A DNA stretch of 64,000 bases. Origin: Lachnospiraceae bacterium YSB2008 (GTDB lineage Bacteria; Bacillota; Clostridia; Lachnospirales; Lachnospiraceae). The position numbers were made by a program, and so were the translations under genes. The notes under the pieces were generated by a model. It was not told the DNA's origin and made no database searches. It was given only the letters and a program-made list of their open reading frames with translations. The stretch is taken from assembly GCA_000687655.1 (NCBI GenBank), contig JHWR01000003.1, forward strand, positions 62,001 to 126,000. The letters are read 5' to 3'. Positions within the stretch are counted from its first letter, which is position 1; the number at the start of each line of letters is the position of its first letter. This document shows positions 1 through 64,000 of this stretch, piece after piece.

Positions 1-253
1 CCTGTATATCTACAGGGATACCACGACCATTATCTATAACGGTTATGGAATTATCCGGATTAATAAAAACCTGTATCTCTGAACAGTATCCTGCAAGTGC
101 TTCATCTACAGAGTTATCTACAATCTCATATACGAGATGATGAAGTCCTCTGGTTGAAGTACTTCCGATATACATACCGGGTCTTTTTCTAACAGCCTCA
201 AGACCTTCCAGAATCTGTATTTGGTCCGCGCCGTAGTTTTCTTTCTGTTCCAT
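1..253 (-). CDS. gyrB: DNA gyrase subunit B, N-terminal part (runs off the left edge)
   Basis: The first 84 residues of the GyrB ATPase domain, read leftward from the ATG at 253. The GHKL N-box ([10 protein letters not shown], residues 43-52) and the ATP-binding DNGRGIP motif (74-80) are visible, with the [10 protein letters not shown] segment before them. GyrB is the ATPase subunit of the type II topoisomerase that introduces negative supercoils. Only 2 bp separate it from the recF stop, so it is probably in the dnaA-dnaN-yaaA-recF-gyrB transcription unit typical of Firmicutes. The gene is cut only by the window edge. Confidence 0.97.
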
Positions 254-255
254 GA

Positions 256-1347
256 TTATCTCCTGTTCTCAACTGTTACAGTTCCATTTGTCACGTTTAT
301 AATCTTATCTATATTTATTCTCTCTTTTATAAAATCATCATATCCCGTACATGTTATGATGCACTGTATATCTTTGACTTTATTGAGGAGAGCATCTCTT
401 CTCTTACTGTCAAGCTCAGACATGACATCATCAAGAAGAAGAATGGGATTATCATCAATAATCTTTTTGGTAAGCTCAATCTCCGAAAGCTTGAGTGACA
501 GAGCTGCTGTTCTCTGCTGCCCCTGGGATCCGTAGAGCCTTACATCCTTTCCATTTATGAATATTCCTATATCGTCCCTGTGAGGACCTATCTGAGTACT
601 CATATATTTGAGGTCCATATCCCTCTTTTTCTTTAAATCTTTATCATATTCATATTCCAGAACGGAAGCCTCGTATCTGAGTTCAATCTCTTCCTTTCCG
701 GATGTCAGTGAAAGATGAATATCTTTGATTATTTCATTCATCATCTGAATGAAGTTTCTTCTCTCTTTGACGATTTTTACGCCGCAGGAGACCAGCTGAT
801 CATCCCACACATCAAGTGTATCTATCAGCTTATTATCAAAACTAATACTTCTTAGAAGATTATTTCTTTGATTGATTATCTTATTGTAAGTACCCAGATT
901 ACTGTAATAAATCTTACTTAACTGGCAGAGTGATGTGTCCATGAACTTACGTCTTTCATTTGGACCATCCTTAATGATAGAGAGATCTTCAGGTGAAAAG
1001 AATATAATATTTACCATACCGAAGAGCTCTGCAACTCTCCTTATTGGAAGTCCGTCTATGGCAGCACCTTTATTTCCATTTCTGCGAAGATGCATATCTA
1101 TGCGTCTGTCTACTTCCTTCTTCTCAATGTTCAGCTTTATATGAGCTTCTTCTTCATCGAATCTTATAATTTCTTTATCCTTGGCTCCTCTGTGCGACTT
1201 CGTAGTTGCAACCAGATACAGGGCTTCAAGGATATTCGTCTTCCCCTGGGCATTATCCCCATAGAGAATATTGATTCCATGACTGAATTCTATCTCTGCT
1301 TTTTCATAATTTCTATAATTTCTAAGTGCCAGCTTATCTACATACAT
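256..1347 (-). CDS. recF: RecF DNA repair/recombination ATPase
   Basis: 363 aa, normal RecF length. SMC-like ABC ATPase that loads RecA at single-strand gaps together with RecO and RecR. Walker [10 protein letters not shown] lies at residues 30-38, the signature [14 protein letters not shown] at about 272-285, and Walker [13 protein letters not shown] follows. It lies 8 bp after the S4-domain gene and 2 bp before gyrB, the conserved Firmicutes order. Nothing odd was seen. Confidence 0.97.
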
Positions 1348-1355
1348 ATCTGAAT

Positions 1356-1562
1356 CTACTCTACTGAAACAGTTTCTCCGTTATAGGTAAATGTATCGCC
1401 CGGTACGAGTTTCTTTCCTCTGCGGGTATCAACCTCACCATTAACCATTACCTGTCCATCCTGAATGACTATCTTTGCTTCTATACCGGAATCAACAAGT
1501 CCGGCAAGCTTCATAGCCTGACCAAGCTTTATGAATTCATCTTTAATCTTAATACTTTTCAT
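1356..1562 (-). CDS. yaaA: S4-domain RNA-binding protein YaaA/RlbA
   Basis: 68 aa, essentially a single S4 RNA-binding fold: IKLGQAMKLAGLVDSGIEAK then VMVNGEVDTRRGKKLVPGD, the typical alpha-L core for structured RNA. In B. subtilis the homologue sits between dnaN and recF, exactly as here, and is linked to ribosome assembly. Start is ATG at 1562, 34 bp after dnaN. The function in this organism is inferred from family and position. Confidence 0.93.
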   Translation of the reverse strand: MKSIKIKDEFIKLGQAMKLAGLVDSGIEAKIVIQDGQVMVNGEVDTRRGKKLVPGDTFTYNGETVSVE

Positions 1563-1596
1563 AATTATTCTTTCTGAAAAATGAATTGCTCAAATC

Positions 1597-2712
1597 TTAA
1601 TATGCTGCAGAATTAATGTTGATAGGAAGTATTACATATGTAAAGCTTTCCTGATCATCCTTTATTATACAAGGATTCTTAGAATCACTCATATATATGC
1701 TTACTCTGTCATCATCGATTACACGAAGTGCATCCAGAAGGAACTTAGGATTGAAACCTATAACGATCTCTCCGCCTTCCTTATCAACTTCAATATTCTC
1801 ATTGAATGATCCCATATTCGTATCAACTCTGAGATACATATTGTTATCATCCTTAACACTTACGATTATAGGCTTCTTATCTGTTTCCTGGATAAGAAGG
1901 GTAGTTCTGTCTATAGCATCAATAAGCTCTTTCTTATCAACATTTACTATCATGCTGTGATCAATAGACATGAATCTTGAAATCTTATAATACTCACCTT
2001 CAATAAGTCTTGATATAACCTTTGTCTTACCAAATTCAAACATTACATAGTTATTCTCGAAGTAGATATTAACCTTATCATCAACTCCGCCATTTATTAT
2101 TTTTATAAGTTCAAGAAGTGACTTGCCAGGAATTATTACTGAAACATTCTGGTTTGTATCAGCCAGCTCTACATTTCTCACTGATATTCTCTTACCGTCG
2201 ATAGAAACAACTGTAAGCTTATCACCGTTAACTTCGAAATATTCACCTGTCATGATAGGATTATTCTCATTATCTGATATTGAGAATATAGTCTGTCTTA
2301 TGATTTCACGAAGAGTAAACTCAGAAATCTCAATATGCTTATCTGTATTAAGAGTAGGAATATTAACAAAATCATTACCGGACTTATAAGCTATGGTATA
2401 TTTTGTCTTCTGACATGTAATGACAGCTCTTATCTCATCTTCTGTATCAACAGTAATATCATCATCAGGAAGCTTTCTTACAATATCCATGAAAAGCTTT
2501 GCTTCTATAGCACTTGTTCCGTCCTTAATGACAGTTCCTTCTATATATGTTTCTATTCCGAGGTCAGTATTGTTTGATGTAAATTTAATCTTACCCTGAG
2601 CAGCTTCAATAAGAACACACTGAAGAATAGGATATGTTGTTTTATTTGAAACAGCTTTACTAACAATATTAAGACCGGCTACAAGTTCTTCTTTCTTACA
2701 TTTGATAATCAT
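1597..2712 (-). CDS. dnaN: DNA polymerase III beta sliding clamp
   Basis: 371 aa, the usual length of the three-domain beta clamp. It opens with MIIKCKKEELVAGLNIVSKA and ends with the conserved clamp C-terminus SFTYVILPININ. The clamp tethers the replicative polymerase to DNA and recruits repair and initiation-control proteins. It follows dnaA across a 179-bp AT-rich spacer that holds a DnaA box. The ATG at 2712 is preceded on the minus strand by GAGAGGGAGATC, a strong ribosome binding site. Confidence 0.97.
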   Translation of the reverse strand: MIIKCKKEELVAGLNIVSKAVSNKTTYPILQCVLIEAAQGKIKFTSNNTDLGIETYIEGTVIKDGTSAIEAKLFMDIVRKLPDDDITVDTEDEIRAVITCQKTKYTIAYKSGNDFVNIPTLNTDKHIEISEFTLREIIRQTIFSISDNENNPIMTGEYFEVNGDKLTVVSIDGKRISVRNVELADTNQNVSVIIPGKSLLELIKIINGGVDDKVNIYFENNYVMFEFGKTKVISRLIEGEYYKISRFMSIDHSMIVNVDKKELIDAIDRTTLLIQETDKKPIIVSVKDDNNMYLRVDTNMGSFNENIEVDKEGGEIVIGFNPKFLLDALRVIDDDRVSIYMSDSKNPCIIKDDQESFTYVILPININSAAY

Positions 2713-2891
2713 AATGATCTCCCTCTCAGTTTTGCCCGCAGGCTATTAATAGTATATATATATATTAACAATTATAGTAATAAGTCATGTTATATTGTTG
2801 ATAACTCATGTTTTGCTTGTAAATGTAACGTTTTTCGGCGTTACTTATATGTTGATTTTAATAGCACAGATTCAACATAAATAACAAAGCA
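2713..2891. other. dnaA-dnaN spacer, candidate origin element with one DnaA box
   Basis: 179 bp, very AT-rich, with a run of alternating TA at about 2750-2766. One perfect DnaA box (TTATCAACA on the minus strand) lies at 2796-2804 within the longer GAGTTATCAACA, which recurs in the inverted repeat near 25.0 kb. A small hairpin GTAACG/CGTTAC with an 8-nt loop (2825-2844) lies downstream of dnaA but has no clear T-run. In many Firmicutes this spacer is part of oriC; a single clear box is fewer than usual. Confidence 0.55.
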
Positions 2892-4265
2892 TTATTCAGT
2901 AGGATTAATCTTCTTTACCATTACTTCGATGTTAGCCTTGAATGCAGGATCAACATTCATTTTTTCCAACACTTTATTAACACCACTAATAACAGTTGCG
3001 TGGTTCTTTCCGCCGACTATTTCACCTATGGCATGAAGACTCTTATCTGTATAAGTCCTGCAGAGATACATTACTATCTGTCTTGCAAGAGCTATATCTG
3101 CATTCTTCTTCTTGGACTTAATGTCGTTCTCAGAAATATCTGTATGCTCGGAAACAACCTTGAGTATAAGTTCAGGTGTTATAGCAACGCTGGACTCTTT
3201 GGATATGAGATCCTTCAGAGTTTCCTGAGCCAGATCAACTGTTATACTTTCTCCTGTAAGATTGGCAAATATACTTATCTTATTGAGAGCACCTTCAAGT
3301 TCTCTTACATTTGAAACAATGTTTTCAGCAATATATGTGAATACTTCTTCAGGAATGTTGGTAAGTTTCTTATTCTCTGCCTTTTTATGAAGAATAGCCA
3401 TACGGGTTTCATAATCAGGTTCATGGATGTCTATTGGAACACCCCATTCGAATCTGGAACGAAGTCTCTCATCAAGAGAATTGAATTCCTTAGGTGGTCT
3501 ATCCGAGGATATGATAATCTGTTTCTTTTCTTCATACAGATAATTAAATGTATTGAAGAATTCTATCTGTGTTCTTTCACGTCCTATGATTTCCTGAATA
3601 TCGTCTATGATAAGTACATCAACCTGTCTGTACTTGGCTCTGAATTCATCAGTCTTATTGTTCTGTATAGCAGTGATGATTTCATTTGTGAATTTCTCTG
3701 AAGTTACATAGAGAACATTCTTTGTAGGATCATGCTGAATTATATAATGAGCTATACTCTGGATAAGATGAGTCTTTCCAAGTCCTGATCCACCATAAAG
3801 GAAAAGAGGATTGTAATTATCCTGACTTGGCATATCAGCTATGGCAAGACATGTTGCAAGAGCATGCTTATTACTGTCACCCGGAACGAAGTTATCAAAT
3901 GTATAGTACTCATTGAGATTACTCTTCTTCACGGCAGACTTATACTCTTCATTATCATCTCCGGATTTTTCATTATTCTCATTTTTCATATAGCTGGATT
4001 TCTCATCTATTGCGAGATCTATATCAGGATTGTTGAGAACCTGTCTTATAGCTGACAGAAGATAAAGGTCGTAACCTTTCTTCAGAAGATATTCAACACC
4101 ATGTTTACCACGCTTCTCATCTACATAAAAGAAGATAGTATTGTCCTTGATATCAAAGATTTCAAGTGACCCTATCCATGTGGTAATTATTATATGTGGT
4201 ACATCACATTCAGTCTCAATAACCTTCAGTATTTTGGACCAGTTTTTCTTGATTTCCTCTTTCAT
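2892..4265 (-). CDS. dnaA: Chromosomal replication initiator DnaA
   Basis: 457 aa, full length. Domain I covers about residues 1-80 and a variable acidic linker about 90-118. The AAA+ domain carries Walker A YGGSGLGKTHL (about 157-167) and Walker B VLIIDDIQEI. The domain IV DNA-binding signature GGKNHATVISGVNKV lies near the C-terminus. DnaA binds TTATNCACA-type boxes and opens the origin. A perfect box and a sigma-A-like promoter lie just upstream (4302-4342), consistent with autoregulation. Start ATG at 4265, preceded by GAAGGGAT. Confidence 0.98.
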   Translation of the reverse strand: MKEEIKKNWSKILKVIETECDVPHIIITTWIGSLEIFDIKDNTIFFYVDEKRGKHGVEYLLKKGYDLYLLSAIRQVLNNPDIDLAIDEKSSYMKNENNEKSGDDNEEYKSAVKKSNLNEYYTFDNFVPGDSNKHALATCLAIADMPSQDNYNPLFLYGGSGLGKTHLIQSIAHYIIQHDPTKNVLYVTSEKFTNEIITAIQNNKTDEFRAKYRQVDVLIIDDIQEIIGRERTQIEFFNTFNYLYEEKKQIIISSDRPPKEFNSLDERLRSRFEWGVPIDIHEPDYETRMAILHKKAENKKLTNIPEEVFTYIAENIVSNVRELEGALNKISIFANLTGESITVDLAQETLKDLISKESSVAITPELILKVVSEHTDISENDIKSKKKNADIALARQIVMYLCRTYTDKSLHAIGEIVGGKNHATVISGVNKVLEKMNVDPAFKANIEVMVKKINPTE

Positions 4266-4301
4266 TTATAATCCCTTCAAAACGATATTTATCTAGGGTA
4301 T

Positions 4302-4342
4302 ATAATACACCAAAATGACGATTTTAACAAGGTTTATCAACA
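4302..4342 (-). promoter_or_regulatory. dnaA promoter with adjacent DnaA box
   Basis: On the minus strand, -35 TTGTTA (4325-4330) and -10 TATTAT (4302-4307) are separated by 17 bp, about 37 bp upstream of the dnaA ATG. A perfect DnaA box TTATCAACA reads on the plus strand at 4334-4342, directly upstream of the -35. This layout suits DnaA autorepression or origin function; the regulatory role is inferred. Confidence 0.7.
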
Positions 4343-4372
4343 CTTTAGAAGGGCTTAAATTATGAATTTAAC

Positions 4373-4401
4373 TTGACGATTAAAGACAGTTCATATAGAA
4401 T
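4373..4401 (+). promoter_or_regulatory. Promoter of tRNA-Arg
   Basis: -35 TTGACG (4373-4378), 17-bp spacer, -10 TAGAAT (4396-4401). The tRNA begins 10 bp downstream of the -10, so the transcript should start within a few bases of the mature 5' end. The promoter diverges from that of dnaA. Confidence 0.8.
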
Positions 4402-4411
4402 ACATATGTTT

Positions 4412-4485
4412 GTATCCGTAGCTCAGCTGGATAGAGCGTCCGCCTCCTAAGCGGAAGGTCGGGTGTTCGAATCACCTCGGGTACA
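4412..4485 (+). tRNA. tRNA-Arg (anticodon CCT)
   Basis: 74 nt cloverleaf. The acceptor stem GTATCCG (4412-4418) pairs with CGGGTAC (4478-4484, one G-T pair), discriminator A at 4485. Anticodon stem TCCGC/GCGGA encloses the loop CTCCTAA, giving CCT, which reads AGG. T-arm GGGTGTTCGAATCACC. The CCA end is not encoded. It is the only plus-strand gene in the first 17 kb and is followed by a terminator hairpin. Confidence 0.95.
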
Positions 4486-4510
4486 TTAAGAAGCACAAGT
4501 CGTGCAAAAT

Positions 4511-4550
4511 AAGAAAAACCACAACCTTTTCGGCTGTGGTTTTTTCTTAT
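4511..4550. terminator. Bidirectional terminator between tRNA-Arg and jag
   Basis: Inverted repeat with arms AAGAAAAACCACA and TGTGGTTTTTTCTT around a TTTTC loop; A-rich on the left and T-rich on the right, so it can serve both the plus-strand tRNA and the minus-strand yidC-jag unit. Confidence 0.85.
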
Positions 4551-4565
4551 GTAGATCAATTCTAT

Positions 4566-5195
4566 TTACTTCTTCTTAAGGTATACAACTACCTTTCTGT
4601 AAGGCTCTTCACCTTCACTTCTGGTAGCTACAAATTTATCTTGCTGAAGAGTTGAATGGATGATTCTTCTCTCGTATGGATTCATTGGTTCAAGAACAAA
4701 CTGTCTTCTTGACTTCTTTACCTTGTAAGCTATGTTCTTAGCAAGGTTTTCAAGAGTTTCTTTTCTTCTTGCTCTGTAGTTTTCTGTATCCATCTTGATC
4801 TTGATGTACTTATCCTTCTTCTTGTTTACGAAGAGGCTTGTAAGGTACTGAAGTGAATCAAGAGTCTGACCTCTCTTACCTATAAGAATACCCATCTCAG
4901 GTCCTTCAAGGTCTATGGACATTTCATTTTTCTCTTCATCAAAATCAATATTAACCTTAACATCCATATCCATTGCTTTGAAGAGATTATCAAGATATTC
5001 TCTTGTCATGGATACGATATCATCTTCTTTGAGTCTTGCGTTAATGATTGCAGGCTTTGAACCGATTCCAAGGAATCCTGCACTGCCTTCAGAAACTATA
5101 TCAATATCGAGCTTAGATGATTCAACTCCAAGGTCAGCTGCTGCTTCCATGGTAGCTTCCTCTACAGACTTAGCCCTATATTCCTTATACTCCAT
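4566..5195 (-). CDS. khpB: Jag/KhpB RNA-binding protein
   Basis: 209 aa. N-terminal Jag_N segment (YKEYRAKSVEEATMEAAADL, residues 3-22), a KH domain with GILIGKRGQTLDSLQYL in the middle, and a C-terminal R3H domain with PYERRIIHSTLQ. KhpB/Jag binds RNA and affects cell elongation and division in Gram-positives. Its start shares one base with the yidC stop (TAATG type), so the two are translationally coupled, as in most Firmicutes. It is the last gene of the rpmH-rnpA-yidD-yidC-jag unit. Confidence 0.95.
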   Translation of the reverse strand: MEYKEYRAKSVEEATMEAAADLGVESSKLDIDIVSEGSAGFLGIGSKPAIINARLKEDDIVSMTREYLDNLFKAMDMDVKVNIDFDEEKNEMSIDLEGPEMGILIGKRGQTLDSLQYLTSLFVNKKKDKYIKIKMDTENYRARRKETLENLAKNIAYKVKKSRRQFVLEPMNPYERRIIHSTLQQDKFVATRSEGEEPYRKVVVYLKKK

Positions 5196-6241
5196 TATTT
5201 ATTTTCTCCTTTTTCGTTGTACCTTGCGAGAGCGTTTGCTTTTGATGCAAGACTGCCTTTCTTATATTCTACAGCAGGCTTCTCTGTTTCATCACTGTCT
5301 GAATCAACAGGTGAAGTATAATTCTTAAGTCTTGCACTACTGTACTTAGCCATATTTTCAGAATCATCAGCTGAATCATCCTGACTGCCATACATGTTTT
5401 CCATCATTCTGTCCATGAATGACTTCTTACCCTTAGCTTCATCCTTTGCATTCTTTATTGCAGCTTTGGCTTTAGATTTCTCAACTATTCTTTCCATATC
5501 ACAATGATCGAAGTAAATATTTGTTCCGAGTGTGATAAGGAAACCTATAAGAGCACTTGATATCCAGTAAACACCAAGACCCATAGGAAGTGATAAACAG
5601 ATAAAGAATGAGAAGAGTGGCATGATAAACATGGTATTTCTCATTGATTTCATCTGAGCATCCTGCTGAGCATCTCCTGTTGACTGCATAGGGGTAACAA
5701 GCATACTGAGAAGCTGGAATACAAATGAAAGGATAGGAATCATAAGTGTCCAATGTTTCCATCCATTTGCATTAGGGGCAATACTGAGGTTGAACTGTTT
5801 CTGGAATTCAGAACCCATACCAAAAAGGTAATTAGCCTTTTCTGAGGCACCCTGAATATATGTATCAGTATTTCTAAATACCTCATATACTCCCCAAAGT
5901 ACCGGAAGCTGTATAAGCATGGTAATACAGCCTGTTGACTGCTTAATACCATATTCTTTTCTAAGTGCAGCAGATTCCTGATTCAACTTCATCATAGACT
6001 GCTGATCTTTTTTACCTTTATACTTCTTATTGATCTTGTCAAACTCCGGTTTAAGGAACTGCTGTATCCTTCCGGATTTAGACATATTGAAGTTAAAAGG
6101 GAAAAGAAGAAGTCTTATGATAAGAGTGAGCGTGAAAATACTGAGAGCAACACTCTCTATACCCATACCTGCAAAGCAATGGTACAGTACATTTATGAGC
6201 TTACCAAAAAGCCATGCAAGTGGTTTGCTGATTGCTGTCAT
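5195..6241 (-). CDS. yidC: Membrane protein insertase YidC/SpoIIIJ
   Basis: 348 aa. Polytopic 60 kDa inner-membrane-protein family insertase with an N-terminal hydrophobic segment, the conserved arginine in TLIIRLLLFPFNF that forms the hydrophilic groove, the GCITMLIQLPVLWGVYEVFR segment, and further membrane spans, then a charged cytoplasmic tail (about residues 255-348). It inserts membrane proteins alone or with SecYEG. Start ATG at 6241 has a strong AAAGGAG site 11 bp after the yidD stop. No lipobox signal sequence was seen, unlike B. subtilis SpoIIIJ. Confidence 0.96.
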   Translation of the reverse strand: MTAISKPLAWLFGKLINVLYHCFAGMGIESVALSIFTLTLIIRLLLFPFNFNMSKSGRIQQFLKPEFDKINKKYKGKKDQQSMMKLNQESAALRKEYGIKQSTGCITMLIQLPVLWGVYEVFRNTDTYIQGASEKANYLFGMGSEFQKQFNLSIAPNANGWKHWTLMIPILSFVFQLLSMLVTPMQSTGDAQQDAQMKSMRNTMFIMPLFSFFICLSLPMGLGVYWISSALIGFLITLGTNIYFDHCDMERIVEKSKAKAAIKNAKDEAKGKKSFMDRMMENMYGSQDDSADDSENMAKYSSARLKNYTSPVDSDSDETEKPAVEYKKGSLASKANALARYNEKGENK

Positions 6242-6252
6242 CTGTTTCTCCT

Positions 6253-6477
6253 TTAAGGAACAGGGTCATAACCTCCGTCATTGAAGGGGTTACACCTTAG
6301 TATCCTCCAAATAGTAAGAGCGGTTCCTTTTAAAAAACCATATTTCTTATATGCCTCTATAGCATAATTCGAACAAGTAGGATAGAAGATACATGTTCCA
6401 TGTCTTTTAAGTGGCGATAAAAATCTCTGATAAAGTCTAATTAAATAAATACAAACCTTTGACATATTCTTTCCCAT
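6253..6477 (-). CDS. yidD: Membrane protein insertion efficiency factor YidD
   Basis: 74 aa with the family hallmarks [19 protein letters not shown] and [15 protein letters not shown] short peripheral membrane protein that assists YidC-dependent insertion. It lies between rnpA (22 bp) and yidC (11 bp) as in most bacteria. An internal ATG four codons later (MSKVCI) is possible; neither start has a well-placed Shine-Dalgarno sequence, so the N-terminus is uncertain. Confidence 0.94.
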
Positions 6478-6499
6478 TAATAAGAAAAATACTTTCCTA

Positions 6500-6835
6500 T
6501 TATATAAACAATCCGTGCAGCTTCAATAAATGAAGGTAAGCACTTTCGATAGTGGCAAATTTTTCGCCCTTGGATGTATTTCTGGCTATTATAACAATGT
6601 CATATCCAGGCTTAAGTGTATCTTTATTTAATCTGTAACTTTCTCTTATGAGTCTTACGACTCTGTGTCTTACAACACTGTTGCCAACTTTCTTACTTAC
6701 AGAGATCCCGATTCTACTGTATTCCAAATTGTTGGCGGCGGAATACATCACTAAATATTTGTTGGCATACGATTTCTTTTGGTCATAGACCTTGCCAAAA
6801 TCTCTGTAGTTTTTGAGTGAATGAATATTCTTCAT
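6500..6835 (-). CDS. rnpA: Ribonuclease P protein component
   Basis: 111 aa, normal length. Protein cofactor of RNase P that helps bind precursor tRNA. The RNR region reads [18 protein letters not shown], so the usual RNRxKR core is RHRVVR here (Asn to His, Lys to Val), a noticeable variation. The rest of the fold ([22 protein letters not shown]) is typical. It lies downstream of rpmH, separated by a hairpin that may attenuate transcription. Confidence 0.94.
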
Positions 6836-6850
6836 ATTTTCACCAAATTA

Positions 6851-6874
6851 AAAGGTCACGAGAAAGTGACCTTT
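6851..6874 (-). terminator. Hairpin after rpmH (terminator or attenuator)
   Basis: Perfect 9-bp stem AAAGGTCAC/GTGACCTTT with a 6-nt loop, followed on the minus strand by TTTTAATTT. It overlaps the rpmH stop codon. It would end or reduce read-through from the highly expressed rpmH into rnpA. Confidence 0.75.
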
Positions 6875-7007
6875 ACGCTGAGATAGCTTTTCTTCCCTTT
6901 GCTCTTCTGGCTGACAGAACCTTACGTCCATTAGCTGTGCTCATTCTCTTTCTGAAACCATGAACCTTTGATCTGTGTCTTGTGTTTGGCTGAAATGTCA
7001 TCTTCAT
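6873..7007 (-). CDS. rpmH: Ribosomal protein L34
   Basis: 44 aa, the usual L34 length: starts [20 protein letters not shown] and continues with [20 protein letters not shown], matching the family almost throughout. Component of the large ribosomal subunit. The ATG at 7007 is preceded by AAAGGAGATTACTGTT on the minus strand. First gene of the rpmH-rnpA-yidD-yidC-jag cluster, with its own strong promoter upstream. Confidence 0.97.
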
Positions 7008-7105
7008 AACAGTAATCTCCTTTCTATAAATTTATTCTTTTTATTCGGTATCCTTTTATATATGAAGTTAATAATCAAAAATATAAAAAAGATACAGACC
7101 TAGAC

Positions 7106-7134
7106 ATTTTAGAGAAAATGTGTATAAAAGTCAA
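7106..7134 (-). promoter_or_regulatory. rpmH promoter with a DnaA-box-like sequence in its spacer
   Basis: Minus strand: -35 TTGACT (7129-7134), 17-bp spacer, -10 TAAAAT (7106-7111). The spacer contains TTATACACA (7119-7127 on the minus strand), a match to the TTATNCACA DnaA box consensus. The long AT-rich 5' leader down to 7008 holds no further gene. Confidence 0.7.
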
Positions 7135-7141
7135 GAAAAAC

Positions 7142-8011
7142 TTACATTACCAGGTATCCCTGCAGCCATATATCCCCTCGGAATCTTCTTCCCGGAAGAG
7201 GCTCACCTACAAGATCCTTTGCATTTATACAAATATTCAGCTTATAACCCAGACTTTCAATTGTCATGTCATACAGCTGTTCATTTGTAAATGTATTGAA
7301 CAATTTTTTAACTTCAAGTATATAACCGATAACCCTGTAACTGTCAGCTTCGATACCTATAGGAAGGAAGGTTGAATCTATAACTGAAAGCACATCCTCA
7401 GAATTATCTTCAATTCTTGTTATGGTCTGGTTGTAGATTTCAATATCCATTTCAGTGATGGTATTGATGGCGTCTACATTTCCCTTTTTTGCATGTTCCA
7501 TGAGAATCTTCTTTTTTTTCTGAAGGGCTTCTCTCTGTTCATCAGGATATGCATCCTTTTCAATAGGAAGGATTATGGTTCCGTCAGTCGAAAGTCCTGA
7601 CAGCATCACAGTTGTAAGATTCCTGTTGTGGTACTTAAGAAGTCGGTCACATTCGGTTATGTTCTGTACATGGAACATGATTGCTATGAACATATCCCCT
7701 ACAGTACCTACATATGATTTGTTATAGGAATGTTCTTCAATATCTATAGCGTCTACGTTCGTGTAGTACTTTGGGCGGATATATGGAAAGTAATGCTCTA
7801 TTGAAAGAGATCCGTCACGGTCCATTTCCCCGACCAAAGACACACCTATTCCTGCACCGAAATCTCTGTCGAACTGAACGAGCGTTGACGTTTCGTTCAG
7901 AGTAGATGCAACCTTACGATTCGGTGAGGATAGGGTCTCTTTATATATTTCTTCAAGTTGTGAACGTGATTCTATATTACTGAATCCTACGGCACGCAGA
8001 TATTTGTGCAT
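7142..8011 (-). CDS. DUF3881 family protein
   Basis: 289 aa soluble protein beginning MHKYLRAVGFSNIESRSQLE, which resembles the DUF3881 family of Lachnospiraceae and relatives; the function is not known. No catalytic motif, signal peptide or membrane segment is evident. It lies 17 bp downstream of serS with a good AAAGGA site, so the two are probably co-transcribed. Family assignment is from memory of the N-terminal pattern and is moderately secure. Confidence 0.7.
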   Translation of the reverse strand: MHKYLRAVGFSNIESRSQLEEIYKETLSSPNRKVASTLNETSTLVQFDRDFGAGIGVSLVGEMDRDGSLSIEHYFPYIRPKYYTNVDAIDIEEHSYNKSYVGTVGDMFIAIMFHVQNITECDRLLKYHNRNLTTVMLSGLSTDGTIILPIEKDAYPDEQREALQKKKKILMEHAKKGNVDAINTITEMDIEIYNQTITRIEDNSEDVLSVIDSTFLPIGIEADSYRVIGYILEVKKLFNTFTNEQLYDMTIESLGYKLNICINAKDLVGEPLPGRRFRGDIWLQGYLVM

Positions 8012-8028
8012 GTGTGATCCTTTCTTTC

Positions 8029-9318
8029 CTATTTAACAGGCTTAATTATCTCCTGTCCGCCCATATACGGTCTCAGTGCAACAGGGATATTTACTGAGCC
8101 GTCTTCATTTAAGTTGTTCTCAAGGAAAGCTATGAGCATTCTTGGAGGAGCAACAACGGTATTGTTAAGTGTATGTGCAAGATACTTGGTTCCGTCTTCT
8201 TTCTTTACTCTGATCTTAAGTCTTCTTGCCTGAGCATCTCCGAGATTAGAACAGCTTCCTACCTCGAAGTACTTCTTCTGTCTTGGTGACCATGCTTCAA
8301 CGTCTATAGATTTTACCTTAAGATCTGCAAGGTCGCCTGAGCAGCACTCAAGAGTTCTTACAGGAATATCAAGACTTCTGAAGAGTTCAACTGTGTAGCT
8401 CCAGAGATCATTGAAATACTTCATTGATTCTTCAGGCTTACAAACGACGATCATCTCCTGCTTTTCAAACTGATGTATACGATAAACGCCTCTTTCCTCT
8501 ATACCATGAGCACCCTTCTCTTTTCTGAAGCAAGGTGAATAGCTTGTAAGTGTAAGAGGAAGAGTTTCTTCATCGAGCATTTCATCTATGAAACGACCAA
8601 TCATGGAATGCTCACTGGTTCCGATAAGATAAAGGTCTTCTCCTTCAATCTTATACATCATCTGTTCCATTTCATCGAAGCTCATTACGCCGGTAACAAC
8701 GTCACTTCTTATCATGAAAGGTGGAATACAGTATGTGAAGCCTTTACCTATCATGAAGTCTCTTGCATAAGCCAGTATTGAGCTGTGAAGTCTTGCAACA
8801 TCACCTATAAGGTAATAGAAACCATTTCCGGCTACTTTTCTTGCAGCATCGAGATCTATACCTGCAAGTCTTTCCATTATCTCAGTATGATATGGGATTT
8901 CGAAGTCAGGAATTACAGGCTCACCAAAGCGCTCTACTTCAACATTTTCTGAATCATCTTTTCCTATAGGAACTGAATCATCTATTATGTTTGGAATTGT
9001 CAGCATTATCTCTCTGATTCTTGCATCCAGTTCAGGCTTCTCCTTCTCCAGCTCTGCAAGTCTCTTAGAGAATGAAGCAACTTCAGCCTTTACTGCTTCT
9101 GCTTCTTCTTTCTTGCCCTGTGCCATGAGAGCACCTATCTGCTTGGAAATCTTATTCTTCTTATTTCTGAGATCATCAGCTTCCTGCTGATTCTTTCTGG
9201 TCTTTTCATCCAGCTCTATAACTTCATCAACAAGAGGAAGCTTTCTGTCCTGGAATTTCTTCTTGATATTTTCCTTTACAATGTCAGGGTTTTCCCTTAA
9301 GAATTTCATGTCTAACAT
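8029..9318 (-). CDS. serS: Seryl-tRNA synthetase
   Basis: 429 aa. An N-terminal tRNA-binding coiled coil (about residues 28-100, rich in Lys and Glu) precedes the class II catalytic core: motif 2 CFRKEKGAHGIEERGVYRIH and motif 3 NNTVVAPPRMLIAFLENN. Charges tRNA-Ser with serine. The motif 3 sequence differs from the GSxLAxxRTLxAxLEN form of E. coli and B. subtilis; as far as I know this is common in this bacterial family. Start ATG at 9318. Confidence 0.97.
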   Translation of the reverse strand: MLDMKFLRENPDIVKENIKKKFQDRKLPLVDEVIELDEKTRKNQQEADDLRNKKNKISKQIGALMAQGKKEEAEAVKAEVASFSKRLAELEKEKPELDARIREIMLTIPNIIDDSVPIGKDDSENVEVERFGEPVIPDFEIPYHTEIMERLAGIDLDAARKVAGNGFYYLIGDVARLHSSILAYARDFMIGKGFTYCIPPFMIRSDVVTGVMSFDEMEQMMYKIEGEDLYLIGTSEHSMIGRFIDEMLDEETLPLTLTSYSPCFRKEKGAHGIEERGVYRIHQFEKQEMIVVCKPEESMKYFNDLWSYTVELFRSLDIPVRTLECCSGDLADLKVKSIDVEAWSPRQKKYFEVGSCSNLGDAQARRLKIRVKKEDGTKYLAHTLNNTVVAPPRMLIAFLENNLNEDGSVNIPVALRPYMGGQEIIKPVK

Positions 9319-9359
9319 TTGAGATAGTCTCCTTTATATAATGTTTACTGTATATTTTT

Positions 9360-10103
9360 TTATTGTTCATCAGTTTGAGTTAATGCAAACTTTGAATCTG
9401 CCGGTGCTTTCTTTTTCTTCTTTGCAACAGGCTTTCCGGTTTGAGTTTTTACAGTCTTAGGCTTTTGATTCTTAACAGCCTTAGGCTTTTGAGTTTTAAC
9501 ATCCTTAGTTTTTTGATTCTTAACAACCTTAGGTTTCATTTCACTCGTAAGTGTTTCTGTATCAGGGAAATCACTATCGTTATCTTCTGAAATCCTCATG
9601 AGGTTATTTATTTCCTCATCTATCGTAAGAGCTTTGGCAATAGCCTCTTTCTCTTCTTCCGAAAGATTAACGTATGATTTGCCTTTGATAATCTCTTTTG
9701 CATATGTATAGCAGCCTTCCTTCGAATGCATGGAGCTGAGAACCACTCCACTGCTCTCTCTGTCCAGAAGTGCCACAGAGAAGCTGAGATCACCGGTAAG
9801 GTTGTCAAATGCATCGTACTTAACAACGCCGGTCTTACATATACAGGAATCCGCTCTGAGACGGATCTCTTTATGTTCCTTATGAAGCTTCTTCACGTAT
9901 TTCTTAAGTTTATCTATCTCCTTGAACCTGGCCAGGATAATGTTCTCCAGGTCAGCTCCCTGAGATCCGTTAGTCAGCGCATAATACTTTCTCGACATGG
10001 CTGTCAGCTTTCTGTACATAATGAACAGAAGAACAGCAAGACATATACAGAGTGCAAAAAGTATTATGACTATGACTTCTAGTTTTAATCCAAATACTGT
10101 CAT
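9360..10103 (-). CDS. DUF4446 membrane-anchored protein
   Basis: 247 aa. One N-terminal transmembrane helix (VIVIILFALCICLAVLLFIM, about residues 10-29), a short coiled segment, then the DUF4446 core with KTGVVKYDAFDNLTGDLSFS and SSMHSKEGCYTYAKEI, and a very basic C-terminal tail of 8-residue repeats (about 191-235, VKNQK/VKTQK type). In Clostridia the gene is regularly found beside parAB, as here. Role unknown; the basic tail could bind nucleic acid or a membrane surface (inference). Confidence 0.85.
   Translation of the reverse strand: MTVFGLKLEVIVIILFALCICLAVLLFIMYRKLTAMSRKYYALTNGSQGADLENIILARFKEIDKLKKYVKKLHKEHKEIRLRADSCICKTGVVKYDAFDNLTGDLSFSVALLDRESSGVVLSSMHSKEGCYTYAKEIIKGKSYVNLSEEEKEAIAKALTIDEEINNLMRISEDNDSDFPDTETLTSEMKPKVVKNQKTKDVKTQKPKAVKNQKPKTVKTQTGKPVAKKKKKAPADSKFALTQTDEQ
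9430..9525 (-). repeat. 24-bp tandem repeats coding the basic tail of the DUF4446 protein
   Basis: Four consecutive 24-bp units (9430-9453 degenerate, then 9454-9477, 9478-9501 and 9502-9525) with the pattern CCTTAGGCTTTTGATTCTTA, encoding 8-residue repeats that alternate VKNQKxK and VKTQKxK. Such units may vary in copy number between strains. Confidence 0.85.
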
Positions 10104-10148
10104 TCTGATACTCCCTTATTATATATAGCGCCTGTCATTTGCTTTCGC

Positions 10149-11120
10149 TTATCTGGCGTTATAAAGCATATTCACAATTCTGTCCAGCTCGTCCTGTGAA
10201 GAATACTCAATCTCTATACGGCCTTTGGATTTATCCTTTGCATTGATCTTGGCCTTTGTACCAAGAACATTTTTCAGGTTCTCCTCAATCTCTCTATATA
10301 TGGAAGCAACACGGTCCATTTCACTTGGTGTAGCATAGTCAGCAGGATCTACAGACAGAAGCTTCTTAACGAGCTTTTCTGTATCACGAACAGACATTTT
10401 TCTGTCGTATATAAGCTGAGCAGTTTCTCTCTGAAGTTCGCCGTCAGTAAGTGCAAGAAGCGGTCTTGCGTGGCCTATGGAGAGACGACCGTCTATAAGC
10501 ATTTCCTGAACCTTCTTATCAAGCTTCAGAAGTCTGAGCGAGTTGGTAACAGCTGTACGGCTCTTACTTACTCTGTCGGCAACAACTTCCTGAGTGAGAT
10601 TATACTCATCAATTAAGAGCTTATATGCAGATGCTTCTTCGATAGGATTCAGGTCAGATCTCTGAAGATTCTCTATAAGAGCAACTTCCATCTTCTGCTG
10701 ATCTGAATAATCACGGATTATTACAGGTACTTCCTTGAGACCTGCAAGTCTTGCTGCACGCCATCTTCTCTCGCCGGCAATGATCTCAAACACTTTTCCT
10801 GCCTTGCAGACAACTATAGGTTCTATAACTCCGAACTTCTTGATTGAATCAGCAAGCTCATTAAGAGCAGTTTCATCGAAGTTCTTACGTGGCTGTGAGC
10901 GGTTTGGCTCAATGCTTGATATACTGAGAGTAGTCTCAGCAGGTACTTCCTTAACAACTTCTTTTATTACTTCTTTAGTTACTGCTTTCTCATCGCTTTT
11001 AGCTTTATGAGAAGTAGCTTTCTTTTTAACATCCTTCTTTGCAGAAACATCGGATGAATCATCGGTATTAGTAGGGATGAGTGTGTTGAGACCCCTACCC
11101 AGACCTCTTCTTGCTGCCAT
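10149..11120 (-). CDS. parB: Chromosome partitioning protein ParB/Spo0J
   Basis: 323 aa. N-terminal ParB/Sulfiredoxin CTPase domain (GERRWRAARLAGLKEVPVII and ENLQRSDLNPIEEASAYKLL), a helix-turn-helix (LTQEVVADRVSKSRTAVTNS) and a C-terminal dimerisation domain. Binds parS and loads SMC. It follows parA by 89 bp, with five parS sites just upstream of parA. A Lys/Glu-rich linker (about residues 20-60) precedes the core. Confidence 0.96.
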   Translation of the reverse strand: MAARRGLGRGLNTLIPTNTDDSSDVSAKKDVKKKATSHKAKSDEKAVTKEVIKEVVKEVPAETTLSISSIEPNRSQPRKNFDETALNELADSIKKFGVIEPIVVCKAGKVFEIIAGERRWRAARLAGLKEVPVIIRDYSDQQKMEVALIENLQRSDLNPIEEASAYKLLIDEYNLTQEVVADRVSKSRTAVTNSLRLLKLDKKVQEMLIDGRLSIGHARPLLALTDGELQRETAQLIYDRKMSVRDTEKLVKKLLSVDPADYATPSEMDRVASIYREIEENLKNVLGTKAKINAKDKSKGRIEIEYSSQDELDRIVNMLYNAR

Positions 11121-11209
11121 ATTATCCTCCTTTAGAGTTGCGATATTATGTAAACCAACTCGATTTGCTATGAATAGTTAAATCAGAGTTTCAAATTGTT
11201 GTGATGTAT

Positions 11210-11980
11210 TTATTGATACAGCTTGTTTCTGATTACTTCGTCTGCTAATTCTCTGTATGCTTTTGCTCCTGATGAGCGACTGTCATATAGATTGATTGGA
11301 AGACCAAAACTTGGTGCTTCAGCAAGACGAACATTTCTTGGAACAACTGTATCATATATTATTTGATCAAGATTTTCACGAATATTCATTACTACATCCT
11401 GAGAAAGGTTTGTTCTTGTATCATACATAGTAAATACAACGCCTTCAATCTCAAGAAACTTATTGAGCTGTTTTCTGATCAGGTCGATAGTATATATCAA
11501 CTGTGATAATCCTTCAAGCGCATAGAATTCGCACTGTATTGGAACAATTACCGTGTCGGCTGCTGTAAGAGCGTTTACGGTAAGAAGGCTGAGCGATGGA
11601 GGACAGTCAATAATGATGAAATCAAACTTCTTACGAACTCCTCTCAGAATCTTACGAAGAATCTTCTGATTATCCTCCGTTCCCATCAACTCTATTTCTA
11701 TTCCGGCGAGTTCGATTCCTGAAGGGACAACAGAAAGGTTCTCAAATTGATCCATTATCATGCACTCGCCGAGATTCCTCTCTCCCGTAAGAAGATCGTA
11801 TGTTGAATAATCAACTTTATCCTTTTGAATTCCAAGGCCACTGGACATGTTTCCCTGCGGATCAAGATCAATGGCCAGAACCCTTTTGCCTTTTTCTGCC
11901 AGGCACGCGGACAGGTTTATGGCGGTGGTTGTTTTACCTACGCCACCTTTCTGATTTGTAATTGCTATGATTCTTCCCAT
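11210..11980 (-). CDS. parA: Chromosome partitioning ATPase ParA/Soj
   Basis: 256 aa, close to Soj length. Deviant Walker A NQKGGVGKTTTAIN at residues 8-21 and Walker B region FIIIDCPPSLSLLTVNA. With ParB it segregates origins, and in Bacillus Soj also controls DnaA. Its promoter (12025-12053) has a DnaA-box-like sequence over the -35, and the first parS site is 5 bp further upstream, so ParB spreading and DnaA could both affect expression. Confidence 0.96.
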   Translation of the reverse strand: MGRIIAITNQKGGVGKTTTAINLSACLAEKGKRVLAIDLDPQGNMSSGLGIQKDKVDYSTYDLLTGERNLGECMIMDQFENLSVVPSGIELAGIEIELMGTEDNQKILRKILRGVRKKFDFIIIDCPPSLSLLTVNALTAADTVIVPIQCEFYALEGLSQLIYTIDLIRKQLNKFLEIEGVVFTMYDTRTNLSQDVVMNIRENLDQIIYDTVVPRNVRLAEAPSFGLPINLYDSRSSGAKAYRELADEVIRNKLYQ

Positions 11981-12024
11981 AATTACTCCTTATATAAAAG
12001 TAATATAGTTGTAGTTTCTGAACG

Positions 12025-12053
12025 ATTATAACACTTTTGGATGTTATACACAA
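12025..12053 (-). promoter_or_regulatory. parA promoter overlapping a DnaA-box-like sequence
   Basis: Minus strand -35 TTGTGT (12048-12053), 17-bp spacer, -10 TATAAT (12025-12030), about 45 bp upstream of the parA ATG. TTATACACA reads on the plus strand at 12044-12052, overlapping the -35. The first parS starts at 12058. Confidence 0.7.
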
Positions 12054-12057
12054 TGAA

Positions 12058-12330
12058 TGTTTCACGTGAAACATTCTGATTTAATATAATCAATAACGCT
12101 TTTTGGCGTGGAATATGAAGATGACTGCATAACCAGAATGATTGCGAGAAGTTGTGGGCGATGTTTCACGTGAAACAATTGGTATAAGGATATGGAAGAA
12201 GGATGTTTCACGTGAAACGTTTTGTACGTAATTAGAGGCAGGGATGTTTCACGTGAAACATAAAGAAACCCGCCGGAACGATTCCGACGGGTGTATGACC
12301 TGGTATTATAAAGATGTTTCACGTGAAACA
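12058..12330. other. Cluster of five parS centromere sites
   Basis: The 16-bp palindrome TGTTTCACGTGAAACA occurs at 12058-12073, 12162-12177, 12245-12260 and 12315-12330, and once with a final G at 12204-12219. This is the ParB-binding parS consensus of Firmicutes. Centre spacings are 104, 42, 41 and 70 bp, the first three close to whole helical turns. The last site ends 1 bp before the argS stop. An open frame across the array repeats FHVKH because each site is read in frame; it is not a gene. Confidence 0.96.
12266..12293 (-). terminator. argS terminator inside the parS array
   Basis: Inverted repeat ACCCGCCGGAA/TTCCGACGGGT (one mismatch, 3-nt loop), followed on the minus strand by TTTCTTT. 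It lies between the fourth and fifth parS, about 40-65 bp past the argS stop. Confidence 0.8.
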
Positions 12331-12331
12331 T

Positions 12332-14020
12332 TTACATCTGTTCCACAACGCCGATTCCTAGGAGAGCGAGTGCATCTTTTATGATGCGTCTTGTTATAAC
12401 TACGAGGGATACACGAGCGTTACGAGTTGCTTCATCCTCAACATTGATATGATTGTCAGTGTAGAACTTGTTAAAGCTGTGAGCAACGTCCATGACATAT
12501 CTTGCAATAACTGACGGTTCATACTTTGCAGCAGCATCTTCTATTATAGATGGGAATCTATCAAAGTCTTTAATAAGAGCTATTGAAGCAGGGTCTGTAA
12601 TAAAAGAGTAGTCTATATCAGATATGTCATACTCGCCAACGTTTCTGAGGATGCTGGAACATCTTGCATACGTATACTGAACATATGGGCCGGTTTCTCC
12701 ATCAGGGTTAAGGAGCTTGTTCCAATTGAATGAAACATCTTTGATTCTCTGATTATAGAGATCATTAAACATTACAGCACCAACACCGACAGTCTTGGAA
12801 ACTTCATCCTTGTTTGGAAGATCAGGATTCTTTTCAATGATGATCTCCTTGATCTTACTTATTGCTTCTTTAAGGATATCTTCAGCATATATTACATTTC
12901 CGTCTCTGGTTGAGAGTTTTTCGCCGGCAAGACTGACAAGTCCATATGGTATATGTACGAGAGAGTCAGCAGCCCATTCGTTTCCGAGAAGCTCAACTAC
13001 TTTGAATACCTGTGAGAAGTGAAGCTTCTGTTCCTGGCCGGTAACATACAGACACTTTGTGAAGTTATATGTGTTCTTTCTATAGAATATAGCCGCAATG
13101 TCTCTGGTTGCATATATTGAGCTTCCGTCGTTCTTAAGAATAAGGCAAGGAGGCATATCATATGCTTCAAGGTCAACAATCTTTGCACCTTCACTTTCGG
13201 TGAGCAGACCGGCGTTCTCAATCTTAGAAACAACATCGTCTGTCATATCTCTGTAGAAGCTTTCCCCAGTGAAGTGATCGAAGTCAAGCCCGAGAAGATC
13301 GTAGGTTCTCTTGTATTCAACAAGGCTTATATCTACAAACCATCTCCATATCTTAAGGGCTTCTTCGTCTCCAAGTTCCATCTTGTGGAACCAGGCTCTT
13401 GCTTCGTCTTCAAGGGAAGGATCCTTCTTTGCTTCTTCATGGAAAACAACGTAGAGTCTCATGAGCTCTTCGATTCCCTTTTCCTTTACTGAAGCCTCAT
13501 CGCCCCATTTCTTATATGCTACGATAAGCTTTCCGAACTGCGTTCCCCAGTCGCCAAGATGATTAATTCTTTCTACATGGTATCCCAGCTTGGAATAAAT
13601 CTTATATATGGAATTACCTATGATAGTGGTTCTGAGGTGACCAACATGGAAATTCTTTGCAACGTTTGGTGAAGAATAATCTATACATATGGTTTTGCCA
13701 GCACCCTCATCTGAGCTTCCGAAGTCGTCCTTTGATGCCTTTTCAAGTATGCTCTTAACCAGACCTTCTTTATTAAGGAAGAAATTCACATAGGCACCGT
13801 TTGATTCTACCTTCTGAAGGAAATCAGCAGGTTCGATGTTTGAAGCAATCTCTGAAGCGATTAAAGGTGGTGCCTTACGAAGAGTCTTTGCAAGTCTGAA
13901 GCAAGGGAATGCATAATCACCCATGTCCGGCTTTGGTGGAATCTCAAGTAGATTACCAAGCTCTTCCTTATCTATATCAGGAATGTTCTTTGAAAGTAGT
14001 TCAATGATTTTGTTTTTCAT
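12332..14020 (-). CDS. argS: Arginyl-tRNA synthetase
   Basis: 562 aa class I synthetase. N-terminal additional domain, then the HIGH-type motif in SSPNVAKNFHVGHLRTTIIG, and the catalytic loop GLVSLAGEKLSTRDGN, where arginyl enzymes usually lack a canonical KMSKS. The C-terminal anticodon-binding domain ends ALALLGIGVVEQM. Charges tRNA-Arg. The stop codon abuts the last parS site. Start ATG at 14020. Confidence 0.97.
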   Translation of the reverse strand: MKNKIIELLSKNIPDIDKEELGNLLEIPPKPDMGDYAFPCFRLAKTLRKAPPLIASEIASNIEPADFLQKVESNGAYVNFFLNKEGLVKSILEKASKDDFGSSDEGAGKTICIDYSSPNVAKNFHVGHLRTTIIGNSIYKIYSKLGYHVERINHLGDWGTQFGKLIVAYKKWGDEASVKEKGIEELMRLYVVFHEEAKKDPSLEDEARAWFHKMELGDEEALKIWRWFVDISLVEYKRTYDLLGLDFDHFTGESFYRDMTDDVVSKIENAGLLTESEGAKIVDLEAYDMPPCLILKNDGSSIYATRDIAAIFYRKNTYNFTKCLYVTGQEQKLHFSQVFKVVELLGNEWAADSLVHIPYGLVSLAGEKLSTRDGNVIYAEDILKEAISKIKEIIIEKNPDLPNKDEVSKTVGVGAVMFNDLYNQRIKDVSFNWNKLLNPDGETGPYVQYTYARCSSILRNVGEYDISDIDYSFITDPASIALIKDFDRFPSIIEDAAAKYEPSVIARYVMDVAHSFNKFYTDNHINVEDEATRNARVSLVVITRRIIKDALALLGIGVVEQM

Positions 14021-14053
14021 TTTGTTTCTCCGTTCGTTTGTTTGTGGGGTTAT

Positions 14054-15256
14054 TTATATAGGATAGGAAAATGTAACGAGCGTTCCATTTTCGTGTGATC
14101 CTTTTATATCAAGCTTTCCATCAAGCAGATATATTATTTCATTTGCTTTATGTATGCTGCTGTACCAAGGGCTCTTTTCCATATAGTCATCAGGGATTCC
14201 TGTTCCGTTGTCTTTGACATATGCAGACAGAGTGTTGTTATCATTGCTGAGCTTGATTATGATTCTGTTTGCGTGGGAATGCTTGAATACATTCTCAGTA
14301 AATATATCAAGAAGGTGAATCAGTGAAGTTGCTGCTATGTAGCTTGTCTTTGAAGAAGTGTCCAGACCTTTGTAATCGGTTTCGATTATACAGTCTGAGT
14401 GAGCGTTCTTCTTTGCAGATATAAAATCTTCAAGCATATCCATAAGAGGTTTCTTGGTATCTATATTGTAAAGAACCTTGGAAAGAAGATATGTAATATC
14501 ATCATTGATTCCATCCATATCCTGAAGCAGTTCATTGATAGTCTGTTTCGCTCTCTTAGGGTCGCTGGATATGAGGAACTTTACAGTTTCAAGCTTTGAC
14601 TTGGACTGGTTCAGTTTGGTCTTCACCTTGCGGTCAAGCATTGATGACATATAGCTCTTATCAAATGCATCTATCTTAAGTATATTCTTTCCATGCTTTG
14701 TAATCTCATCACGCATCTCGGAAAGCTTCTTTGAAGAATCTTCAGACTCAGAACTTGTAATGGTATCGGAAGTGCTGTTTTTCTGTTTCGCTGAAGCAAG
14801 TTCCGATCTAAGGGACTGAGTTTCTTTCTCAAGAGAAGTGAGGTCACTCTTTGTATCTTCCAGTTCAAGAGAAAGATCTTTAATCGATAATTCGGCGGCC
14901 TTAAGAAGCTTCATTTTTCTGGAGATGAATTTGAGGTTTGAAGTTTCTTCAGAAATCTTAGCACTCAGAAGTCTTTGCTCATTTAACAAAGCAACAATCT
15001 CTTCATCAATCTTTGATTCTTTACCGCTTTCGGTTTTGTCCTTAGGCATAGGAGTAAAGAGATCTCGCTTGGACGATGTATTAAGAGAGTATATACTTTT
15101 GGTCTTGTTCAATTCGTCCAGCTTGATATTAAGCTCAAACAGTGAAGTCTTATAATGCTCAAGATTGTCTGTGCATTCCTTGTGCCTGTTTGTGAAAAAT
15201 GTAAGCATCTCGGAATTAGTTTTTGTAAGTATAGAGATATTCTTATCTTCGTTCAT
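14054..15256 (-). CDS. Coiled-coil sensor kinase-like protein with GHKL ATPase domain, H-box apparently lost
   Basis: About 400 aa, soluble. Long coiled coils (about residues 25-65 and 80-165), a helical region resembling the HisKA_3/DegS dimerisation domain (RKVKTKLNQSKSKLETVKFL...SSDPKRAKQTI), then a GHKL ATPase with N-box ENVFKHSHAN, G1 DNGTGIPDD and final NGTLVTFSYP. No histidine stands where DegS-type kinases have their phospho-acceptor. The ATG at 15256 (MNEDKN) is preferred because GAGGTG lies 4 nt upstream; an in-frame TTG at 15268 also exists. It follows dacA almost directly. No cognate response regulator is nearby. Confidence 0.7.
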   Translation of the reverse strand: MNEDKNISILTKTNSEMLTFFTNRHKECTDNLEHYKTSLFELNIKLDELNKTKSIYSLNTSSKRDLFTPMPKDKTESGKESKIDEEIVALLNEQRLLSAKISEETSNLKFISRKMKLLKAAELSIKDLSLELEDTKSDLTSLEKETQSLRSELASAKQKNSTSDTITSSESEDSSKKLSEMRDEITKHGKNILKIDAFDKSYMSSMLDRKVKTKLNQSKSKLETVKFLISSDPKRAKQTINELLQDMDGINDDITYLLSKVLYNIDTKKPLMDMLEDFISAKKNAHSDCIIETDYKGLDTSSKTSYIAATSLIHLLDIFTENVFKHSHANRIIIKLSNDNNTLSAYVKDNGTGIPDDYMEKSPWYSSIHKANEIIYLLDGKLDIKGSHENGTLVTFSYPI

Positions 15257-15264
15257 ATGGCACC

Positions 15265-16767
15265 TCAATCATCTTTTTTGAAAACGCCTTTGTTCCGCTT
15301 TTTTCTTTCTCTTTCTTTTTTAACATCCATATATTTCTTATAGAAATATCCGCCAATTACCAGAAGTATTGGTGTGATGAATAATAATTTATGGGAAGCA
15401 AATGTATCGCCGATCTTTTTGAAGAATCTTAGAGGATCAGCACCTTTTCTTTTGGGGACTGAATCTCCGGGCGTTGCATTTATATACACAGCATCTGTTT
15501 TTGTCGAGAGACTGGAGTATATCTCGGCCTCGCCGACTATATGATCTTCATACGTGACCACGACAGTTCCCAGTACATTTTCCTTGTCCGATTTTGAGAA
15601 GTTTATCTTCTGCCTGAACTTAGATACATCAACGTAATTTCTTATATTAACACTGAAGTTTCTGTCAATGCTGTAATCCTTGAACTTGATATTGGATACA
15701 CTGCTATAGGTTGACATAATACTGGAATCTGAATTTGCAGCTGCATCTGACAACTTGAAATTCTGAAGCGGTTTATATGAGATGTAGTTGTTGAAGCAGA
15801 AGTCGAAAAGTGTAGCAGCATCGAAGAACTTGTTATCATCAGGAGAACAGTTCATAACAGATGCACAAAGTCTTCGGCCGTCTCTTTCGGCATATGCGAC
15901 TATCGCTCCATTTCCGTCATCCGTATAACCGGTCTTACCACCTGTGGCATTTGCATAATAGAATTTACTTTCTTTCGAAATCATATGATTTCTTGTGAAG
16001 AACTGTCTTTCGTTCTTGTTGAGATTTGTAGGCGGTATAGTATAAGAGAATGTCGATGTTATCTTTTTATATGTAGAGTTCTTATAAGCGTCACAGCCTA
16101 TCAGAGCCATATCATATGCGCATGAATAATGATTCTCGTTGAAAATTCCGTTTGGTGTTACAAAATGAGAATTCACACAGCCAAGCTTATCTGCAGTTTT
16201 ATTCATGAGGCTTGCAAATGCATCGTAATCTCCGGATACGGTTCTTCCGAGAGCAAATGCAACCTCGTTGGAAGAGTAGAGCATGAGAGCGTACAGGAGG
16301 TTTTCAACCGTAAGCTCTTCGCCACTCTGAAGATATATAGTAACGTAACTCTGTGGGACAAGGTCATTATCACTTCCTTTTATAGTAACCTTGTCGGAAA
16401 GAGAGAGATTCTCAATAGCAAGAAGTGCTGTAAGAATCTTGGTTGTACTTGCCGGATAGGTTTTCTGGAAGGCATTCTTCTCATAAAGAACCTCGCCGGT
16501 ATCTACATCCATAACGACAGCTGAAGTTGCAGTAATATCAGGTGCGTCGTTTGGAATAGGGACTGAAGGAGTTGCATCACTGGAGCTTGCATTTCCTGCG
16601 ACATTGATAGCCCTGTGATACAGCTTGCTGATCTTGTCCTCCTTGGCATCAGTTTCAGTTGCTGCGCCGACTGTAAGTCCCGGGATAAGACATGCAAGTA
16701 CAAGACATATCGCTATTAAGTTTGATATTAGTCTCTTGTTTTTAAGCATATGCTTTTTGTTCCTCAT
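15265..16767 (-). CDS. dacA: D-alanyl-D-alanine carboxypeptidase (penicillin-binding protein 5 type)
   Basis: 500 aa. Signal segment (LISNLIAICLVLACLIPGL), then the S11 peptidase core with SxxK in PASTTKIL, SxN in YSSNEVAFALG and KTG in GGKTGYTDDGNG. A PBP5 C-terminal domain, a membrane helix (LLFITPILLVIGGYFYKKY) and a basic tail follow. It trims the terminal D-Ala of peptidoglycan stem peptides at the outer face of the membrane. Alternative start ATG at 16749 has AGGA 11 nt upstream. Promoter at 16787-16815. Confidence 0.93.
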   Translation of the reverse strand: MRNKKHMLKNKRLISNLIAICLVLACLIPGLTVGAATETDAKEDKISKLYHRAINVAGNASSSDATPSVPIPNDAPDITATSAVVMDVDTGEVLYEKNAFQKTYPASTTKILTALLAIENLSLSDKVTIKGSDNDLVPQSYVTIYLQSGEELTVENLLYALMLYSSNEVAFALGRTVSGDYDAFASLMNKTADKLGCVNSHFVTPNGIFNENHYSCAYDMALIGCDAYKNSTYKKITSTFSYTIPPTNLNKNERQFFTRNHMISKESKFYYANATGGKTGYTDDGNGAIVAYAERDGRRLCASVMNCSPDDNKFFDAATLFDFCFNNYISYKPLQNFKLSDAAANSDSSIMSTYSSVSNIKFKDYSIDRNFSVNIRNYVDVSKFRQKINFSKSDKENVLGTVVVTYEDHIVGEAEIYSSLSTKTDAVYINATPGDSVPKRKGADPLRFFKKIGDTFASHKLLFITPILLVIGGYFYKKYMDVKKERERKKRNKGVFKKDD

Positions 16768-16786
16768 TCATGATATGAAGCATTAC

Positions 16787-16815
16787 ATTTTAGCGTGAAA
16801 CAAACAGTAAAACAA
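16787..16815 (-). promoter_or_regulatory. Promoter of dacA
   Basis: Minus strand -35 TTGTTT (16810-16815), 17-bp spacer, -10 TAAAAT (16787-16792), about 20 bp upstream of the annotated ATG. Confidence 0.6.
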
Positions 16816-16868
16816 TGCTACATAGATATCAACATTATGATATAAAGGGGTTTAAAAATCAAGAAAAA

Positions 16869-16894
16869 GAATCCGGCCGTAAACGACCGGATTC
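16869..16894. terminator. Terminator after the zinc-ribbon gene
   Basis: Arms GAATCCGGCCGT and ACGACCGGATTC with one mismatch and a very short loop; followed on the minus strand by CTTTTTCTTGATTTTT. It separates this gene from dacA. Confidence 0.85.
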
Positions 16895-16917
16895 TCCTAA
16901 AAATATAGATAATATGA

Positions 16918-17511
16918 CTATCTTGGTTGTCCGCAGTTTGGACAGAATTTTGCTCTTGGATCCAGAGGCTGTCCACATTTCGGGCAGTTATTGCTGAGAG
17001 GTTGTCCGCAGGACATACAGAATTTAGCTGCAGTGCTGTTCTGAGTTCTGCACTTAGGACATACCATCATGCCGGCTGCGACCGTAGGACCGGATCCGTT
17101 GATAACCACCTGCTGACCGCCGGTATATATAGCCTTCTCTATAACAGCAAAGATCTCTGAAGGGAGCTTCTTCTGCTGTATAGCGCCATAGCCTGCTGTA
17201 ACTGCCAGAGGCCATGCTATAAACCAGCCTATAGCTCCGGCGCCGATCTTATCTGACCATTGACCTTCACCTATAGTTACGTTCAGAACATCGCTGGTAA
17301 GCATAAAATGAACTGTTATGGCAAGACGTGTACCCGAAATAGTTTTCCATCCGTCCTTAGGCTGGCTTGCCTGAAGAACATATCCGTCAGTGGTAGGAGA
17401 AGATTGTGTCTCCATGTGTTTTTCAAGTCTGCAGAAGGTTTCAACTGCATTTACTATCGCATCCAGTCGGAGTCCCTGTGTCATCCTAAAAGCTCTTGAT
17501 TCATTTCCCAT
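16918..17511 (-). CDS. Protein with C-terminal double zinc ribbon, unknown function
   Basis: 197 aa. An N-terminal region of about 125 residues without a recognised domain (starting MGNESRAFRMTQGLRLDAIV) contains a weakly hydrophobic stretch (AIGWFIAWPLAVTAGYG). Then come two CxxC-type zinc ribbons: CPKCRTQNSTAAKFCMSCG and CPKCGQPLDPRAKFCPNCG. Proteins of this sort are common in Clostridia and mostly uncharacterised. It has its own promoter and terminator, so it is likely monocistronic. It is the last minus-strand gene before the strand switch. Confidence 0.75.
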   Translation of the reverse strand: MGNESRAFRMTQGLRLDAIVNAVETFCRLEKHMETQSSPTTDGYVLQASQPKDGWKTISGTRLAITVHFMLTSDVLNVTIGEGQWSDKIGAGAIGWFIAWPLAVTAGYGAIQQKKLPSEIFAVIEKAIYTGGQQVVINGSGPTVAAGMMVCPKCRTQNSTAAKFCMSCGQPLSNNCPKCGQPLDPRAKFCPNCGQPR

Positions 17512-17535
17512 AAGTATCCCTCCTTTGGTAGTGAT

Positions 17536-17610
17536 ATTTTCTGTTTTTTAATCTCCCCTGAACAGAAAATGTATAGTGTTATTATACTATGCGAGGAGCT
17601 AAATAGTCAA
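17536..17610 (-). promoter_or_regulatory. Promoter and leader inverted repeat of the zinc-ribbon gene
   Basis: Minus strand -35 TTGACT (17605-17610), 18-bp spacer, -10 TATAAT (17581-17586). The 5' leader contains a perfect 10-bp inverted repeat ATTTTCTGTT/AACAGAAAAT (17536-17545 and 17561-17570). The neighbouring bases 17611-17782, upstream of the symporter, show only a weak -10 (TAGAAT at 17699). Confidence 0.65.
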
Positions 17611-17782
17611 ACAATTCAAGGAGGAGTCCGGGAATGAAAGCTTAAGGTGGTATCACAAAACTGAAGGAAAATACTGGCACGTATTTCATTATATATGTTA
17701 GAATGATACATGGCACGTTGTACATGAAAAGAGTGTGCTGGGGTATCAAGTGTTTAGGGTGTTGTAATTAAGGGGACAGACG

Positions 17783-19192
17783 ATGATAACAAAGATTCTC
17801 GACAGTATCGACAGCGTTATGTATTACCCGATACTGATCATAGTTATGACCATAGCAGGAATATATTTTACTGTTCGTACAAAGGGTGTTCAGATACGTC
17901 TCTTTCCTGAGTCTGTCCGTCTGCTCAAGGAACCGCCTGAGGACAAGAAACAGGTTTCATCTCTCCAAGCAATGCTTGTTTCGACTGCATCCAGAGTTGG
18001 TACGGGAAACATAGTGGGCGTTTCGACCGCCATATGTCTCGGTGGACCGGGCGCATGCTTCTGGATGTGGATCATGTGTATAGTAGGTGCATCCTCAGCA
18101 TTTATAGAGAGTACACTTGCTCAGATATATAAGAGAAAGAATTCTGACGGCGAATGCTACGGCGGTCCTGCATATTATATAGAAGGCGCTCTTCATGCAC
18201 CTGCACTTGCTGCTGTTTTCTGTATATTCCTCATTGCAACCTACGCTGTTGGATTTAACCTTCTCTGTTCGTATAATCTTCAGTCTACGTTTGAGACATA
18301 TCCATTTTATAATAAAGCCACACCATTCATAGTCGGCGGAATACTTGCCATACTTACAGGCTACTGTCTCCTGGGCGGAGGAAAGCGTATAGTAAAGCTG
18401 ACCAGCCTTATAGTCCCTGTTATGGGAGTAGCATATGTGGTTATATCACTCATTGTAATCTGCGTAAATATAGTTCATATTCCATCAATGTTTGTGATGA
18501 TATTCAAAGATGCATTTGACTTCAAAGCCATATTCGGCGGTATGGCCGGATCATGTCTTATATATGGTGTAAAAAGAGGTTTATATTCAAATGAAGCGGG
18601 CGTCGGCTCTGCTCCTAACGCATCAGCATCAGCAAAGGTTTCACATCCTGCAAAGCAGGGACTTGTTCAGACCTTATCTGTATATATAGATACACTTCTT
18701 CTCTGTACAGCAACCGCACTTATGTGTCTTTCAAGCGGAGTTGAAAGAAGCGAAGCTGTGTCCGGTGCGCCATATGTACAGAATGCGATAGCAACTGTAT
18801 TCGGCAAGGTTGGCCCGACATTCATAACGGTTGCCATGGTGCTCTTTGCATTTACAACTCTTCTTGGCAATCTTTATTATGTTGATAATGCGCTGATCTT
18901 TTTAAATAAGAAGAAACAGCCGTCAGAGACCTTTATGCACGTGTTCCATATAGGATGCGCAGTTGTTGTTTTCCTTGGCGCTATCATCCCTATGAATGCC
19001 GCATGGGCAGCTGCAGATATTACCATGGGCGGAATGACACTTATCAACCTGCCTACATGCGTGATCCTCGGAAAGATTGCCATAGACACGCTCAAGGATT
19101 ATGAGAAGCAGAAGAAGGAAGGTAAGAATCCTCACTTCCATGCAAAGGATATAGGACTGAACGTCGACGAACTGGATTTCTGGAAAGACTAA
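17783..19192 (+). CDS. Alanine/glycine:cation symporter (AGCS family)
   Basis: 469 aa, polytopic, with about ten membrane segments. Signatures of AGCS/AlsT carriers: STASRVGTGNIVGVSTAI, GGPGACFWMWIMCIVGASSA and KRGLYSNEAGVGSAPNASAS. Imports small amino acids with Na+ or H+. Start ATG at 17783 has AAGGGGACAG upstream. First gene of the plus-strand block; trmB follows after 21 bp, so the pair may be co-transcribed. Confidence 0.92.
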   Translation: MITKILDSIDSVMYYPILIIVMTIAGIYFTVRTKGVQIRLFPESVRLLKEPPEDKKQVSSLQAMLVSTASRVGTGNIVGVSTAICLGGPGACFWMWIMCIVGASSAFIESTLAQIYKRKNSDGECYGGPAYYIEGALHAPALAAVFCIFLIATYAVGFNLLCSYNLQSTFETYPFYNKATPFIVGGILAILTGYCLLGGGKRIVKLTSLIVPVMGVAYVVISLIVICVNIVHIPSMFVMIFKDAFDFKAIFGGMAGSCLIYGVKRGLYSNEAGVGSAPNASASAKVSHPAKQGLVQTLSVYIDTLLLCTATALMCLSSGVERSEAVSGAPYVQNAIATVFGKVGPTFITVAMVLFAFTTLLGNLYYVDNALIFLNKKKQPSETFMHVFHIGCAVVVFLGAIIPMNAAWAAADITMGGMTLINLPTCVILGKIAIDTLKDYEKQKKEGKNPHFHAKDIGLNVDELDFWKD

Positions 19193-19213
19193 ACTGATAT
19201 AGAGGTAAATAAA

Positions 19214-19861
19214 TTGAGACTTAGAAATGTAAAGGGCTCCCGTGAAGCCATAGCAGACAACGAATACTGCATCAAGGATTATGAAGGAAGAAAGGGAAAA
19301 TGGAACGAGGTCTTCGGAAATGATAATCCTATCAAAATAGAAATAGGAATGGGTAAGGGAACCTTCATAATGGAGATGGCGAGAAGGAATCCTGATATCA
19401 ATTTTATAGGTATAGAAAAATACTCATCGGTTCTGATCCGTGCGCTTGAAAAGATGGCAAAGGAAGAGGAGCCACCGAAGAATCTCTTCTTTATAAGAAT
19501 GGATGCAGAATTTATAGAGGATGCTTTTGAGAAGGATGAGGTTTCAGGCATATACCTTAACTTCTCCGATCCATGGCCCAAGAATCGTTATAAGGACAGA
19601 CGACTTACATCCGGCAGGTTCCTTGCCAGATATAACAATATCCTGAAGAAGGATGCAGCTGTCGAGTTCAAGACAGATAATCAGGATCTCTTTTCATTTT
19701 CGGTTGAGGAAGCTAAAAATAGTAAATGGAATGTAGAATATGAAACCAGAGATCTGCATAATACGCCTGAAAATGAAGGAAATGTAATGACTGAGTACGA
19801 AAAGAAGTTCTCAGCCCTCGGAAATCCTATCTGTAAGATGATAATAACGAGAGATTTCTAA
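19214..19861 (+). CDS. trmB: tRNA (guanine-N7-)-methyltransferase
   Basis: 215 aa Rossmann-fold methyltransferase that makes m7G46 in tRNA variable loops with SAM. Motifs: IEIGMGKGTFIMEMARRNP (SAM loop), FIGIEKYSSV and the signature NFSDPWPKNRYKDRRLTSG. The start is TTG at 19214, chosen because AGAGGT lies about 7 nt upstream and the reading MRLRNVKGS matches family N-termini. Confidence 0.95.
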   Translation: MRLRNVKGSREAIADNEYCIKDYEGRKGKWNEVFGNDNPIKIEIGMGKGTFIMEMARRNPDINFIGIEKYSSVLIRALEKMAKEEEPPKNLFFIRMDAEFIEDAFEKDEVSGIYLNFSDPWPKNRYKDRRLTSGRFLARYNNILKKDAAVEFKTDNQDLFSFSVEEAKNSKWNVEYETRDLHNTPENEGNVMTEYEKKFSALGNPICKMIITRDF

Positions 19862-19962
19862 AGAATTCAGCCGGATTTCTGTTATAGTTTTGGAAAAAGT
19901 AACGGATTGAAGCGTAAAAATTGTAAAAATTCAACTAAAATCAAAAAATATGAAAATTTTGG

Positions 19963-19991
19963 TTGATTTTATAAAAAACATATACTATAAT
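19963..19991 (+). promoter_or_regulatory. Promoter of tRNA-Lys
   Basis: -35 TTGATT (19963-19968), 17-bp spacer, -10 TATAAT (19986-19991) in an AT-rich stretch between trmB and the tRNA. The transcript would begin about 30 nt before the mature 5' end. Confidence 0.75.
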
Positions 19992-20028
19992 TCATCAAGT
20001 GTCGAGTCGATAACACTTGACTTTATAC

Positions 20029-20101
20029 GGGCCGCTAGCTCATTTGGTAGAGCACCTGACTCTTAATCAGGGTGTGCGGGGTTCGAGCCCCCGGCGGCCC
20101 A
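20029..20101 (+). tRNA. tRNA-Lys (anticodon CTT)
   Basis: 73 nt. Acceptor GGGCCGC (20029-20035) pairs with GCGGCCC (20094-20100), discriminator A. Anticodon stem CCTGA/TCAGG with loop CTCTTAA gives CTT, which reads AAG. T-arm CGGGGTTCGAGCCCCCG. No encoded CCA. A short weak hairpin followed by eight Ts (about 20117-20152) is the likely terminator. Bases 20153-20276 hold no gene. Confidence 0.96.
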
Positions 20102-20292
20102 CACAGGAGGGCTGAGGACTTAGTTAACCTAGGTTTTTGGCCTTTTTTTTGTGCATTTTAAAATGATACCGCTGAAGCGATTCTTTACTTATTTTATATC
20201 ATATAGTAAGATATTATCGTCAGTTTAAGCATGACATTGGAAAGAGAAAAACAGTTGGCTTTATATCATAATTATTGGAGGTTACAAAGCCT

Positions 20293-21384
20293 ATGAATAA
20301 AAGAATGAAAAGAATACTTGCCTTGGCATTGGTTCTGATATTAGGATTACAGCTCGTGGCTTGCGGATCTGTTGCATCAGGCAAAAGTCCGTTCAGTACT
20401 GTAAAGGAAAACCTTGAAGCTCTCAGGGAGCAGAGAAAGGGTCAGGTTACTGACAGGGAAACAGTCGATACAGATACAGGCAGGGTTGATACCCCTACAG
20501 AGGAGCCTACTACCGAAGCAACCACCGAAGCAACTACTGAGGCAACTACAGAGACAGCATCAAATGGACTTGTAGGCGAATGGCTCTGCTATAAGATGGA
20601 ATCTTCAACAAACAGCGTTTCTGAAGATGACATGAAGAGACTCGGTGATGCCGGAATGTATGTGTACCTTATAGTAAAGGATGACGGAACGGCTCAGTTC
20701 TATCTCTTCAGTACAGGATATCCTCTTACATGGAATGATTCAGCATTCGGAAGTGCAGACGGTTCATATTATAACTCGGTTCCGTATAATCTGGATGGTG
20801 ATGAGCTGGAGATGTACAACGACCAGAGCGGCGACAAGATGTTCTTCAGAAGAGTAAACAACATCCAGTCCATTATAAACGGAAATGGTGATACAGAGCC
20901 TGAGAAAGAAGGCGTTCCTACCCCATCAGGAACATGGGAGGATCATAAGCTTCTCACTCTTAGCTATGCCGTTCCTGATAACTTCGTTCAGGATACAGAG
21001 CTTGGCGAGATCGATGAAGCAAACGGATATTATAATGAATGCTGGGTTCTTTATGATAACGAAAATGACAAGAACGTATATCATTTAATAGACGTTTATG
21101 TATATGATAAGTCAAAAGAAACAAATCCTGACGGAGTAGCTATGCTTGAAGAAGAATATGCATCATCAAAGGATGAGGATTGGGAGTTCAGTGGATTCCA
21201 GGATTCCAGTCTCGATAATATCGGTGCAGTCCGTAAGGCTATGGCATATACTTCGAAGTACAACGCAGGTTATGAATATGTATATCTTTTCGAAGATGAT
21301 ACATATGTATATGAAGTAATCTGTGACGATTATGATGAACTCAGCAATTACAGACTTACATTTGAGAAGAAATTAAGCAGATAA
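20293..21384 (+). CDS. Lipoprotein of unknown function
   Basis: About 363 aa. Basic start, hydrophobic segment and lipobox LVAC (signal ends around residue 24), then an acidic linker rich in Thr, Glu and Pro with TTEA repeats (about residues 65-85). A beta-rich region (GLVGEWLCYKMESS... and MFFRRVN) resembles small domains of Clostridial lipoproteins, and a second domain starts near GTWEDHKLLTLSYAVPDNF. The ATG at 20293 follows GGAGG at 20277. No specific function recognised. Confidence 0.8.
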   Translation: MNKRMKRILALALVLILGLQLVACGSVASGKSPFSTVKENLEALREQRKGQVTDRETVDTDTGRVDTPTEEPTTEATTEATTEATTETASNGLVGEWLCYKMESSTNSVSEDDMKRLGDAGMYVYLIVKDDGTAQFYLFSTGYPLTWNDSAFGSADGSYYNSVPYNLDGDELEMYNDQSGDKMFFRRVNNIQSIINGNGDTEPEKEGVPTPSGTWEDHKLLTLSYAVPDNFVQDTELGEIDEANGYYNECWVLYDNENDKNVYHLIDVYVYDKSKETNPDGVAMLEEEYASSKDEDWEFSGFQDSSLDNIGAVRKAMAYTSKYNAGYEYVYLFEDDTYVYEVICDDYDELSNYRLTFEKKLSR

Positions 21385-21403
21385 TTAAAGATTTGGTTTT
21401 ATG

Positions 21404-21430
21404 CGGGCAGGTTGATTCCTGCCCGTTTTT
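21404..21430 (+). terminator. Terminator of the lipoprotein gene
   Basis: Perfect stem CGGGCAGG/CCTGCCCG, loop TTGATT, followed by TTTTT. Confidence 0.92.
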
Positions 21431-21506
21431 ATGATATCGTTAAATTTCAGTTGAAAGACTTATGATTATTCAAAGTTTTGCATGTCTTAAGTTGAAAGGT
21501 GAACTC

Positions 21507-22898
21507 ATGTATATAGAAGAAAGAGATACCATAGCTGCCATAGCTACAGGAATGGGCAATTCCGGAATCGGAATCGTAAGAATAAGCGGACCGCTTTCCA
21601 TTTCCGTAGCAGATAAGCTTTTCAGAGGCAGGAAAAAAGTAAATGAAATGAACACCTATACTGCGGCATACGGACATGTGGTAGACAGAGAAGGTGAAGT
21701 CATAGACGAGACAGTTCTTCTTCTCATGAAGGGACCGCACACCTATACGACAGAGGACACAGTAGAGCTGGATTGCCATGGAGGAAGCTATGTACTAAAG
21801 AAGGTTCTGGAAAGAGTCGTTGAGTGCGGCGCCAGACTTGCAGAGCCGGGCGAGTTCACGAAGAGGGCTTTCCTTGGCGGACGTATAGACATGTCTGAAG
21901 CGGAAGCAGTTATGGATGTCATAAATGCGGAGAGCGATATGGCACTCAGGAATTCTCTTGGGCAGCTGAAGGGTGACCTCAGAGAGAAGATAATAAGTCT
22001 TCGTGAGAAGATAATATATGAGACAGCATTTATTGAATCAGCGCTGGATGATCCTGAGAATTACAGCCTCGATGGATATAAAGAGAAATTAACAATCATT
22101 GTTGATAACCTTCTGGAATCCGTTGATAGCATGATGACAACATGTGAAAATGGAAGGCTTATCAAAGAAGGAATAAGAACGGCGATAGTCGGAAGACCGA
22201 ATGTCGGAAAGTCTTCCATACTGAATATGATGCTTGGAGAGACCAGAGCAATCGTTACAGATATTGAGGGAACAACAAGAGATACTCTGGAGGAAACTGC
22301 ATCAATAGGAGGAATAATACTCAGACTTATTGATACGGCAGGAATAAGAGATACTGTTGATACTGTTGAAAAGATCGGTGTTGATAAAGCGAGAGAGAAT
22401 ATTGGAAGCGCTGACCTTATACTTTTCATAGTCGACGGTGCAAGTGAAGTAAAGGATGATGATCTTGCCATAATAAATGAGCTTCATGGAAAGAAGGTCA
22501 TAGCACTTATTAATAAGGAAGATCTTCCGCAAAAGATTGATATGGATAAGCTGGAGTCAGAGCTTTCAAATGTTGGCTGCACTGATATAATAAGTATATC
22601 CGCAGTGGAAGAAACAGGAAAAGAACTGCTGTATGACAGGATTCGCGAGCTTTTCTTTAAAGGCGAGATAAAAGTAACTGATCAGATTATAATTACAAAT
22701 GAAAGACATAAGGAAGCACTGGAGATGGCCAGAATAAGCCTGAACCGTGTTAAGGAGAGTATAGCAGATGATATGGGAGAGGATTTCTATACCATAGATC
22801 TGATGGCAGCATATGAGAGTCTTGGCAGGATCATAGGGGAGACCCTGGAAGATGATCTTGCCGATAAGATATTCAGAGAATTCTGCATGGGAAAGTGA
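21507..22898 (+). CDS. mnmE: tRNA uridine-5-carboxymethylaminomethyl modification GTPase
   Basis: 463 aa. N-terminal THF-binding domain (DTIAAIATGMGNSGIGIVRI), helical domain with embedded G domain (G1 GRPNVGKSS, G3 DTAGIRDT, G4 NKED), and the C-terminal FCMGK cysteine motif. With MnmG it forms cmnm5U34 in tRNAs. The ATG at 21507 is chosen because GAAAGGTG lies just upstream; an in-frame ATG at 21462 has no such site. mnmG follows after 12 bp. Confidence 0.97.
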   Translation: MYIEERDTIAAIATGMGNSGIGIVRISGPLSISVADKLFRGRKKVNEMNTYTAAYGHVVDREGEVIDETVLLLMKGPHTYTTEDTVELDCHGGSYVLKKVLERVVECGARLAEPGEFTKRAFLGGRIDMSEAEAVMDVINAESDMALRNSLGQLKGDLREKIISLREKIIYETAFIESALDDPENYSLDGYKEKLTIIVDNLLESVDSMMTTCENGRLIKEGIRTAIVGRPNVGKSSILNMMLGETRAIVTDIEGTTRDTLEETASIGGIILRLIDTAGIRDTVDTVEKIGVDKARENIGSADLILFIVDGASEVKDDDLAIINELHGKKVIALINKEDLPQKIDMDKLESELSNVGCTDIISISAVEETGKELLYDRIRELFFKGEIKVTDQIIITNERHKEALEMARISLNRVKESIADDMGEDFYTIDLMAAYESLGRIIGETLEDDLADKIFREFCMGK

Positions 22899-22910
22899 GG
22901 AACCGGTAAC

Positions 22911-24860
22911 ATGCCGCATGTTGAAGAAAGTTACGATATAGTAGTAGTTGGTGCAGGTCACGCGGGATGCGAGGCTGCGCTTGCTGCAGCAAGGATGGGC
23001 TTCGAAACCATCCTTTTTACAGTGAGCATGGACAGCGTGGCACTTATGCCCTGCAACCCTAACATAGGCGGAAGCTCCAAGGGACATCTGGTAAGAGAGA
23101 TAGATGCACTTGGCGGAGAGATGGGAAAGAATATAGATAAGACCTATATTCAGTCCAAGATGTTAAATGTATCGAAGGGGCCTGCAGTTCATTCGCTCAG
23201 AGCACAGGCTGATAAAGTAGAATATACGAAGGAGATGAGGCTTACTCTTCAGAATGAGCCACGTCTTACACTGCGTCAGCAGGAGGTTTCCGAGCTTATT
23301 GTAGAACCTTTCAATGAAGATGATACCGAGCTTGAAAATGTAAACAATATCGGTGGCTACAGAGCACGTGTTACAGGAATTGTTACCTGCTCAGGAGCTA
23401 TCTACCATGCCAAGGCGGTTATACTCTGTACCGGAGTTTACCTGAAGGCGAGATGTATATACGGAGATACCATACAGGAAACGGGGCCAAATGGACTTAT
23501 GGCAGCAAATCATCTGTCCACATCCATGAAAGATGCCGGCATAGGTATAAGGAGATTCAAGACAGGTACTCCGCCTAGAATAGATAAAAAGTCCGTGGAC
23601 TTCTCTAAGATGCAGGAGCAGAAGGGAGATGAGCGGATCGTTCCATTTTCCTTTGAAAACAGAGAAGAGGATATACGAAGAGAACAGATATCCTGCTGGC
23701 TTACTTATACAAATGAAGAAACACACGAGATAATCCGTGAAAATATAGACCGTTCACCGCTTTATTCCGGAGTTATAGAGGGAATAGGCCCAAGGTACTG
23801 TCCATCAATAGAGGATAAGATCATGAAATTCCCAGATAAAGACAGGCATCAGCTGTTCCTTGAGCCGGAAGGTGAGTTCACAAATGAAATGTATCTGGAC
23901 GGAATGCCTTCATCAATGCCGGAGGATGTTCAATACAGGATGGTGCATACAGTGCCGGGACTTGAAAATGCAAAGATAGTCAGAAATGCTTATGCAATCG
24001 AGTATGACTGCATATCCGCAACATGTCTTAAGCCGACACTTGAATTTGATGATATAGAGCTCCTGTATTCTGCGGGACAGATAAATGGAAGCAGCGGATA
24101 TGAAGAAGCTGCAGCGCAGGGCCTTATGGCAGGTATAAATGCAGCCAGAAAGCTTCAGGGTAAGGATCCGGTAGTTCTTTCGAGGTCTGATGCTTATATA
24201 GGAGTACTGATAGACGATCTGGTTACAAAGGAAACGAAAGAGCCTTACAGAATGATGACAAGCAGGGCAGAATACAGACTCCTGCTCCGTCAGGACAACG
24301 CAGATCTCAGACTTACGGACATAGGCCATGATATAGGGCTTATAAGTGAAGAAAGATACGCTGCATTTGTCGAAAAGAGAAATATCATTGAAAATGAGAT
24401 AGAAAGACTGAAGAAAACCTTTGCGGGCGCAAATGAAGAAGTAAACAATTTACTACAAAAGTACGAAAGTACACCGATAACCTCAGGAATCACACTGGAA
24501 TCTCTTATACGAAGACCGGAGCTTTCATATGAAGCCCTGGCACCGATAGATAAGGACAGACCTGAATATATGGATGGAACAGGAATCTCCAGGGAGATTG
24601 CAGAACAGATAAATATTTCTATCAAATATGAAGGATATATAAAAAGACAGAAGGAACAGGTTGATCAGTTCCTTCGAATGGAAGGAAAGAAGATTCCTGA
24701 CGATATAGATTATTCCAAGGTAAATAATCTTCGAAAAGAAGCCCGTCAGAAGCTTGAAGATGTCAGACCGGTTTCGCTTGGTCAGGCTTCCAGAATTTCG
24801 GGAGTATCACCTGCCGATGTAAATATGTTGATGCTCTATCTCAAATATTCTGCTCACTGA
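22911..24860 (+). CDS. mnmG: tRNA uridine-5-carboxymethylaminomethyl modification FAD enzyme
   Basis: 649 aa, normal for MnmG/GidA. FAD-binding [17 protein letters not shown] (about residues 14-30), the signature [21 protein letters not shown] and the second signature [17 protein letters not shown] are present, with the C-terminal MnmE-binding helices. Partner of MnmE in wobble-uridine modification. Start ATG at 22911. In many bacteria mnmG flanks oriC; here an AT-rich spacer with DnaA boxes follows it. Confidence 0.97.
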
Positions 24861-24910
24861 GTACGAATCTGGAATTTGAATTTTATAGATTGATCTGTGA
24901 CGATTAACAG

Positions 24911-24958
24911 GAACGTTTCTGAATTGCTGTTTGCAATTTTCAGAAGCGTTCTTTTTTT
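24911..24958 (+). terminator. mnmG terminator
   Basis: Long imperfect hairpin: GAACG/CGTTC outer and TTCTGAA/TTCAGAA inner arms, with TTGC/GCAA near the loop, then a run of seven Ts. Confidence 0.88.
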
Positions 24959-25015
24959 GCTCTTTTTTATGCTCTATTTTTGAACCCCAAATACCACCCT
25001 TGTTGCTGACTGACC

Positions 25016-25084
25016 CGAGTTATCAACAGGTGGCTATTTACAATCCACAATTTTTGTTGATAACTCGCAATATATTGTGTACAA
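25016..25084. other. Origin-like element: inverted pair of DnaA boxes after mnmG
   Basis: Perfect 13-bp inverted repeat CGAGTTATCAACA (25016-25028) and TGTTGATAACTCG (25055-25067), each containing a perfect TTATCAACA DnaA box, separated by 26 bp that includes a weaker CAATCCACA. TGTGTACAA at 25076-25084 is a further one-mismatch box. The surrounding spacer (24959-25218) is AT-rich and has no gene. The same GAGTTATCAACA occurs in the dnaA-dnaN spacer. An oriC, a DnaA-titration site or a vestige are all possible. Confidence 0.65.
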
Positions 25085-25218
25085 GATTGGCAATTTTCTG
25101 GAAAATTCTCAAAAAAAGCACAAAATTTTGTGTAAGGTATAGGTTTTACTATCTTTTTATATGATAATAAGGTAGAATATTAGGGATTATTCAAAGATTT
25201 TGTTATAAGAGGCAAAAA

Positions 25219-26187
25219 ATGGACTATATAGTACTAGACCTTGAGTGGAATCAGAGCCCGAATGGGAAGAAGGGTGAGCACCCAAGAATGCCATTTGAGA
25301 TCATAGAGATAGGTGCTGTGAAGGTCGATGAGCATATGGGTATCGTCGACAAGTACAGTGCGCTTATCAAACCGAAATTATATAGGAAGCTTCAAAGGCA
25401 GATCAAAGAGATGCTCAGTTATGATGAGAAGGATCTCGCGGAGAAAGGCCGCATATTCCCTGATGTATGTAAGGAATTCCTTGCATGGTGCGGGGAAGAC
25501 TATGCATTTTGTACGTGGGGACCGTCTGATCTCTACATACTTCAGGAGAATATGGCTTTCTATAATATGAAGAAGCTCCCATTTCCACTGAAGTTCTACA
25601 ATGTTCAGCAGATTTATGCAGATGAGTTCATAGAAGACAAGGTTGTATGTAAGCTTGAGAAGGCTGTTAATGATATGAATATCCCTGAGGATATTCCTTA
25701 TCACGCTGCCATAAATGATGCCATATATACAGCAAAAGTCATGGCCACTAAGAAATTTCCGAAATTAAAGGATAAATTTACAATAGATACATTCAGACAT
25801 CCTGTAAAAAAGGATGAAGAGATAGTGTCCTATCATGATGGTTATCTGGAGCAGATATCCGGTGAATACCGAAGTAAGCAGGAAGCTATGGAGGACAAGG
25901 ATATAACAACTATCCTCTGTTGTAAATGCGGAAGGAAATGCACCAAGAAGATAAGATGGTTCCAGAGCAGCCAGCATACAGAGCTTGCTGTGGGAAAATG
26001 CTGGAAGCATGGATATATGCAGGGCAGAATAAGATTTAAGTCTGCCGGTGGAAGTGATGACAATATATTTGTTATCAAGAAGGTGACCAAAATCAGCAAG
26101 AACGGTCTTGTAGAGGTCAGAATAAAGCAGGAAATGCTCCGTGAAAAAAGAAGAGAAAAGAGAAATACTAAAGAGGCTTCTTCTTAA
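25219..26187 (+). CDS. DEDDh-family 3'-5' exonuclease with C-terminal Cys motif
   Basis: 322 aa. Exo I VLDLEWN (residues 5-11), Exo II WGPSDLYIL (about 93-101) and Exo III HAAINDA carry the metal-binding DEDDh residues of RNase T/DNA pol III epsilon-type exonucleases, close to the KapD/SNT1 branch. After the nuclease comes a CCKCGRKC segment with later Cys and His (CWKHG), possibly a zinc site, and a basic C-terminus. The 3' end overlaps the convergent rsmG by 20 bp. Substrate unknown. Confidence 0.85.
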   Translation: MDYIVLDLEWNQSPNGKKGEHPRMPFEIIEIGAVKVDEHMGIVDKYSALIKPKLYRKLQRQIKEMLSYDEKDLAEKGRIFPDVCKEFLAWCGEDYAFCTWGPSDLYILQENMAFYNMKKLPFPLKFYNVQQIYADEFIEDKVVCKLEKAVNDMNIPEDIPYHAAINDAIYTAKVMATKKFPKLKDKFTIDTFRHPVKKDEEIVSYHDGYLEQISGEYRSKQEAMEDKDITTILCCKCGRKCTKKIRWFQSSQHTELAVGKCWKHGYMQGRIRFKSAGGSDDNIFVIKKVTKISKNGLVEVRIKQEMLREKRREKRNTKEASS

Positions 26188-26947
26188 TATCGCCGGCCTT
26201 CCTCGGAAGGCGCTTAGGTGAAGGCTTTCCCTTCTTAATTATAATGAAGCTTCTCTGAATATCCGAATCAGGAAGAAGCATTTTGTCAGCGCGGATCAGC
26301 TTACCGCCTGAAATACTGATCGCATTTGATGCAGCTTTCAGTTCATCATCTATTTCACCGGATTTGTACGGTATGAAGAGACCGTTGGTTTTTGCAAATG
26401 GAAGGCTGTATTCAGTCAGCACAGAAAGGCTTGAAACTGCACGCGAAGTAACGAGGTCAAAACCCTCACGGAGTGATGGTATAGGAGTTTTCTCGCTGAA
26501 ATCCAGACGTGTTTCATCGGATAATGAGACACCTTTATTGTGAGCTGCTTCCTCGGCTCTGCCGTGAAGTGCTGTAATACCGGTAAGGCCAAGTTCAGAG
26601 ATTACCTCATCCAGGAACTTTACTCTCTTACCAAGAGAATCCAGAAGAACTACCTCGAGATTTGGGAAAGCAATCTTGAGAGGGATTCCCGGAAATCCGG
26701 CTCCGGTTCCTACATCTATCATTCGTGGTGAAGATGATGAAATCAACTTACGGAATTCCGGAATCGTATATATCATAAGACTGTCAGTGAAGTGCTTAAG
26801 TATCACATCATCTTTTTCAGTGATAGCAGTAAGATTCATGACCTTGTTTTTTTCAATAAGAAGATTATAGTATTTATCAAATTGTTCGAGCTGTTCGGAT
26901 GAAAGTTCAAGTCCGACAGAACTCAGAAGTGAATTAAGTCTTTGCAT
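26168..26947 (-). CDS. rsmG: 16S rRNA (guanine527-N7)-methyltransferase
   Basis: 259 aa, slightly longer than usual because of a basic tail. SAM-binding core MIDVGTGAGFPGIPLKIAFP and LLDSLGKRVKFLDEV are typical of GidB/RsmG; the region ITALHGRAEEAA follows. Methylates G527 of 16S rRNA near the decoding site. In Bacillus it directly follows mnmG on the same strand; here it is convergent with the intervening exonuclease gene, another sign of local rearrangement. Confidence 0.96.
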   Translation of the reverse strand: MQRLNSLLSSVGLELSSEQLEQFDKYYNLLIEKNKVMNLTAITEKDDVILKHFTDSLMIYTIPEFRKLISSSSPRMIDVGTGAGFPGIPLKIAFPNLEVVLLDSLGKRVKFLDEVISELGLTGITALHGRAEEAAHNKGVSLSDETRLDFSEKTPIPSLREGFDLVTSRAVSSLSVLTEYSLPFAKTNGLFIPYKSGEIDDELKAASNAISISGGKLIRADKMLLPDSDIQRSFIIIKKGKPSPKRLPRKAGDIKKKPL

Positions 26948-27042
26948 AATTGTATCCTTAATGTTATAAATATTGTTTGAAAGACAATCAGTATTATATC
27001 AGTTAAATGGCTACATAACAATCAGAGAGAGAGGATAGAAAG

Positions 27043-28533
27043 TTGAAAACTATAAGAAGAGTTGGATTTATAATGGCAGCAATTCTGTTCATCGTTTCAT
27101 TTGCACTTATTTATGTTGCAATGTCAACCGGACTTTTGCCGACTAAATACTGCATTATATTTATGATAATACTCGGAATCATTCCGATATTCATAGTTTT
27201 CATGCAGGCAAATAAAAAATCCGGAATTGCCGGAAGTATAATTGCCTTCATTCTGTCAATATTCCTCCTGATAGGAACATTCTACCTTCATAAAACAAAT
27301 AAGACTCTCGATAAAGTTTCAGGTACTCAGGTTGAGGTAAGTGTTGTAAATGTATATGCCAGCGCAAAGGATCCTGCTGAGTCTATAAAGGAAGCTGTTG
27401 ATGAAGATTACAGCTTCGGATATGTGGCCGAAAACGAAAATGGCATGGTTAATATGACCATAAACGAGATCAACACTGACTACGAAGCAAATATCAACAC
27501 AACTGAATACGCATCTGTTTATGAAATGGTGGATGCATTCAATTCCGGAGATATTCAGGCAATGATAACCGGTTCTGCTTATCTTGCACTTCTTGATGAA
27601 GATGAGAATTATTCATCCGTTAAGGATAATCTCAAAATTCTTATGGCTAATCAGGTTGAAACTGAAGTCAGTGACAAGGATGACGATGATCTTGATACAG
27701 CTTCAATAGATAAGGATCATTTCATTGTATATATAAGCGGTATCGATACCGAAGGAAGCGTAAGCACTACAAGCCGAAGCGACGTTAATATACTTGCAGT
27801 TGTAAACAACAAGACAAAGACAGTTCTTCTTATATCAACACCAAGAGATTTCTACGTTCCGCTTTCCATTTCAAATGGACAGCGCGATAAGCTTACTCAT
27901 GCAGGTGTACATGGTATCGAATGCTCCATGGATACACTCGGGATGCTTTATAACGAGAAGGTAAGCTACTATGCAAAGATGAACTTCACCGGCTTCACAA
28001 GAGTAATCGATGCTCTCGGTGGAGTAGATGTTGATTCACCTTCAGATTTCTCTTCACTTGGAAATGAATATCATTTCACCAAGGGTATGAATCATCTTAA
28101 CGGACCTGCTGCTCTCGCTTTTGCAAGAGAAAGAGGAAATGTATCGGGCGGCGACAGAGGTCGTGGAAATGACCAGATGCTGATAATAGATGCAGTTCTT
28201 CATAAGATGATGTCCAAGGACATGCTTCTTAACTATGAAGAGATCATGGAAAGCGTTGAAGGAAGCGTTGAGACAAGCATGGACAAGGAAGAGATAGCAT
28301 ACCTCGTTCAGACTCAGCTTGATTCAGGAAGTGATTGGACTATACTCAAGTATCGTGTAAATGGATCGGATTCCGAGGGCGCATGCTTCTCAACAGGTTC
28401 ACAGATACTCTATGTTATGGAGCCGGATCAGGAAACAGTTGATTATGGTAGTGACCTTATAGATAAGGTTATCAAGGGTGACAACGTAACCCAGAGCCAG
28501 ATAGATACCTTCATGGTAGATCACAATTACTAA
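27043..28533 (+). CDS. LytR-CpsA-Psr family cell-wall polymer ligase
   Basis: 496 aa. Three hydrophobic segments at the N-terminus (about residues 8-28, 35-53 and 62-82), a linker domain, then the LCP catalytic domain: SDVNILAVVNNKTKTVLLIS, TPRDFYVPL, HAGVHGIECSMDTLGMLY, INALGGVDV-type VIDALGGVDVDSP and ALAFARERGNVSGGDRGRG. LCP enzymes attach teichoic acids or capsule from lipid carriers to peptidoglycan outside the membrane. The start is TTG at 27043 with GAGAGGA upstream. Confidence 0.93.
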   Translation: MKTIRRVGFIMAAILFIVSFALIYVAMSTGLLPTKYCIIFMIILGIIPIFIVFMQANKKSGIAGSIIAFILSIFLLIGTFYLHKTNKTLDKVSGTQVEVSVVNVYASAKDPAESIKEAVDEDYSFGYVAENENGMVNMTINEINTDYEANINTTEYASVYEMVDAFNSGDIQAMITGSAYLALLDEDENYSSVKDNLKILMANQVETEVSDKDDDDLDTASIDKDHFIVYISGIDTEGSVSTTSRSDVNILAVVNNKTKTVLLISTPRDFYVPLSISNGQRDKLTHAGVHGIECSMDTLGMLYNEKVSYYAKMNFTGFTRVIDALGGVDVDSPSDFSSLGNEYHFTKGMNHLNGPAALAFARERGNVSGGDRGRGNDQMLIIDAVLHKMMSKDMLLNYEEIMESVEGSVETSMDKEEIAYLVQTQLDSGSDWTILKYRVNGSDSEGACFSTGSQILYVMEPDQETVDYGSDLIDKVIKGDNVTQSQIDTFMVDHNY

Positions 28534-28574
28534 AATACCTCGTAAGCATCGTTAGATGAAGAAAGGGACATGAT

Positions 28575-29492
28575 ATGAATACAGTTGAAAAACCGATATT
28601 GGTAGTCATGGCAGCCGGAATGGGCAGCCGTTTCGGAGGACTTAAGCAGATAGCAGATGCAGATGGCAAAGGCCATGCACTTATAGATTATGCCGTAGCT
28701 GATGCACTTCGTGCCGGCTTCGGAGAAGTTGTTTTTATCATTAGAAAAGATATTTCCGATGACTTCAAAGAAAGTGTCGGAAAGAGAATAGAAAATGTAA
28801 CGAAGGTGACATATGTCTACCAGGATCTCTCGATGATACCTGACGGAGAGACAGTTCCTGCAGAACGAGTTAAGCCTTGGGGAACAACTCATGCAATCTG
28901 GTGTGCAAGAGAGGTTCTTAAGGGAAGACAGTTCCTTACAGTAAATGCTGATGACTTCTATGGCGAAGGCGCATACAGAGTAGCGGCTGATTTCTTCAGC
29001 TCCGAGAATGCAGCTGATGTATTTGCCAATATTGGTTATGAGGTAGTCGGAACACTTTCAGATAAAGGTACTGTTTCAAGAGGAATCTGTAAGGTTAAGA
29101 ACGGAGAGCTTGTCAGAATAGACGAGAGAAAGAAGATCAAGCTCGAGGATGGCAAGGGATACTTCACACTCGACGATGGTGCTACATTTACAGAAATACC
29201 TGCTGACGCAGTTGCATCGATGAACATGTGGGCATTCAACGCCGGCTTCATAGATGATATAAGCGAAAGCTTCGAACAGAGACTCAGAACAGGGATCAAG
29301 GAAAAGCCACTTACATTTGAGGAAACCCTTTCGGAAGCGGTCCAGAATATGATGGAAAGAAATGCAGCTCACGTAAAGGTTCTTCCGACTGACGAAGAAT
29401 GGATGGGCATGACATATCAGGAGGATATGCCTCTCGTCAGAGCGCATCTTGAAAAGCTTGTAAGCGCCGGAGCATATCCGGAGTTTGAATAA
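28575..29492 (+). CDS. Nucleotidyltransferase (NTP-transferase family, sugar-nucleotide type)
   Basis: 305 aa. N-terminal nucleotide-binding VVMAAGMGSRFGGLKQ (residues 10-25), a metal-binding NADDFYG and KPWGTTHAIWCAREVLKG mid-domain, the pattern of GT-A fold sugar-phosphate nucleotidyltransferases. The exact sugar is not readable. It follows the LCP gene by 41 bp on the same strand, which suggests a role in supplying a sugar for a wall polymer. A terminator follows. Confidence 0.8.
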   Translation: MNTVEKPILVVMAAGMGSRFGGLKQIADADGKGHALIDYAVADALRAGFGEVVFIIRKDISDDFKESVGKRIENVTKVTYVYQDLSMIPDGETVPAERVKPWGTTHAIWCAREVLKGRQFLTVNADDFYGEGAYRVAADFFSSENAADVFANIGYEVVGTLSDKGTVSRGICKVKNGELVRIDERKKIKLEDGKGYFTLDDGATFTEIPADAVASMNMWAFNAGFIDDISESFEQRLRTGIKEKPLTFEETLSEAVQNMMERNAAHVKVLPTDEEWMGMTYQEDMPLVRAHLEKLVSAGAYPEFE

Positions 29493-29500
29493 ATACGTAT

Positions 29501-29550
29501 AACAAAGGGACGGTTCAAAATGGTAAAAACCAGACAGAACCGTCCCTGTT
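29501..29550. terminator. Bidirectional terminator
   Basis: GGGACGGTTC (29507-29516) pairs with GAACCGTCCC (29537-29546), with outer AACA/TGTT, around a 20-nt loop, between two convergent genes. Confidence 0.85.
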
Positions 29551-29565
29551 AATTTGTTTATAATA

Positions 29566-30786
29566 TTACCACGAAAGCTCCGTTGCGTGCAGCGGATGAA
29601 GATTATAGCGGATGCTGGAAATCTTACCATCCTTGAGCTTGATTACACGGTCGGCCATTTTGGCAATCTCAGGATTATGAGTGATCATCATGACCGTGGT
29701 GCTCTGCGAATGGATGATATCCTCTATCACAGAAAGTACCTCTATGCTGGTTTTATAATCCAGTGCAGCGGTTGGCTCATCGGCAAATATGACCTTCGGA
29801 TTCTTAGCGAGAGCACGCGCAATAGAAACACGTTGCTGCTGACCTCCTGACATCTGCGATGGGAAGTTTTCAGCGCGGTCGGTGAGACCTACCTTTGCGA
29901 GTGCTTCGTCTATATCTTTCGGGTCAGGACTTATCTCGGCGATGAACTGTACATTTTCCCGTGCGTTCAGATTCGGCATCAGGTGATATGACTGAAATAC
30001 GAAGCCGACATAGTTACGACGGAAATCAGTCAAAGCTGAGTCAGAGGGGTGGGAGAAATCATTGCCTTCGACAGTAAGAGTTCCCTCTGTCAGAGAATCC
30101 ATTCCACCGATTATATTCAAGAGTGTAGTCTTTCCACAGCCCGATTCACCCAGTACAACAACAAGCTCGTTTTCATAGATATCAAGGTCGATACCTTTAA
30201 GAACAAGGTTTGCGTTTTCGCCGGAGGCGTATTCTTTTGTAACTCCACGCAAGGAAATGATAACACGTTTATCACTCTCAGGTTCAAAAGTGAACCCTTT
30301 CTCTTCGATAGCAACGGCGGCAAGAGCAGCCATATGCTCACACAGTTCGAGATCTTCTTTGGTATATAAAGCACCGGAACGTTTATTTATAATTTCGACA
30401 CAGCCGATTGTTTCATATTCATTTTTCAGTGGAACACATATGATGCTCTTGGTAACAAAGCCGGTCTCTTCGTCGACGCATTTGGTAAAGTGTTCATCTT
30501 TCGATACATCTTCAACGATTACAGATTCTCCGGTCTCTGAGACTGATCCAACAACACCCTGACCGCGCTCAACGCTTATACCGGTAATATCGATAGCACC
30601 GAAGCTGGATACGGCGGATATTCGGTTTGTTTTTTTACTAAGGAGCCAGACAGAGCCTGCCTCACAGTCCAAAACCTCTGCAATGATTTCCATGCATCCA
30701 GAGAGAGCAGCAGATAAATCATCTGCATCTCTAAGCTGTTCGGTAATCTGCCATATAGCTTTTATATGTTTCGTGTTATTGTTCAC
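29566..30786 (-). CDS. GAF domain fused to ABC transporter ATPase (LolD/MacB type)
   Basis: 406 aa. Residues about 1-160 form a GAF domain (CEAGSVWLLSKKTNRISAVS, GQGVVGSVSETGESVIVEDV, SIICVPLKNE). Residues about 172-395 form an ABC ATPase with Walker A GESGCGKTT, signature MSGGQQQRVSIARAL, Walker B KVIFADEPTAALD and switch His in MITHN. ATPases serving FtsX-type permeases are usually about 230 aa, so the GAF fusion is unusual and suggests ligand or redox gating of the exporter. Overlaps the upstream membrane protein gene by 4 bp. Confidence 0.9.
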   Translation of the reverse strand: MNNNTKHIKAIWQITEQLRDADDLSAALSGCMEIIAEVLDCEAGSVWLLSKKTNRISAVSSFGAIDITGISVERGQGVVGSVSETGESVIVEDVSKDEHFTKCVDEETGFVTKSIICVPLKNEYETIGCVEIINKRSGALYTKEDLELCEHMAALAAVAIEEKGFTFEPESDKRVIISLRGVTKEYASGENANLVLKGIDLDIYENELVVVLGESGCGKTTLLNIIGGMDSLTEGTLTVEGNDFSHPSDSALTDFRRNYVGFVFQSYHLMPNLNARENVQFIAEISPDPKDIDEALAKVGLTDRAENFPSQMSGGQQQRVSIARALAKNPKVIFADEPTAALDYKTSIEVLSVIEDIIHSQSTTVMMITHNPEIAKMADRVIKLKDGKISSIRYNLHPLHATELSW

Positions 30787-31520
30787 TGATTATTCCTCCC
30801 TTTAGCTCTTCGTTTATATCGGCACAGTTGCTCAGTGCAGTTTGCGCAGGAAAGGTTTTGATTTGTTTCCTCCAAAAAGCGTTCAGGATGTAAGTGGTAG
30901 GTAATCTCCCATTTTGCTGTGAGAAGGAGCGACAGTAAAAACAGGCTGCGGAACCAGATGCCCTCTACAAAAATCAGTGGTGTGAAGAGCATGACATAAT
31001 CCCATTCAAAGATTCTGCAAGTCACGCAGCAACGGTTCTTCATCAGAAGAGACTGAAATGGGCAGTAGAAAAGAATGCATATATAGTCGCAGACGCCATA
31101 TATGCAGCAGAGCAGAATCATCGCACCCGTATTAATCACACCTGTTAAGTACAATACACCGAAGACAGAATTGAGAAGTACCCAGAGAATCAGAGTCAGT
31201 ACTAAGCCCTGATTTGGAGAGGACTTCCGAGGTAATCTCTCTTCACGGGGATTGTAATTTTTGGCAAATAACTTATCACATCCCATGCTTTCAAGCCTGG
31301 AAGGGAAGAAACGGCGGACAATTCCGAAAACACATATCGCCCAGGCAATCAGGTTAACAGTGAGATTCTTTGTGAGTCCCGGCTTATCCGGGTGAAGCTG
31401 AGCGTATATATATGCAATTGTTGCTGCTGCCAACAAAGCCAGGCGATAACCGAAACGAAAGAAATAGAAAACTATTACTTTCTGTCGCCCGTTCTGTTTG
31501 CACGATTCATTTACGTTCAT
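30783..31520 (-). CDS. Cys-rich polytopic membrane protein, unknown
   Basis: 245 aa with five or six hydrophobic helices (for example LALLAAATIAYIYA, LVLTLILWVLLNSVFGVLYL, AMILLCCIYGVCDYICILFY). Cysteine pairs flank the membrane regions: NRCCVTCRIFEWDYVM and the tail SCANCTEQLCRYKRR. The motif pattern suggests a metal or disulfide site. No known family recognised. It overlaps both neighbours by 4 bp (permease upstream, GAF-ATPase downstream), so it is almost certainly part of the same transporter complex or its regulation. Confidence 0.75.
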   Translation of the reverse strand: MNVNESCKQNGRQKVIVFYFFRFGYRLALLAAATIAYIYAQLHPDKPGLTKNLTVNLIAWAICVFGIVRRFFPSRLESMGCDKLFAKNYNPREERLPRKSSPNQGLVLTLILWVLLNSVFGVLYLTGVINTGAMILLCCIYGVCDYICILFYCPFQSLLMKNRCCVTCRIFEWDYVMLFTPLIFVEGIWFRSLFLLSLLLTAKWEITYHLHPERFLEETNQNLSCANCTEQLCRYKRRAKGRNNQ

Positions 31521-33832
31521 TTTAAATCCCCAATGTTTAAACGTTTTACCTTACGGAAAGCATACATGTTTATAATCAGAGCGAATAACGATTCCATAGC
31601 TATTGCGACTGCCCATGCTTTCCAGTTGAAAGAGCGGACGCACATAGTGTCCGGAGATTCAATAATCTTGACTACCGGTTCTGTCATACACGCACCGAAC
31701 AGCACACCTAGAATAAGTCCAAGGGCTGTCGTGACAATTGTTTCACGAAGCAGATACCCTATTCTCTCCTTATGGTTGAAGCCGTTGATATCCATGATAA
31801 CAAGCTCATTCTTACGGCGGCTTACGAAGATATTGACGAGATTCAGAAGTACAAACACCGACATTATAACTGACAGAATTATCAATACGTAGATAAGTGC
31901 ATTGAATGCATCCGTCAGTCCTAAGTAAAGACCGGGCATAGTGTCGGTGAACGATATTTCCACGTCCGGAAAACGGTCACTTAACATATTTGAAAATGTA
32001 TCGCTGTCCAGTCCGTTCAGCCGTACAAGCAGAGTATCCGGAGCTGATTCTGTGCCGAAGACTGACTTGAATGTATCTTCGGAAAGATACATGACACGTC
32101 CAATGTAATTTCGTGCAGTCCCGCTGACCTGAAGTTTATAAGGCTTCAGGTTCTCATCAAAAAGTGTAATATCGTCGCCGGCTTTTACACCCAGTCGTTC
32201 TGAAATTCTGTTTTGAACCAATACAGAATTCTTATCCGGAACAGGGATCTCTTTTCCATCCGAACCGATCAGATGAATATAATCCTGATAGATATCCGGG
32301 CCGGCTGCTATCACGTTTGCGTATTCTTCTTTATTTTCAAAGCGATAGACAGTCTGTTTTTTATATATTCTTGCACATGTCGCACCGCTTTCAAGAACAG
32401 CTTCTTCCAGTTTATCTATATCGCTCTCATCGTTTATCGTACATTCTATATCATAATCGGAAATTTCTGAACGGGTACTTTTTGTCATACTGTGAAATGA
32501 ACTGTTCAGAGTCAGACCTATCCCGATCATAAAGCAGCATCCGGCGATAATGACCAGAGATGCGCCAACTCGGGCCCAGTCAGTACGCATGTTTCTAAGT
32601 ATAAGTCGCGGGTATAAGGCACCGCCTTTTGATCTGCCGGTAGATTCTTGTGACCTACGTTTATGTGAATGATCCTCGCTGTTGTTCCAGTTAAGAAGCT
32701 CCACTGCAGAATACTTCGAAGCATTATGTATTGTTATAAGAGCTGTTATGATGCCGGTTAATACTATCTCCACCAGTAATAAAATGGAATATGGGCCAAT
32801 ACGGAAGGCGAAGGGTTCGACCAGGGTACAGAACATTCCATCCAATACATTTTGAATAACAAGCTGCAGGAGATATGCCAGGCCGATAGTTAAAAGCATT
32901 CCGACCAAAGTGGCAGACTCTCCGTAGATAAGATAGCGACGCACAATTTCTGAATTCCGAAAACCATAGGCTTTCATAAAGCCGATCAATTGTTTCTGCC
33001 CGTCGATTATTATTGTTATGGTTGAGAAAACAACAATTGCACCTATTACAACAAAAATGACCACAAATATAGTGGACAGTTTTCTCAGAATATCTACAAT
33101 CTGGCGTAGAACAATAAAACTCTCATGATCTGTACGTGAAGTGATCACAAAATCTTTATCCTTAAGGACAGAAGAAAGAGTCTCATAATTCTTGTCAGAA
33201 AACAGACTGCCTTCAGAGGAGGTATCCAGTAAAACTACGGGATATGAATCTGTTCCAAACAGGTTTTCAAATGTTGAAGCAGGTACAAAAACGTACACTG
33301 ATTCACCCTGGTAATATGTTTCCGGATGTCTTACAACGCCCGTCACTGTAAGAGAAAGAGATATTTCGTTTGATAGTTCCAGGCTGACTTCGTCTCCTAC
33401 AGAAACTTTGAAGCGCTTCATCGAGTCAGCAGTCATGGCACATTCCGTATCTGAATCCGGCAGCCTGCCTTCAACAAGTTCAGGTACAGAAATTCGTTCT
33501 GTGATTGCCTGCATTCCCGCATTATGAGACTGAGTTCCATTTTTTAATGTGAGATTACTGAGTCTATAGGTTCCTTCGGCATCCGATACACCGGAAACGT
33601 TAAGAAGCTTCTGAATGTCTTCGTCTGTCACTCCATTTGCCGATGTAACAGTCAGATCTTCAAAGTTGGTTTCTGAAAAAAAGTCTTCTGCTGACTTTTC
33701 CAGGGCATCAGCATAAAAGAATACGCCGCAGTATACTCCGCAGGTAATCGTTACAACTATGACTATGGCGAGCCAGGAAACTACATTTGTTCTGATATTC
33801 CGGATGATGTCCTTAATCTGAGTTTTTTTCAT
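31517..33832 (-). CDS. ABC transporter permease, FtsX/MacB-like
   Basis: 771 aa. One N-terminal helix (VVSWLAIVIVVTITCGVYC), a large extracellular MacB-PCD-like domain, three helices with FtsX pattern (about 265-385), then a second helix-extracellular-domain-three-helix half, the duplicated layout of lipoprotein- or peptide-exporting FtsX permeases. Likely pairs with the GAF-ATPase two genes downstream. Starts 2 bp after the acyltransferase stop. Confidence 0.88.
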   Translation of the reverse strand: MKKTQIKDIIRNIRTNVVSWLAIVIVVTITCGVYCGVFFYADALEKSAEDFFSETNFEDLTVTSANGVTDEDIQKLLNVSGVSDAEGTYRLSNLTLKNGTQSHNAGMQAITERISVPELVEGRLPDSDTECAMTADSMKRFKVSVGDEVSLELSNEISLSLTVTGVVRHPETYYQGESVYVFVPASTFENLFGTDSYPVVLLDTSSEGSLFSDKNYETLSSVLKDKDFVITSRTDHESFIVLRQIVDILRKLSTIFVVIFVVIGAIVVFSTITIIIDGQKQLIGFMKAYGFRNSEIVRRYLIYGESATLVGMLLTIGLAYLLQLVIQNVLDGMFCTLVEPFAFRIGPYSILLLVEIVLTGIITALITIHNASKYSAVELLNWNNSEDHSHKRRSQESTGRSKGGALYPRLILRNMRTDWARVGASLVIIAGCCFMIGIGLTLNSSFHSMTKSTRSEISDYDIECTINDESDIDKLEEAVLESGATCARIYKKQTVYRFENKEEYANVIAAGPDIYQDYIHLIGSDGKEIPVPDKNSVLVQNRISERLGVKAGDDITLFDENLKPYKLQVSGTARNYIGRVMYLSEDTFKSVFGTESAPDTLLVRLNGLDSDTFSNMLSDRFPDVEISFTDTMPGLYLGLTDAFNALIYVLIILSVIMSVFVLLNLVNIFVSRRKNELVIMDINGFNHKERIGYLLRETIVTTALGLILGVLFGACMTEPVVKIIESPDTMCVRSFNWKAWAVAIAMESLFALIINMYAFRKVKRLNIGDLK

Positions 33833-33834
33833 TT

Positions 33835-35112
33835 TTATGCAAGTCCGTCAGGGAATTCCTTCCCCTGTTTTCTCCAATGATCAAAATAAAGCTCTTCGGT
33901 AGCAAGTGCCATCTTGGTGACAGCGAATTCGCATTTGTCAGGATCAGGATATATATACCAGGTATCCTTCAAAGTATTAAGATCAACACAGTCACCGAAT
34001 TTGCCAAGATATTCATATTCAATATGGCATGAATAGAGCGACGGAACTGTCTTTATCATTTCAAATGGATCGCCGTCCATGTCTGTTCCTTTGACTGTGA
34101 ATCCGTTCATGTCATGAATCATGGTTCCCGTACCGAGCGGGATGAACTTCTTTGCATTTGGAAGAGAGTCTACTCTTACCGGAAGTTCGCCTGACGAATA
34201 TGTTCCTTCTGCTATTTCCTTCTTTACATTTTCTCTTTCCCATTCGTACCAGTCAGGGATGTGAGAGAATTCCGTCTCGCCGGAAAGAGCCTCAAGCTCA
34301 CCGAGTTCAGTCATGTTCCATTCCTTACCGCAGGCATTACATTTAAGAATAGTACCTGATGAAGACATCTTGTATTCTGCACGGCAGGCAGGGCACTGAT
34401 AGAGAACTTTGTGTAGTCCTTCGGCACGGCCTTTATATGTTATCCTGATTCCTCGTTCCTTCAGCCATGCAAAATCATCATACTGAAACATTTCTACGAT
34501 TTTACTGTTTATCTCATCAACGGACAGTTTCTTCAGATCTTCCGGGTCGAAAATCTTGGTGAATTCCGCCTCTGTAGGCTTGACGCCGCGGTCATGGAGA
34601 TTCCAGAATGGTGAGTTTACATGGTGACCGTGACATATCATTGTAACAACAGGAACCTTGAGCAGCTTACAAAGCTTACCAAGTGATTCAGGGAGCACGG
34701 CAGTTGTTCCGCACAGAGAGTATCTGGCCTCAGGATAAATGATGGCAACATCTCCGTTCTTGATGGTACGCATAAGCTGTTTAACAAGAATCGTATCGTT
34801 CGTGAATTTTCTTTTACATATACATCCAACATCACGGAGCAGTTTTTCGCGTCCTATGAAACCATCTATCGCAACTACATAATTGGCTCTCCATGGATAA
34901 ATGGTTTTGGTTGCAACCTTGAAATCCATGAATGCGTTATGATTGCAGAGCATTACAAAAGGAGGCTTAAGGCCTTCGATGTTGTTCTTTTTTATAATGC
35001 ATTTATGTTTGGAAACATCCGGTGCACTGAGAATATAAGTGAGAGGACGCAGATACCACTTCGTCCTGACCGGCGGTTTCTTCATATCAAATCTTTCAAT
35101 ATTATCTGCCAT
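33835..35112 (-). CDS. PlsC-like acyltransferase with internal zinc ribbon
   Basis: 425 aa. The N-terminal half is a 1-acyl-glycerol-3-phosphate acyltransferase domain with the HxxxxD catalytic motif in LCNHNAFMDFK and a YPEARYSLCG block. At about residues 225-260 a zinc ribbon interrupts the fold (LYQCPACRAEY ... LKCNACGKEW), and a C-terminal beta-rich domain follows. PlsC enzymes are typically 200-250 aa, so the extra modules are distinctive. It leads the unit with the permease, Cys-rich protein and GAF-ATPase; an acylated product could be what the exporter moves (inference). Confidence 0.82.
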   Translation of the reverse strand: MADNIERFDMKKPPVRTKWYLRPLTYILSAPDVSKHKCIIKKNNIEGLKPPFVMLCNHNAFMDFKVATKTIYPWRANYVVAIDGFIGREKLLRDVGCICKRKFTNDTILVKQLMRTIKNGDVAIIYPEARYSLCGTTAVLPESLGKLCKLLKVPVVTMICHGHHVNSPFWNLHDRGVKPTEAEFTKIFDPEDLKKLSVDEINSKIVEMFQYDDFAWLKERGIRITYKGRAEGLHKVLYQCPACRAEYKMSSSGTILKCNACGKEWNMTELGELEALSGETEFSHIPDWYEWERENVKKEIAEGTYSSGELPVRVDSLPNAKKFIPLGTGTMIHDMNGFTVKGTDMDGDPFEMIKTVPSLYSCHIEYEYLGKFGDCVDLNTLKDTWYIYPDPDKCEFAVTKMALATEELYFDHWRKQGKEFPDGLA

Positions 35113-35298
35113 AAATCCCCCATAATTAACAAACAGAAAACGTCTCCCTGAAAATGAAACGAAATTACAGAATAATTATGCCATAATATGCGATTTTTTT
35201 AAATGTTGAATAATTTGGTTTTTTAATGCTCATTTAATAATGACGGGTTATTCTCGTATCATCACAAAGAAAACCATCAAAGAAAGGATGTGGTGACC

Positions 35299-36330
35299 AT
35301 GAAGAAGAAACCGATATTTGCAATAGTGTTTAGCATACTGCTGACAGGTTATACTGTGTTCGCGTTGCTGGATGCTTTTGTTATCCCGCATGATACGGTA
35401 GTTCTGTCCGAGGTCAGCACATCCACCGAAACCACCGGGACTACAGAAACTACAGATGAAAATGTCGAGGAACGTAAGCCGTCCGGTGGAAAACATGGAA
35501 AGCGCAGCAGATCAGAAAACAAAGAGGATTCTACAGTAGTTGTGGATTCGGAAGATGAAACGAGTACTTTAAGTACAGAAGGAATCATTACAGAAACATC
35601 GGATGGATGGAAATATGAAAGTGAAAATGTAACGATAACCATAACCAGGAAGTATATAGAGAATACATATGTCTATATAGCTGATGTAGAGGTCAGTGAT
35701 ACAGCGCTTCTTAAGTCTGGGCTTGCTGAAGGAACTCTTGGAAGAAACATAACCGCGAAGACTTCAGAGATAGCAGAAGAGGTAAATGCAATACTGGCAA
35801 TCAACGGAGATTTCTATGGTTTCCGCGATACGGGATATGTCATGAGAAGTGGATATCTCTATAGAGAAACAAGCGGAGACAGTGACCAGGAGGACCTCGT
35901 TATATATGAAAATGGAACTATGGAAATAATAAATGAAAGTGACATATCAGCATCAGAGCTGGCTGCTAACGGGGCAAGAGAGATATACTCATTCGGCCCG
36001 GGAATTGTGAAGGATGGCGAGATATGCATTGACGAGAATACAGAGGTTGATCAGAGTATGAGATCCAATCCTCGTACTGCTATAGGGTATTACAGTGCCG
36101 GACATTATTGCTTTGTTGTATCTGATGGAAGAACGAGTGAGAGTACCGGACTCAGTCTTTATCAGCTGGCAGAAGTAATGGAAGACCTCGGAGTTGAATG
36201 TGCTTATAATCTTGACGGTGGTGGGTCATCAACGATGTACTTTAATGGAGAGGTTATCAATAATCCGACTACAAATGGAAATAAGATCAGTGAGAGAAGT
36301 GTAAGTGATATTATTTATATTTCTCAGTAG
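35299..36330 (+). CDS. Phosphodiester glycosidase (NAGPA/DUF2233 family), exported
   Basis: About 343 aa. Membrane anchor at residues about 5-25, a Thr/Ser/Glu-rich linker, then the phosphodiester glycosidase domain: AINGDFYGFRDTGYVMRSG, SNPRTAIGYYSAG, FVVSDGRTSESTGLSLYQLA and NLDGGGSSTMYFNG with the final RSVSDIIYI. Such enzymes cleave sugar phosphodiesters in surface polymers. ATG at 35299 is preferred over upstream GTGs on spacing from AAAGGA. Confidence 0.88.
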   Translation: MKKKPIFAIVFSILLTGYTVFALLDAFVIPHDTVVLSEVSTSTETTGTTETTDENVEERKPSGGKHGKRSRSENKEDSTVVVDSEDETSTLSTEGIITETSDGWKYESENVTITITRKYIENTYVYIADVEVSDTALLKSGLAEGTLGRNITAKTSEIAEEVNAILAINGDFYGFRDTGYVMRSGYLYRETSGDSDQEDLVIYENGTMEIINESDISASELAANGAREIYSFGPGIVKDGEICIDENTEVDQSMRSNPRTAIGYYSAGHYCFVVSDGRTSESTGLSLYQLAEVMEDLGVECAYNLDGGGSSTMYFNGEVINNPTTNGNKISERSVSDIIYISQ

Positions 36331-36345
36331 AAAGGATGTGAGATT

Positions 36346-36747
36346 ATGAAGAAGATTAAAGAGATAAAGAAGGCACCGATAGTATATATTGGAGTATCAG
36401 TTTTATGCCTCATTACATTTATAATATATAATCAGTTTTCGCATGGAGTTACATCGCCATATATGACGTACCTTTTTGCATGGCCGTTACTTCTCGGCTT
36501 CATTCCGTATGCTTTACTTACCAGGATACCGGGCGCATATTATCCGGGACGCATAGCTGCAAATGTATATAACTCCGGAGTTGCATCGATAACCGTCAGT
36601 TCTCTTCTGAAGGGAATCTTCGATATCGCCGGCAACTCATCCATATATCAGTCTTTACTCATGTCCATCGGAGTCGGGCTTTTAATGTTCGGAGTATTCA
36701 TTTACCTGATACCGATTTTGATGATTATACAATCAAAATCTTCATAG
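36346..36747 (+). CDS. Small polytopic membrane protein
   Basis: 133 aa, four hydrophobic segments (VYIGVSVLCLITFIIY, MTYLFAWPLLLGFIPYALL, VASITVSSLLKGIFDIA, LLMSIGVGLLMFGVFIYLIP). 15 bp after the NAGPA-type gene with AAAGGATGTGAG upstream. No known family recognised. Its last 46 bp overlap the 3' end of aroA on the other strand. Confidence 0.75.
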   Translation: MKKIKEIKKAPIVYIGVSVLCLITFIIYNQFSHGVTSPYMTYLFAWPLLLGFIPYALLTRIPGAYYPGRIAANVYNSGVASITVSSLLKGIFDIAGNSSIYQSLLMSIGVGLLMFGVFIYLIPILMIIQSKSS

Positions 36748-38111
36748 AAAGATGGATATGATTTATTAACAGCAAATGGATCATTGATCGTTACAGAGCC
36801 GCTGCAGGCTATACTCAGGACTGCAGCGGTCATTGCTATTCTGTGGTCATTGAAGGAATCTACAGTTCCGCCGGAAAGTGATGGTTTGCCGGTAATAACA
36901 AGACATGGACCATCGGAGCTAGTTTCCTGTGAATCAGCAGAAGAAGATTCGTATATCTCAGCACCGAGACCGGTTAATGTTTCAATAATAGTTTTCACAC
37001 GGTCGCTTTCCTTGATACGAAGACGCTCGATGTTTCTTATAGTTGTAGTTCCCTCTGCAGTTGCCGCAACAGCTGACAGAATCGGAACGAGATCAGGGAT
37101 ATCCGCTGCATCTATTTCAATGCCGTGAAGATGCCCGCCTTTTATTGTGACTGATGACAGTGGAGCGTCGCCTTTTGTTGATTCAGAATTAACGTCATCG
37201 CAAGGACTGATTATTATCTCCGCACCAAACTCACGAAGCAGGTCGACGATTCTTTTATCACCCTGAGGGGAATTCATATCAAGACCTGTGACAGTAACTC
37301 CATCCTTTGACATAGCACCGGCCGAAAGAAAAAAGGCTGCATTCGACCAGTCGCCGCTGACCGTACATTCCTTCGGAGAGTTATACTGCTGATTTCCTTT
37401 TATGCTGAACACTGTAGATATTTCTGATCTGGTGGACTCGTTTATCGAAGCCGGATTGTCAGGGGCCATTTCCTCATAATCAATCCCAAACATATCCAGA
37501 ACTGATAAAGTAATATCAACATAAGGTCGTGATTCGAGTTTTCCCGTGACACGTATCTCGCTGTCTTCTTTTGCCATAGGCAGCGAAAGAAGAAGACCGG
37601 TTATATATTGAGAAGAAACATTTCCGGCAATTTCATATATTCCGCCCGACAGCTTTCCGCTGATTGAAAATGGATTGCTACCCATTTCGGACATAGTTAC
37701 GCCGTGGCGTTCCATTTCTTCATAAAGAGGAGAGAGTGGTCTCTCTGAAAGCCTTCCGTGCATGGTTATAGAAGTATCGAATCCGAGTACGCCAAGTATC
37801 GGAAGCAGGAATCTGAGGGTTGAACCGCTTTCGCCACAGTCAACACTATACTTTTCTGATGTGTCGTCATTCCGAGATATAGGTGTAACGACATATCCGC
37901 CATCGACCTTCTCAAAGCTTGCTCCAAGCTTCGTCATACAGTCAATAGTCGCCTCAATATCCTTCGAACTTGTATTGATCCACACCCTCGTCTTCTCAGA
38001 AGCCAGCGATGCAGCGATAATGAGTCTGTGAGCGTGCGACTTTGAAGCAATGGCAGGAACAACCCCGCCAATACGATATTTATATGTATGTAATGTAATA
38101 CTATTTTCCAT
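36702..38111 (-). CDS. aroA: 3-phosphoshikimate 1-carboxyvinyltransferase (EPSP synthase)
   Basis: 469 aa from the ATG at 38111 (MENSITLHTYKYRIGG), chosen because it matches EPSP synthase N-termini and overlaps the tyrA stop by 11 bp; an open frame extends upstream to 38201 inside tyrA. Catalytic blocks: ASKSHAHRLIIAASLA, DCGESGSTLRFLLPI, the ISSQYITG-type VSSQYITGLL, KESDRVKTI and NDHRIAMTAAV. Joins shikimate-3-phosphate and PEP. An extra hydrophilic insert (about 300-330) makes it longer than the usual 430 aa. Confidence 0.94.
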   Translation of the reverse strand: MENSITLHTYKYRIGGVVPAIASKSHAHRLIIAASLASEKTRVWINTSSKDIEATIDCMTKLGASFEKVDGGYVVTPISRNDDTSEKYSVDCGESGSTLRFLLPILGVLGFDTSITMHGRLSERPLSPLYEEMERHGVTMSEMGSNPFSISGKLSGGIYEIAGNVSSQYITGLLLSLPMAKEDSEIRVTGKLESRPYVDITLSVLDMFGIDYEEMAPDNPASINESTRSEISTVFSIKGNQQYNSPKECTVSGDWSNAAFFLSAGAMSKDGVTVTGLDMNSPQGDKRIVDLLREFGAEIIISPCDDVNSESTKGDAPLSSVTIKGGHLHGIEIDAADIPDLVPILSAVAATAEGTTTIRNIERLRIKESDRVKTIIETLTGLGAEIYESSSADSQETSSDGPCLVITGKPSLSGGTVDSFNDHRIAMTAAVLSIACSGSVTINDPFAVNKSYPSFYEDFDCIIIKIGIR

Positions 38112-39177
38112 CAATCTCTTCCTTGGCGAGTTTTCCGTCATGCAGCAGATTCCACATGGTCTCGGCGTCATTATCCTCGAGCGCTTTTTTGTATTCGGCA
38201 AGATAATCCGTCAGATAATCAATTTCATTTATTATATTATCGCGGTTCTCAAGAAAGATCTCCGTCCACATGGTCTCATTCAGCCATGCAACACGCGTCA
38301 TATCATTGTAGCTTCCGGCTGAAAAACCTTTGTGTCCTTTAGCAGTTGGACTCTTGATAAATGCATTTGAAATGATATGCGGCATTTCAGATGTGAAAGC
38401 TATGACTTCATCATGCTCCTCAGGAGTGCAGACGGTGAGACGTCCGAACTCACAAGGTCCGAAAGCATCTTTGATTTCTTTCATGGAAGAAGCAGTGAGC
38501 TTACCCTCCGGGCAGATTATAAGTGAAGCCTTTTTGAAAAGAGAACCGGTAGCATATTTATATCCTGAATATCTCTTTCCGGCCATAGGATGTCCACCCA
38601 CGAATTTGAAACCGTGTTTCTTTGCAACAGGGAAGAGCTCGTGGCATATCTTCCTCTTAAGACCGCCGGCATCAACTACGAGCGCACCCTTTTTAATGAG
38701 CTTTGCATGATCCTTCACGAAGTCGATGATTGCATCAGGATAGAGAGCGACGATAATAAGGTCGCATTCGCCTATATTCTCATCTGTCAGAACATCATCT
38801 ATAGTTCCTTCAAGCTTCGCAAAATGGGCAACCGAAACAGTTCTGTTATAGCCCAGAATCTTTGCGTCGGAATTCTCTCTGTAAGCTTTGGCATATGAAG
38901 CGCCTATGATTCCGAGTCCGACAACACCTACAGTTTTTATTCCGGTTTTATTTGAATAGGAAACTTCATTTGGATTTACATTTCCTCTTTTTATCGATTC
39001 AACCATATCGAGGGACTCGACAAGCTCTGTATCTATGCGGCTTGTTTTGCCCTTAAGACTTATGACGGTCTGTCCTGTTCCTTCAAGAATCTGGCACTTT
39101 ACACCCTGCTCCTCAAACCAGGAAGTAAGTCCCTGTATTTCATTATCGGTTGTACCCTTTTTTAAAACCGCTATCAT
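38101..39177 (-). CDS. tyrA: Prephenate dehydrogenase with N-terminal DAHP-synthase-like domain
   Basis: 358 aa. Residues about 1-68 (MIAVLKKGTTDNEIQGLTSW ... VESIKRG) look like the ferredoxin-like domain normally at the N-terminus of type I beta DAHP synthases. The dehydrogenase follows: VGVVGLGIIGASYAKAYRE (NAD site), VVDAGGLKRKI, VGGHPMAGKRYSGYKYA with the catalytic His, and a helical C-terminal domain. Makes 4-hydroxyphenylpyruvate for tyrosine. No C-terminal ACT domain. Overlaps aroA by 11 bp. Confidence 0.92.
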   Translation of the reverse strand: MIAVLKKGTTDNEIQGLTSWFEEQGVKCQILEGTGQTVISLKGKTSRIDTELVESLDMVESIKRGNVNPNEVSYSNKTGIKTVGVVGLGIIGASYAKAYRENSDAKILGYNRTVSVAHFAKLEGTIDDVLTDENIGECDLIIVALYPDAIIDFVKDHAKLIKKGALVVDAGGLKRKICHELFPVAKKHGFKFVGGHPMAGKRYSGYKYATGSLFKKASLIICPEGKLTASSMKEIKDAFGPCEFGRLTVCTPEEHDEVIAFTSEMPHIISNAFIKSPTAKGHKGFSAGSYNDMTRVAWLNETMWTEIFLENRDNIINEIDYLTDYLAEYKKALEDNDAETMWNLLHDGKLAKEEIDGK

Positions 39178-39232
39178 TTCATTTTACCTCTTTGATTTAT
39201 AATTCAGAAAATCAGTCTTGATACTTTAATAC

Positions 39233-39288
39233 TTTAGCGCACTAAAATATAACATTACTCACTTTTTTTGTCAAATCAATGATATAAT
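39233..39288. promoter_or_regulatory. Divergent region between tyrA and mannosidase: operator-like palindrome and extended -10
   Basis: TTTAG CGCA CTAAA (39233-39246) is an operator-like palindrome about 60 bp upstream of tyrA. An extended -10 TGATATAAT (39280-39288) points toward the mannosidase gene, followed by a leader of about 110 nt in which I recognise no riboswitch. The -35 is weak. Confidence 0.45.
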
Positions 39289-39404
39289 ACTACTAATACG
39301 GTGGCAAGCCTTATTGTATTCCTGCGGGTGCTTTAGAGGCGACTGCGATGACACGTGACAGAGTATCGTAACATTACACATGTTGATATAGGGGAGTTCA
39401 AAAC

Positions 39405-41984
39405 TTGATTAAGCTGGATAGAAATCAGAATTGGAAAATGCGTATAGTCGGTGAGGAGGATTTTATCCCCGCAGCTGTCCCGGGTTCAGTATATAATGAC
39501 CTCCTGAATTCCGGCCGGATGGAAGACCCGTATTACAGAGATAATGAGGATGCTGCGCTCAGAATCATGAAGAATGATTTTGAATACCGCGGTACATTTG
39601 ATATAGATGAAGCGGAAATGGACCGAATGGACGAAGTTATACTCCGTTTCAATGGACTTGATACCATCGCTGATATTGCACTGAACGGGACTTCCCTCGG
39701 CAGCACTGATAATATGCATCGTACCTGGGAATACCAGGTGAAGCATCTCCTGAGACCGATAGATAATGAACTGGTAATTGTATTTCATTCTCCGACAGAA
39801 TATATAGCGGAGGAGTTCAGAAAGGACCCTGCAATACTCGGAACTGAGGATGCCATGCGAGGCTTTCCGAAGATAAGAAAAGCTCACTATATGTTCGGAT
39901 GGGACTGGGGTCCGAGGCTTCCCGATGCCGGTATATGGAAGGAAGTCGAGCTGCTCGGGATTAAGAAAGCAAGGCTTTCGAGAGTATATACACATCAGAT
40001 ATTTAATGAAGATTATTCTGAAGTGGTTTTGGAGACGGATGTTTCAATAGACGCAGTAAGCTCTTTGGAAATCCAGTCCGTTAAAAATGATTCAGACCTC
40101 GATGCTGACATTAATGATATAAAAGTTCAGATTACACTCATGGCGCCCGATACACTGTCTACGATGACAGAGAATGCCATATATGAGATTTCAGAAGGCG
40201 TGAGAATTGAGTCATCGAAGATTTCAATATCCAAGAACATGATGGTACAGAATCCACACCTATGGTGGCCGAACGGACTCGGCGAACAGCCTCTTTATAC
40301 GCTGATCGTGAAGCTTGTTGATGAAACCGGAGCGGAACTTGATTCAGTGACGCGGTGCATCGGACTACGAAGGCTCGAGGTCAGCACTGAAAAAGATGAA
40401 TACGGTTCAGAATTTGCATTCATGGTAAATGGTGTGAAGTTCTTTGCTATGGGCGCAAATTATATACCTGAAGATAATATACTGTCCCGCACAAATAAGG
40501 ATAGAACTTATAATCTTCTGAAACAATGCGTTGCGGCGAATTTTAATTCAATCCGCGTATGGGGTGGCGGCTTCTATCAGTCGGACGATTTCTATGATAT
40601 CTGCGACGAGCTCGGGCTTGTTGTATGGCAGGACTGCATGTTTGCCTGTGCAAATTACAGACTGACGCCTGAATTCAGGGATAATATTACCGCAGAATTC
40701 TTGGACCAGATCAGAAGGCTTTCACATCATGCATGCATAGGACTCTGGTGTGGTAATAATGAAATGGAGATGTTTGCTGCTCAGGGCGAGTGGGGAGCAA
40801 CTGATGAGATACGTGCCGACTACCTTAAGATGTATGAAGAGCTCTTCCCTAAGATAATGGCAGAGGAGGATCCCGACAGGTTCTACTGGCCCGCATCACC
40901 TTCCTGTGGCGGAGGTTTTCTGGATCCGAATTCCGAAGCTATGGGCGATGCACATTACTGGGATGTATGGCATGGAAACAAACCATTTACCGAATACAGG
41001 AAGTTCCATTTCAGGTTCCTTTCCGAGTTCGGCTTCCAGTCATTTCCATCTATCAGAACCATAGAAAGCTTTACGGAGCCTTCGGACAGAAACGTGTTCT
41101 CCTATATCATGGAGAAACATCAGAGAAATGCGGCTGCAAATGGAAAGCTCATGAATTATCTCGGTCAGACTTACCTTTATCCGACCGACCTTGATACTCT
41201 CATATATGCGACTCAGCTTCTTCAGGCAGAAGCCATACGTTACGGGGTCGAGCATCTCAGACGTAACAGAGGACGATGCATGGGAGCAACATACTGGCAG
41301 CTAAATGACTGCTGGCCTGTAGCATCGTGGTCATCCATTGATTATTACGGAAGGTGGAAGGCACTTCATTATTACGCAAAGAGGTTTTTCTCACCGGTGA
41401 TGATATCCTGTGAAGAGGAAGGCCTTCTGACACAGAGCAGTAATGTAAATGCAGAACCATTTGAAGTAAAGAAATCCATACGTCTTTCTGTAACGAATGA
41501 AACGAAAGAGGAACGTAGGGGTCAGGTGAGGTGGCAGCTGAGAGATGCTGACGGAAGCATAATCCGCGAAGAAGCAGAGGATATAGTGATTGATGCATTG
41601 TCCTCGAAATGGCTTGAAAGGATTGACCTTCCTGAGGCAAAGATCTATGAGAACTACGTCAGCTATCAGTACATCGAGAATGATGAAACTATATCTGAGG
41701 GAACCGTTCTTTTCTGCCCGCCTAAACATTTTAGATTTGTCGATCCAGAACTTACTATCGATGTAAAAAAATCTGTATCAGGTGACACAGAAAAGTTTCA
41801 GGAATATGATGAGATAACAGTTTCATCAAAACACTATGCAAAGAGCATAGAGATAAGAAATAAGCAGGATGACCTTATATTATCTGATAACTTCTTTGAC
41901 CTGAACGGTGGGGAAAGAAAGATAAAGATCATAAAAGGAAATGCGGACGGAATCGTAATCCGAAGTGTTTACGATATAAGATAA
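39405..41984 (+). CDS. Beta-mannosidase, glycoside hydrolase family 2
   Basis: 859 aa, typical for GH2 beta-mannosidases, with no signal peptide, so cytoplasmic. Sugar-binding domain start with [39 protein letters not shown], catalytic (beta/alpha)8 region [20 protein letters not shown], acid/base Glu in [10 protein letters not shown] and nucleophile Glu in [12 protein letters not shown]. Hydrolyses terminal beta-mannosides from manno-oligosaccharides. Start TTG at 39405 with GGGGAG 8 nt upstream. An AGE-family isomerase gene follows. Confidence 0.93.
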
Positions 41985-42022
41985 ACGCAGAGAATAGATA
42001 CACAGAATATAGAGGTGACAAA

Positions 42023-43267
42023 ATGGATAATAAATATATATTCGGAACAGAAGAAAACATTGAATTCCTCAGAGATAACTCAAAGAGGCTACTTGATTTT
42101 GGAAGACGCTTTCCATCTCCGGGAGGTGGAAGCTATTATCTCGGAGATAACGGGACTCCATGGAAGGACCGACCTATAGAAACATGGATAACCTGCCGTA
42201 TGGCGCATGTTTACAGCATAGGTCATATGATGGGTGATCCCGGAAGTCGTGTGCTTGCGGAAGCAGCAGTAAAAGGACTTCTGGATGAGCTTTATGACGG
42301 AGATAACGGCGGCTGGTTTGCAGGTAAGAATCCGGATGGAAGCATACTTCCGACCAAGCAGTGCTATGCACATGCATTCGTAATCCTTGCGGCATCAAGT
42401 GCATGGCTTGCAGGTATAAATGGAGCGGAGAAGCTTCTGGATATGGCAACACTTACCTACGACCGATATTTCTGGGATGATAAAACAGGACTTTCAGTAG
42501 ATACCTGGAATACGGAATTCACTGAGCTGGATGATTACCGGGGGCTCAATGCCAATATGCATACAGTCGAAGCATTTCTCGCTGTTGCTGATGCAATGGA
42601 TATTATGATGGGACCGGGCTCGGGACAGGTTTATAGAATCAGAGCGGGACGCATCATCAACCATGTTGTTGGTTGGGCGAATGAAAATGAATATCGTCTT
42701 CCGGAGCATTTCTCCTCTGACTGGAAGCCTGATTATGATAAGAATATAGATAAACCGGACGATCCATTTAAACCTTATGGCGCAACTCCGGGCCACGGCA
42801 TAGAATGGGCAAGACTTATAACCCAGTGGTGCCTTGCATCAAAAAGGGTTGAGCATCTGGATAATGCCTGTGCGCTTTATGACAGGGCAATTAAGGACGC
42901 ATGGAATGCCGACGGTGCAGAGGGAATAGTATATACAACTGACTGGGAAGGAAAACCTGTTGTACATGACAGGATGCACTGGACTCTTGCAGAAGCAATA
43001 AATACATCCGCGGTTCTCTACAGAGTTACCCGTGATGAAAGATATGCCAGAGATTACAGTAATTTCATGAAGTATCTCGATGAGGTAGTTCTTGATCATA
43101 CTACGGGGTCGTGGTTCCATCAGCTGGATGAAAAGAATCAGCTTAAGGAAACCGTATGGCCGGGCAAATCAGATCTGTATCATGCATTTCAGGCAATGCT
43201 TATACCATACAGCAGACCGGAACTCTCTATAGCAGCTGCGGTGCAGGACGGAACAATAAATGAATAA
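42023..43267 (+). CDS. AGE-family sugar isomerase (likely D-mannose isomerase, YihS-like)
   Basis: 414 aa with the (alpha/alpha)6-barrel pattern of N-acylglucosamine 2-epimerase/YihS enzymes: ETWITCRMAHVYSIGHMMGD, KQCYAHAFVILAASSAW, NANMHTVEAFLAVADA, TPGHGIEWARLITQW, DRMHWTLAEA and DLYHAFQAMLIPY, carrying the conserved His and Glu. Position 38 bp behind a beta-mannosidase fits mannose-to-fructose isomerisation; cellobiose or N-acetylglucosamine 2-epimerase activity is the alternative. Overlaps the next gene by 8 bp. Confidence 0.88.
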   Translation: MDNKYIFGTEENIEFLRDNSKRLLDFGRRFPSPGGGSYYLGDNGTPWKDRPIETWITCRMAHVYSIGHMMGDPGSRVLAEAAVKGLLDELYDGDNGGWFAGKNPDGSILPTKQCYAHAFVILAASSAWLAGINGAEKLLDMATLTYDRYFWDDKTGLSVDTWNTEFTELDDYRGLNANMHTVEAFLAVADAMDIMMGPGSGQVYRIRAGRIINHVVGWANENEYRLPEHFSSDWKPDYDKNIDKPDDPFKPYGATPGHGIEWARLITQWCLASKRVEHLDNACALYDRAIKDAWNADGAEGIVYTTDWEGKPVVHDRMHWTLAEAINTSAVLYRVTRDERYARDYSNFMKYLDEVVLDHTTGSWFHQLDEKNQLKETVWPGKSDLYHAFQAMLIPYSRPELSIAAAVQDGTINE

Positions 43268-44237
43268 AAAAGGAATCGTGATTTTTCTCGGAATTCTGCT
43301 TGCCTTTTGTCTCAGCCTTACATTTCCAATAAAGGCCAGGGCAGAGGAGAAGCCTACGATAGAATCTATGGATGATTTCTATGACAGGCTGTCTGAGCAG
43401 ATTTATAACAGAGAAACAGTTAAGAATTACATAGTGAACGACTATTCGCTCATAAAGAAGATTGTCGATATCGACTGGACTGAGTACAGTAAGCATTACA
43501 GAGAGGATGCACCGCTTACCAGCGGGTGTTATACGACTTACTATATTAATAAGCTGTATTATTCATATAGGGGAAATGCACTCAGAATATCCATAGAGTT
43601 TCGTTACTCTAAAATTGATATGAGGAATCATTTCGCCAGGATGGAAAAGCTGGCACAGGAGCTTAAAGGAAAGAATGACTATGAAACAGTTAAGAATGTC
43701 CATGACTATCTCATAGATCGTTATGATTATGATACGAATACTTCTAATGTGAATCATACAGATATTGAGGGCTTCAGAGACGGAGTCATGGTCTGCAGCG
43801 GATACGGGCTTGCAAGCTACTATCTTCTTAATTCAGCGGGGGTTAAGACACGTGTTATTACCGGATATGGTGGAAGCGCTGCAGGTGGAGGAGAAAACCA
43901 CTTGTGGAACATAGTCTGTGTCGACGGCAAATGGTACAACATGGATGTAACTTGGGATGACTGTGGGGGACAGAGGAAGATTTACAAATACTTTCTGAAG
44001 AGTGATGATGATTTTCCGAATCACCAGAGGATGGGGTTCTATGATTCTGTAAACTTCGACAGCATGGTTTCGGAGAAATCGTATCCTCTTCCGCTCAGCA
44101 TTACATTTCCGTCTTTAATTCTGGAACATGGGAGGACTCTTATATTGGCTGTTGTGATAATCATTACTGTTGCCTCAGCTGCTATAAGGAAAGCAAAAAA
44201 CAGACGTTGCGATTTTGTTGCTGATGATGTGCTATGA
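43260..44237 (+). CDS. Exported transglutaminase-like protein with C-terminal membrane anchor
   Basis: 325 aa. Signal peptide (GIVIFLGILLAFCLSLTFPI, cleavage near KARAEE), a helical N-domain, then the transglutaminase/protease core with Cys in VMVCSGYGLASYYLLNSAG, His in ENHLWNIVCVDGKWY and Asp in NMDVTWDD. C-terminal helix (LILAVVIIITVASAAIR) followed by a basic tail anchors it with the domain outside. The target is unknown; such proteins often cross-link or cleave surface proteins. Confidence 0.85.
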   Translation: MNKKGIVIFLGILLAFCLSLTFPIKARAEEKPTIESMDDFYDRLSEQIYNRETVKNYIVNDYSLIKKIVDIDWTEYSKHYREDAPLTSGCYTTYYINKLYYSYRGNALRISIEFRYSKIDMRNHFARMEKLAQELKGKNDYETVKNVHDYLIDRYDYDTNTSNVNHTDIEGFRDGVMVCSGYGLASYYLLNSAGVKTRVITGYGGSAAGGGENHLWNIVCVDGKWYNMDVTWDDCGGQRKIYKYFLKSDDDFPNHQRMGFYDSVNFDSMVSEKSYPLPLSITFPSLILEHGRTLILAVVIIITVASAAIRKAKNRRCDFVADDVL

Positions 44238-44328
44238 TCGCAATATAACATGCGATAATACCGGAATGGAGAAGATATTATGCCAAAAGCTCCTAAGGAA
44301 AAAAATCTCAGAAGCAGGGACTTAAACG

Positions 44329-46236
44329 ATGAATAACGGAAAAAAAGACGCGTTGCTGATAGCATGCACACTTCTAAATCTAATACTTCTTTTTGCGGCA
44401 GGATGTGGAAAGAAAGCAGAAGTAACTGAGAGTACGACTGCTACGATATCCGATGCCGTAACCGAGGAGGCAACAACTGAGTATATAGACGAGGCAAATC
44501 CTGACACTCCTATATATGAGGGGCATGAGATGACAGGCTCCAAGTCGATATACGATATCAGCTACGTTGTTGAGGACCTCAGCGAAGAGCATCCAAATGG
44601 AGAGCTGCTTACATTTTCCATGAATGGGGATTCGAGTATACTCTTTGTATGGAAAGAGAATAAAAAATCTTTCGTTGCTGAACAGCTGGATATAAAGACC
44701 GGGTCCGTAAGTGAGATCGTGAGATGGGACAGGCTGGAAACTGAAGAGAATGACGTTTCATTTTCGATTCTGTCCATAGATCCTCTCGTTTTAAGAGATG
44801 ATTATACTTCTGTAATATATATCCCGCAGGAAGGTAAGGCTATAGAATGTGAGAAATATGTTCCTCAGGGATATTCCATGTACAAAGACGGCGAAATATA
44901 TCTTTTTGATAATAATGCGCTCTACCGCATGGAAGAGGCTGAGGTAAATGTACTGGGTGAAGACCGTACACACGCGGAGCCTTTGTATCAGTTCTCGGAT
45001 GGATATGATCTAGGCATGGAAAACGTAAGCTATCCTGAGGACTGTATATCATTTGGCAGGAGCTTCGGAGATTCTAAGGTGTATTATTCTTTTGATCCCG
45101 AGACAGAAGAGCTTAAGTCATACCTGATAGACGGATTTGACCTGACTGAGTTTTATTACTGTGGAGATATAGGCTATCAGTATTACATCCAGGAAAATGA
45201 AAAAGATGCGGAGATCGACATAGTTTACAGAGATGAAAAAATTAAGAAATCCGTAGACTTTAATATGGGTGGATCATATTACATCACCATGAATAATTAC
45301 CCTGCAAGTAAGGATTATGCGGTTATCAATCTTTATGAAGTTATGGGTGACGGCGAGAAGTATGTTCTGATAGACATGAATGCTTATGATGGCGAGAAGT
45401 ATGAGATACCTGAATTCTCTGAAATAGATTTCAGCGATGAGGCTCTGGAAGCTAAGGTCAATGAGATGTTCAAGAAATATGAAGTGAACGTCTTCTATGG
45501 AGATACTGTTCCTGAAGTTCCGGACTATGATTATACTCCGATTGAAGATCCGATAACGATTTATATTTCACTTATACAGCTTGATAATATAATGTCTAAA
45601 TATCCTGAGGGGTTCTTCCGGGAATTGACGAACGGAGATTATTACTGTTACCTGTACGTGTGCCTGACGGGAGGGCTGACCGGAAAGGATACTACCACGT
45701 CACTGGAAAGTGCGGGTGGACTCACATCAGAGATGGTGGATGGCGTTGCATTGTATTTTGATATATCAGACGGATTACAGAAGAGCTCATTTATTCATGA
45801 AATGGTTCATACGACTGATAATATGTTGCTGGCTGAAGGATATATAGATGACAGTGAATGGGATAGCTTCAATCCGGATGGTTTTTCATATTATTACGCT
45901 TATGTGTCTGAAGATGGAAATGGATATGACGGATACGATGTCGGAAATATGGATTATACCGGATTAAGCGATGACTATATCGAAGGAAACTTTGATAACA
46001 TCTATTTCTACACAATCTACAGCAAGACATATGAGACTGAAGACAGGGCGACCATATATGAGAATCTTCTTATGGACTATATGTCGGAAGGTACAGAGGA
46101 TATGGTATTCAAGAGTCCGCATATTCAGGAAAAGATTGAGTACTATAATGAGGCGCTTCGTAAATGTTACGGAACCGACGACTGGGGTGATGACGTAATG
46201 TGGGAGAAAGCGCTGGACGAAGTAAAGGAATATTAA
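44329..46236 (+). CDS. Lipoprotein with HExxH zinc-peptidase-like motif
   Basis: 635 aa. Signal with lipobox FAAGC (Cys at about residue 26), a Thr/Glu-rich acidic linker, a long beta-rich region (about 60-400) and a C-terminal part carrying SSFIHEMVHTTDN (about residues 486-498), an HEMVH match to the HExxH zinc-protease core, in an otherwise Asp/Tyr-rich sequence. No named family recognised. It follows the transglutaminase-like gene by 91 bp and is closed by a strong terminator. Confidence 0.78.
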   Translation: MNNGKKDALLIACTLLNLILLFAAGCGKKAEVTESTTATISDAVTEEATTEYIDEANPDTPIYEGHEMTGSKSIYDISYVVEDLSEEHPNGELLTFSMNGDSSILFVWKENKKSFVAEQLDIKTGSVSEIVRWDRLETEENDVSFSILSIDPLVLRDDYTSVIYIPQEGKAIECEKYVPQGYSMYKDGEIYLFDNNALYRMEEAEVNVLGEDRTHAEPLYQFSDGYDLGMENVSYPEDCISFGRSFGDSKVYYSFDPETEELKSYLIDGFDLTEFYYCGDIGYQYYIQENEKDAEIDIVYRDEKIKKSVDFNMGGSYYITMNNYPASKDYAVINLYEVMGDGEKYVLIDMNAYDGEKYEIPEFSEIDFSDEALEAKVNEMFKKYEVNVFYGDTVPEVPDYDYTPIEDPITIYISLIQLDNIMSKYPEGFFRELTNGDYYCYLYVCLTGGLTGKDTTTSLESAGGLTSEMVDGVALYFDISDGLQKSSFIHEMVHTTDNMLLAEGYIDDSEWDSFNPDGFSYYYAYVSEDGNGYDGYDVGNMDYTGLSDDYIEGNFDNIYFYTIYSKTYETEDRATIYENLLMDYMSEGTEDMVFKSPHIQEKIEYYNEALRKCYGTDDWGDDVMWEKALDEVKEY

Positions 46237-46251
46237 TCTGATGATCACAGA

Positions 46252-46297
46252 GGGCGGTTTTAGATGGTTTTTCACCATTTGAAACCGCCCTTTTTTT
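46252..46297 (+). terminator. Terminator after the HEMVH lipoprotein
   Basis: GGGCGGTTT (46252-46260) pairs with AAACCGCCC (46282-46290), with ATGGT/ACCAT near the loop, then seven Ts. Confidence 0.92.
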
Positions 46298-46321
46298 GCC
46301 ATTTTTGGATAAAATTACGTG

Positions 46322-46350
46322 TTGTGTAATAGCTGCATATTTACTATAAT
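46322..46350 (+). promoter_or_regulatory. Promoter upstream of the ptb-buk gene group
   Basis: -35 TTGTGT (46322-46327), 17-bp spacer, -10 TATAAT (46345-46350), 40 bp before the first small membrane protein gene and possibly reading on into ptb-buk. Confidence 0.65.
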
Positions 46351-46390
46351 GATTGTGTATGTATATTTGGTTGGTAACAGAGGATAAACG

Positions 46391-46795
46391 GTGGTTAAGA
46401 ACATTTCCATAATAATAGTTTCCCTCATAGTTCTGGTGGAGTTATATCTGTCGGCAGCGGGAAATCAGCATAAAAAGAAAAGAGTCCATAAGGGCTGGAA
46501 TAAAACAAAGGGAACTATAGAAAGCATAGTTTCCAAGTTTGACAGTCTGTCAAAAAGGAATGTGGCCGAACTGACGATCATATCCGAGAGCGGAAGCCGT
46601 GTATATGCGAAGGTAAGTAATGCTTTCTGTATATATGAAGTAGGCGAGGAAGTTGAGCTCGAAGAGAAGAACGGTTACCACAGATTTCTGGGAAACGACC
46701 GTGTCGGAAAACGCGGAAGAATTGAGATAATACTTGGTATAGTTCCTATGATTATTGTGCTCGCAGGGGTTGCACTTCTGGCATACTATTTCTAA
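46391..46795 (+). CDS. Two-helix membrane protein, unknown
   Basis: 134 aa from a GTG start (AGGATAAAC upstream). An N-terminal helix (ISIIIVSLIVLVELYLSA) and a C-terminal helix (ILGIVPMIIVLAGVALLAYY) flank a basic beta-rich domain of about 75 residues (GTIESIVSKFDSLSKRNVAE and VGEEVELEEKNGYH), vaguely like DUF3592-type proteins. Function not known. Confidence 0.7.
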   Translation: MVKNISIIIVSLIVLVELYLSAAGNQHKKKRVHKGWNKTKGTIESIVSKFDSLSKRNVAELTIISESGSRVYAKVSNAFCIYEVGEEVELEEKNGYHRFLGNDRVGKRGRIEIILGIVPMIIVLAGVALLAYYF

Positions 46796-46868
46796 ATTGT
46801 AATCCGTGTGCTGTGTGATAGATAGGAGTTAATTTGTTACAAAGACATAAATGAAAGAGGGGAAATAT

Positions 46869-47072
46869 ATGGCAAAGCAGAAGCTTACAAAGGCTGAGAA
46901 GAAAGCTGAAAAGAAGAAGATCAAGATCGAGAATAAAACCATGAAGAAAATGCTGAAGAAGCAGAGCATGGAGAAAACATACTCGATATTGGCTATAGCT
47001 ATTACACTTGCCATTATTCTTCTTGATAAAGTGCTCGATGCGAAAGCAGCTAAGGAAGATAATAAATTTTAA
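46869..47072 (+). CDS. Small basic single-span membrane protein upstream of ptb
   Basis: 67 aa from the ATG at 46869, chosen because AGAGGGGA lies 5-6 nt upstream. The N-terminal half is extremely Lys-rich (KLTKAEKKAEKKKIKIENK), followed by one hydrophobic helix (YSILAIAITLAIILLDKVL) and a short charged tail. ptb starts only 21 bp later, so it is probably co-transcribed with butyrate genes. It may act as a small membrane-bound partner; no family recognised. Confidence 0.72.
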   Translation: MAKQKLTKAEKKAEKKKIKIENKTMKKMLKKQSMEKTYSILAIAITLAIILLDKVLDAKAAKEDNKF

Positions 47073-47093
47073 TATATAAGCGAGGTAAATGAA

Positions 47094-48020
47094 ATGACAA
47101 AGAGTTTTAAGGACTTGAAGGCAAGACTTGATGCTGCACCAAAGAAGAAGGTTTCTGTTGCAGTTGCACAGGACAGTGAGGTACTTCTTGCTGTTAAGGG
47201 CGCTAAGGAGCAGAATATCGCAGATGCGATACTTGTTGGTGATGCTGATAAGATTAAGGCTATTGCAGATGAGATAGGAATGTCTCTTGAAGGATATGAG
47301 ATCATTGATGTGAAGGATCCTATTGAAGCTGCAAGAGAAGCAGTTAAGCAGGTACATGACGGCAAGGCTGATATGTACATGAAGGGTCTTATTGATACAA
47401 AGGATTTCCTTAGAAGCGTACTCGATAAAGAAGTAGGTCTCAGAACAGGAAAGCCTCTTTCACATGTATGTGTATTTGAAATGGAAGGCTATGACAAGCT
47501 TCTCTTCCTTACAGACGTTGCATTTATTCCATATCCTACTCTTGAGGATAAGGTTTCAATGATCAAGAACACAGTTGAGATCGTAAATGCCTGCGGCATT
47601 GAGAATCCTAAGGTTGCTCCTCTTGCAGCAGTTGAGGTTGTAAATCCTAAGATGCCTGCAACAGTTGAAGCAGCGGAGCTTACAAAGATGAACGAAGCAG
47701 GAGAGATTACAGGATGTATAGTTGACGGACCTCTTTCATTTGATCTTGCAACATGTCCTGAGGCTGCTCAGCATAAGGGAGCTACAGGTCGTAAGATAGT
47801 TGGAGATGCAGACGTTGTTCTCTTCCCTGATATCCACGCTGGAAATATCACATACAAGGCACTTGTTCATTATGCAAAGGTAAAGAACGGCAACCTTATC
47901 ACAGGTACAGCTGCTCCTGTTATCCTTACTTCACGTTCAGATTCTTATGAAGTAAAGATGAACTCACTTGCTCTTGGTGCTGTTGTTGCTGAAGCAATGA
48001 AGCAGAACGTTGCTGAATAA
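47094..48020 (+). CDS. ptb: Phosphate butyryltransferase
   Basis: 308 aa, typical Ptb length. Family blocks: AILVGDADKIKAIADEIG, DMYMKGLIDTKDFLRSVLDK, LSHVCVFEMEGYDKLLFLTD and VDGPLSFDLATCPEAAQHKG, with ILTSRSDSYEVKMNSLAL at the C-terminus. Converts butyryl-CoA and phosphate to butyryl-phosphate. buk follows after 82 bp, completing the ptb-buk branch of butyrate formation. A gut or rumen butyrate producer is implied. Confidence 0.95.
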   Translation: MTKSFKDLKARLDAAPKKKVSVAVAQDSEVLLAVKGAKEQNIADAILVGDADKIKAIADEIGMSLEGYEIIDVKDPIEAAREAVKQVHDGKADMYMKGLIDTKDFLRSVLDKEVGLRTGKPLSHVCVFEMEGYDKLLFLTDVAFIPYPTLEDKVSMIKNTVEIVNACGIENPKVAPLAAVEVVNPKMPATVEAAELTKMNEAGEITGCIVDGPLSFDLATCPEAAQHKGATGRKIVGDADVVLFPDIHAGNITYKALVHYAKVKNGNLITGTAAPVILTSRSDSYEVKMNSLALGAVVAEAMKQNVAE

Positions 48021-48102
48021 TATTTTGTATATAAATCCTTCGGAAGCGGCTGACAGATGCCGTTCTATAAAGGTAAAAATAAAAAGAAAGGTGAACTGAG
48101 AA

Positions 48103-49167
48103 ATGGCAAAATTACTTATAATTAATCCGGGTTCAACATCAACAAAGCTCGGTGTTTTCGAAGATGAGAAGCTTATATCTGAAGAAACTCTTCGTCATAC
48201 TACAGAAGAGATTGCTCAGTTTGATAAGATAGTAGATCAGGTTGATTTCCGTAAGGCTATGATACTTGATTTCCTTAAGAACAACGATATCGACATCAAG
48301 TCATTTGATGTTATCGTAGGAAGAGGTGGACTTCTTAAGCCTATTCCAAGTGGAACTTACGCAGTTACAGATGCTCTTATCGAGGATCTTAAGAATGCAG
48401 TAGGTGGTGAGCATGCATCAAACCTCGGCGGTATACTTGCAAAGGGTATCGGCGATGAGATAGGTGTTCCATCATACATAGTTGATCCTGTTGTTGTTGA
48501 TGAGCTTGAGCCGGTTGCAAGACTTTCAGGTGTTCCTGAGCTTCCACGTGTTTCTATATTCCATGCTCTTAACCAGAAGGCAGTTGCTAAGAGATATGCA
48601 AAGGAAGTCGGTAAGCCATATGACCTTCTTAACCTTATCGTTGTTCATATGGGCGGCGGTGTTTCAGTCGGCGCACATACAGGCGGAAAGATAGTTGATG
48701 TATTCAACGCACTTTCGGGTGACGGTGCATTTTCACCTGAGCGTGCAGGCGCAGTTCCTCCGGGAGCACTCGTTGATATGTGCTTCTCAGGAAAGTATAC
48801 ACAGGCTGAAATCAAGAAGAAGCTTATAGGAAATGGAGGCTTCAACGCTTATCTTGGCACAAATGATGCAAGAGAGGTTTATGCAAGAAGCCTTGAGGAT
48901 CCGGAAGCAAAGCTCGTGTTCGATGCATTTGTATATCAGGTAAGTAAGGATATCGGTGCACAGGCTACAGTACTTAAGGGTAAGGTTGATCAGATCATTC
49001 TTACAGGCGGTATAGCTTATGGTGAGCAGGTAACAAATGATATCAAGGAGCGCGTAAGTTTCATAGCTCCTGTTACAGTTTATCCTGGAGAGGATGAGCT
49101 TCTCGCACTTGCTCAGGGTGCACTCCGTGTAATGAATGGCGAAGAGGAAGCCAAGGAATACAAATAA
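48103..49167 (+). CDS. buk: Butyrate kinase
   Basis: 354 aa acetokinase-family protein: [19 protein letters not shown] (phosphate loop, residues 3-21), [36 protein letters not shown] and [16 protein letters not shown]. Transfers phosphate from butyryl-phosphate to ADP, giving butyrate and ATP. AAAGGTGAACTGAGAA precedes the ATG. Pairs with ptb immediately upstream. Confidence 0.95.
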
Positions 49168-49200
49168 TCCGAGGGTTCAATAAGTATTGGAGATGATCGC

Positions 49201-50019
49201 GTGATTACAGCATTAAAACCTATAGAGCTGGGTGGAATCCGCATAGGGGATGGATATCCGAAGATCTGCGTTCCTATCGTAGCCAGAAGCGAAGAAGATG
49301 TTTTCGCGAATGTACAAAGGATAGTAGATGAAGCAGCTCGATGCGAAGCTGAATATGAGGGTAAGCGGCTGGATATTATAGAATTCCGTGCCGATTACTT
49401 TGATATGGTCACAAACAAGACTGTGCTTATTGAGACACTGAAGAAAGTAAAAGAGATAATAGGTGAAAGACTCCTTCTCTTCACTTACAGAAGTGAAGAG
49501 GAGGGCGGAAACCTGAGACATGACCGTGCTGAAAACATGATAGATGACATATACGAATGGGTGATAGAGAAGGAAGCTGCAGATATTATAGACATCGAGC
49601 TTCTTCAGGGGAACTATTACGTTGTTCGTACAGCCTCCAAGGCTCATGACAAAGGAATAAAGGTCATAATGTCATATCATAATTTTGAAGAGACGCCTCA
49701 TGATGATGAGATTATTGAGAAGCTCCGAAATATGGAAGTTCTTGGGGCAGATATCCTTAAGATAGCAGCGATGCCTAAGAACGAATTTGATGTAAGGCGT
49801 CTTATGGAGCTTAACGAATATGCTATAACCGGAAAACTTAAAGGTTATCCTATAACACATCCTGTGGTTACCATGTCTATGGGGGATATTGGAAAGGTAT
49901 CCAGGATCAGTGGAAAGAAAACGGGATCAGCCATTACATTTGCTTATGTTGGAGAAGAGTCAGCGCCGGGACAGCTGAATCTTGAAGAGATGTTTAAGGA
50001 ACTTCAGCTGTCAGATTGA
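49201..50019 (+). CDS. aroD: 3-dehydroquinate dehydratase, type I
   Basis: 272 aa. Type I (Schiff-base) AroD: KICVPIVARSEEDVF at the start, IIEFRADYFD, LLFTYRSEEEGG, IDIELLQG, VIMSYHNFEETP with catalytic His, ADILKIAAMP with the Schiff-base Lys, and MSMGDIGKVSRISGKKTGSA. Third step of the shikimate pathway. GTG start at 49201 with GGAGATG 8 nt upstream. It stands apart from aroA-tyrA. Confidence 0.95.
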   Translation: MITALKPIELGGIRIGDGYPKICVPIVARSEEDVFANVQRIVDEAARCEAEYEGKRLDIIEFRADYFDMVTNKTVLIETLKKVKEIIGERLLLFTYRSEEEGGNLRHDRAENMIDDIYEWVIEKEAADIIDIELLQGNYYVVRTASKAHDKGIKVIMSYHNFEETPHDDEIIEKLRNMEVLGADILKIAAMPKNEFDVRRLMELNEYAITGKLKGYPITHPVVTMSMGDIGKVSRISGKKTGSAITFAYVGEESAPGQLNLEEMFKELQLSD

Positions 50020-50052
50020 AGAATTACCGGATTTTTACAGGGGGGGTAAGGC

Positions 50053-51825
50053 ATGAAACAATTTCAGTTTAATTATGAAAACAAAGAAAAGTTCGTGAGT
50101 AACGTAAGGAAGATCAAGCAGTGGTGCAAGGCTTCAGTTACTTCTGCGATACTGTTTCAGATATATTCAGAACAGCTTGATAATGCGAGGGTAAATGCTC
50201 TATGTGATATCATAACGAGCGAGATACCGGAAGCACTTTATATGGGTTGTTCTACAAACGGTAATATCATCATGGGTGAATATGCCAAGGCTCCCATCTC
50301 GGTTGTATGTACTGTTTTTGAATATATTACCACAAAGGTGGAACTGTTCCAGTACAAGCTTGATGAAACTACCGAAAAAGACGTAACGAAATCTATTGTA
50401 AGAGAAGTATCTTCCAGACCATGGGTTAAGTCCCTGATGCTGAATATAACCATCAGAGGTATGTCCATGACCGGTTTCTGTGAGGGTCTGGTGGGACTCC
50501 CTGAAGGAGTAGAAGTATTTGGTGGAGGAGCTTTCTCAGAAGATATGAACGAGAGCGCTGCATTTGTGTTCTCTTCCGTAGGAGAACTTTCATACCACTC
50601 AGTTGTAGTTGCTTTGATAGGTGGTGAGGATTACCATGTAAGAACGACCTTCCTTACAGGGTGGAAGCCGCTTGGTAAGGAGCTTCTCATAACAAAAGCA
50701 AAAGGATTTCTTCTGAATGAAATAGACGATAAACCTGCCTACGAGGTTTATCATAAATATCTGAACATCAAGAATGATGAGAACTTCTTTACTAATACCT
50801 TGGAGTTCCCTTTCTTCTACGAGCATAATGGAATCAATATCCTCCGTGCTCCGACACAGAGTCTGGAGGATGGGTCGCTGGTCATGACAGCGGATATAGA
50901 TGAAAATGTTAAGGCAAGGATTGCATATGGTGATCCGTGGACGATACTTGACAGTATCAGAAACTATGCTATCAAGCTCCAGTGCTTTGCACCGGATGCA
51001 ATTATGGTTTTCTCATGTGCCGCAAGACGTGCTTTCTGGGGAGCAGAAGAAATAAGCGGTGAGTCACAGCCGTTCCAATCACTGGCGCCGACCTCAGGAT
51101 TCTATACCTCAGGGGAATTCCTCCGTACGGGCAGAGATGTAAATCAGCACAACGTAACACTTGTTGTGGCTGCACATCGTGAGGGAGAGGTTGATATAGA
51201 TAATCTTCCTAAGCTGGACATGATTGAAAATGAAATGTCAACCAAGGTTTCCATGGTCAATCGTCTTGCAAACTTTATACAGGCTGCAACTGAGGAGCTT
51301 GAGGAAACAAACAGAAGACTTGAACTGGCGGCCACTACAGACGGGCTTACGGGACTTAATAATCGTACTGAGATACAGAGAAGGATCAGCGAAATATCTG
51401 CAGATATGAAGGAGTCAGATGGGCATGATTCACCTGTTTCACTTATCATGATGGATCTCGATGATTTCAAGTCTGTAAACGATAAGTATGGTCACAAAGA
51501 AGGTGACACAGTCCTTAAAGAACTTTCAGATATGCTTACCCAGGTTATAGGAGATTTCGACAGTGAGGCTTCTATAGGAAGATGGGGCGGTGAGGAATTC
51601 ATGGTTCTTCTTCCAAATTCAGATAGGGGAACTGCTGCCGAGCTTGCTGAAAGACTCAGAAGAGAATTCAGCAGGATTGAATTCCCTGAAGCAAAGACAC
51701 AGACCATGAGTCTCGGTGTTACTGAGATGAAACCGGATGAAGAGTCCGACAGAGCATGTATGAGAGTAGATGATGCTCTGTATCAGGCAAAGGCTGCCGG
51801 TAAGAATAAGGTGGTTGTGCTGTAA
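50053..51825 (+). CDS. FIST sensor domain fused to GGDEF diguanylate cyclase
   Basis: 590 aa, no signal peptide. FIST_N/FIST_C region about residues 30-385 (ALYMGCSTNGNIIMGEYAK, GFCEGLVGLPEGVEVFGGGA, FSCAARRAFWGAE and LAPTSGFYTSGEFLRTG), a short coiled coil (NFIQAATEELEETNRRLE), then a GGDEF domain with TDGLTGLNNRTEIQ, LIMMDLDDFKSVND and active-site WGGEEFMVLLP. FIST domains are thought to bind small ligands such as amino acids. Likely makes c-di-GMP on that cue. Confidence 0.92.
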   Translation: MKQFQFNYENKEKFVSNVRKIKQWCKASVTSAILFQIYSEQLDNARVNALCDIITSEIPEALYMGCSTNGNIIMGEYAKAPISVVCTVFEYITTKVELFQYKLDETTEKDVTKSIVREVSSRPWVKSLMLNITIRGMSMTGFCEGLVGLPEGVEVFGGGAFSEDMNESAAFVFSSVGELSYHSVVVALIGGEDYHVRTTFLTGWKPLGKELLITKAKGFLLNEIDDKPAYEVYHKYLNIKNDENFFTNTLEFPFFYEHNGINILRAPTQSLEDGSLVMTADIDENVKARIAYGDPWTILDSIRNYAIKLQCFAPDAIMVFSCAARRAFWGAEEISGESQPFQSLAPTSGFYTSGEFLRTGRDVNQHNVTLVVAAHREGEVDIDNLPKLDMIENEMSTKVSMVNRLANFIQAATEELEETNRRLELAATTDGLTGLNNRTEIQRRISEISADMKESDGHDSPVSLIMMDLDDFKSVNDKYGHKEGDTVLKELSDMLTQVIGDFDSEASIGRWGGEEFMVLLPNSDRGTAAELAERLRREFSRIEFPEAKTQTMSLGVTEMKPDEESDRACMRVDDALYQAKAAGKNKVVVL

Positions 51826-51861
51826 AATGTAATAATTGTAGTTACAGATATGATATTAAAA

Positions 51862-51896
51862 AATGAGGTACACTTCAATTTGAAGTGCACCTCATT
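51862..51896. terminator. Bidirectional terminator
   Basis: AATGAGGTACACTTC pairs with GAAGTGCACCTCATT (one mismatch), loop AATTT, between convergent genes. Confidence 0.85.
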
Positions 51897-51942
51897 CGTT
51901 ATTCTTATCATAATGTTTTTAGTTTAGCATTATACAGAAGCA

Positions 51943-53034
51943 TTATTCAGCATCAGCTTCAGCTGCTTTTTTAGCCAGCTCTGCTTCATGACGCTGTCTC
52001 AGTATCTCCGCGATACGTTCATTTCTCTCTTTAATATCCTCCGGAGTAGGTTCACCTTCGATAGGAAGTATAGTATTCCAGCTTACACGCATCATATCGG
52101 CAAGATTAAGGAATGACATTATCTCGCCATGAGTATGCTGTGGAGTTTCCGGCTTGCCTATGATGATGGCATTTCTTGCCTCGATGAACTGATACTCATA
52201 TCCGTTTATATATCTGTCATTAGGATTCATCTGAGCAATACGGTTATTGTTATTGTCAAATACTTCAGCCTTTTCAGGACAGTTGATATTATCTATCTCT
52301 ATACGTCCCTTAGTTCCGTATATAATGCAGGTATTGTTCATATCGGCTACGGAGGTGAAGTATACGCTTGCAACACGTCCGCCTGAGAAATTCATAAGTA
52401 CAGTTCCTATTGCATCAGCTCCTGTTTCAAGCTTCATGCAATTTGAATTAAGTGAGAGTGGAGTTGCATTCATGAACATCATAACAGCGTCTATAGGATA
52501 GATTCCAATATCAAGGAGTGCGCTTCCGCCGAGCTCAGGTTTAACAACTCTTTCACGCTTTATGAGGTTGTAGCCTATATGGGCCTCGATGTATCTTACT
52601 TCACCGATGAGTTTCTTGGCGATGACGTCGAGTACTGTGTACATCATAGGATGATACTTGGTCCACATAGCCTCACCGATGAAGACACCCTTCTGTCTTG
52701 CAAGGGTTATAACTTCTTCAGCTGTCTTTACATTGCAGGTGAAAGGCTTTTCTACAAGGGCAGGTTTTCCGGCTTCGATACATTTCTTAGCAAGCTCTGC
52801 ATGTGTTGTATTGATGGTTCCGACATAAACGAGTTCTATATCAGGGTCAGCCAGAAGCTCGTCATAGCTTCCGTATGATTTCTGAATACCGAACTTTTCA
52901 GCAAATGCGGCAGCTCGTTCAGCGTCTCTTGCTGCCACGGCCAATACCTCAAAACCTTCAAGCTTTTCTATAGTTTCTGCAATTTTCTCGGATATATGTC
53001 CGGCTCCGAGAATACCGATTTTAAATGTAATCAT
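51943..53034 (-). CDS. Gfo/Idh/MocA-family oxidoreductase
   Basis: 363 aa. N-terminal NAD(P)-binding fold IGILGAGHISEKIAETIEKL, the family lysine in ALVEKPFTCN and the substrate-side GGSALLDIGIYPIDAVM, then a C-terminal beta-sheet domain. Resembles trans-1,2-dihydrobenzene-1,2-diol dehydrogenase-type members; the substrate is not readable. The charged Ala-rich C-terminal tail (ELAKKAAEADAE) is extra. A TetR regulator lies divergently upstream. Confidence 0.88.
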   Translation of the reverse strand: MITFKIGILGAGHISEKIAETIEKLEGFEVLAVAARDAERAAAFAEKFGIQKSYGSYDELLADPDIELVYVGTINTTHAELAKKCIEAGKPALVEKPFTCNVKTAEEVITLARQKGVFIGEAMWTKYHPMMYTVLDVIAKKLIGEVRYIEAHIGYNLIKRERVVKPELGGSALLDIGIYPIDAVMMFMNATPLSLNSNCMKLETGADAIGTVLMNFSGGRVASVYFTSVADMNNTCIIYGTKGRIEIDNINCPEKAEVFDNNNNRIAQMNPNDRYINGYEYQFIEARNAIIIGKPETPQHTHGEIMSFLNLADMMRVSWNTILPIEGEPTPEDIKERNERIAEILRQRHEAELAKKAAEADAE

Positions 53035-53242
53035 TGTTGTGTGTCCTTTTTAAATACCTTTCTCACTGATAGAAGTGGGTTATAAATCATAATCACAATA
53101 TATGATATTTTAATTCAAGTCGGCGACAGTTGCAACTTAATAAAATAGGAACACGTGACTTGTGAAAGTGTGGCTGGACAAAAAAAGGGGAGTGTGCAAG
53201 AATAATCGTATAAATTCTGATTACTCTTAAGGAGGATGGATC

Positions 53243-53824
53243 GTGGCAGAGGCGAATATTACTAAACGTGCAATGGCAGAGAGTCTTAAGCTGCTGACGA
53301 AAGAGAAGAGTTTTGACAAGATATCGGTCGGCGAGATTACGGATAAGGCCGGCGTTAACAGGCAGACATTCTACTACCATTTCAAGGATAAGTACGAGCT
53401 CCTGGAGTGGATATATGATACGGAGATAATGGAACCGAATCTCTCGGATATAGGCTTTGATAACTGGGATGAGAAGCTGTGTCATGCCATGAATCAGCTC
53501 AGAGAAGAAAAGAGTTTCTATGTGGATACAGTAAGGCATGCAGACGAATATCTGACAAGAGTTTTTCTTGAAAAGGCTGAGAGGATATTCCGTTCTGCCA
53601 TAGAGCTGGTTGGAGATCAGATACCTGAACAGAACAGGCTTGATGCTGAGTCAGAGAACATGCTCGCCCGCTTCTTCGCCTATGGTTTCTGCGGTACCAT
53701 GATAGAATGGATCGATACCGGAATGCGCGAAAGCCCTGAGCATCTGACTCGTGCGCTTCGTGAACTCCTAACTGCCTGTGAGACCGCTGCATATAAATAC
53801 GGCAGCGGGGAGATAGAACTGTAA
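53243..53824 (+). CDS. TetR/AcrR-family transcriptional regulator
   Basis: 193 aa. N-terminal HTH with KISVGEITDKAGVNRQTFYY and HFKDKYELLEWIYD is the standard TetR form, close to the DhaS/YcdC-like subgroup; the C-terminal ligand domain (about 60-193) is variable. Start GTG at 53243 with GGAGG 7 nt upstream. Divergent from the oxidoreductase gene, a likely target; ligand unknown. Confidence 0.9.
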   Translation: MAEANITKRAMAESLKLLTKEKSFDKISVGEITDKAGVNRQTFYYHFKDKYELLEWIYDTEIMEPNLSDIGFDNWDEKLCHAMNQLREEKSFYVDTVRHADEYLTRVFLEKAERIFRSAIELVGDQIPEQNRLDAESENMLARFFAYGFCGTMIEWIDTGMRESPEHLTRALRELLTACETAAYKYGSGEIEL

Positions 53825-54067
53825 CCGCATGGACAGGCATATCGATAGCATGATGCGTGAACCGTTTTACAAGGGGCGTAATAATATGGTAATATAACCC
53901 TGGTTGTTACTTATCAACTGGGGTTTTTTACGTTGGAAAAGCTTTTTTCTGAACGACTAAATGGAGGTATTGTTTATGAGGAAGGGATTTGGAAACTGGA
54001 AGAAGGTTGTTGGAATAATGACAGCACTCACTTTGGCTCTCGGAATGACAAATATGAGTGTGTTTGC
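53822..54067. repeat. Direct repeat, copy 1 (leader plus signal-peptide cassette)
   Basis: About 246 bp starting at the TetR stop codon (TAACCGCATGGACAGGCATA) and running through a terminator-like hairpin and the first 30 codons of the surface protein. It is repeated at 55529-55769; the signal-peptide coding part is nearly identical, the middle of the leader more diverged. Confidence 0.9.
53896..53930 (+). terminator. Terminator-like hairpin before the surface protein
   Basis: AACCCTGGTTG pairs fully (two G-T pairs) with CAACTGGGGTT around TTACTTAT, then six Ts. It lies 46 bp upstream of the surface protein ATG and 72 bp after the TetR stop. It could end the TetR transcript or act as an attenuator in the leader. 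Confidence 0.75.
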
Positions 54068-55505
54068 CGATGAGATTGACGTTGGTGGGCAAGAAGGTGA
54101 ACAGGAGGAAACTGAAGTTCCTGATCCATTGAATGGATTTGCTGAGATAGCGCCTAATCAGGATGGGGGAGTTTTATTCTATCATACTGATAAAGATGAC
54201 GGTGACGCATGTGCAGTCTATTCAGAGGATAACACCTTTGAAATGGGAGACATTAATAATACCAAACAAAATTATTACGGTTATTCGCTTTTTATCAAAA
54301 ACCTTGGCGATGAGGCAATGGTTACAACCGGTTCTGTAACAAATACCGGTAGTTCCACTGGGGGTGAGATGACCGGCGTCTATGCTTATAACGAAGGCGG
54401 TAAAGTTGATGTCACAACAGGTGCTGTTAAGGCTGAAAATGAGGATACGGCGTGGGTTGTCGGAGTATATGCAGACGGAAGAAACGGTAACTCGACCAAT
54501 ATGAATATAGAAGGAGATGTTGTCGGAGTCGGTGGTAAGTATGCAACCGGAATCAATATAGTTCAGAGTGGAGAAGGAGAAACAAAAGTATCAGTAAAAA
54601 ACGGAGATGTCACCGGAAAAGCATCAAGGGATGCAAGTGGAGCATCAATAAGGGCAATGAGTGGAGGAAGAGCAACACTTGTTGTTAAAGGTGGCGATAT
54701 CAGAAGTAATATCTTCGGATTAGTATTAAGCGCTGATGATGCCGATGGAACTGGGATTAATGTTGTAGCAGACGGAACAGTATCAGGCGGAGTTTATGTT
54801 ACAGGTGGAGCTTCAGCTGAAAATATAAATCTTACAGTATGGAAGATAGAGCCATCTGTAAAGGGAGCATATATTTCAGACAATGAGGAAGACTTTTTGA
54901 ATGTTGAAGATGGTCATTTAATGGCTGCTCCGGATGAATCAAACCTGGGCGGAGCTGCAAATGGAAATCTTGGCGCAACTACTCCAACGGGTAACAATCT
55001 GGCTAATGTATATTATATTATTAAGGTTGAGCAGCCGGAGGCAGGTGGAAAGCTCACAGCTACAAAGGCAGATGGTTCTGCACTTGATAAAAGTGAAGGC
55101 TATGACGCAGCAAAGAGTGGTGAGAAGGTATATCTCAAGGTTGATCTTCAGGACGGATATGAGATTCTTGGCGCATTCAACGGCGAAGGTCAGGAAGAGA
55201 CTCTTCTCAAGGATGCTGATGGAAATTACTATGTAGAAGTAACTCAGGCCGGTGGAGTATATCTTTCAGTTAAGCTTAATAAGACAGCTGAAGATAAAGA
55301 AACTGTTGATGATGACGATACAGACGAAGAAGTAACTCCGGCAACAACAGATACAGGCAGCAAGGAAGCTCCTGCATCCAAGAACCTTGCAGATTCTCCA
55401 AAGACAGGAGATGAGACAAATGTAATGCTCATGATAATCCTTATGGGTCTTTCACTCACAGGTGCAGTTTCTGTAATCGAAATGAAGAGAAGACAGGAAA
55501 GATAA
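53976..55505 (+). CDS. Cell-surface protein with sortase-like C-terminal anchor
   Basis: About 509 aa from the ATG at 53976, chosen because ATGGAGGT lies just upstream. Signal peptide (KKVVGIMTALTLALGMTNMS, cleavage near VFADE), then beta-rich repeated strands (GSVTNTGSSTGGEMTGVYAY, GDVVGVGGKYATGINI and similar) suggesting a right-handed beta-helix, a second domain with GGKLTATKADGSAL, an acidic Thr linker and an LPxTG-variant SPKTGDE, a hydrophobic helix and a KRRQER tail. Likely displayed on the wall by sortase. Its 5' end is duplicated downstream. Confidence 0.85.
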   Translation: MRKGFGNWKKVVGIMTALTLALGMTNMSVFADEIDVGGQEGEQEETEVPDPLNGFAEIAPNQDGGVLFYHTDKDDGDACAVYSEDNTFEMGDINNTKQNYYGYSLFIKNLGDEAMVTTGSVTNTGSSTGGEMTGVYAYNEGGKVDVTTGAVKAENEDTAWVVGVYADGRNGNSTNMNIEGDVVGVGGKYATGINIVQSGEGETKVSVKNGDVTGKASRDASGASIRAMSGGRATLVVKGGDIRSNIFGLVLSADDADGTGINVVADGTVSGGVYVTGGASAENINLTVWKIEPSVKGAYISDNEEDFLNVEDGHLMAAPDESNLGGAANGNLGATTPTGNNLANVYYIIKVEQPEAGGKLTATKADGSALDKSEGYDAAKSGEKVYLKVDLQDGYEILGAFNGEGQEETLLKDADGNYYVEVTQAGGVYLSVKLNKTAEDKETVDDDDTDEEVTPATTDTGSKEAPASKNLADSPKTGDETNVMLMIILMGLSLTGAVSVIEMKRRQER

Positions 55506-55528
55506 CAGAAGGATCACTAATAAATCTT

Positions 55529-55769
55529 TAACCGCATGGACAGGCATACCGACCGATTAGCCCGGTAAACTGTTTTGAGGGGCTGGATTTTGGTAAAATA
55601 ACCCTAGTTGTTACTTATCAACTGGGGTTTTTTTATTGGAAAGCTCTTTTCTAAATGACAAATGGAGGTATTGCTTATGAGGAAAAGATTTGGAAGCTGG
55701 AAGAAGGTTGTTGGAATAATGACAGCACTCACTCTGACACTCGGAATGACAAATATGAGTGTGTTTGCA
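55529..55769. repeat. Direct repeat, copy 2 (leader plus signal-peptide cassette)
   Basis: Second copy of the cassette at 53822-54067, beginning TAACCGCATGGACAGGCATA 24 bp after the surface protein stop. Downstream of the signal peptide the similarity ends abruptly. Confidence 0.9.
55600..55637 (+). terminator. Terminator-like hairpin, copy 2
   Basis: AACCCTAGTTG pairs without mismatch (one G-T) with CAACTGGGGTT, loop TTACTTAT, then seven Ts. In the A/T pair it compensates the G-T pair of copy 1, so the stem is conserved. Confidence 0.85.
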
Positions 55770-55799
55770 GGAGAAGACCGGCGAGGAAGAATAAAATGA
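55677..55799 (+). pseudogene. Orphan signal peptide, remnant of a duplicated surface protein gene
   Basis: 40 codons: MRKRFGSWKKVVGIMTALTL, then TLGMTNMSVFAGEDRRGRIK and stop. The first 31 residues match the signal peptide of the upstream surface protein almost exactly; the mature protein is missing. It keeps the TGGAGGTATTGCTT ribosome-binding region. Best read as a truncated paralogue left by duplication and deletion; expression of the short peptide is possible but there is no reason to assume function. Confidence 0.8.
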
Positions 55800-55813
55800 A
55801 AAAATTTAAAATT

Positions 55814-55847
55814 ACCTATTGACATACTAGGTAATAGATGTTATTAT
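55814..55847 (+). promoter_or_regulatory. Promoter with palindromic operator of the Cys/Met uptake operon
   Basis: -35 TTGACA (55819-55824), 17-bp spacer, -10 TATTAT (55842-55847). The -35 sits inside ACCTATTGACATACTAGGT (55814-55832), an ACCTA/TAGGT palindrome. The same motif with one change lies in the promoter at 61525. A repressor bound here would block RNA polymerase. Confidence 0.8.
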
Positions 55848-55920
55848 ACCCATCGTTCCAAGGAAATGTAATTTCAAAGCATTACATTTTCAAAAATATG
55901 AAAGAAGGAGGCAAAAAGAT

Positions 55921-56055
55921 ATGTTCTATAATCGTACATCTAAACTGAATACAGAGATGATGTGTTGTTGTCGAATGCTATACTCCCGGGCATATAATAT
56001 GGCTGGTGTTTCGGCATGTCGATGTTGCCGCCTCAGAGGAAACACCGTAAGGTAA
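55921..56055 (+). CDS. Cys/Met-rich leader peptide of the uptake operon
   Basis: 44 aa with a textbook GAAGGAGG site 9 nt upstream. Sequence features: NTEMMCCCRMLYSRAY at residues 10-25 and GVSACRCCRLRGNTVR at 29-44, so three consecutive Cys codons after two Met codons, then a second Cys-Arg-Cys-Cys cluster. It begins about 70 bp after the -10, ahead of a terminator and the SBP gene. Cys runs in a short leader frame are the mark of ribosome-mediated attenuation, sensing Cys-tRNA (and perhaps Met-tRNA). Not previously assigned by me to any known leader family. Confidence 0.8.
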   Translation: MFYNRTSKLNTEMMCCCRMLYSRAYNMAGVSACRCCRLRGNTVR

Positions 56056-56129
56056 TTAAATGACTCATATGTCGTTTGTAAATCAGAAGCCATTTGCCCG
56101 GGAGCGAGATATTAAGCCCCGGGCTTTTT
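55983..56129 (+). promoter_or_regulatory. Transcription attenuator with mutually exclusive helices
   Basis: Terminator: GCCCGGG (56096-56102) pairs with CCCGGGC (56118-56124), then TTTTTGATT. Competing helix: CTCCCGGGCA (55983-55992, codons 21-24 of the leader peptide) is a perfect 10-bp complement of TGCCCGGGAG (56095-56104), the terminator's left arm. Between them an 8-bp stem GGTGTTTC/GAAACACC (56005-56012 and 56039-56046) encloses the second Cys cluster. Which ribosome position favours which fold is not settled here. Confidence 0.78.
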
Positions 56130-56207
56130 GATTGTTCAAATCAATAAAGTCTGATTAACTCTTGAAGCAAAAACAACACATTATTTGAAAAAAGGAAGGA
56201 TAAAGAA

Positions 56208-57896
56208 ATGAAGAACAGAAAACTCGTTAAAGAAGGATTTACAAAGAAACTCAAGCGCATCGCCGCATTTGGTCTTACAGCAGTAACAGCACTCAGCCTT
56301 GCAACAGGATGCGGGGACAATGCAGATAAGGCAGATGCAGCAAATACAGAAGCAAAGGATTCAAAGGCAGTATACAGAACACTTGATGAGATCAAGGAAA
56401 GCGGAAAGGTAAATATCGGAGTCTTCTCCGACAAGTCCCCATTCGGATATGTCGATGAGAACGGTGATTATCAGGGATATGATGTTTACTTCGCTGAGAG
56501 GATAGGTAAGGACCTGGGCGTTGATATCAATTACGTATCAACAGAAGCAGCCAGCAGAGTTGAGTACCTCGAGACAGGCAAGGTTGATATCATTCTCGCA
56601 AACTTCACAGTAACAGATGAAAGAGCAGAGAAGGTTGACTTCGCTCTTCCATATATGAACGTAGCACTCGGAGTTGTTTCACACGATGACAATGTGATCA
56701 CAGACCTTTCCCAGATTGGTGCAGATGATCAGGTAATAGTAATTTCAGGAACAACAGCTGAGACATACCTCACAGAGAACAATCCGGATATCAAGCTTCA
56801 GAAGTTTGATACATATGCAGCAGCAAAGAGTTCATTTGAAAATGGAACAGGCGTTGCATGGGCAAATGACAATACTGAGGTTATAGCATTTGCAAATGAA
56901 AATGATGGATACACAGTAGGAATCGAGACACTCGGTAGTCTTGATACTATCGCACCTGCAGTATCAAAGGGAAATGAATCGCTCCTCAACTGGCTGAATG
57001 ATGAGATCAAATCACTCGGCGATGAGAAATTCTTCCATGCAGATTATGAAGCAACACTTCTTGATACTTATGGTAAGGACTACGAGGAAACACTTGTTGT
57101 TGAAGGCGGCGTTGTTGGTAATAACACAGATACTGATGCAGCGGATGAACCTGTTGAAGCAAAGGGTACTATCAAGATTGGTGCATCACCTACACCTCAT
57201 GCAGAGATTCTTGCAAAGGCAGCTGAGCTTCTTAAGGCAAAGGGCTGGGAGCTTGAAGTAACAGAATTTGAAGATTATGTTCAGCCAAACCTTGTAGTTG
57301 AGAGTGATGAGCTTGATGCAAACTATTTCCAGCACGTACCATACCTTGACAATTTCAATGATGAGAACGGAACACACCTTGTATCAGCAGGCGGAATCCA
57401 CTACGAGCCATTCGGAATCTATCCGGGAACAAAGAGCTCACTTGATGATCTTGCAGATGGCGATACTATAGCAGTTCCAAATGATACAACAAATGAAGCA
57501 AGAGCACTTCTTCTCCTTCAGGCAAATGGAGTTATCACACTTAAGGAAGATGCAGGTCTTACAGCTACAGTTCTTGATATAGTTGACAATCCTAAGAACA
57601 TTAATATTCAGGAGCTCGAGGCAGCTCAGGTAAGCAGAGTAAAGGATGAGGTAGCTTTCGTAGTACTTAACGGAAACTATGCACTTGAAGCAGGCTTCTC
57701 AGTAGCTAAGGATTCCATAGCATATGAGACATCAGATTCTGAAGCAGCTAAGACATACGTAAACATCGTAGCAGTAAAAGAAGGAAATGAAGATAACGAA
57801 GGCATCAAGGCTCTTGTAGAAGTTCTTAAGTCAGATGAGATCAAGGATTTCATCAACGAAACATATGACGGAGCAGTTATACCTTTTGAGGAATAA
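56208..57896 (+). CDS. Lipoprotein fusing family-3 amino-acid binding domain and MetQ/NlpA domain
   Basis: 562 aa. Lipobox LATGC (Cys at about 30). Residues about 52-300 form a periplasmic-binding-protein family 3 domain (GVFSDKSPFGYVDENGDYQG, ANFTVTDERAEKVDFALPYM), the class used for polar amino acids and cystine. Residues about 320-560 form a MetQ/NlpA domain (GTIKIGASPTPHAEILAKAA, DANYFQHVPYLDNFN, PNDTTNEARALLLLQANG). These are normally separate proteins. One tether with two receptors matches the two permease types encoded downstream. First structural gene behind the Cys/Met leader. Confidence 0.92.
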   Translation: MKNRKLVKEGFTKKLKRIAAFGLTAVTALSLATGCGDNADKADAANTEAKDSKAVYRTLDEIKESGKVNIGVFSDKSPFGYVDENGDYQGYDVYFAERIGKDLGVDINYVSTEAASRVEYLETGKVDIILANFTVTDERAEKVDFALPYMNVALGVVSHDDNVITDLSQIGADDQVIVISGTTAETYLTENNPDIKLQKFDTYAAAKSSFENGTGVAWANDNTEVIAFANENDGYTVGIETLGSLDTIAPAVSKGNESLLNWLNDEIKSLGDEKFFHADYEATLLDTYGKDYEETLVVEGGVVGNNTDTDAADEPVEAKGTIKIGASPTPHAEILAKAAELLKAKGWELEVTEFEDYVQPNLVVESDELDANYFQHVPYLDNFNDENGTHLVSAGGIHYEPFGIYPGTKSSLDDLADGDTIAVPNDTTNEARALLLLQANGVITLKEDAGLTATVLDIVDNPKNINIQELEAAQVSRVKDEVAFVVLNGNYALEAGFSVAKDSIAYETSDSEAAKTYVNIVAVKEGNEDNEGIKALVEVLKSDEIKDFINETYDGAVIPFEE

Positions 57897-57919
57897 TTCG
57901 TAACTGACGGAATAATAAT

Positions 57920-58726
57920 ATGGCAATAATAGAAGTAAAAAACTTAACTAAGGAATATAAGACCGATGAAGGCGTACTGACCGCACTCTCAGATGTTTCC
58001 CTCTCCATAGAGGAGGGGGAGATATTCGGAGTGATAGGACTTTCAGGTGCTGGTAAGAGTACTTTTGTAAGGACCTTGAATCTGCTTGAAAGACCTACTT
58101 CCGGAAGTGTAATAGTACGTGGAAGAAGTCTCACCTCACTTTCTGAGAGAGAACTCAGGGAAGAGAGACGGAGCATCGGTATGATATTTCAGCACTTCAA
58201 CCTCCTGTACCAGAGGAATGTACTGGACAATGTAGCGTTCCCGTTAGAGATAGCGGGATACAGAAAAAAGGATGCCAGGAAGAAGGCAGCCGAATATCTG
58301 AATATTGTAGGTCTGGCTGAAAAGGCCAAGGCTTATCCTGCACAGCTTTCAGGCGGTCAGAAGCAGAGAGTTGCTATCGCGAGAAGTCTTGCGGCTGATC
58401 CTAAGATCATACTTTCTGATGAGGCGACAAGCGCACTTGATCCGGAAACAACCTCAAACATACTTTCACTTCTGAAAAAGATCAATAAAGAATATGGCAT
58501 CACCATAGTTCTCATAACACATGAAATGAAAGTAATAGAGCAGATATGTGACAGGGTTGCAGTTCTTGACGGGGGTAAGCTCTCGGAGATGGGAACAGTG
58601 GAGGAACTCTTCAGCAATCCTAAGACAAAGGCTGCCAAGAGACTCATATACACAGAACGTATCGACAAAGAGATCGAGTCGGACGGCAGCAAGATTATAG
58701 ATTTTAAAGAAAGGAGAGCTATATAG
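57920..58726 (+). CDS. Methionine-type ABC transporter ATPase lacking the C-terminal sensor domain
   Basis: 268 aa. MetN-like: GVIGLSGAGKSTFVRTLNLL with Walker A, signature LSGGQKQRVAIARSLA, Walker B IILSDEATSALDPET and switch LITHEMK. MetN proteins are usually about 340 aa with a C-terminal NIL domain that binds methionine and inhibits transport; this one ends soon after the ATPase, so that feedback is apparently absent. Shares one base with the following permease gene (TAGTG), so translation is coupled. Confidence 0.92.
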   Translation: MAIIEVKNLTKEYKTDEGVLTALSDVSLSIEEGEIFGVIGLSGAGKSTFVRTLNLLERPTSGSVIVRGRSLTSLSERELREERRSIGMIFQHFNLLYQRNVLDNVAFPLEIAGYRKKDARKKAAEYLNIVGLAEKAKAYPAQLSGGQKQRVAIARSLAADPKIILSDEATSALDPETTSNILSLLKKINKEYGITIVLITHEMKVIEQICDRVAVLDGGKLSEMGTVEELFSNPKTKAAKRLIYTERIDKEIESDGSKIIDFKERRAI

Positions 58727-59388
58727 TGAACGTATCAGACATACTTACAATGCTATGGGCAGGAACGAGAGATACTCTTCTTATGGTGCTTTTGTCCACC
58801 CTGTTCGGCTACATACTTGGACTTCCTATAGGCGTTCTCCTTACAGTAACGGATTCGAATGGAATCGCCCCTAATAAACCACTGTACAAGGTATTTGACG
58901 TGATGGTAAATGTAACGAGGAGCGTTCCATTTCTTATTCTCCTTATTCTGATCCAGCCGCTTACCAAGCTGCTGGTCGGAAAAAGCTATGGGACTGTAGC
59001 GACTATTGTGCCGCTCACACTGGCCGCTACTCCCCTCATAGCGCGAATGGTTGAAAGCTCCCTCAAGGAAGTCGACTCCGGTGTGATCGAAGCGGCTATC
59101 AGCATGGGGGCCGGTAAACTGGCAATAGTAAAGAAGGTTCTTATACCTGAAGCGAAGATATCGTTGCTTATCGGCGTAACTATTTCCCTTGGAACCATAC
59201 TCGGATATTCGGCCATGGCCGGAGTAGTCGGAGGCGGCGGACTCGGTGATATAGCAATACGATATGGTTATTACAGGTATGAGACAGAGATAATGATAAT
59301 CACTGTGGTCGTTCTGGTACTGCTGATGCAGATACTGCAGTGGATAGGAAATGTAATGTCCAAGAAGCTGGACAGAAGAAAAAGATAG
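58726..59388 (+). CDS. MetI-like ABC permease
   Basis: 220 aa, five membrane helices, GTG start sharing a base with the ATPase stop. MetI hallmarks: RDTLLMVLLSTLFGYILGLP, NVTRSVPFLILLILIQPLTK, and the EAA coupling loop EAAISMGAGKLAIVKKVLIPEA, then GYSAMAGVVGGGGLGDIAIR. Forms the methionine channel with the ATPase upstream and the MetQ half of the fused lipoprotein. Confidence 0.93.
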   Translation: MNVSDILTMLWAGTRDTLLMVLLSTLFGYILGLPIGVLLTVTDSNGIAPNKPLYKVFDVMVNVTRSVPFLILLILIQPLTKLLVGKSYGTVATIVPLTLAATPLIARMVESSLKEVDSGVIEAAISMGAGKLAIVKKVLIPEAKISLLIGVTISLGTILGYSAMAGVVGGGGLGDIAIRYGYYRYETEIMIITVVVLVLLMQILQWIGNVMSKKLDRRKR

Positions 59389-59412
59389 ATGCTCGGAAAG
59401 GAGGGGCAGTAA

Positions 59413-60072
59413 ATGAATACTTCCATAATGCTTGAATATCTGCCGCTCTTTCTGAAGGCACTTCTTCTCACGCTGAAGATAGGCTGGATAGGCATAACTC
59501 TTTCGGCTGCGATAGGGTTCATTACAGCAGTTATAAGATTCTACAAGATTCCTGTGTTAAGCAGGATTCTTGGCGCTTATATAGAACTTTTCAGGAATAC
59601 ACCTCTTCTGGTGCAGCTCTTTTTCATTTATTTCGGACTGCCGAGGGTGGGGATTTCACTAAGTGCAGAGGCTGCCGGAATAATAGGACTCGGACTTCTG
59701 GGTGGTGCATATATGGCTGAAACTCTCAGGAGCGGGCTTGAAGCAGTAAGTAAGGCTCAGACGGAAAGTGCACTTTCGCTGGGAATGAACAGATGGCAGA
59801 CTATGACGAGGATCATACTTCCCGAAGCTCTGGAGATGAGTATTCCGGGAATATCCGCAAATATAATATTCCTGCTTAAGGAAACCTCTGTTTTCTCAGC
59901 CATAAGTCTTATGGATCTGATGTTTACGGCAAAGGACCTGATAGGTCTTTATTACAGAACGATAGAGAGCCTTGCACTTCTGGTTATCTTCTATCTGATC
60001 ATACTTCTTCCTGTGTCGATAGCAGGAAGTGTTCTGGAGAGGAGGTACGGATTTGCAGTTTCTGGGAATTGA
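59413..60072 (+). CDS. Polar amino-acid ABC permease (HisM family), first subunit
   Basis: 219 aa, five helices. Family features: RIGW-like start LTLKIGWIGITLSAAIGFIT, IELFRNTPLLVQLFFIYFGL and the EAA loop ESALSLGMNRWQTMTRIILPEA. Paired with the next permease, whose TTG start overlaps it by 20 bp. With the family-3 domain of the lipoprotein it probably imports cystine or a related amino acid. ATG at 59413 with AAAGGAGGGG upstream. Confidence 0.92.
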   Translation: MNTSIMLEYLPLFLKALLLTLKIGWIGITLSAAIGFITAVIRFYKIPVLSRILGAYIELFRNTPLLVQLFFIYFGLPRVGISLSAEAAGIIGLGLLGGAYMAETLRSGLEAVSKAQTESALSLGMNRWQTMTRIILPEALEMSIPGISANIIFLLKETSVFSAISLMDLMFTAKDLIGLYYRTIESLALLVIFYLIILLPVSIAGSVLERRYGFAVSGN

Positions 60073-60730
60073 GACATTATTTAAAGGAAAAAATGCACTC
60101 CGACTTCTGGAGGGACTTTGGATATCACTCAGGATAAGCCTTATTTCCGTGATAATAAGTATAGTGCTGGGACTGGTGATAGGAGCTCTCCTTACAGGCA
60201 AAGGCAGAGTGTTAAAAGGAATCTACAGAGTATACCTTGAGGTTGTCAGGATAATGCCGCAGATGGTTCTTCTTTTCATTGTATTCTTCGGGACAACGAG
60301 GGTCCTGGGACTTAACATGAATGCAGAGGTGGCGGCAATCATAGTATTCAGCTTCTGGGGAACGGCTGAGATGGAGGATATAGTAAGAGGAGCTATCGTA
60401 AGTATTCCAAAGGTGCAGTATGAAAGTGCGGTGGCACTCGGGCTGCGCGACAGAGAAGTATTGTTTCATATAATAATACCTCAGGCAGTTAGGAGACTCA
60501 TTCCTCTCTCCATCAATCTGATTACCCGAATGATCAAGACTACCAGTCTTGTAATGATGATAGGAGTTGTAGAGGTATCAAAAGTCGGACAGCAGATCAT
60601 AGAAGCAAACAGAATGACATCACCAAATGGAGCGTTCGGGATATATCTCGTGATATTCCTTCTGTATTTTATAGTATGCTGGCCTATATCACTTATGTCG
60701 AAGAAACTTGAAGTACGTTGGAGTGAATAA
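60053..60730 (+). CDS. Polar amino-acid ABC permease (HisM family), second subunit
   Basis: 225 aa from a TTG start at 60053 (GAGGAGGT 7 nt upstream); an in-frame GTG at 60029 lies deeper in the preceding gene. Features: GLWISLRISLISVIISIVLG, YLEVVRIMPQMVLLFIVFFG and the EAA loop ESAVALGLRDREVLFHIIIPQA. Heterodimeric partner of the preceding permease. Confidence 0.9.
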   Translation: MQFLGIETLFKGKNALRLLEGLWISLRISLISVIISIVLGLVIGALLTGKGRVLKGIYRVYLEVVRIMPQMVLLFIVFFGTTRVLGLNMNAEVAAIIVFSFWGTAEMEDIVRGAIVSIPKVQYESAVALGLRDREVLFHIIIPQAVRRLIPLSINLITRMIKTTSLVMMIGVVEVSKVGQQIIEANRMTSPNGAFGIYLVIFLLYFIVCWPISLMSKKLEVRWSE

Positions 60731-61489
60731 ATGTCAGAAGCAGTTATACAATTGAATCATGTTACGAAGAATTATAAAGACGTTAAAGCTCTGAAGGATC
60801 TGAGCCTTAACGTTAATGAAGGCGAGGTCGTTGTCATCATAGGTCCTTCAGGCTGTGGAAAAAGTACACTGCTAAGGACTATCAACGGACTTGAGGATAT
60901 ACAGGGCGGAACGATACATTTTCGTGATAAGACAGTAAATGACGAAGGCAGGATGTCTAAGGATATAACCGAGATAAGACAGAAGATAGGAATGGTATTC
61001 CAGAGCTATGAACTCTTTCCTCATAAGAATATCCTTCAGAATATCATGCTTGCACCGGTAGTAGTGCAGAAGAGGGATAAGAAAGAGGTAGAAAAGGAAG
61101 CGGATGAGCTGCTAAGTAAGGTTGGACTCTCAGAAAAGAGGAAGGCATATCCGAAGGAACTGTCCGGAGGACAGAGGCAGAGAGTGGCCATAGTCCGTGC
61201 GCTGGCAATGCATCCTGAGGTTCTGCTTTTCGATGAGGTCACGGCGGCACTTGACCCGGAGATGGTAAGAGAAGTCCTGAATGTAATACTTGATCTCGCG
61301 AAGGACGGAAGGACCATGGTCGTTGTAACGCATGAGATGTCATTTGCCAAGGCGGTAGCTGACCGAGTTGTATTCATGGAGGACGGCGAGATAGTAGAAC
61401 AGGGAACTCCGGAGGAGATTTTCGTTCATCCAAAGAATGAGAGAGTGAGAAGATTCCTGGATACGTTCAGATTTGTCAAGGCAGGATAG
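60731..61489 (+). CDS. Polar amino-acid ABC transporter ATPase (GlnQ/HisP type)
   Basis: 252 aa, normal length. Walker [20 protein letters not shown]-loop [17 protein letters not shown], signature [19 protein letters not shown], Walker [15 protein letters not shown] and switch VVTHEM. Drives the two HisM-type permeases directly upstream, with 0 bp between genes. Last gene of the six-cistron operon; no strong terminator was seen in the 40 bp after it. Confidence 0.94.
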
Positions 61490-61524
61490 TAAAGAGTACA
61501 TGGGGTGTTTAGTTTATTATATAA

Positions 61525-61559
61525 ACCTATTGACATAGTAGGTGTATAGCATATACAAT
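61525..61559 (+). promoter_or_regulatory. Promoter with the same palindromic operator, before the ligase gene
   Basis: ACCTATTGACATAGTAGGT (61525-61543) contains -35 TTGACA (61530-61535); -10 TACAAT (61554-61559) at 18 bp or TATACA at 16 bp. Eighteen of nineteen bases match the operator at 55814. The untranslated leader up to 61641 contains GAATC/GATTC and TCGC/GCGA inverted pairs but no Cys-rich frame. Confidence 0.75.
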
Positions 61560-61641
61560 GTACAAGCTATAAAAAACATAGAATCGCATCGGAGACGCGA
61601 CAACCGGGATTCAGATTAGAAAGAATATGAGGATTTTACAT

Positions 61642-62898
61642 ATGAGTTTTATAAATGATATTTCTGATTATATTAGATCCGGAGAATCAAAGGATCAGAA
61701 TCTCGGTCTCGAGATAGAGCATTTCATCGTAAACGATGAGGGTGTCCAGATGGAATTCCATGAGATATCGAATCTCATCAATCAGGTAGGAAAGGCTATA
61801 GGTGCCGAGATTATCTTTATGGACAGTTATCCTGTAGGTTATTATACAGGCGAATACTCTACCAGCCTCGAGCCGGCATGTCAGTTTGAGATAAGTATCA
61901 ATCCTTATTCAGACCTTGATACTATTAAGAATATATATGCTGAGTTCAGGAGCCTCTGGGAGCCTATATTTAAGGAGAGGGGTTATCATTTCGAGACGAA
62001 AGGAAACCTTCCTCTTGTTGAACTTGGAAAGATAACTCCTGATGATATTCCACTTTCACCGAAGAAGAGATATAAGTATATGGATGCTTATTTCAAGAGA
62101 AGCGGAAAGTATGGAAAGTACATGATGCGTGCTTCAGGCTCTGCACAGGTTTCCATAGATTATAAATCCGAAGAGGATATGGTAAGGAAGCTGCGTGTTC
62201 TGGAGAAGATATCACCTATTCTCATGATAATGATGGAGAATAAAACTGATGAAGCATCTACGCTTCCGGGTGTAAGTGATAAGCCGCACCTTCTCAGGAT
62301 TCAGGAGTGGGATGACCTTGATCCGGAGAGAACGGGCTTCGTTCCATTTTCACTTGATAATGATTTTGGATATGACAAGATGGCTGAGGTGGTATATCAT
62401 ACACCGCTTATTCTTCTTACTGATAATGGAGAGACAGTAAATGTCGGTCATCAGAATGCAGAGGAACTGATTCAAAATCATATCGTGTATACTGATGATA
62501 TTACGGACGAGAGAAAGACTAAGCTTATCGAGCATTTCATGTCTATGGGTTTCTTCCATTTCAGAGTGAAGAAGTATATAGAGGTAAGAGTAGCTGACAG
62601 CGTACCTATAGATAAGGCGCTGGGCTATGTTGCCCTGTTGAAGGGCTTGATATATTCAGAAAAAAATCTCAGTAAGCTTGAGAAAAATCTTGAAATAATA
62701 ACAAGTCTTGATGATATTCAGGATGCAGTTATTGCCATAGAAAAAAATGGCTTCGACGCTGTCATATATAAGAAATGGACAGCAGCAGGCTGGGCTGAAT
62801 ATCTCCTTAAGCTGGCTGAGGATGCACTTACGGACATAGATAAGGAGTACCTGAACAATGTGCGAACTTTTTGGAATTACAGCGAACAGGCGTGTTAA
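61642..62898 (+). CDS. Glutamate-cysteine ligase-type enzyme (GCS2/EgtA-like)
   Basis: 418 aa from the ATG at 61642, preferred over 61627 because GAGGA lies 8 nt upstream. Carries the GCS2 core: LGLEIEHFIVNDEGVQMEF (metal/ATP glutamates), GEYSTSLEPACQFEISINPY and FFHFRVKKYIEVRVADSVP near the active-site end. The family condenses glutamate with cysteine (or another amine) to gamma-glutamyl products. The following gene overlaps it by 41 bp. Substrate inference rests on family and context. Confidence 0.85.
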   Translation: MSFINDISDYIRSGESKDQNLGLEIEHFIVNDEGVQMEFHEISNLINQVGKAIGAEIIFMDSYPVGYYTGEYSTSLEPACQFEISINPYSDLDTIKNIYAEFRSLWEPIFKERGYHFETKGNLPLVELGKITPDDIPLSPKKRYKYMDAYFKRSGKYGKYMMRASGSAQVSIDYKSEEDMVRKLRVLEKISPILMIMMENKTDEASTLPGVSDKPHLLRIQEWDDLDPERTGFVPFSLDNDFGYDKMAEVVYHTPLILLTDNGETVNVGHQNAEELIQNHIVYTDDITDERKTKLIEHFMSMGFFHFRVKKYIEVRVADSVPIDKALGYVALLKGLIYSEKNLSKLEKNLEIITSLDDIQDAVIAIEKNGFDAVIYKKWTAAGWAEYLLKLAEDALTDIDKEYLNNVRTFWNYSEQAC

Positions 62899-63631
62899 GA
62901 TAAATGATCTCCTGAAGACTTTTTTCTCACATAGTTTAGAACACAGAAATGGATGGGGACTTGTATTCCTGGATGATAATTCTGTGTCGATAGAGAAGGA
63001 GCCGGTCAAGGCAAGTGACAGCCTGTATCTTAAAAACAGACTAACAGGAAGAATAGAGACTGCCAGATGTATGGCGCATATCAGAAAAGCTACTGTCGGC
63101 GACGTCAGTTTTTCAAATACTCATCCTTTTTCGAAAAGGGATGAGGCCGGGCGAAACTGGGTTCTGGTTCATAACGGAACCATATTTGATTCGCCGCTTC
63201 TCAGCGCTTATCAGTATGAGCAGGAAGGAAATACCGACAGCGAGAGGATACTTCTTTACATAGTCGATCAGATGAATAAGCATTATGTACGAGAGATGAA
63301 TTCATTTGATGCAAATGAAAGAGTAAGGCTCGTTGAGAAGATAATCAAGCGACTTGCGCCGGGAAACAAGTTGAATCTCATGATCCATGACGGCGATTAT
63401 TTCTACGTACATATGAATGAAGAGGCAACTCTTTATATGAGTGAGCACGAAGGCTCGGTAATCTTTTCCACCCATCCGCTTCAGCCGAAGGGCTGGACAA
63501 GAGTTCCGAAAAACAGACTCCTGGTGTATAAGGACGGAATCCTCGTATATACAGGAGAACAGCATGAATATACATACATTCCGAGTGAAGAGCATATGAA
63601 GCTCATGTATCTTGAGTTTGCTTCGTTATGA
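62858..63631 (+). CDS. EgtC-like class II glutamine amidotransferase/gamma-glutamyl hydrolase
   Basis: 257 aa Ntn hydrolase: N-terminal catalytic Cys (MCELFGITANRR, Met removed), GWGLVFLDDN, ARCMAHIRKATVGDVSFSNT, HPF, VHNGTIFD and GNTDSERILLYIV, the class II amidotransferase pocket that binds a gamma-glutamyl group. In ergothioneine synthesis EgtC removes the gamma-glutamyl group installed from gamma-Glu-Cys. Starting 41 bp inside the ligase gene with AAGGAG upstream, it is translationally coupled. No egtB or egtD homologue is present in the window. Confidence 0.85.
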   Translation: MCELFGITANRRVKINDLLKTFFSHSLEHRNGWGLVFLDDNSVSIEKEPVKASDSLYLKNRLTGRIETARCMAHIRKATVGDVSFSNTHPFSKRDEAGRNWVLVHNGTIFDSPLLSAYQYEQEGNTDSERILLYIVDQMNKHYVREMNSFDANERVRLVEKIIKRLAPGNKLNLMIHDGDYFYVHMNEEATLYMSEHEGSVIFSTHPLQPKGWTRVPKNRLLVYKDGILVYTGEQHEYTYIPSEEHMKLMYLEFASL

Positions 63632-63673
63632 TATAATCCGGAAAATGAGAAGATTGAAACTGCAGTGCAAAAA

Positions 63674-63706
63674 CGCCCTGCCCGAAATTATCGGGTAGGG
63701 CGCTTT
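63674..63706. terminator. Bidirectional terminator after the ligase pair
   Basis: CGCCCTGCCCGA (63674-63685) pairs with TCGGGTAGGGCG (63691-63702), one G-T pair, AAAA on the left and TTTT on the right. Confidence 0.92.
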
Positions 63707-63720
63707 TGTTATATATCTTT

Positions 63721-64000
63721 TTATTCAGCCTCTACTGCACCTGTTCTTATGATGAACTTTACGCTTCCTGTCATGTCATCCGACTTACCGGCGAATGACT
63801 GATAATTACGTCCCGCATCGCTGATCTTATCTATATTGGATGCTATATCCTTAATGTCTTTTCCTGAATCATTAAGCTTCTCGTCTATAGTTTCAGTTGC
63901 ATCACTGAGTTTTCCTGCTCCATCTTTAAGAGCGTCACTGTTAGCATCAAGAGTTTCTGCTCCTGTTTTAAGCTTATCTGCACCACTGTCCAGAGCGCCT
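63721..64000 (-). CDS. C-terminal end of an exported protein with alpha-helical GA repeats (runs off the right edge)
   Basis: 92 codons before the TAA at 63721. Repeats of the form LDSGADKLKTGAETLDANSD and LKDGAGKLSDATETID predict long amphipathic helices, as in YhgE/Pip and some MMPL-type membrane proteins, and the end GSVKFIIRTGAVEAE resembles the end of such extracellular regions. Family is uncertain because the start and membrane part lie outside the window. Confidence 0.6.
   Translation of the reverse strand, partial: GALDSGADKLKTGAETLDANSDALKDGAGKLSDATETIDEKLNDSGKDIKDIASNIDKISDAGRNYQSFAGKSDDMTGSVKFIIRTGAVEAE

Follow-up and report, generated by a model that had tools for sequence, protein, structure and literature searches.

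A predicted cysteine-responsive transcription attenuator with an in-frame antiterminator arm in Lachnospiraceae and related Clostridia

A leader frame rich in cysteine codons, lying between a promoter and an intrinsic terminator ahead of an operon for amino acid import, raises the question of whether its translation decides if the operon is transcribed. The locus belongs to Lachnospiraceae bacterium YSB2008 and is part of a 64,000-nucleotide stretch of DNA analyzed in its entirety (hereafter the window; positions 62,001 to 126,000 of contig JHWR01000003.1); the leader, its promoter and operator, and the genes that follow it are on its forward strand. A promoter-like TTGACA-17-TATTAT sequence (55819..55847; 11 of 12 matches) is followed by a strong Shine-Dalgarno sequence, GGAGGC (55907..55912), and by a leader frame of 44 codons, MFYNRTSKLNTEMMCCCRMLYSRAYNMAGVSACRCCRLRGNTVR (55921..56055), with the start codon ATG at 55921, the stop codon at 56053-56055 and the motifs MMCCC and CRCC; the frame, its ribosome binding site and these motifs are as the original prediction had described them from the letters and the list of open reading frames. 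The first Cys cluster occupies codons 15 to 17 (55963..55971) and is the proposed stall site; the second (56017..56028) comprises Cys33 (56017-56019), Cys35 and Cys36 (both in 56023-56028). Codons 21 to 24 overlap CTCCCGGGCA (55983..55992), which indeed forms, as had been noted, 10 perfect base pairs with TGCCCGGGAG (56095-56104) in the terminator's left arm. A second segment, ATGGC (55999..56003), pairs with GCCAT (56089-56093) and lengthens this helix to an antiterminator of 15 bp, the 3′ arm of which, GCCATTTGCCCGGGAG (56089..56104), overlaps the left arm of the terminator (56096..56129; stem 56096-56105/56116-56124, T5 at 56125-56129). Inside the antiterminator, folding places a local hairpin, GGTGTTT/AAACACC (56005..56046), that is seen by eye in the related locus L004 too. 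We propose, with considerable confidence, that this element is a transcription attenuator that depends on the ribosome and gauges charged tRNA-Cys.

Just 5′ of the leader, a short frame (55662-55799) repeats the start of the open reading frame at 53961-55505; both begin MEVL.MRK.FG.WKKVVGIMTALTL, and the former is apparently a truncated duplicate.

Target genes and distribution of the element

The first gene after the leader (56208..57896) encodes a fused SBP_bac_3 and MetQ/NlpA-type binding lipoprotein, with both Pfam domains above cut-off and the NCBIfam MetQ models below it. It is followed by genes for a MetN-like ATPase, a MetI permease, two further permeases and a TcyN-like ATPase (57920..61489; Pfam and NCBIfam), among which the MetI permease scores above cut-off, the closest specific NCBIfam models for the other operon products falling below it. 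The operon thus holds parts of two ABC importers, one of the methionine type and one of the cystine/polar type. A Pfam-supported gene for a GCS2-type glutamate-cysteine ligase lies farther on (61627..62898). A second copy of the leader in the same genome (L002) has the same layout and stands 5′ of a gene for an O-acetylhomoserine sulfhydrylase (TIGR01326, 632.9 bits against a cut-off of 495.1). Across the family of elements the first gene 3′ belongs to the O-acetylhomoserine-sulfhydrylase-type cluster in 111 of 171 cases, to the MetQ/binding-protein cluster in 46, to related ABC parts in 6 and, by eye, to a CysK-like type in 1; one sulfhydrylase and the window genes were assigned against curated models and the remainder by blastp clustering. 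The original prediction of control over sulfur amino acid import fits the window, where the predicted target is such an importer; the family as a whole is found more often at O-acetylhomoserine sulfhydrylase genes than at importers. As judged from these assignments, the target genes are ones that raise cysteine supply, as an attenuator of this kind would call for. By eye, copies of the leader also precede an iron-type alcohol dehydrogenase-like gene (L129), a short-chain dehydrogenase-like gene (L169) and a peptidase-like gene (L026), and in L154 and L014 the leader is followed by a gene of no assigned kind.

A search with the leader DNA in 61 genomes (its own and 60 relatives) matched 19, all of the same genus; one match, L021, proved unrelated on inspection. 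Scanning the genomes of named species for the DNA pattern YTGTCGAATGNNNNNNTCCCGGRCA gave at least 120 matches at no fewer than 119 loci. Titles of the matches listed are chiefly from Lachnospiraceae, Ruminococcaceae, Saccharofermentans, Oscillospiraceae, Blautia and other Clostridia, many of these carriers (from more than 100 bacterial genome records) being from the gut and rumen; they include Eubacterium ruminantium FB3002, Lachnospiraceae bacterium AC2029, Clostridium porci and Ruminococcaceae bacterium KHP2. Negativicutes are represented among the matches listed by Anaerovibrio sp. JC8 and one Phascolarctobacterium metagenome-assembled genome (MAG). Also listed are single MAG matches from Eggerthellaceae and Succinivibrio, which could be contamination, and one from a cyanobacterial MAG (L121), which was rejected as a chance match.

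For comparison, we assembled the alignment A1 of 97 sequences, consisting of 80 pattern elements, the window and 16 more. The pattern elements were 90 at the outset and 85 after removal of near-duplicates, whereupon L055, L098, L101, L110 and L113 were removed by hand; L003 (the same place as L001), L017 (the same place as L138), L010 (a contig end) and the unrelated L021 were left out of the genus set. The covariance model R1, built from 97 sequences, finds the element in 37 of 61 genomes of the genus (23 of the 31 with completeness of 90% or more and contamination of 5% or less), in 36 of 250 genomes and 35 of 249 genera of the family, in 14 of 391 genomes of the class and in 5 of 398 of the phylum, in samples that overlap and with filters that lose weak matches. 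The element is common in the genus, scattered through the family and rare beyond it. Some genomes hold three or four copies (G295, G016, G544 and G1072).

The pooled set comprises 183 distinct elements, 118 from the pattern and 65 more through the covariance model. L121, L127 and L183 are chance matches and are excluded from the counts of Cys codons in 180 elements and from the 38 elements among these that do not match the pattern; the duplex analysis also excluded L188, and the alifold set (166 sequences) left out all of these as well as L187 and L189-L191. For the frame, first-gene and operator counts, only the two elements without usable upstream sequence were dropped, from the frame count.

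The reading frame and its cysteine codons

A frame with a ribosome binding site and ATG that runs open into the antiterminator arm in the Cys frame is present in 169 of 181 usable elements, against 7 and 4 for the other two frames; the remaining 12 lack a frame-0 start by the criteria used. With a median length of 39 amino acids, the leader is thus a short frame with its own ribosome binding site ahead of a structural gene, the arrangement expected of an attenuator on the evidence of its sequence. This preference for one frame speaks against a metabolite-binding riboswitch in which the frame is incidental. The RNA sequence is conserved around both arms, as a riboswitch would require, but Rfam provides no match to the leader, either at the gathering cut-off (the window and 18 loci) or at E ≤ 1 (55780-56215), and we consider such a riboswitch highly improbable. 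Pfam and NCBIfam likewise return no match to the leader, the NCBIfam scan having covered two leader peptides.

The scan pattern fixes C-R-M and S-R-A/T, so that conservation at these positions is uninformative in the pattern elements. A Cys codon lies 3 to 7 codons before the arm in 180 of 180 elements, by construction in the 142 pattern matches and not in the other 38; among the latter, 25 have the nearest Cys codon starting 15 nt ahead of the TCC of the arm, and a further 9 have it starting 18 nt ahead. These elements, together with the frame count, bear out the expectation that relatives would conserve the Cys codons. Among the eleven codons examined, 164 of the 180 elements have at least two Cys codons, a count due in part to the pattern; so do 32 of the 38. 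One or more Cys codons follow the arm in 159 of the 180. The cluster itself varies (CCCCI, CCCCCS, CCCCCA, MCMRM, MCCIRM, MCMCMCRM), with Cys kept and neighboring codons changing. A count of Cys codons by frame (432, 349 and 14) was set aside as evidence, because the nucleotides ATGTGT and AATGC/T add to the count of frame 1 as well. Arg-Cys-stop, in the form CGATGTTGA, is a frequent leader ending at many loci, and 40 of 169 leaders close with Cys-TGA.

The Met codons that flank or interleave with these Cys codons raise the possibility that the leader senses methionine, or methionine and cysteine jointly. ATG stands at codon −7 in 106 of 183 elements and at codon −8 in 76 of 183, variants such as MCMCMCRM and MCCMCMCRM alternate the two residues, and MetQ and O-acetylhomoserine sulfhydrylase belong equally to methionine metabolism. 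Against this, elements that lack ATG at codon −7 mostly have Cys (51/183) or Trp (12/183) there, pure runs of four or five Cys codons occur in L005, L012 and L018/L219, and the Cys codon before the arm is the one found in every element, including those in which it is not imposed. Methionine sensing seems to us unlikely; for a sensing of methionine separate from that of cysteine, the comparison speaks neither for nor against.

It could also be supposed that the peptide itself, rather than tRNA charging, is what matters, with CRM..SRA halting translation and with cysteine, one of its products or a metal as the signal; the peptide encoded by a copper-responsive upstream frame is said to contain Cys. 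C-R-M-x-x-S-R-A does recur, though the pattern fixes it in most elements. We reject the conserved CRM and SRA as proof of selection on the peptide, because the scan pattern fixes the codons and the paired arm of the RNA dictates SRA. Further, 32 of the 38 non-pattern elements use CGA for Arg and one uses CGC, and this near-constant CGA points to selection on nucleotides rather than on the residue, while CRM is replaced altogether in the CCCCI, CCCCCS and CCCCCA leaders. The copper-responsive frame is described in PMC9426467; we regard arrest by the nascent peptide as improbable here.

Alternative helices and the direction of control

Sensing of charged tRNA-Cys through translation would depend on two mutually exclusive structures. 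In the window, a simple terminator scan also picks the terminator, with 3 matches against 2.0 expected by chance, so the scan alone is no proof; the fold of 56030-56135 is better than 200 of 200 shuffles (z of −3.9). Stronger than such single-sequence statistics is the recurrence of the layout in L002 and in more than 100 other genome records. Among the 120 matches listed, prior to selection, the exact complement TG[CT]CCGGGA is found 61 to 154 nt 3′ in 103 and is absent in 17, some of which end at contig ends; 90 of the 120 have the complement with T5 13 to 49 nt after its start, free of N and within 190 nt.

Across A1, 95.7% of the cells of the 15-pair helix can pair, against 26 to 49% for slid versions of it. 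Eight of the 15 pairs have changed on both sides (36 cells), a level reached by 0 of 500 shuffles, in agreement with the compensatory changes anticipated for a long-range helix of this kind. The choice of 80 of the 97 sequences drew on the first helix but not on the second, ATGGC/GCCAT, in which each of the 5 pairs shows changes on both sides. Of the terminator pairs, one that places A opposite C forms in 30 of 97 sequences and another in 58 of 97, as rough counts that partly reflect column shift. Full complementarity (9/9) is seen in 24 of the 38 non-pattern elements against 0 of 38 when shuffled, which is weak evidence because most of them entered through a model containing that helix. Taken together, the covariation argues for an antiterminator that is mutually exclusive with an intrinsic terminator.

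Predicted folds respond to where the ribosome is placed. Masking a Cys-stalled ribosome makes the antiterminator the structure of lowest energy in 86 of 97 sequences, and masking the arm, as a ribosome moving on would do, gives the terminator in 95 of 97; for ribosome-free RNA from the Cys codons onward the antiterminator is favored in 79 of 97. In the window, 55854-56135 is predicted to fold into a closed leader with the terminator (−81.4 kcal/mol), and the 5 nt shorter 55854-56130 favors the antiterminator (−78.7 kcal/mol). The two states are thus close, from which it follows that termination would need timing or a moving ribosome.

For RNA that does not yet reach the distal arm (55854-56088), a fully closed leader is predicted. 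In this fold the ribosome binding site region (55906-55914) pairs with 56025-56033 (codons 35-38), the first Cys cluster, through GTCGAATGC (55970..55978), pairs with 56014-56023 in the second, and the arm 55983-55992 pairs with 56000-56008 of its own region. Family support for these closing helices is graded. Pairing of the ribosome binding site with its own 3′ codons has a mean score of 13.92 over the 103 elements with GGAG (17 matches without it were left unscored), against 12.89 ± 0.21 when binding sites are swapped between species (0/500), and the alifold of 166 sequences is suggestive of the self-hairpin of the arm. Between the region of the first cluster and the stretch after the arm, the mean duplex energy of 176 elements is −9.3 kcal/mol, compared to −6.6 when shuffled (0/200 as low). 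Support for the hairpin between the two clusters is partial: it forms in 79 of 178 folds versus 34 with one shuffle each, the own partner is not clearly better in six variants without CGAATG (153 of 2,000 random assignments are as good), and clear compensation is confined to L217 and L219. GTCGAATGC may act as the 5′ arm of an anti-antiterminator, a structure that the fold predicted for the window leader shows clearly and that the family comparison suggests.

A ribosome has its leading edge about 12 to 13 nt beyond the A site. With the last codon of the first Cys cluster (55969-55971) in the A site, this edge would come to about 55981-55982, before 55983, so that a stalled ribosome would leave the arm free. 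A stall at this cluster had been expected to cover the arm in part, which these distances speak against. The direction of control had accordingly been called unclear; a stall at the second cluster would indeed free the arm, as then supposed, but on this model the two clusters are not opposed, and a stall at either would give read-through.

We envisage the following sequence of events. RNA polymerase would start at the promoter overlapped by an operator shared with other copies, and a ribosome would enter the leader. When Cys-tRNA is scarce, it would halt on the first Cys cluster with its front edge just before CTCCCGGGCA, which, being free, would capture TGCCCGGGAG as it emerges; the 15-bp antiterminator would exclude the terminator, and the sulfur genes would be transcribed. 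When Cys-tRNA is plentiful, the ribosome would continue and cover the arm during synthesis of the distal segment. Behind it the leader would close, the cluster 1 region on that of cluster 2, the arm on itself and the ribosome binding site on codons 35-38, so that the antiterminator would be blocked by occlusion, by the closed leader fold or by both, and the binding site would be shut after use. The distal segment would then pair with its own 3′ partner, and transcription would end at the T-run. That low Cys-tRNA would lead to read-through is a direction drawn from anatomy and folding, and it suits genes that raise cysteine.

A shared operator and the relation to known attenuators

The −35 box of the promoter lies in an operator-like inverted repeat, ACCTATTGACATACTAGGT (55814..55832; an exact match at G000:C3:117814-117832). 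A ACCTATTGACATAGTAGGT-like operator-promoter motif holds the −35 box in 158 of 183 elements at up to 2 mismatches in 13 letters; at up to 4 mismatches it is found in 160 of 183, compared to 33 in letter-shuffled upstream regions. The genome of the window has three exact sites, two at the leaders and the third at 61525..61543, 84 nt 5′ of the glutamate-cysteine ligase gene, a spacing too small for a leader and terminator. Of 170 elements, 32 (L007, L020 and others) have a divergent gene of the Rrf2 family no more than 600 nt away; the protein of L020, the one scanned, scores 116.2 against a superfamily cut-off of 73.3 and falls below the cut-off for IscR (91.0) and CymR (83.8). We infer that the operator could be recognized by a CymR-like repressor. 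One may ask whether such an Rrf2-family repressor provides the main control, the leader and terminator serving for fine-tuning, a view compatible with the attenuator reading. The frequency of the motif, the divergent genes and the third site at a gene without a leader all speak for it, but it leaves the conserved leader unexplained, and we rate it as rather unlikely, though with a substantial chance of being right.

The reading as a cysteine-responsive attenuator, with which we began and which the original prediction had put forward, is supported by the conserved frame, the Cys codons and the compensatory changes in the helices. Comparison of the elements shows conservation of the frame with its Cys codons and their spacing, of the antiterminator helix and the terminator, and of the gene context and the operator, and the leader switch presents itself as a widespread element under a common operator rather than a lone oddity. 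More tentatively, and at somewhat less than even probability, we suggest that these elements make up a large family of single-use cysteine attenuators, so far uncatalogued, in Clostridia and some neighbors. One operator would set initiation, the leader ribosome binding site would be shut by its own 3′ codons and the first Cys cluster would pair with the second; about one ribosome would thus serve each nascent RNA, giving a yes or no according to whether it clears the Cys codons before the distal arm emerges.

Amino acid genes of Firmicutes are controlled largely by T-boxes, riboswitches and repressors. The Cys T-boxes and SAM (S-box) riboswitches act on the same gene classes through termination, and unlike these the present element has no match to their Rfam models (window and 18 loci). 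Ribosome-mediated attenuators of the trp, his and leu type are known from Proteobacteria. A His leader at hisS/hisZ in bacilli was presented as new for Firmicutes in a 2010 survey, which placed leader-peptide attenuators before it in Proteobacteria and Actinobacteria only, the atypical ermC leader aside (PMC2965389). With these ribosome-mediated attenuators our element shares a short frame led by a ribosome binding site, regulatory codons, an antiterminator opposed to an intrinsic terminator and targets concerned with the same amino acid. It differs in its Cys codons, in the operator shared on the −35 box, in its hosts (Clostridia and relatives) and in the in-frame antiterminator arm, which mostly lies 15 nt past the start of the last Cys codon. 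Its sequence relation to known attenuator leaders was judged through Rfam alone, with no match.

Cysteine leaders have their own precedents, and those of Actinobacteria were reportedly treated by Canestrari et al. in 2020. Runs of Cys codons 5′ of cys operons and cbs, resembling ours, are described for Mycobacterium, Propionibacterium and Bifidobacterium (PMC1262725). The mycobacterial ones are described as leaderless and without conserved terminator hairpins; here a ribosome binding site is present, together with a terminator and antiterminator. The uORFC-8-2 motif 5′ of cysS in Rhodobacterales likewise has tandem Cys codons in an upstream frame followed by an intrinsic terminator, and its entry in PMC8632094 describes neither an operator nor a helix closing the ribosome binding site. 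Going by that entry, the window differs in its target, an importer headed by a binding lipoprotein gene rather than cysS, and in that the hosts belong to other phyla; no Rhodobacterales are found among the titles of the at least 119 loci listed. In the open-access literature searched, we found no cysteine leader peptide for Clostridia. We file the element as a new family inside a known type of mechanism, ribosome-mediated amino acid attenuation.

If this is true, the cysteine supply of rumen and gut anaerobes would be under translation-coupled control in 35 of the 249 genera of the family sampled, and beyond. The carriers named to strain make the attenuator testable, and it would offer a natural cysteine biosensor.
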